A stretch of DNA of 20,553 nucleotides from a virus. The notes below the pieces were generated by a model, which did not search any database, was not told where the DNA came from, and saw nothing but the letters and a program-made list of their open reading frames with translations. Shown here piece after piece: positions 1-20,553 of the stretch. The translations under genes were made by a program, and so were the position numbers. The number at the start of each line of letters is the position of its first letter. Position 1 is the first letter of the stretch. The stretch lies in the IMG/VR virus record IMGVR_UViG_3300048033_001219, positions 1 through 20,553 of that record, one strand, 5' to 3'.

Positions 1-1239
1 ACGTACTGTAATTTTCATACGTCTATTTAAAGGATCTGTGATTTCAGAATCTAAAGTTAAATTACCACTGTCTATTTCTGTTTGAAGTTTATTAATATCG
101 CTGTTAATAGAAGCAACTTGTCCATGAAACTTACTTAAGTCAGCTTGATTAAAACCTAAAGACATTTGTTTAACACCTTTAACAGTACCTTCGATTAAAG
201 CAAACTCGCTTAAACCTCCTTCATCTAAAAAAGAATGTTGGGCTCTAGCGTATTGTTTATTTTTATCAGCTAATATAGACTCAGAAACATCTAAGTATTG
301 AGTTTGTAATGACTTAAATAAATCAGAATTTTCAAAAGGTACTAAAATTTCTTCTTGTATATATTTATCTACATCTGAATTAGCTAACGCTAGGTTTGCT
401 TCAAAAGTTTCAGGATTAGAAAAATCATATTTATCTTTTAAGCTTTCTTGATATTCATTTACTTTATCAGCGTTTAATTTTACTTGCGCATTTAAAGCTG
501 TACGCATAACAGGATCTTTACTAAACGCCTGCGATCTACCTTGGTTTAATGCTTGTGCCCATTCTTCAGGAGTATCATACATTTCCATATCGCTAGGCAT
601 GTGCGATTCTACCATACTTACAAATTCTTTAGTAGGTTCTATTTCGTAAGTATCTGTGTTTTGGTTATAAACTTTTTTATTATAATTAGGTTTAGCTATT
701 ACCTTATCAACTAAATTTAATCTTTCTTCCTGGGTGTAATCAGCAAAGTTTTCAAACTGGCCTTTCGCATTTATTAAATCATTTAAAGCAACGTTGTAGT
801 CAGCAACTTGTTTGTTTAAGTCTCTTTGATCTCCGTAAACAAACTCACCTTGATCGTCTACTTTTCTAACAGGTTTTGTTATTTGTTCAGAAGCATTATA
901 TACATCTTGCCTTATATCTTCAGCTAATCTGCCTTTTTTTCTTTCTTGTCTAAAATAACCTTGATCATTTGCTTGTAATTCCCCAGAAGTATCTACCGAG
1001 TCTGATACCGTACTCTCGGGTGCTTGCCCGGTTACCGGTGTTGCAGTTGCACCCTTTGCCACAGCACCGTTTGTCTTTCCCTCTGTAGGGCCAGTTTGTA
1101 TTTCTTCTGTAACTTCTACAGTTTCAGCAAACTCAGCTTTACGCTTATCTACTCTACTCTGTATTTCTTCTGTAGATAAACCTTGAGTTGTTAACTCATC
1201 AACCAAAGACTTTAATTCATTTATCTGATCCTCGTTCAT
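1..1239 (-). CDS. Large internal-virion (ejection) protein, N-terminal 413 residues, cut by left edge
   Basis: The frame is open from an ATG at 1239 to base 1, giving 413 codons without a stop, so the gene continues outside the window. The start follows the previous stop by 17 A/T-only bases and has no Shine-Dalgarno. The protein begins MNEDQINELKSLVDELTTQG, a charged helical segment. Residues about 50-86 are a Gly/Thr/Ser/Ala-rich linker (contains GKTNGAVAKGATATPVTGQA), and the rest is mostly charged helical sequence. No signal peptide, membrane segment or recognisable lytic transglycosylase motif is visible in this part. It is last in a series that matches the order of T7 genes 13-16, so I infer a gp16-like large internal core protein, which in T7 carries a peptidoglycan-cutting domain. 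The linker DNA is clearly GC-richer than its surroundings. It could also be a tail-fibre-related structural protein; the missing C-terminus would decide. Confidence 0.6.
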   Translation of the reverse strand, partial: MNEDQINELKSLVDELTTQGLSTEEIQSRVDKRKAEFAETVEVTEEIQTGPTEGKTNGAVAKGATATPVTGQAPESTVSDSVDTSGELQANDQGYFRQERKKGRLAEDIRQDVYNASEQITKPVRKVDDQGEFVYGDQRDLNKQVADYNVALNDLINAKGQFENFADYTQEERLNLVDKVIAKPNYNKKVYNQNTDTYEIEPTKEFVSMVESHMPSDMEMYDTPEEWAQALNQGRSQAFSKDPVMRTALNAQVKLNADKVNEYQESLKDKYDFSNPETFEANLALANSDVDKYIQEEILVPFENSDLFKSLQTQYLDVSESILADKNKQYARAQHSFLDEGGLSEFALIEGTVKGVKQMSLGFNQADLSKFHGQVASINSDINKLQTEIDSGNLTLDSEITDPLNRRMKITVR

Positions 1240-1256
1240 ATTATATAATTTAATTA

Positions 1257-2873
1257 TTAAAGAGAAATACCTTTGTAAATAGGTGGGTTTTGCTCAAACG
1301 TTTCTATAGATACGCTTTCTATAGGATTATCACCTACTAATTTTCTTAATTCTTTTTTCATATCAGCACTTTCAGGAAGCATATCTATTAAAGCTCTAAC
1401 TCTAGCTGGTTTACTAAGATCAAATATCATATCACTAGTAAATATGGTTTGCTCACCACCTTTTGTGCTAGTTCCAGATTTATAACCTAACTCTATAATA
1501 GGATAAACTTCACCACCGCCTGCTGGCACAGATCCTGGTGAAACGTTTACTTTCAATACATCTTTACCACCTATTTTTTTATTTTTAAAATAAGACTCTG
1601 GGTTTTTAAATATATCTGTATAAACCCGTGGCGCTGCTTCAGCTATTTCTTTAACTGGTTCACCATCAGTTATACCAAGACGACGTTTAAATTCAGAGTC
1701 AGTAAGTTTAGTTGTTGATATAACTTGATTTGTTTTATTTAAACCAAACATGTTTTCTGTATAAGCTGTTAAAGCTTGTTTATATATTCCTTGTGATTTA
1801 TCACTATAAAAACTTTTACCGTTTATACCATCTCCAGTTTCTAATTCTTTTGGCCATTCACTACCGTCTTCTTGTGTAATACCTCTACTTTCTAAAAATG
1901 GTCTTACGTTTTGTGTGTAAGAATTTTGAGCAGCTACAGACATTAATCTATTTGTAGCTAATGCTTTAGAAATTGTAGCAGAAGAAGCTGCTATTTGTGA
2001 AGTATTTAAAGGTGAAAAAGTAACTAGACTTTGAGTGTTACGATCTATATCCGATCTAACAATATCTTCACCGTTTTGTTTTTCTCTAAGAGTTGGGCTA
2101 ATAGTTAAGTCTTTAGTTATAACGTTACTTTTTTGAAGTCTACTAGTAAGATCAGTTTTATCGTCTGGAACTGTTTCAGGCATGTAATTAAAGAAATCTT
2201 CAGCTACAACTGTAAAACCTTCTTTACCAGCAACACCGCCTTTATATTCAACCATCATAGTACCAGCTTCATCTTTATAAAATCTTTCAGTACCACCATC
2301 ACCCATACCACTTCTTATCATGTTTCCATAAATATACTGGCGATCTTTATCACTGTAAGCAGATAAACCACCTGGACTGCCAACACCAAGAACTGTAGAT
2401 TCACTACCTAAACCAGCTTTCCACATAGCATCAGATTCTTTCATTGAAGTAAGAACACCTTTCATGCTAAGCATGCTTTGGTACTGCGCATCGTATTGTT
2501 TAGCGAACTCATTAGCTTCTCTTGGATCAGTGGCCTTATAAGACTCCATGTCTATTTTTGTAAGCGTATCTATTTGTTCTGTAGCATAATCAATAAGCGC
2601 TGGGTTGTTAAGACCATTTACACCTAGAAATTTATAAACTTCTTTAGCATTTTCTTTACGTTGTTTAATACCGTAAGCAATTTTATCTTGCGTTTCTTTT
2701 ACTACTGCAGCTTCAGCTTTTCTTTTACTTGCTAATCTAGCTTGTGTTTGTTTGCCTATATTGTCTATAACATTAGCCCATATCTGAGCTGTTTTTGTAT
2801 CAACAACTGTAGATGGGTTTTCGTAAGCGCCTGAACGCCCGTAGTTTCTTGAAAATCTTGGTAATTGTGCCAT
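1257..2873 (-). CDS. Internal virion protein candidate (T7 gp15 position)
   Basis: This 538-residue protein starts MAQLPRFSRNYGRSGAYENP. It has a basic, helical N-terminal third (around residues 40-80, rich in Lys, Gln and Ala) and a more mixed central and C-terminal part. I see no enzyme motif, signal peptide or transmembrane helix. The start lies 11 bases past the stop of the 251-residue gene, with a leader lacking a Shine-Dalgarno. It is the second of three consecutive large or helical proteins after the tail genes, where T7-type phages encode gp15, an internal core protein that is ejected into the host envelope with gp14 and gp16. The functional call rests on position, size class and helical character, not on a recognised domain. 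It could instead be another structural tail component. Confidence 0.55.
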   Translation of the reverse strand: MAQLPRFSRNYGRSGAYENPSTVVDTKTAQIWANVIDNIGKQTQARLASKRKAEAAVVKETQDKIAYGIKQRKENAKEVYKFLGVNGLNNPALIDYATEQIDTLTKIDMESYKATDPREANEFAKQYDAQYQSMLSMKGVLTSMKESDAMWKAGLGSESTVLGVGSPGGLSAYSDKDRQYIYGNMIRSGMGDGGTERFYKDEAGTMMVEYKGGVAGKEGFTVVAEDFFNYMPETVPDDKTDLTSRLQKSNVITKDLTISPTLREKQNGEDIVRSDIDRNTQSLVTFSPLNTSQIAASSATISKALATNRLMSVAAQNSYTQNVRPFLESRGITQEDGSEWPKELETGDGINGKSFYSDKSQGIYKQALTAYTENMFGLNKTNQVISTTKLTDSEFKRRLGITDGEPVKEIAEAAPRVYTDIFKNPESYFKNKKIGGKDVLKVNVSPGSVPAGGGEVYPIIELGYKSGTSTKGGEQTIFTSDMIFDLSKPARVRALIDMLPESADMKKELRKLVGDNPIESVSIETFEQNPPIYKGISL

Positions 2874-2884
2874 CGTTAATATTG

Positions 2885-3640
2885 TTAAGGATTAGGATTA
2901 AATCCGCTAAAATCATTATATTTTCCAGTATTACCAGGAGTTTTGTTAGAGCTAAAATCTGTACTACCAATAGTATCACCAAGTCCTTGAAGAGCTCCTA
3001 TAGTAGAACCTGTTACAGCGGCTACTCCTTGTGTGGCGGCTGTTTGGGCTTGTTGTTGACCTGTTATTTGCGCTTGCAGCCTATTTAGTTGCTCCATATC
3101 CCTTCTTTCTTCTTCACCATATACAAACTCTCTACCTAATACATCCGCTTGCTGCATACGTTGGGCTTCAGCTATTCTAGCTTGTAACACTTTAGCTTCA
3201 CCTTGTGCTCTAAGTTTTTCGTTATTAACCTCTTGCTGTTCTAAACTTGCAGATATACCACGCTTACTTTGTAATGCTGCTTGGGCAAGAGCAGTAGCTC
3301 CACCAGCTGACGCGCCTGTAGCTCTTAGCGTATCTAAAGTATTAGCTAGTGATATATCAGCTTCTTCAGCTTGGAATTCAGCTGCTTGTGTGGCTACAGA
3401 TAAAGTTGCCATAGGATTAGAAATCATACCAGTCAAGTCTTCTACACCTTCATAAGGGTTTATAACATCTTGCCTTGTGTTTTCTATCTCTTCCATTTCT
3501 GCCATCAAACCTTGTTCACGTCTTCTAGCGTCTCTATATTGCTGCTTTTGAAAACTTAATCCAGCATACCCAAGACCAACCTGCGCCATTCCAATAGCTA
3601 GATCTGCACCTGCTTGTACTGATTTTCCTACATCTCCCAT
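2885..3640 (-). CDS. Small internal virion protein candidate (T7 gp14 position)
   Basis: This is a 251-residue Ala/Gln/Glu-rich helical protein. Residues 11-30 form a Gly/Ala-rich hydrophobic or amphipathic stretch (GADLAIGMAQVGLGYAGLSF) without a signal-peptide cleavage pattern. About residues 35-200 are predicted long helices rich in Ala, Gln and Arg. A central block with VINPYEGVEDLTGMISNP is followed by Ala/Ser-rich helix. The C-terminus is Gly/Ser/Asn-rich and looks disordered. Proteins of this type in short-tailed phages sit inside the head and leave first during DNA ejection, forming an outer-membrane pore or channel (T7 gp14 is the known case). The start is two bases after the stop of the GNAT-like gene, so the genes are probably translationally coupled. 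Function is inferred from composition and gene order; a tail-assembly role cannot be excluded. Confidence 0.6.
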   Translation of the reverse strand: MGDVGKSVQAGADLAIGMAQVGLGYAGLSFQKQQYRDARRREQGLMAEMEEIENTRQDVINPYEGVEDLTGMISNPMATLSVATQAAEFQAEEADISLANTLDTLRATGASAGGATALAQAALQSKRGISASLEQQEVNNEKLRAQGEAKVLQARIAEAQRMQQADVLGREFVYGEEERRDMEQLNRLQAQITGQQQAQTAATQGVAAVTGSTIGALQGLGDTIGSTDFSSNKTPGNTGKYNDFSGFNPNP

Positions 3641-3642
3641 AG

Positions 3643-4050
3643 TTAATTAATTATTTTAACAAAATGATCTTCACAAGTTAACGTTTTAATCCATTTGTTT
3701 TTTTCTAAAAATTTTTTATACCCATCTTTCCCAGCTGTAGTCCAAAATATATGTATATTATATTCTTCTAACTGATTTAATTTTTTTATGTACTCTTCTA
3801 AATATTCGTAAAGTTTATATAGATTTTTAACACTAGGCTTTGCTTCTATGTTAGATAATGGAAAAGCTGTTATAGCCACATGGCTAGCTATCCACAAACC
3901 TACACAATATTTATCTACTCCTTCGTCATCGCTTAAAACAAATATATCCCAAGGCATTAAAGCTCTATCAGGCAAAGCAAACATGTGCGCGTCTGCCCAT
4001 TTTAACATTGTTGGGTAAAAGTTTTCTATATTTTCTTGACGTATTTTCAT
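3643..4050 (-). CDS. GNAT-like protein at the T7 gene 13 position
   Basis: This 135-residue protein has the strand-helix pattern of the GNAT acetyltransferase fold. It has an N-terminal helix (residues 5-22), beta strands near 35-40 and 48-62 (VGLWIASHVAITAFPL), a long helix at about 74-93, a strand at 98-104 (NIHIFWT), a helix at 108-118 and a final strand pair ending HFVKII. The usual acetyl-CoA loop (Q/R-x-x-G-x-G/A) is not present; the equivalent place, between the strand and the long helix, reads SNIEAKPS. It may therefore be a non-catalytic GNAT fold. Phage T7 gp13, of similar length, is a GNAT-like protein between the tail tube B gene and gp14 and is needed for virion assembly; this gene occupies the same place. 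It starts 5 bases after the 495-residue gene and ends 2 bases before the next. The fold call is from pattern reading only. Confidence 0.6.
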   Translation of the reverse strand: MKIRQENIENFYPTMLKWADAHMFALPDRALMPWDIFVLSDDEGVDKYCVGLWIASHVAITAFPLSNIEAKPSVKNLYKLYEYLEEYIKKLNQLEEYNIHIFWTTAGKDGYKKFLEKNKWIKTLTCEDHFVKIIN

Positions 4051-4055
4051 TTGAT

Positions 4056-5543
4056 TTAATAAGCTGATTCTACATATTCAGAAGATACAGCAAACAATTC
4101 TCTAGCTTTACCACCTAGTCCAGCTACTTGAGTGCTATTATCTGTTCTTATAGTTACAGTAGAATAATAACCTTTTACACCTGTCATGCTGTTGCCAAAT
4201 ACAACCTCGCCTTGTGTTGCTTGACTTGAATTAACTAGATTAGCTAAATACTTTCCTTCTTTATTGTAAAAACCAGCATAATACTGTATACCATTTTGCG
4301 TATAAGATCCTTCGTCGTAGCTATAAACTAAATTAGAAGTGTCGTTTAATTCAAAACTTCTAGCAGCGTTAAAAGCACCTATTTTAACTGGGTTAGTCAG
4401 TGATATTGGTTCTGCAGGATCGTAATTTGGATTTGGTACAGAAACTTCCCAGCCAGTCGATCCTTCATAATTAACAGTCTTAAATACTTTAGACATACTA
4501 GGTTTAGGATTAAATATAAACGTAACGCTAGAGTCAGAGTATGTATTGTAGAAAGTAGACCTATCATCATTATTTCCAGTTTGATAATTATGTTCCCACA
4601 ACTTACCATTTTTAACACTGTAAAACTTACTTTGAACACTCAATATTCTTTCAGGATTATAAGTAAAAAAGCTTGTCCAACCTCTAACAGATTCATCAAA
4701 CGAAAGTGTTTGATAACTATTAGCAGAAACAGTTGGTATATTTTCACCTTGAACACTTAGTATATATTGCTTTGTGTATATATCCCAACCACCTATAGCT
4801 TTACCTTTTTCACCAGCAGAATCTAACGCCCCAAAAGTATCTCTAAAATAGTCTATCATACCATAGTTAGATATTTCAGTAAGACCGTCTTGAGATAAAC
4901 GCATTACAGCGTTTCTATTTTTGTCTGTAAAATATTTTCTATATCCATACACAGCAAAGCTCTCTGGATTTTTACTAATACCGAAGTTTCCAGCATAAGG
5001 AATTATTTGACCTATAACCAGATTGAGCGTACTAACAGCAGAGCCTTGTCCTTCAGCAGAATATATAGCGTCTTTATCTATTAAAGCTTTACTAACTTTA
5101 TTCTCTTGGAATATAACAAGGTTTGTGTCTTCAGCATATAACTTCTGTATACTACCATTTGCAGGATCTACAGATCTAGTTATATCTTCACCAACGCTAA
5201 ATACATTAGTATCATTAATACCTGTTCTAGAATTAAATATACCTGAGTATATCATACTGTTAATTCTGTCAGATGCGTTTGGTTCGTCTTCTACTAAATA
5301 AGCTTTAGCGCCATAAGATACATTAGTATTGTTAAAACCACCTCTTATTCTAGCTTCTTCAATGCCCCAGCTATTAGCTTGATCTGTACTATTAACAGCT
5401 GTTACAGGGTAACTACCATTAGAACCAGACGGAACACCTGTGCTACCCATCCATATAGGATCTGTAGTCCCTGTTGCTCCAGTAGGCATTGTCTTTTTCA
5501 ATAAAAAGGAATTAAAATATTTTACTTCTACTGCTGTTGCCAT
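4056..5543 (-). CDS. Tail tube/nozzle-type structural protein (beta-rich)
   Basis: This 495-residue protein is made almost wholly of short beta strands and turns with many aromatic and Asn/Ser residues, as in beta-propeller tail proteins such as P22 gp10 and T7 gp12. A distinctive block at about residues 135-215 reads LYAEDTNLVIFQENKVSKAL, then KDAIYSAEG, then SFAVYGYRKYFTDKNRNAVM and LSQDGLTEISNYGMIDYFRD. This pattern fits propeller blades in podovirus tail-stabilisation or nozzle proteins. The N-terminal region (SWGIEEARIRGGFNNTNVSY) has an Arg/Gly-rich turn. The start lies 3 bases after the stop of the giant tail gene, so the two proteins are probably made together and may sit in the same tail ring. 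It could be the distal half of what is one polypeptide in some relatives. Assignment is by composition, position and motif style. Confidence 0.65.
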   Translation of the reverse strand: MATAVEVKYFNSFLLKKTMPTGATGTTDPIWMGSTGVPSGSNGSYPVTAVNSTDQANSWGIEEARIRGGFNNTNVSYGAKAYLVEDEPNASDRINSMIYSGIFNSRTGINDTNVFSVGEDITRSVDPANGSIQKLYAEDTNLVIFQENKVSKALIDKDAIYSAEGQGSAVSTLNLVIGQIIPYAGNFGISKNPESFAVYGYRKYFTDKNRNAVMRLSQDGLTEISNYGMIDYFRDTFGALDSAGEKGKAIGGWDIYTKQYILSVQGENIPTVSANSYQTLSFDESVRGWTSFFTYNPERILSVQSKFYSVKNGKLWEHNYQTGNNDDRSTFYNTYSDSSVTFIFNPKPSMSKVFKTVNYEGSTGWEVSVPNPNYDPAEPISLTNPVKIGAFNAARSFELNDTSNLVYSYDEGSYTQNGIQYYAGFYNKEGKYLANLVNSSQATQGEVVFGNSMTGVKGYYSTVTIRTDNSTQVAGLGGKARELFAVSSEYVESAY

Positions 5544-5546
5544 ATT

Positions 5547-8500
5547 TTAAGTATATAAGCTAATTATAGGTGTTGAATCAATATTTAAACCTGTTGAATT
5601 TAATCTAGTTTGATAAACACCTGGGCCGTTGTTTGATTCATAGCTAGACGCGAATTGCACTGGAAAAGCTAAGCTTTCTGGATCTATATATTCTAATCTA
5701 CAAAAATAATAATAATAATTATTAGTAGCTGTAAATTTTGTTGTAAGATTTACGTCTGTGTAAAATTGAGTCACATATTTAGCAAAAGGCTCTGCTGCAT
5801 ATATATCTGTAAATCCAGAAGGTGGATTAGGAAAAGTTGAACTATCAATATCTGGATTTGTCACAGGAGTGGCACTACCAGTTGATGATATTCTATATTT
5901 ATAAACACTTCCATAAGTTGAAAACTCAGGCGCTATGGCACGCGGACCCGTACCAACTACTCCTGGGTTATAAAAATCACCAATAGATATAGATCCTTGA
6001 AGATATAAGTTTGAATTATTACAGTCTAAAGAACCATTTAAACCAAAAGGGGGTGTAACTGTTACGGGTGGTTGATCGTAAGGAAACGGGTGTTGAACAC
6101 CACCACCACCTGCAAGATTACCAAGTAAAAATCTATAATCACCAGGATTATTAAACGCAAAAACTCTTCCCGATGGGGCGCTTGTGATAGCTATGTTATC
6201 AGTAAATATTGTAGCGTTAATACCTATACCGTTTGTGCCAAAACTTGTTGAAGTGTTGGTAGTGTTAACCATACCGGCTTTTGAGTAGGTGTTGTATGTA
6301 ATTGGTTCAATCCTATAGGTGCCGCCATTATATTGTATAGAATCTCCATTTAAATCATTAGCAGCTTGCCAAGAGTTATTTGAATTAGTTCTATACTGTA
6401 TTGCAAACCTTTGATTTAATTCAGAAGTAATAGATGTAACTCCACCTGGAGTTCCTGCCGCCATAGGATATAAATTATTAATCCATATTATAACATAAAA
6501 CGTGCCTTGAGTTAAACCTCCTGATGAAGATTTATTTGTATACTGGCCAGTGTAATTACTACCAGGAGTACATAAATCGTTAATTACAGTAGAATTTAAA
6601 CTAGTTAAAGAACTAAACCCTTGCATGTAGTTGTTGGTAGTTCCAGAGTTAACAACTGTAGTGGCTCCAGTAGAAATACCAGTAGCGTTGCTAGCAAAAT
6701 ATAACGAAGCGCCTTCACCATCTTGCATGATTGTAGTCATACTGCCATCGGTAAAATTACTAGGTACCGCAGGATATGTAAAGTTTACAGTAAACGTTGT
6801 TGATCCTGTAGCGCCACCAGCGTCTGTTACTTGTAGTGTAAACGTACCAGTACCTTGAGCTGTAGAATCATTGTTAGTTACATTACCACTTGATATTACA
6901 AAATTACCATTACCACTTTGCGAAGTAATAGAATATGTTAAACCTATAGTAGATTGACCTCCTGCTGGGTTAGAACCATTAACACTTGTTATTGGTGTTA
7001 GTATATTAACTTGACCTCTTGTAGCGGTTATAGTAGTTGGAGTATTAGTTATAGAAGGAGCTATATTGCCAATAGATATTGTTCTTGTAAAGTTTGGACT
7101 TCCACCATCTACATTAAATTCTAAAGCATATGTAGTTCCATTTGAACCGTAGTAAAAATATTCTCCAGCTTGTACTGTTATATCATAAGTACCATCACCA
7201 TTATCAACAAGGTTAAACTTTGTTACATCAGTGCCCGTAGCATTATTATACTGCCTAACTAAAGTAACTGTTGTTGGATTCGGGTTAAGTGGATTACCAA
7301 CTAAATCTGTAAAGAAAAAATTATCCACAACTACATCACCAGGCGAAGTAGCTTCTGTTAGTGTAGGTGTGAAATTTCCAACACCAGCCCCAGCACCACC
7401 ACCAGCACCCGCATCTATAGCTGTGTTTAATACTGATACTAAGCCTGATGTACTAGATTCCCAAAATATATCTAATCTAGATGTTGTTGGTTTTGTTTCT
7501 AATATACTTAAATTTTCAAATTTTTCAAAAGTGGTTGATGGGTTTGTTAATGTTTCTAAATTAATTATACCAAATTGATTTGAAGCTGTTTGAGAAGTAA
7601 TAAACTCTGCTACAAAAGGATTAGATTCAGATCTATAAAAAGCGTAATAAGGATTATTTGGACTAGTTATAGGCGTTGGTTGTTGAGGGTCATAATCATT
7701 AACATCAAAAATATCAAACAGATCTTCTATAGTGTTTGTGGTAAAAGATTTTCTACCTGGAAAATATTGTTCGTTACCAATATTGCTAAACTCTATATTA
7801 ATGTTAACAACTCTACCAAAAAGCCTGACAGAACTTCTAAACTGTTTATCTTGAGGACCTACTTCAGATAAATCTCTTGGAATTTTATTTATATTATCGT
7901 TTAATAAAGTTATAAAAGATGCGTTTTGTTCTTGTGGATTTGTAGCTGTAGCCGTGCCGGTGTAATATGGCGAACCTTTTATCGCCCCGGGCGCATATAC
8001 ATTATAATACTCTTGCTCTAGTTGCTTAACTACAATTTTATAACTATACCAACCAAGTGGATTATAGCCATCACTTGTAGGATCTCCATTGTATAAACCA
8101 GGTATTCCAGTAAGTTCGTCTTTATCAAATCCATTTCCTACAAACAGTGTATTAAATTGAACTTTTAAAGAATCTCCTGGAAAAGTTATAGAGTTATTAG
8201 AATCTTCGTAAGGAAGATAAACAGTATCAGCTCTAAATGTTTCGCTAGAAGCGCTAGTATTGTTTGAGAGCAAAGTTGTTGATTGTCTACCATATCTATC
8301 AGATAATACAATACCTACTTGATAGTTTCTGTTTTGTTTTACGCTATGGTTTGGATATTCAACTTGAGATAAAGAAGTATACGTGTTAGAGTTATCATAT
8401 TTAGGAGTTGCAGAAACTTGATAATCAATGCCAGGAGGAGGCGTGTGCTTGTCTTGAAAATTACTATAAACAACTCTGTTGCTAATAACTTCTTGACCAA

Positions 8501-9695
8501 AAGCTTTTACTGGAATTTTATCGTATACTCTAATAAGTTCTGCTTCTGGAAGAGTTCTGTAAGGTTTTGTAGATAAGTACGAATATTCAAACGTAGTATC
8601 TGTTCCAGTAAATAAAGGATTACCAACAACCTGTATGGTTTCTACTACTTGAGTTGCTAAAGAATCTGATTCTTTATATAAAATATCTATTTCAGTTATT
8701 TTAAACAAAGAATTTATTTCACTAACAGCAGCTGTAGTACCATCTGGTTTTTTAGGCATCGGTATTTGTAAAGCTATTTCATTTACTTTATTTTCCATAA
8801 ACTCAACAATAGTGCTAGCTACTGTTTGTTGTTCGTCACCTGATAAAAAATATCCATCTTGTTTAGGTATAAAACACTCTTGTGTAAATGGAGCAAATAT
8901 AGAATATTCACCATCTATAAATTTAAATCTATAACTAAATCTTACAAATTTATCTTCTAAGTACTGAGGATCTCCAGCAAAGTTAGGGTTACCACTAGGA
9001 TCTTCACCTGCCCAATACGGATTTGGTAGCACGTTAGGTAAAGCGCTATCGTTTAAAGGAATATACTCACTAAACCTATCTTTCATTGTAGTTTCATAAA
9101 CTCCAGACCCAGAAGATGTTTCTTTTATAACTTGAATAGATTCGTGAGGATTATATTTAGCTACAGATATTTTATCTTCTGTATTGTAATAACCTACACC
9201 TTCGTCTTTAGCTAATTGAATATTTATTTTTCTAGGTTGATTTCTATTGTCTGTAAAAAATAATAAATTTTCTAATAGGTTTACACCTATAATAGGTTTG
9301 TTGGTAGAAAAATTTAAAAAAGAACCTTGTACTAATTTAGTAATAATACTATTTCTAGTGTTAAAACTAAATATAAAATTTTTAGCATTTTTATTGTAAG
9401 TAGATACATTGTCAGTATATGGATCTGTATAGTCTGTAAAAAATAAATATACAGTGCTATTAAATTCATCGACAAAAAAACCTATACAACTACCTACAGA
9501 AACACCGCCGTTCGCGGCATTAAAATCAGCTATAAATTTATTACCTAATACATTCTCTAATGCGCCAACATCATCACCTTCTGACTTACTAATCTGCACG
9601 TTTACAGCGTTGCGATATTCACCTTGTGGCATAAGCCTAGCATCAAGGTCTTTGTTCATCTTTGATTTGATGAACGCGTTTTTTACTTCAGCCAT
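5547..9695 (-). CDS. Giant tail (muzzle/nozzle-like) protein with Ig/cadherin-like domains
   Basis: At 1382 residues this is the largest gene in the window. Residues 1 to about 750 form a beta-rich core with features typical of large short-tail proteins of crAss-like and marine podoviruses. These include MPQGEYRNAVNVQISKSEGD near the start, FFTDNRNQPRKINI (146-159), SYRFKFIDGEYSIFAPFTQE (254-273), GIVLSDRYGRQSTTLL (461-476) and LDIFWESSTSGLVSVLN (741-757). A Gly/Ala linker (AGAGGGAGAGVG, 762-773) separates this from two likely Ig/cadherin-like beta-sandwich domains. The second, at about 878-974, carries TGTFTLQVTDAGGATGSTTF. Residues 975-1382 are further beta-rich, Asn/Gly/Thr-rich sequence with four consecutive Tyr near 1327-1330. 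The core probably forms the tail tip or tube and the extension may contact the cell surface. There is no signal peptide and no protease motif. The start is 6 bases after the previous stop. Confidence 0.65.
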   Translation of the reverse strand: MAEVKNAFIKSKMNKDLDARLMPQGEYRNAVNVQISKSEGDDVGALENVLGNKFIADFNAANGGVSVGSCIGFFVDEFNSTVYLFFTDYTDPYTDNVSTYNKNAKNFIFSFNTRNSIITKLVQGSFLNFSTNKPIIGVNLLENLLFFTDNRNQPRKINIQLAKDEGVGYYNTEDKISVAKYNPHESIQVIKETSSGSGVYETTMKDRFSEYIPLNDSALPNVLPNPYWAGEDPSGNPNFAGDPQYLEDKFVRFSYRFKFIDGEYSIFAPFTQECFIPKQDGYFLSGDEQQTVASTIVEFMENKVNEIALQIPMPKKPDGTTAAVSEINSLFKITEIDILYKESDSLATQVVETIQVVGNPLFTGTDTTFEYSYLSTKPYRTLPEAELIRVYDKIPVKAFGQEVISNRVVYSNFQDKHTPPPGIDYQVSATPKYDNSNTYTSLSQVEYPNHSVKQNRNYQVGIVLSDRYGRQSTTLLSNNTSASSETFRADTVYLPYEDSNNSITFPGDSLKVQFNTLFVGNGFDKDELTGIPGLYNGDPTSDGYNPLGWYSYKIVVKQLEQEYYNVYAPGAIKGSPYYTGTATATNPQEQNASFITLLNDNINKIPRDLSEVGPQDKQFRSSVRLFGRVVNINIEFSNIGNEQYFPGRKSFTTNTIEDLFDIFDVNDYDPQQPTPITSPNNPYYAFYRSESNPFVAEFITSQTASNQFGIINLETLTNPSTTFEKFENLSILETKPTTSRLDIFWESSTSGLVSVLNTAIDAGAGGGAGAGVGNFTPTLTEATSPGDVVVDNFFFTDLVGNPLNPNPTTVTLVRQYNNATGTDVTKFNLVDNGDGTYDITVQAGEYFYYGSNGTTYALEFNVDGGSPNFTRTISIGNIAPSITNTPTTITATRGQVNILTPITSVNGSNPAGGQSTIGLTYSITSQSGNGNFVISSGNVTNNDSTAQGTGTFTLQVTDAGGATGSTTFTVNFTYPAVPSNFTDGSMTTIMQDGEGASLYFASNATGISTGATTVVNSGTTNNYMQGFSSLTSLNSTVINDLCTPGSNYTGQYTNKSSSGGLTQGTFYVIIWINNLYPMAAGTPGGVTSITSELNQRFAIQYRTNSNNSWQAANDLNGDSIQYNGGTYRIEPITYNTYSKAGMVNTTNTSTSFGTNGIGINATIFTDNIAITSAPSGRVFAFNNPGDYRFLLGNLAGGGGVQHPFPYDQPPVTVTPPFGLNGSLDCNNSNLYLQGSISIGDFYNPGVVGTGPRAIAPEFSTYGSVYKYRISSTGSATPVTNPDIDSSTFPNPPSGFTDIYAAEPFAKYVTQFYTDVNLTTKFTATNNYYYYFCRLEYIDPESLAFPVQFASSYESNNGPGVYQTRLNSTGLNIDSTPIISLYT

Positions 9696-9701
9696 TTAAT
9701 T

Positions 9702-10925
9702 TTAGTGTTTTATCCATTTAGATTTACCACGTGTAACTTGCACAAACTCGTTTAGCTTTATATTAGACAAACGTATTTTAGCATTACGCAGTTTAGCACT
9801 TTTTTCTTTTTTAAGTCTTTGTACTACATACTCAGGTTGATTTATTTTAGAAGCTATTATAGCATGCAGCATGTATGCGTATAAAGCCTCTTCAGCCATC
9901 TTAGGTATTTCAGTATTTAAATCACTAGAAAGACCGTCTGATATATATTCTAAATTTATTATTTTATCAACTAGATTATTTGAAAAAGATATTTTATTTA
10001 TTCTCGTATTAATATTAAAATAACCATTAATGTTAGCATACTGAGGATCTAAACCATACTGCTGACCGTAGCCTACCATGTTTATATAATCGTTATAAAA
10101 CTCAGCAGCAGCTAGTGGATCGTTTAACAAATTGCTTTGATTACCCGAGTTGTTGTTAGCCCAATTGCCGTCTATTATAGAATCACCTGATTCTATATTG
10201 TCGTTAAAATTATCTTGAATTGGAATTCCTTCTGTATCTTGAACTGGAAGTTCGTTAGGGCTTTGATGAAGATTATTAGTAGGCATTATAATGTGCTGAC
10301 GCCCAGCATTATCTACCCAATATATGTTTGTGTAATTAACGTAATCTTGCGGAAGAGCAACGCTTAGATTTTTAGGAACTGTAAGCTCTTGTGATTTTTT
10401 ACTTCTAAGTGTATCATAGCTAAATTCTTGTAATCCACGTTTTGCGTGAAATATAACATCAGTTCTTTTAACGCTTGGTATAAGCTTACCAGCACCTACG
10501 TAAGCTATTAAAAAATTATTTATAATATCATTTAATTTAGTGTAAGAATACGAACCATAATTTTCTTCAACTACAGTACCATAAGCTTTGTCTGCTATTA
10601 AATTACCATAATTACCACCATCTAGTTTTTTAAGCTGTACAACTAAAATTAAGTTAGCACTTAAAACACCCGTAATAGTTATAGTATTGCCAGAAACAGT
10701 GTAAGCATCTGTAAATTCTGAATAACTACCAGCGGCGCCTGTAGCGCTACTATATAGTTTGAAATTATTTTGCGTGTAGTTTATTTCTTGGGGATCGTAA
10801 GATTTAAAAATTAAATCTGTATTAAATGTAGTTGTAAAGCTTTGACCTGCTGTTCCACCCGCGTTAGCTGTAAAAGACTGAGCTCCTTCGTAATATTGTC
10901 TATTGTTTTCAGTAAGCAATGCCAT
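9702..10925 (-). CDS. Tail adaptor/ring protein (T7 gp11 / P22 gp4 type) with extra N-terminal beta domain
   Basis: This 407-residue protein has two parts. Residues 10 to about 105 are beta-rich (QSFTTTFNTDLIFKSYDP, then NTITITGVLSANLILVVQL) and loosely resemble small virion-docking beta domains, such as the N-terminal part of T7-type tail fibres. From about residue 125 a helical segment begins with YTKLNDIINNFLIAYVGAGK and DVIFHAKRGLQEFSYDTLRS. That pattern, two helices followed by a beta region, matches head-tail adaptor or tail tubular proteins of podoviruses. Such proteins form a twelve-fold ring below the portal. The C-terminal third includes the helix MAEEALYAYMLHAIIASK and ends with a basic tail. 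The gene starts 3 bases after the 253-residue gene and is followed closely by the giant tail gene. The adaptor call is from motif style and position. Confidence 0.65.
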   Translation of the reverse strand: MALLTENNRQYYEGAQSFTANAGGTAGQSFTTTFNTDLIFKSYDPQEINYTQNNFKLYSSATGAAGSYSEFTDAYTVSGNTITITGVLSANLILVVQLKKLDGGNYGNLIADKAYGTVVEENYGSYSYTKLNDIINNFLIAYVGAGKLIPSVKRTDVIFHAKRGLQEFSYDTLRSKKSQELTVPKNLSVALPQDYVNYTNIYWVDNAGRQHIIMPTNNLHQSPNELPVQDTEGIPIQDNFNDNIESGDSIIDGNWANNNSGNQSNLLNDPLAAAEFYNDYINMVGYGQQYGLDPQYANINGYFNINTRINKISFSNNLVDKIINLEYISDGLSSDLNTEIPKMAEEALYAYMLHAIIASKINQPEYVVQRLKKEKSAKLRNAKIRLSNIKLNEFVQVTRGKSKWIKH

Positions 10926-10928
10926 ATG

Positions 10929-11690
10929 TTAACTTTTTTGATTTATTTCATTTTGCTGTATTTCGCTAGCTGCAGCTTGTATTATTTGAGGATCTCTAAT
11001 TATAATACCTGAATATTGTAGTATTCTTAAAATAACTTCTACTTGTTCATTGTTGTTTATCTCAAAGTTTTGAGAGTTGTTAGGATCATAAACATATTGA
11101 CCTAAATTTCCAGTAGAAAAAGCCCACTTTACATTAAGAGGTTTTCTAACAAAAGAAGCTTCTATACCAGAGGTAAGTTCAATAGGTCTTACAAATAGTT
11201 TATTATTTTCGTATAAGTATGTAGGAAATGATTTTGTTGATTTTGTAAGTGGAGACGCCTGTATGTTGTAAAATTCATTACGCTGTAATCTTTGTAATTC
11301 TACTTGATCACCCGCTGCAGGTGTGTATGTAACTGTTCCAAGTCTATAAAAAGCTACTTCATCATTTCCAGGATTATCATTATAAACAACGGTAGCTCCG
11401 CTTGTTGCGTCTGTGGTTGGTAAATTAAAATGATTAGTACTAAAACCGCAAGTTCCAATAGCTTTAAAAATAGATATATTTTCATCTATATTAATTTGTC
11501 TATCAGAATAATCATAATCTGCTTGTGGCACTCGTAATTGCTGGTTTAAATCATCAAAGTACTGTTCAAATATATCTAATTGAACCTGTGTAGCTGTTTT
11601 GTTAAACTCATCAGGTGTTATATAACCACGCTGTTCTTTGTTGAGTATAAGTAAAACGGTTTGATATACAGTGTTTACGTTTATTGCCAT
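10929..11690 (-). CDS. Tail adaptor/ring protein candidate
   Basis: This 253-residue protein begins MAINVNTVYQTVLLILNKEQ, with helices over about residues 1-55 containing GYITPDEFNKTATQVQLDIF. Beta-rich sequence follows, then the pair KSFPTYLYENNKLFVRPIEL (around 154-173), and a C-terminal helix that ends Asn/Gln-rich. Helix-beta-helix layout, size and position between capsid and large tail genes fit a ring protein that joins portal to tail. crAss-like phages stack several such rings, which would explain two adaptor-type genes in a row here. The start is 20 bases downstream of a GC-rich hairpin in the gap behind the 275-residue gene. I recognise no catalytic residues. It could alternatively be a head-completion protein. 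Confidence 0.55.
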   Translation of the reverse strand: MAINVNTVYQTVLLILNKEQRGYITPDEFNKTATQVQLDIFEQYFDDLNQQLRVPQADYDYSDRQINIDENISIFKAIGTCGFSTNHFNLPTTDATSGATVVYNDNPGNDEVAFYRLGTVTYTPAAGDQVELQRLQRNEFYNIQASPLTKSTKSFPTYLYENNKLFVRPIELTSGIEASFVRKPLNVKWAFSTGNLGQYVYDPNNSQNFEINNNEQVEVILRILQYSGIIIRDPQIIQAAASEIQQNEINQKS

Positions 11691-11709
11691 TGATATTTTT
11701 ATTTATATA

Positions 11710-11730
11710 CAGGGCGCATTACACGCCCTG
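11710..11730 (-). promoter_or_regulatory. GC-rich hairpin between the 275- and 253-residue genes
   Basis: On the minus strand the arms are CAGGGCG and CGCCCTG, a perfect 7-base-pair stem, around the 7-base loop TGTAATG. It lies 15 bases after the stop of the upstream gene and 20 bases before the next start. What follows is A-rich with few T residues (TATATAAATAAAAATATC), so it is a poor intrinsic terminator. It is better read as an RNA processing, stability or attenuation structure, or a weak terminator. Its loop repeats the loop of the hairpin after the capsid gene. Confidence 0.65.
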
Positions 11731-11745
11731 ATATATTATTACACG

Positions 11746-12573
11746 TTAAAGAAGTTTTTTCTCTATTGATTTGTAAACTTCTACGCCTTCGTCTGTTTTA
11801 AACCAAGCAGCCATTGCTGAATACGGGTTTTCATCAAACGGTACGTTCATTAGTTTTCTTCCATTACTACCCCAAGTAAATGTTCTTTGATCTTGTGAAA
11901 GATTAATAACGCCAGTTTCAGAAGCTACGATAGCTACATTTCTTAACTGTACATTCTCGTCATTAGCAAGTTCTATAAACAGTTGTGGATTGTTTTTAGC
12001 AAACAATAATAAGTCACGTTTAAGTTCTTTAGAACTCATCTGAGATACTTTAGAACCAACCTCAACACGCATAATAGCCTCTGCTTGATCTATATCCATA
12101 GATTTAGCTGCATTAAGTGCGTCTATTTGTAGTTCAATAGTATCAAGTTCGTCTCCTGCTTCTTCAACAGCGCTAAATTCTTGATACAATTTACCTTTCA
12201 AAGGGTGGTATAATGAAAGTAGTTTTTGTAGGTTTTGTTGTTGCTTAGGTACGGTTAACGATCCATCTCTAAACATAATATGACCTAAAGTTACTTCACC
12301 TTTTTGCTCATCAACAAGTGGTGAGTCTTGGTTTGTTGCATATCTAATTTCTCTTTGCTTACCTGTAGCTTCGTCAAAATATAGTAATGCATGTTTTTTA
12401 GTGTGTCTACCTGGAATTTTTAAAGTCAAAGGAGATTTATTACCTGTTAAATAATAAATACGCTCTTTAATTTCCCACTCAGGTTTACTTGGTTTTTGTT
12501 CTACAGTTTTAGCCTTAACTGTTTTTTGAGGTGCAACCTCAGTTGTTTCTACTGCTTTAGCTTCTTTAGCCAT
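11746..12573 (-). CDS. Conserved-looking unknown head-region protein following the capsid gene
   Basis: I do not recognise the function of this 275-residue protein. The first 30 residues are Lys/Ala/Glu/Thr-rich and probably disordered. Next comes a compact beta region (IYYLTGNKSPLTLKIPGRHT at about 39-58, then LLYFDEATGKQREIRYATNQ). A charged helical half follows, with LQKLLSLYHPLKGKLYQEF, IDALNAAKSMDIDQAEAIM and SSKELKRDLLLFAKNNPQLF. The end is PFDENPYSAMAAWFKTDEGV plus a short helix. There is no signal peptide, membrane helix or enzyme motif. It sits directly behind the major capsid gene, separated by 78 bases containing a strong hairpin, and a second hairpin follows it, so it may be expressed at its own level. 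Capsid decoration, head completion or internal scaffold roles are all possible; I rank none above the others. Confidence 0.4.
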   Translation of the reverse strand: MAKEAKAVETTEVAPQKTVKAKTVEQKPSKPEWEIKERIYYLTGNKSPLTLKIPGRHTKKHALLYFDEATGKQREIRYATNQDSPLVDEQKGEVTLGHIMFRDGSLTVPKQQQNLQKLLSLYHPLKGKLYQEFSAVEEAGDELDTIELQIDALNAAKSMDIDQAEAIMRVEVGSKVSQMSSKELKRDLLLFAKNNPQLFIELANDENVQLRNVAIVASETGVINLSQDQRTFTWGSNGRKLMNVPFDENPYSAMAAWFKTDEGVEVYKSIEKKLL

Positions 12574-12602
12574 GATATAATAAAATTAAATAATTAATAA
12601 AG

Positions 12603-12643
12603 GTAATAGTTACCCCTGAAATTACATCAGGGGTAAGTATTAC
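12603..12643 (-). terminator. Strong hairpin directly after the major capsid gene
   Basis: On the minus strand the inner arms are TTACCCCTGA and TCAGGGGTAA, a perfect 10-base-pair stem, around the loop TGTAATT. After a C-C mismatch the stem continues with TAATA/TATTA and a closing G-C pair. It begins 8 bases past the capsid stop codon. The following sequence on that strand is T-rich but broken (CTTTATTAATTATTTAATTT), so partial rho-independent termination is plausible. This would give more capsid mRNA than downstream tail mRNA. Protection of the capsid mRNA 3' end is an alternative role. Confidence 0.7.
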
Positions 12644-12651
12644 TTAAGTGA

Positions 12652-14109
12652 TTACACTCCTTTGAATAGTACAAAGTTGTTAGCACCTTGAGTTACCAAA
12701 CATCTTTCAGATAGGAAGTTTACTTCCATTGCATCTAGAGTTGAGGTAAAAGCACCACCGGCAGAACCAGTCAACCAAGACTTCATGCGACGATCGTCAC
12801 TCTGTGAAGCTCTGTATCGTACGTGCAAGAATGGACGACGGATGTTAGATCCTAAAATCTGATCGTAAACTGTACTTGTTCCAGCAGGAACTAATACACC
12901 TTCGATAGAATTTACTCCAGTAACACCACCACGAGTTGAAGCATCATTTAGATATTTCCAGTCAGTCTTATAGAAATCGTAAGAACCACGACGGAATCCA
13001 GAGAATCCTAGGTTCAATGCCATTTCCTCAGAATTTTCGAAAAGACCAAATGCAGTACCACCAGCAGAACCAGCAGAAATCGCAGATAGCATATCATCAA
13101 AATCTAGTGAAGTTTGACGTTGTAAAAACAACATGTTTTCTTCAATAGCACCTTGGGTATCTAGGTTTTTAAGAATTGCATCAAATTCGTCTAGTCCAGC
13201 AGCAGCAGTAAATCCTACTTCTACATTACCACGTTCTTGAATAGCAGCAAATAAACCTTGAGTACCAGGAACAAGACCTGCACCTACACCAGCTCCAGCG
13301 CCAATTGCACTTTCCTCACCTTCAATCAAAGCCATTTCTAGGTAATCTTCAAAACGCAAGCGAGTTTCAGATTCAGCCTTTAAATACCATAGATATCCAG
13401 AAGTACCGTCTTCAGTAGCAACTTCTACCCAACCAATCTGAGCCATATCAGAACCATTAACTACATACTGATCTCTAATAATAATTGGAGAGTTTGAGTA
13501 TTGAGTTAGTTGAGGAGTGATAGAATTTCTAGGTTGAGTTCCAGCAGCAACACTACCGCCGCTTACCATGCTAGTTCCTTTTGCATATGCAGAACCATAT
13601 ACAAATACTTTGATACTACCAGAAGTAAGTCCAGCACCACCAACAGTTCCGTCCCAGTTAGAAACAGTAATATCACCGTTAGTACCACCAACAACTGCTT
13701 GTACAGAAGCCGTAACAATACCTTTTTGCTCAGCACCAGTCACAGTGTCCAAAATTACTACTGTATCATTTACAGAAATAACATTTTGTTTCGTAGCTGC
13801 ACCAGCTGCGGGAGCTACTCGGATAACACCACCACCAGGTAGTGTACAATCGTCATAAGCAATATGCAAACGGTTTTGTTCAGACCAAATAACTTGATCA
13901 GATGTCATTGGCATTTCTGCGCCAACCATGCGTAAGAATCCAGATAGTGTACGGTTACCGTAACGCTCTACTTCTTGTTCATAAATTTCAGGTAAATACT
14001 GTTGTGCAAAATCCGCACCAGCACCTGTGTTAAATTGTAGGTAGTTTGTAGCCAGCAACTGTTGAGTTGAAGTTGGCACCAAAGAACCAAATTGTGGAGT
14101 TAAAGCCAT
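12652..14109 (-). CDS. Major capsid protein (HK97 fold, crAss-like type)
   Basis: This 485-residue protein is the shell subunit that assembles around the scaffold and portal. The N-terminal part contains FAQQYLPEIYEQEVERYGNR, then SGFLRMVGAEMPMTSDQVIW and NRLHIAYDD, a block that resembles capsid proteins of crAss-like and related marine phages. A Gly/Thr/Val-rich beta insertion (about residues 95-200) suggests a surface domain. The middle has the long helix-type segment ESETRLRFEDYLEMALIEGE, and the C-terminal part ends DAMEVNFLSERCLVTQGANN. There is no prohead protease gene next to it and no obvious N-terminal delta domain. The DNA is visibly GC-richer than the flanking genes (52-55% in the segments 12781-12840 and 13801-13860), as expected for codon choice in a very highly expressed gene. 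It starts 14 bases after the scaffold gene with an A/T-only leader (ACAAAAATTATAATT). Confidence 0.9.
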   Translation of the reverse strand: MALTPQFGSLVPTSTQQLLATNYLQFNTGAGADFAQQYLPEIYEQEVERYGNRTLSGFLRMVGAEMPMTSDQVIWSEQNRLHIAYDDCTLPGGGVIRVAPAAGAATKQNVISVNDTVVILDTVTGAEQKGIVTASVQAVVGGTNGDITVSNWDGTVGGAGLTSGSIKVFVYGSAYAKGTSMVSGGSVAAGTQPRNSITPQLTQYSNSPIIIRDQYVVNGSDMAQIGWVEVATEDGTSGYLWYLKAESETRLRFEDYLEMALIEGEESAIGAGAGVGAGLVPGTQGLFAAIQERGNVEVGFTAAAGLDEFDAILKNLDTQGAIEENMLFLQRQTSLDFDDMLSAISAGSAGGTAFGLFENSEEMALNLGFSGFRRGSYDFYKTDWKYLNDASTRGGVTGVNSIEGVLVPAGTSTVYDQILGSNIRRPFLHVRYRASQSDDRRMKSWLTGSAGGAFTSTLDAMEVNFLSERCLVTQGANNFVLFKGV

Positions 14110-14123
14110 AATTATAATTTTTG

Positions 14124-15311
14124 TTAGTTAAATTTTTTTGTTTTGATTTTTAATTTTGAAGAATCAAGACCACTAACTGCTTTTACTTTTAAACCCCCTA
14201 TAAATACATCACCAGAAGCTGTTTGCCTAGGTTCATTACTTATATTTTTAGATTTAGCCATAACATCTTTAACAGCATCAGCTTTGCCTTGCTCATAAAA
14301 ATGTTGCGCTATAGTATCAGCATTTCGCGCTGCATATAAAGCTTTATGATAACCTTTAGCATCTGACATTTCTCCTTTATTGTTTAAGAACGTCTTAACA
14401 AAATTAGTAATATCAGATTGTTGCTCTGCTATCTGTTTAGGATTTTTAATATTATATCTAAATTTTTTTTCACTAACATTAAAATCGAAACCTTCGAAAT
14501 CATCAGTGAAAAGATTAGATGTTTTGTTTAAAAAAATATCCTGTTTTTGCTTTATAGAGTCTTGCTCTTCGTTGTATCGGTTGAAAAAGTCTGTAGCTTT
14601 TTGTTGGTCTTGAGTTACGCCCGGTCTCAACTTGATCTCGTCGTAGTATTTACTCTTTAAGCCTTCAAGAAAGTCTTTAGCTTTTGCAGCCTCCTCTTTA
14701 AACGCAATTTTCTTTTTGCGTATATCTTTTGGTTCATCTATATCTTCATCGTAATCAAAGTCTTCTAATAAAAGACTTACATCTTCAGAATCTAAGTGTG
14801 GTTTAGTTTGTTTATAATATTCACTAATTAAAGTCTTATTATCAACGTTGGTATAATCTGCATTAAGCCTAACATAGTCTTCTACAGTTCCACCAGTTTC
14901 TTCCATAAAAGTAACTAGCTTGTCAATATTTTCTGGTAGTTGTTTTTGCTCTACAACATTTTGCTGTGGCTGTTCTTGTACAACTTCTTTAGTTTCCTCT
15001 TTTGTTTCTTCAATTGCAGTTAAAGGAGAATCTATTGTTTCTTCGGCGGTCCGTACTTCTTCAACCACTTCTTCGCTGTCGCTACTGTCTTTGGACTCTT
15101 CGATAATAGCATCGCTATCATTTGTCTCCTGTGTTTGAACGGCATTAGCGTCTTCTTTTGTGATTACTACTTTTTTAACATCTGGCTTAATATCTATTAA
15201 AGGTTCTTTCATGTTCACTTTAATAGGTTCACCTATATTATCACCTAAATTTTTAGGCTTTGAAGGAGTTTTTATTTTAAACTCTCCTTCTTGTTTTACT
15301 TCTTCTGACAT
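14124..15311 (-). CDS. Scaffolding protein candidate
   Basis: This 395-residue protein is highly charged and helical. Residues 1-55 are Lys-rich and disordered. Residues about 60-125 are strongly acidic low-complexity (DSDAIIEESKDSSDSEEVVE and similar), and about 128-270 are acidic and helical, with GGTVEDYVRLNADYTNVDN and LLLEDFDYDEDIDEPKDIRK. Residues 295-355 are helical, and the last 15 residues are basic (SSKLKIKTKKFN). An acidic body with a basic C-terminal end is the usual plan of phage scaffolds, whose basic end binds the capsid protein. The gene lies between portal and capsid, as T7 gene 9 does between genes 8 and 10. It starts 33 bases after the portal stop. There is no visible protease catalytic motif, so a fused maturation protease is unlikely. 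Confidence 0.75.
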   Translation of the reverse strand: MSEEVKQEGEFKIKTPSKPKNLGDNIGEPIKVNMKEPLIDIKPDVKKVVITKEDANAVQTQETNDSDAIIEESKDSSDSEEVVEEVRTAEETIDSPLTAIEETKEETKEVVQEQPQQNVVEQKQLPENIDKLVTFMEETGGTVEDYVRLNADYTNVDNKTLISEYYKQTKPHLDSEDVSLLLEDFDYDEDIDEPKDIRKKKIAFKEEAAKAKDFLEGLKSKYYDEIKLRPGVTQDQQKATDFFNRYNEEQDSIKQKQDIFLNKTSNLFTDDFEGFDFNVSEKKFRYNIKNPKQIAEQQSDITNFVKTFLNNKGEMSDAKGYHKALYAARNADTIAQHFYEQGKADAVKDVMAKSKNISNEPRQTASGDVFIGGLKVKAVSGLDSSKLKIKTKKFN

Positions 15312-15344
15312 AATATAATAGTATAAAATTAAAGGATTTTATTT

Positions 15345-17762
15345 TCAACGAGGTTCAAACTGTTCAAGTCCAAATCCTCCTAGTGAGTCAAATCCAGATG
15401 ACTCAAAGTTTTTAGGTAGTTCATCGTTTTGACGCTGTGAAATCATTTCTGATTGTTGTGTACCTATAATTCTAGCACGCTCGTCTTTACGATCTTCTAT
15501 ATCTTTTTCTTTTGTTTTTTCAGCTTGAGCTTTAACTTGAGCTAATTGCATTTGATAACCAAACTCTTCAGCCATTAAACCTCTTTTTATTTCAGCTTCT
15601 GTTTGCATTTGCTGAATTTTAAACTGAGACTTACCTTGCTCTATTTTTAATTCAGTTTCGGCTAAAGCTTGTTGTTTTTGCATTTCTGCTAAAGCCGCCT
15701 GCTCAGCTGTTTGGGCGTTGGCTTGAGCTTGAGCTTCTATATTTTGTAGCTGAGCTTGTTTAACCTCTTCAGCTCTTACTCTTTGTCTATACTTTAAAAA
15801 TTGATTAGCTAATTTTAAATTTTTAATCTGTCTAATATCAATAGCATCAGACAAATCTATAAGACCAGCCTGTAAAGCTGTTTGTATATTTGATTCTAAT
15901 AATTGACTTTCTTCTTGATCAGGTTCCAGCTCTAAAAATATACCAAACTCATGTGCGTTTAACTTATCTATTTCTTCTAAAGTAGACACATTAAATTGAT
16001 TTATAGATCCAAGTAAAGCTTCTTTAGTTAATGGGAAGTTTAACATGTCTGCTACTCTTAAGCTAATATTTTCAGCTGTTCTAACTGTTAAATACATTAA
16101 AGACTGGAGTATGTGTTTTGTAGCTGTGTTAGAGGCTGCAGCTGCTAATTTTTGTAAACCTACTAATGAATCTTTAGCTGGTTGACTACCGTCTCTAGCT
16201 TCGTTAAGCCCTGTTACATCACGTATCATTTGTAGATAATATTGATATGTTTGTATTAACGCTTGTATTTTAGCCATACCAGAAGAGGTTTGTAGCTCTT
16301 GAATAGGAACTTTACCTCTATTAGGATCACCATCTTGCGTTAAACTTCTACCTACAATACTACCAGTTTGGAAATACATATTCAAAGCTTCAGCTGGATT
16401 ATAGCTTGTGCCATTACCAAGATCAACTTCTGCTAAACCATCAACGTCTATATAAACACCATCTGGTACCATACGCGCTAGCACTTGTTGTATTTTTAAA
16501 TGCGTAAGCTGTATCATATCAGCAAACCCTATACATTTACTAACAATACTTTCTATTCTACCCTTGTACATTCTAGGCGCAGATATGCTATAGTTCATTT
16601 GAACTTTTGTTTGGTTGCTATACGGCCTAGTCATATTTTCAGCTAGCTCCCATTTTAACATTTTTTCTTGCCCAAGTATTTTAGCACCACTATATAAAAC
16701 CTCTATAGCTCTATGCACTCTATTAAAGTTGTCACTTTCTGGTGGATCAAACGTGTCTGGTTTTTCAAGAGCTTTTTCAAGACCTTGATCTGTTTGCTTT
16801 ATTTTAAATACTTGATTAGAATAAGTTTTATATTCAAAATATAATACTTGTATTAAATTAGTATCATAGTCATAATTATAAAAATTAGTTCTATAATTAT
16901 TGTTACCAGCGTATTGTTGTATTTCTTCTAAATCAGCCTGAGTTAAGTCAGGAAATTGTTTTTTAATTTCTTCAAGTGATAAGCTTTTAACTTCACCCAC
17001 GTAGTATATGTCTTCAAAATTAGGATCATCTGTGTATGAATAAACTAAACTTGCTGGATCTACATACTCAACGGTAATACCATTAGCTAAATTAAAATTA
17101 GTTTTAACAGCTGATATACCTAAAACAGCTAAATCGTAAGCTAAACGTTTTTTTGTTTCTTCGTATTTATTATAATCAAAAATATTAGATATAGTTTCTT
17201 CCTCTGCTATTTCTATTGCTTGTTTATAATTTAATTGCAAATACATGTCTAACTCTTGCCTGTTCCCAGGTAATTGATCTGGATCTGGTGTTTTGAAAAA
17301 GTTTTTACCAGTAATGTCGTTAAATCCTTGTATTAACTCTTTGTTGGTTATGTCTCTTAACGCATTAAAAGCATAATTAGTTCTTTCTTTTAGAGCATAA
17401 GGGTCTGAAGCAAAAGACTTTATTTCGTAACCTTTATCAGTCATACCATTTACTACAATATCTACAAACTTAGATAATACAGCTACTGGTTTCCAGTCTA
17501 GATTTAAATAAGATAAATCACCATTAATAGATAGCTCATCTTTATACTTCGCTACACTTTGCTCACCTCTAGCGTATAGTCTTAAATCGTTAAATCTAGA
17601 CCAGTTATTTCCAAACCTTCCGCCGTTTCCAGTTCCTCTGTCTCCTCTAAACCATTCGCCTTCGACAGCTTTGGCTACGGACAAACCATATTCATAAGTC
17701 TTTTTCTCTGCGTCTGGTACTACCTGACTTGGAAAAGTGCTACTAGAATTAGTATAAATCAT
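15345..17762 (-). CDS. Portal protein (crAss-like type)
   Basis: This 805-residue protein would form the dodecameric vertex through which DNA enters and leaves. Early motifs LRLYARGEQSVAKYKDEL (60-77), YLNLDWKPVAVLSKFVDIVV (85-104) and NGMTDKGYEI match the stem of portal proteins of crAss-like and marine short-tailed phages. The middle includes NYDYDTNLIQVLYFEYKTY and RVHRAIEVLYSGAKILGQEK, and the helical GLNEARDGSQPAKDSLVGLQ. From about residue 655 to 765 the sequence is a long Gln/Ala/Glu/Lys-rich helical stretch, consistent with the internal barrel or coiled coil. The C-terminus is the Gly/Phe-rich peptide GFDSLGGFGLEQFEPR. The length is at the large end for portals and fits a long barrel. 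The ATG directly abuts the terminase stop codon (TAG ATG), so coupling by reinitiation is likely. Confidence 0.88.
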   Translation of the reverse strand: MIYTNSSSTFPSQVVPDAEKKTYEYGLSVAKAVEGEWFRGDRGTGNGGRFGNNWSRFNDLRLYARGEQSVAKYKDELSINGDLSYLNLDWKPVAVLSKFVDIVVNGMTDKGYEIKSFASDPYALKERTNYAFNALRDITNKELIQGFNDITGKNFFKTPDPDQLPGNRQELDMYLQLNYKQAIEIAEEETISNIFDYNKYEETKKRLAYDLAVLGISAVKTNFNLANGITVEYVDPASLVYSYTDDPNFEDIYYVGEVKSLSLEEIKKQFPDLTQADLEEIQQYAGNNNYRTNFYNYDYDTNLIQVLYFEYKTYSNQVFKIKQTDQGLEKALEKPDTFDPPESDNFNRVHRAIEVLYSGAKILGQEKMLKWELAENMTRPYSNQTKVQMNYSISAPRMYKGRIESIVSKCIGFADMIQLTHLKIQQVLARMVPDGVYIDVDGLAEVDLGNGTSYNPAEALNMYFQTGSIVGRSLTQDGDPNRGKVPIQELQTSSGMAKIQALIQTYQYYLQMIRDVTGLNEARDGSQPAKDSLVGLQKLAAAASNTATKHILQSLMYLTVRTAENISLRVADMLNFPLTKEALLGSINQFNVSTLEEIDKLNAHEFGIFLELEPDQEESQLLESNIQTALQAGLIDLSDAIDIRQIKNLKLANQFLKYRQRVRAEEVKQAQLQNIEAQAQANAQTAEQAALAEMQKQQALAETELKIEQGKSQFKIQQMQTEAEIKRGLMAEEFGYQMQLAQVKAQAEKTKEKDIEDRKDERARIIGTQQSEMISQRQNDELPKNFESSGFDSLGGFGLEQFEPR

Positions 17763-19967
17763 CTATTTTATTATTTTTGAAATACTACCTTGGTTATCAA
17801 ATTTCTTGAAACCTAAAGGAACAACATTTTTTTTAACTATGTTCATAGGTGTGTACCTATTTTTATTACACGCCATGATGGCTAGACCAGAACTAATAGA
17901 AGCATCGTGCTTTGTTCTATTGTTTATGTTAAACTTAGCCCAGTCTTCTAATGTTTCTTGAAAATACATATTACCATACATAGTTTCTTTAAGCCCAACG
18001 TGATCTTCTATATAAGACTCTATAGCAGCAGCGTGAGCTTGCTTGATATCTTCTGATGAGTTAGGTATTCCACCTATCTCTCTTTCCGCTACAGACAGTT
18101 TTAATTTATCTGGCCTGTTTATTGAGAAAGCTCTGTAACCTCTACGTTTTAAATAATATAAAAGTCTAGGTTTATTATTTTCTGCAAGCAATGGCATTCC
18201 ATAAAAATGCAAAGCCATAAGCACATCTTCAAAGAATATCTCAGCCGTTGGAGGTCTTGATATGTATTCTAAGAAAAACATATTAGCCGGTACGTTTTCC
18301 ATAGAAAACTTTGTAAGCCCATGAAGAGCTCCGTTAGATCCTCTATTATCTACTGTACCTGATATATCGTATGAGTCACATCCAAAAGCACCACAATGCT
18401 CGTTACCAGGATATTTAACTCCATTTTTTATTATTACACGATTTTGTAATTCTATAGGTGGAACCCATGAAATTAAGAACCTACCATTTTTATTTGGCAT
18501 AAAATTAACGACGGTATCTTTTATACCACCTTGCCAAACAAAGTTACCTCTTGTTATTAATTTAGAGTTATCAGATTCATCATTATAATCTATTTGCTCG
18601 TATATCTTAGTTAGATTAAATAAAGACTGTTTTGTTTCATCTCTAAAAGCATGTTGTTCCGTACGGGGAAACTGCCTATAATATTCATTTAAACTATCTT
18701 GATCACCTTTTAAACCTTCAACTTCGTTTTCCCAGTGGTTTATAACACCTACTTCAATTTCAAGTCCGTCGGCTCCTTCAACTGATTTTGCCGGCGTATC
18801 AAAGACAGGGTGTCCATAAGTATCAATGAATCCTTCGTAATTCCACTCCATAGGTATGAACAAAGAATATAGTCCTGAGCTAGTCTGTCCGTTGCGGTTT
18901 CTTTTTGTAACGCCTGAAGCATAGTATAATTTTTTAAAGTTTTCACCACCTTTATCTAAAGCGTTTGATGTTGATCCCATCATACACTTACCGACAATTC
19001 TACTACCTAATCTAAGAGTTGTTTTTGTAACCCTCCAGTTATTCAATATGTTATCAGGTCTCTCCCATTTACCTGATTCATCATGCACAAGTAGTTTTAA
19101 TTTTTCACCATCATAACTATTGTCACCTGTATTTTTCCAGTCAATAGTTGTATCAAGTCCTACTACTTCGTCGGGTGTTTCACCTTGATCTAGTTTCCTA
19201 CGAGTTAGCTTTGATGCTGGTACTCTGTACGCTAGTTCTGTTTTTGGACGATCCATACCGTCCTGTATTGGTTTAAAAAAGAACGGGTAGTTAATTGATA
19301 TAGGTACTACCTTATCTGTAAACATTTTTTTAGCATCAGCCCCTGATTTTGATAAGATACCGAATCTTGAATCTGAACTGATTGTTGCCAAGTTAACAGT
19401 TTCGCCTGATGCCATGAATGAAAAACCTGATCGTCTGTTTTTAAGGTAGCACATACCGTAGCATCTTTGATCTGCTTTGCAAGCTTCCCAGAATATAAAG
19501 AATAATCTGTTTGACTCCCTAAAATCTGCTGCCCCAACATCAATTTTACTCCACTGCAAGTACATGTAGTGAGTGCCAGTGAGATAAGTAGCAACACCTT
19601 TGTTATTGAACCAATGACCTTCGTTACGACGTTTAAATTGTTCATCGATATAATCATACCATCTTTCTTTAAAGTGCTCTGGGTATTTATTCCACTCAAA
19701 TACACTTTTAATTTTATTTAATTCTTTAGGATATTCTTCTCTAGACCATTTGTCTTTATCCTTATTTAGTTTACCTTTAAAAGGTGGTAACGCTATTTTA
19801 AGGTTTTGTATTTCATATACTTCACCTATTTGACCGTTCTTACTTATAACAATCACGTCATGTTCTTTATTATAACCGTACTCCCACTTTTTGCTTTTGT
19901 TATTTCTTTTAAGCACGTGAGGTTTTATATGATCTGTAAGTACAGTAAATAAAGTTTGTTTATACAT
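17763..19967 (-). CDS. terL: Terminase large subunit
   Basis: This 734-residue DNA-packaging motor combines an N-terminal ATPase with a C-terminal RNase-H-like nuclease. A conserved-looking block ATYLTGTHYMYLQWSKID (126-143) precedes the P-loop-like segment LKNRRSGFS (175-183). There the usual GK(S/T) lysine is replaced by Phe, a variant related to the R-Q-x-G-x-S loops of other phage terminases. Walker B is KLLVHDES (D296, E297) and the coupling motif is GST (331-333). Nuclease acids are likely D531 in FGCDSYD, E596 in PLLAENN and D688 in KHDAS. FLEYISRPPTAEIFFEDV and LLYYLKRRGYRAF resemble crAss-like terminases. Residues 1-100 form an additional N-terminal region. Its ATG overlaps the preceding stop by one base (TAATG), and it runs directly into the portal gene. 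Confidence 0.92.
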   Translation of the reverse strand: MYKQTLFTVLTDHIKPHVLKRNNKSKKWEYGYNKEHDVIVISKNGQIGEVYEIQNLKIALPPFKGKLNKDKDKWSREEYPKELNKIKSVFEWNKYPEHFKERWYDYIDEQFKRRNEGHWFNNKGVATYLTGTHYMYLQWSKIDVGAADFRESNRLFFIFWEACKADQRCYGMCYLKNRRSGFSFMASGETVNLATISSDSRFGILSKSGADAKKMFTDKVVPISINYPFFFKPIQDGMDRPKTELAYRVPASKLTRRKLDQGETPDEVVGLDTTIDWKNTGDNSYDGEKLKLLVHDESGKWERPDNILNNWRVTKTTLRLGSRIVGKCMMGSTSNALDKGGENFKKLYYASGVTKRNRNGQTSSGLYSLFIPMEWNYEGFIDTYGHPVFDTPAKSVEGADGLEIEVGVINHWENEVEGLKGDQDSLNEYYRQFPRTEQHAFRDETKQSLFNLTKIYEQIDYNDESDNSKLITRGNFVWQGGIKDTVVNFMPNKNGRFLISWVPPIELQNRVIIKNGVKYPGNEHCGAFGCDSYDISGTVDNRGSNGALHGLTKFSMENVPANMFFLEYISRPPTAEIFFEDVLMALHFYGMPLLAENNKPRLLYYLKRRGYRAFSINRPDKLKLSVAEREIGGIPNSSEDIKQAHAAAIESYIEDHVGLKETMYGNMYFQETLEDWAKFNINNRTKHDASISSGLAIMACNKNRYTPMNIVKKNVVPLGFKKFDNQGSISKIIK

Positions 19968-20239
19968 TACTTGGATCTACCTTCTGCGAAACCCTTAAAG
20001 GATTTTTGCTTGCTATCACTTGAATTATCTTCAAGCATATTCTTTTCCTCTTCAATACGGTTAAGTATTTCAAACGCATCGAATATAGCTAACTTTTTTG
20101 TTGCAGCTGCGTTTTTTAAACGATCAGCTGAGATGTCATCATCTGAATCTACAATAGGTTCTTTAGCTACCTTAATTAATTCCTCAACTGCTCTTTGCCC
20201 AGCTTGGATTATATTCAACTTGGTTTTCTTGGTGCTCAT
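19967..20239 (-). CDS. Candidate terminase small subunit
   Basis: This 90-residue protein is largely helical and charged. It starts MSTKKTKLNIIQAGQRAVEE, continues with an acidic turn (DSDDDISADRLKNAAATKKL) and a helix (AIFDAFEILNRIEEEKNML), and ends with a basic tail (GFAEGRSK). It lies immediately before the large terminase with a stop/start overlap (TAATG), which is the normal place for the DNA-recognising small subunit. No clear helix-turn-helix can be named from the sequence, and 90 residues is short for a small terminase, so the role rests mainly on position. The first 56 bases overlap the end of the co-chaperonin gene in another frame. The ATG at 20239 is chosen because the protein from there is continuous, hydrophilic and helix-forming. 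Confidence 0.55.
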   Translation of the reverse strand: MSTKKTKLNIIQAGQRAVEELIKVAKEPIVDSDDDISADRLKNAAATKKLAIFDAFEILNRIEEEKNMLEDNSSDSKQKSFKGFAEGRSK

Positions 20240-20553
20240 ACTTAATTACAATATCATTTGATTTCATACAATAAAGCCTTTGGTCGTTTACAATAAACTC
20301 AAATTCACTGTTAGGTGTAAACCCTATAGTGTCTCCCTCGTTTATTCCTTTAGCTTCTAAGGACTTATTACCGTATTTTAATACACCAATAAGCTTTTGC
20401 TCTTTATCGAGCTCTAGATCATTATTGTTTTCAAGTGGCATAGCAAAGCATCTATCAGCAAACGCATACCATTTGTATATTTTTTTATATAAATATATTT
20501 GATCTATTTGACAAAAGTAAAGATCGTCTTTAAAATATTTACTACTATTAACT
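20184..20553 (-). CDS. GroES-like phage co-chaperonin, C-terminal part, cut by right edge
   Basis: An ATG at 20441 would give only 85 residues. The same frame is open upstream for 37 more codons to the window edge, and it reads like protein there (DDLYFCQIDQIYLYKKIYKW, then YAFADRCFAMPLE). The true start is therefore probably beyond the right edge. The part GVLKYGNKSLEAKGINEGDT-IGFTPNSEFEFIVNDQRLY-CMKSNDIVIKYE follows the C-terminal GroES pattern: strand, GD-x-(V/I)-x-F, hydrophobic/acidic beta hairpin, DI-(V/L)-hydrophobic. GroES family proteins cap GroEL; T4 gp31 is the known phage version, needed to fold capsid protein. The sequence upstream of 20441 suggests a protein longer than a single GroES domain, perhaps with two such halves. 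Its end overlaps the next gene by 56 bases. Placement just before the packaging and head genes fits a capsid-folding role. Confidence 0.65.
   Translation of the reverse strand, partial: VNSSKYFKDDLYFCQIDQIYLYKKIYKWYAFADRCFAMPLENNNDLELDKEQKLIGVLKYGNKSLEAKGINEGDTIGFTPNSEFEFIVNDQRLYCMKSNDIVIKYEHQENQVEYNPSWAKSS

Follow-up and report, generated by a model that had tools for sequence, protein, structure and literature searches.

Two selected hairpins at the borders of one late gene

In the viral DNA analysed here (the window: positions 1 to 20,553 of IMG/VR record IMGVR_UViG_3300048033_001219), two hairpins bracket the 275-residue gene that follows the major capsid protein gene, one in the gap on the capsid side and one in the gap on the tail side (Table 1). 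Both are selected RNA elements of the coding strand, and the selection acts on pairing. Because relatives carry ordinary terminators at the same two places, we think it somewhat probable that these hairpins descend from terminators and are now U-less boundaries between mRNA segments of the late structural operon, likely as 3′ decay barriers. Judging only from the relatives, the host would be of the Bacteroidetes type.

Table 1. Genes and RNA elements around the two hairpins (positions in the window).
Feature	Position	Strand	Remarks
Major capsid protein gene	12652..14109	-	phrog_13704; capsid name from position and from relatives' annotation as virion structural protein
Small hairpin GAGUG-UAAU-CACUU	12646..12659	-	capsid stop codon (12652-12654) in loop; from fold and covariation
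Capsid-side hairpin (gap between capsid gene and 275-residue gene)	12603..12643	-	10-bp core 12610-12619/12627-12636, C-C mismatch, six further pairs; loop 5′-TGTAATT
AT-rich leader, conserved	12574..12595	-	abuts start codon of 275-residue gene
275-residue gene	11746..12573	-	phrog_34748
Stop codon of 275-residue gene and conserved post-stop stretch	11738..11748	-	window: TAACGTGTAAT; from post-stop consensus and from alignment A2
Tail-side hairpin (gap between 275-residue and 253-residue genes)	11705..11736	-	7-bp core 11710-11730; loop TGTAATG
253-residue virion structural gene, first past tail-side hairpin	10929..11690	-	phrog_14543

The 275-residue protein is predicted to fold like certain uncharacterised proteins from Bacteroidetes and crAss-like phages. 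Ten viral fold matches reached E ≤0.001, and the named ones are uncharacterised proteins. No Pfam family exceeded the cut-off (first member searched), and the PDB gave neither a sequence match nor a fold match at E 0.001. Ahead of the scaffold gene lies a leader (15313-15330) similar to the AT-rich one before this gene. When up to 2 mismatches are allowed, the leader occurs exactly twice per contig in six of six relative contigs, before the scaffold and the 275-residue genes. It may be a promoter or, since it abuts the start codon, a translation leader.

The hairpins had been located correctly in the sequence-only reading, and both are stronger than chance, with z-scores of -4.72 (capsid side) and -4.32 (tail side) and none of 200 dinucleotide shuffles equally stable. 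The tail-side fold extends beyond its core by an AT-rich outer stem with a bulged T and ends about 15 nt upstream of the ATG, within an A-rich leader. The capsid-side stem ends about 29 nt upstream of the ATG, and the longest T-run right after it is 3. As also stated before, no further gene junction of the window has a comparable structure; module junctions elsewhere are mostly a few to about 35 nt in length. Rfam gave no match in the window and none in eight loci.

Conservation and covariation

We collected 379 loci and grouped them by the best tblastn match among six capsid proteins; 54 without a following gene of at least 150 residues were dropped, and 229 have a tail-side gap. The clade of the window is one side of a branch with an SH-aLRT of 100, while support for its node is just 0.265 in a FastTree tree of 194 tips. 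The loci come from lists that stop at the best 80 matches, so that close relatives weigh too heavily and entries depend on one another. Among the matches listed, 113 of the clade's 115 unique gaps on the capsid side contain the hairpin, as do 100 of its 101 unique gaps on the tail side. z-scores below -2 were obtained at the two junctions in 110 of 112 and 100 of 107 cases; coding-region controls are not silent, with such values in 9/147, 38/146 and 23/145 control segments. Six relative contigs, each 50-65 kb long, were scanned for hairpins in gaps of at least 35 nt. The scan listed a strong hairpin on the capsid side in all six and on the tail side in four (G006 and G009 being the exceptions); its other entries were one convergent gene pair in five of the six and a weaker hairpin in G001.

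Pairing is kept although the arms change. Mean folding energies of -20.0 and -18.7 kcal/mol at the two gaps weakened to -11.8 and -10.6 kcal/mol when the 3′ halves were swapped between relatives, and none of 20 swaps came near the real value. In the capsid-side alignment A1 (all 40 gaps listed, with the window replacing L082) the covariation score is 0.134 versus 0.066, which none of 500 shuffles reaches, and in the tail-side alignment A2 (39 gaps hand-picked among 92 listed) compensatory changes occur in all seven predicted pairs. G-U pairs make up 157/1651 and 177/1417 pairs of the two gaps on the coding strand, versus 68/1577 and 28/1232 on the complement. This asymmetry, together with stem covariation, indicates selection on the transcribed-strand RNA, as looked for in a decay barrier. 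Inverted repeats acting as DNA, either as a cruciform or as a repressor palindrome, would agree with the good folding of the complement strand; however, G-U pairs are tolerated far more on one strand, UUCG and GNRA loops are present and arm sequence is not conserved, and we regard a DNA function as extremely improbable.

The stems have a median of 16 and 14.5 pairs at the two gaps, with an extended outer helix. Such long stems, restricted to two chosen junctions, could be sites at which an RNase III-type endonuclease divides the late transcript into single-gene segments, in the manner of T7. However, they are shorter than the stems of about 20 bp commonly given for RNase III, and neither A1 nor A2 contains a conserved internal loop or sequence determinant, so that this kind of processing appears quite unlikely.

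In the window clade the interquartile distance from the stem to the next ATG is 14-16 nt on the tail side and 27-30 nt on the capsid side. The stems might insulate translation, separating terminating from initiating ribosomes, stopping drifting ribosomes and keeping the AT-rich start unpaired; the stop-codon hairpin described below, which covaries, would share this function. A study on Flavobacterium reports a preference of translation initiation for unpaired, A-rich starts (PMC6847099). Against insulation speak the other junctions of the same operon, which have no hairpins, and the Manatee-like relatives, where the tail-side hairpin is found at a median of 29 nt from the ATG. We judge it unlikely as the main function, but it is compatible with the reading as decay barriers.

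Loops turn over while pairing stays

Both 7-base loops of the window contain TGTAAT, as the sequence-only reading had pointed out when it proposed that the loop is kept and the stem varies. In the relatives, stem covariation was found but loop conservation was not. Over 95 distinct stems the by far commonest loop is UUCG (30), and TGTAAT is found on nine, among them two unrelated tail-side stem types. Even in the nearest relatives of the window the capsid-side loop is TGTAATT, TTAATC, TTCG, TTAATT or GAACT; gaps longer than 160 nt were left out of this comparison of close relatives. At the capsid-side gap the loops shift towards UNCG (16/38 versus 7/58 distinct stems), which speaks for the terminator-derived reading; UNCG enrichment at the tail-side gap, which is not significant (5/45 versus 1/41, p 0.21), counts against it. 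Loop recognition as the main feature was rejected on the 95 distinct stems. A protein or an anti-termination factor that recognises the TGTAAT loop, as previously suggested, could draw on its presence in both window loops and on nine stems. However, UUCG and many unrelated loops take its place, loops vary among close relatives, and the hexamer is common in the window at chance level (27 matches versus 24.9 expected), which makes such a factor very improbable. While the relatives thus do have unrelated loops, the hairpins themselves are near-universal, and what stands of the proposal is a selected RNA element that is no plain terminator.

Among the gaps longer than 160 nt, L015 and L078 carry an inserted extra tail-gene pair and L038 carries a structured insert.

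Elements at the stop codons

As noted earlier, the motif GTGTAAT lies on the stop codon of the capsid gene (12651-12657) and recurs one base past the stop codon of the 275-residue gene (11738-11744). The window has ten matches versus 4.6 expected, a number reached by one of 100 shuffles. Each of the two copies has its own explanation: the first is found there because a third, covarying hairpin surrounds the capsid stop codon, the second because it is part of the conserved post-stop stretch. The stop-codon hairpin has at least 4 bp in 29 of 76 distinct capsid-gene ends of the window clade, versus a mean of 8.9 and a maximum of 18 in 1000 permutations, a test which ignores kinship. Pairs are formed by 18 different arm-loop-arm combinations, which further supports covariation. 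It is a clade-specific, covarying element, additional to the two gap hairpins.

Terminators in sister phages

At the same two junctions, sister phages of the elemo, Cellulophaga, Maribacter and Manatee groups have textbook intrinsic terminators. Terminators at orthologous junctions occur in Elemovirus, Callevirus, Manatee, Panino and Baltivirus phages, which have the junctions, the flanking genes and a GC-rich gap hairpin in common with the window clade. On the tail side the terminator of sister phages is usually followed by the Bacteroidetes promoter box TAnnTTTG. The window clade differs in having no T-tract on the tail side, mostly none on the capsid side, and no TAnnTTTG at either junction. 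Among the matches listed, a tail-side T-run of at least 6 is present in 59 of 65 Manatee-like gaps versus 0 of 101 window-clade gaps, and tail-side TAnnTTTG in 61 of 65 versus 0 of 101; on the capsid side the box is found in 12 of 107 Manatee-like and 0 of 115 window-clade gaps. Among ten proteins from two relatives, a Pfam search revealed neither a phage RNA polymerase nor a sigma factor as a possible explanation for the lost box.

The GC-rich hairpin of an intrinsic terminator is therefore present in the window clade, but the T-tract directly after the stem is not. The number of T after the stem is at the local background (4.34 versus 4.44 of 8 and 2.12 versus 1.85 of 8 at the two gaps). It is supported that the gap hairpins of this clade are not ordinary intrinsic terminators. 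A stable, U-less intercistronic hairpin, as in decay barriers, is found in full at the tail-side junction.

They might still be weak terminators, each made of the hairpin and a poor T-stretch, at which RNA polymerase is released part of the time, so that transcription drops once past the capsid gene and a second time past the gene that follows it. True terminators at the same junctions in sister phages argue for this, as does the capsid-side gap, where in the window clade, among the matches listed, 38 of 115 gaps have a T-run of at least 5 and 22 have one of at least 6, leaving 93 without a T-run of 6. Leaky termination is also plausible for the Manatee-like capsid-side terminator, which so rarely precedes a promoter box. 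However, T after the stem is at background, an A-rich leader follows the tail-side stem in place of a T-run, and T-rich tails (6 or 7 of 9) do follow the hairpins that this clade has at convergent genes. We consider weak termination possible, though doubtful, as the explanation for both sites. On the capsid side it may persist, given the 22 gaps with a T-run of at least 6 and 22 changes of this character over a tree of 79 tips.

A proposed change from termination to mRNA segments

For the descent from terminators to decay barriers we propose the following course. In the sisters a terminator ends the transcript at each junction, and TAnnTTTG, a promoter of the host type, restarts transcription at the tail-side junction. 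In the window clade neither gap has kept a promoter box, and the T-tract is lost on the tail side and degraded on the capsid side, where the hairpin may still terminate weakly. The polymerase would then read the scaffold, capsid, 275-residue and tail genes as one message, and the hairpins stay selected for pairing strength, probably as boundaries of mRNA segments. An endonuclease would cut the less protected downstream RNA and the hairpins would then stop 3′-to-5′ exonucleases, so that RNA of the capsid segment, followed by that of the 275-residue gene, would outnumber RNA of the tail segment.

The decay-barrier reading is drawn by analogy with Escherichia coli operons, where, according to two papers, U-less hairpins serve as 3′ decay barriers; in the polycistronic mRNAs of malE-malF, the puf operon, galE and menBCE, likewise, a stable U-less hairpin lies close to or between the cistrons, and the upstream gene is in excess (PMC5927463; PMC11925234). 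The present case differs in that it concerns a phage late operon, in marine Bacteroidetes-type viruses, and a putative decay effect. Hairpins between phage genes are known from T4, with very stable intercistronic cUUCGg hairpins, and from T7, with RNase III processing hairpins. Unlike the former, the window clade uses two fixed junctions only and allows other loops; compared with the latter, its stems are shorter and nothing points to a site of conserved cleavage. Open-access titles and abstract openings, a limited selection that does not imply absence from print, contained nothing on these hairpins, on the capsid stop-codon hairpin or on the transcript ends of these phages.

Tentatively, and with clearly less confidence than in the decay-barrier reading itself, one lineage may have swapped a terminator and a host promoter for U-less, extra-stable hairpins that set the capsid-to-tail dosage by decay, and may have added a new stop-codon hairpin that governs ribosomes or nucleases after capsid translation. 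The hairpin at the capsid stop codon, small as it is, adds a new element that covaries. For junction hairpins in AT-rich metagenomic phages, T-tract, loop and relatives should be checked before a terminator or a protein site is assigned. The same two boundaries, with real terminators in the sisters and T-tract-free hairpins in the window clade, form a natural before-and-after series, which makes a shift of a virus from transcriptional to mRNA-level dosage control testable in reporters.

Genome setting

As an IMG/VR fragment of 20.5 kb, the window carries its genes on the minus strand: terminase and portal are followed by the scaffold-like gene, the major capsid protein (MCP) gene and the 275-residue gene, then by two genes for virion structural proteins and by large tail genes; the names "scaffold" and "tail" were assigned from position. 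Among named phages, its relatives are Flavobacterium phages elemoA-F, Maribacter phage Panino, a Manatee Spring phage and Cellulophaga phages, with a capsid identity of 22-49%. The 275-residue protein has a predicted fold (mean pLDDT 81.8) resembling uncharacterised proteins of Tenacibaculum phage Gundel_1, Cellulophaga phage phi14:2 and crAss-like viruses. The same phage type is represented by contigs (L399, L400, L403, L411 and others) within bins labelled Pelagibacter, Aliivibrio, Woesearchaeota and Aenigmatarchaeota, and also Flavobacteriaceae; these mixed host labels are probably binning errors.

Features of the window around the two hairpins
Feature	Position	Strand
Major capsid protein gene	12652-14109	-
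275-residue gene, function unknown	11746-12573	-
Capsid-side hairpin, loop TGTAATT	12603-12643	-
Tail-side hairpin, loop TGTAATG	11710-11730 (extendable to 11705-11736)	-
AT-rich leader motif adjoining start codon, 275-residue gene	12575-12592	
AT-rich leader motif adjoining start codon, scaffold-like gene	15313-15330	
AT-rich leader motif adjoining start codon, gene at low-coordinate end	1238-1255	

Conservation of the two hairpins

The hairpins that the sequence-only reading had placed on either side of the 275-residue gene are real and conserved, and that observation was correct. Both gaps hold them at the coordinates tabulated, with z-scores of -4.72 and -4.32 against shuffles (equally stable shuffles, 0 of 200). 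Two IMG/VR scans provided at least 160 relatives among the matches listed. When 90-nt windows centred on gene junctions were folded, z < -2 was reached in 110 of 112 unique cases at the capsid-side junction and 100 of 107 at the tail-side junction (among the matches listed), as compared to 1/75, 6/129, 0/103, 0/51 and 0/1 at the other junctions of the module and 9/147, 38/146 and 23/145 for three in-gene controls. With medians of 78 nt (capsid side) and 62 nt (tail side), these are also the sole long gaps of the module, medians at the remaining junctions (those with two or more loci) being 29, 15, 4 and 6 nt. In a common pipeline, the window's own group of relatives (window clade) retains the hairpin in 113 of 115 unique capsid-side and 100 of 101 tail-side gaps; the energy cut-off overlooked some loci where a loop insert splits the stem (L041, L074).

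Six relative contigs of 50-65 kb were scanned for gaps of at least 35 nt. A strong hairpin was listed on the capsid side in 6/6 and on the tail side in 4/6, and also at one convergent gene pair (5/6) and at one more gap in G001. Convergent genes in G001, G002, G003, G005 and G009 are separated by a single hairpin whose tail is T-rich (T at 6 or 7 of 9); the stem, GGGGATCTCAAACGAGGTCCCC, is near-identical in four of these contigs.

On the capsid side, L041 and L074 carry an insert of about 22 nt within the loop (AAAAAGCTTAATGCTCAAAAA in L074) with the stem retained, and L080 has two tandem copies of a TTACCC-type hairpin. The 253/407-type gene pair is apparently present a second time in L015 and L078 (G005:37347-39184), inserted 3' of the tail-side hairpin. 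The tail-side gap of L038 (5318-5540) contains a highly structured insert of about 210 nt (MFE -71.9 kcal/mol) which replaces or joins the hairpin. It is possibly a structured RNA; its Rfam match was at chance level only and blastn among phage records gave no match.

Stems are retained while loops change

The sequence-only reading had further taken the kept TGTAAT loop as a hint of a recognised RNA element. Of 95 distinct stems, 30 carry UUCG and 9 carry TGTAAT; several of the latter are near-copies. In the window's closest relatives (next protein 83-98% identical, among the matches listed), the tail-side loop is GTAAT throughout, while capsid-side loops read TGTAATT, TTAATC, TTCG, TTAATT or GAACT. 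As capsid-side loops vary even here, and UUCG outnumbers TGTAAT, a conserved recognised loop is unsupported. We consider loop recognition to be wrong: loops change between relatives and stems are retained. The UNCG and GNRA loops suggest selection on folding strength; TGTAAT itself would include the GNRA tetraloop GUAA with a U-U closing pair.

Folding became weaker when 3' halves were exchanged between relatives (20 swaps per side): the mean energy was -11.8 kcal/mol instead of -20.0 on the capsid side, and -10.6 kcal/mol instead of -18.7 on the tail side. An alignment of 40 capsid-side sequences with a TTACCC-type stem has a covariation score of 0.134, compared to 0.066 when shuffled, and 0/500 shuffles reach the real score; in the same alignment, pairs altered on both sides (4 vs 2.8 shuffled, 101/500) and further pair types (125/500 shuffles) are unexceptional. 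Among 39 tail-side gaps, picked from 92 listed, compensatory changes occur in 7/7 predicted pairs. With pairs treated as independent, G-U pairs account for 157/1651 in coding-strand folds vs 68/1577 in complement folds on the capsid side (Fisher p 5e-9), and for 177/1417 vs 28/1232 on the tail side (p 6e-25). Because G-U pairs are commoner in the coding-strand folds, the molecule under selection is the coding-strand transcript.

Conserved elements near the hairpins

In the window RNA fold, the capsid stop codon lies within the loop of a third hairpin, GAGUG-UAAU-CACUU, and this accounts for GTGTAAT at that stop; GTGTAAT at the stop of the 275-residue gene is part of a conserved post-stop stretch. 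At least four Watson-Crick pairs around the capsid stop are found in 29 of 76 distinct clade sequences (mean 8.9 and maximum 18 in 1000 permutations), with arms as different as GAATC/GATTC, GAGTG/CACTC, GGATTA/TAATCC, AAGGTA/TACCTT and GAGCA/TGCTC. For the comparison groups, the counts are 5 vs 3.2 permuted (90 Manatee-like) and 0 vs 1.0 (21 others).

The leader motif TATTTAATT[AT]TATTATAT[TC]ATG occurs exactly twice per contig in 6/6 contigs (at most 2 mismatches over the last 19 positions), one copy preceding the scaffold gene and the other the 275-residue gene, and may be a promoter or translation leader. Between capsid-side hairpin and leader, 17 loci (L007, L015, L016, L017, L021, L050, L116, L118, L122, L126, L130, L132, L136, L151, L154, L156, L161) have an extra conserved inverted repeat, TGACATTAGCC...GGCTATTGTCA, with paired changes such as TGACAATAGCC/GGCTAATGTCA in L130.

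Probable descent from terminators

A hairpin followed by a T-rich run is found at both junctions in elemoA/F, phi38:1, Calle_3 and the Manatee phage; Panino and phi18:3/phi19:3 have one at the capsid-side junction. Shortly 3' of it, several of these phages have TAnnTTTG, described as the primary-sigma -7 box of Flavobacterium psychrophilum and Bacteroides (PMC9723704, PMC7366714). The groups were compared after three further scans.

Terminator and promoter signals by phage group (common pipeline; unique gaps among the matches listed)
Group	Tail-side T-run >=6	Tail-side TAnnTTTG	Capsid-side T-run >=6	Capsid-side TAnnTTTG
Manatee-like	59/65	61/65	61/107	12/107
Panino-like	8/12	10/12	4/14	4/14
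elemo-like	7/8	8/8	7/8	7/8
Window clade	0/101	0/101	22/115	0/115

The window group forms one side of a branch with an SH-aLRT of 100 in a 79-tip tree (tips chosen from 194), and its node support is 0.265 in a FastTree of all 194 tips. Since outgroups with a tail-side gap are mostly in the terminator state, loss of that state within the window clade is the simpler reading. Across whole genomes, TAnnTTTG is likewise rare upstream of clade genes, with 9 matches in 10,775 nt (six clade contigs) compared to 22 in the 5,077 nt taken from three named relatives; controls gave 3 and 2 for the reversed pattern and 10 and 7 for the complement. An origin of both hairpins from terminators is well supported by these comparisons.

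Possible function in the window clade

Since no host-type promoter box follows the hairpin, strong termination would leave the tail genes silent. In the window clade, the T-tract has been lost and the stem retained. Median stem lengths are 16 (capsid side) and 14.5 pairs (tail side) in the window clade vs 12 and 13 in Manatee-like phages. UNCG caps occur on 16 of 38 distinct capsid-side stems vs 7 of 58 (p 0.001), and on the tail side, where the difference is not significant, on 5/45 vs 1/41 (p 0.21). A lost T-tract together with a kept and longer stem, plus commoner UNCG caps at the capsid-side gap, fits the needs of a 3' decay barrier within a polycistronic message.

Weak termination at the capsid-side gap is possible, and translational insulation by the hairpins is compatible with both weak termination and a decay barrier. 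For E. coli, stabilised upstream genes have been described as marked by a U-less hairpin at their 3' end (PMC5927463), and galE mRNA is reported to be protected by a hairpin of 8 bp with a 4-nt loop (PMC11925234). By analogy with these E. coli hairpins, those of the window clade most likely act as 3' decay barriers within what would be a polycistronic message. Their present function is likely to be exerted at the mRNA level.
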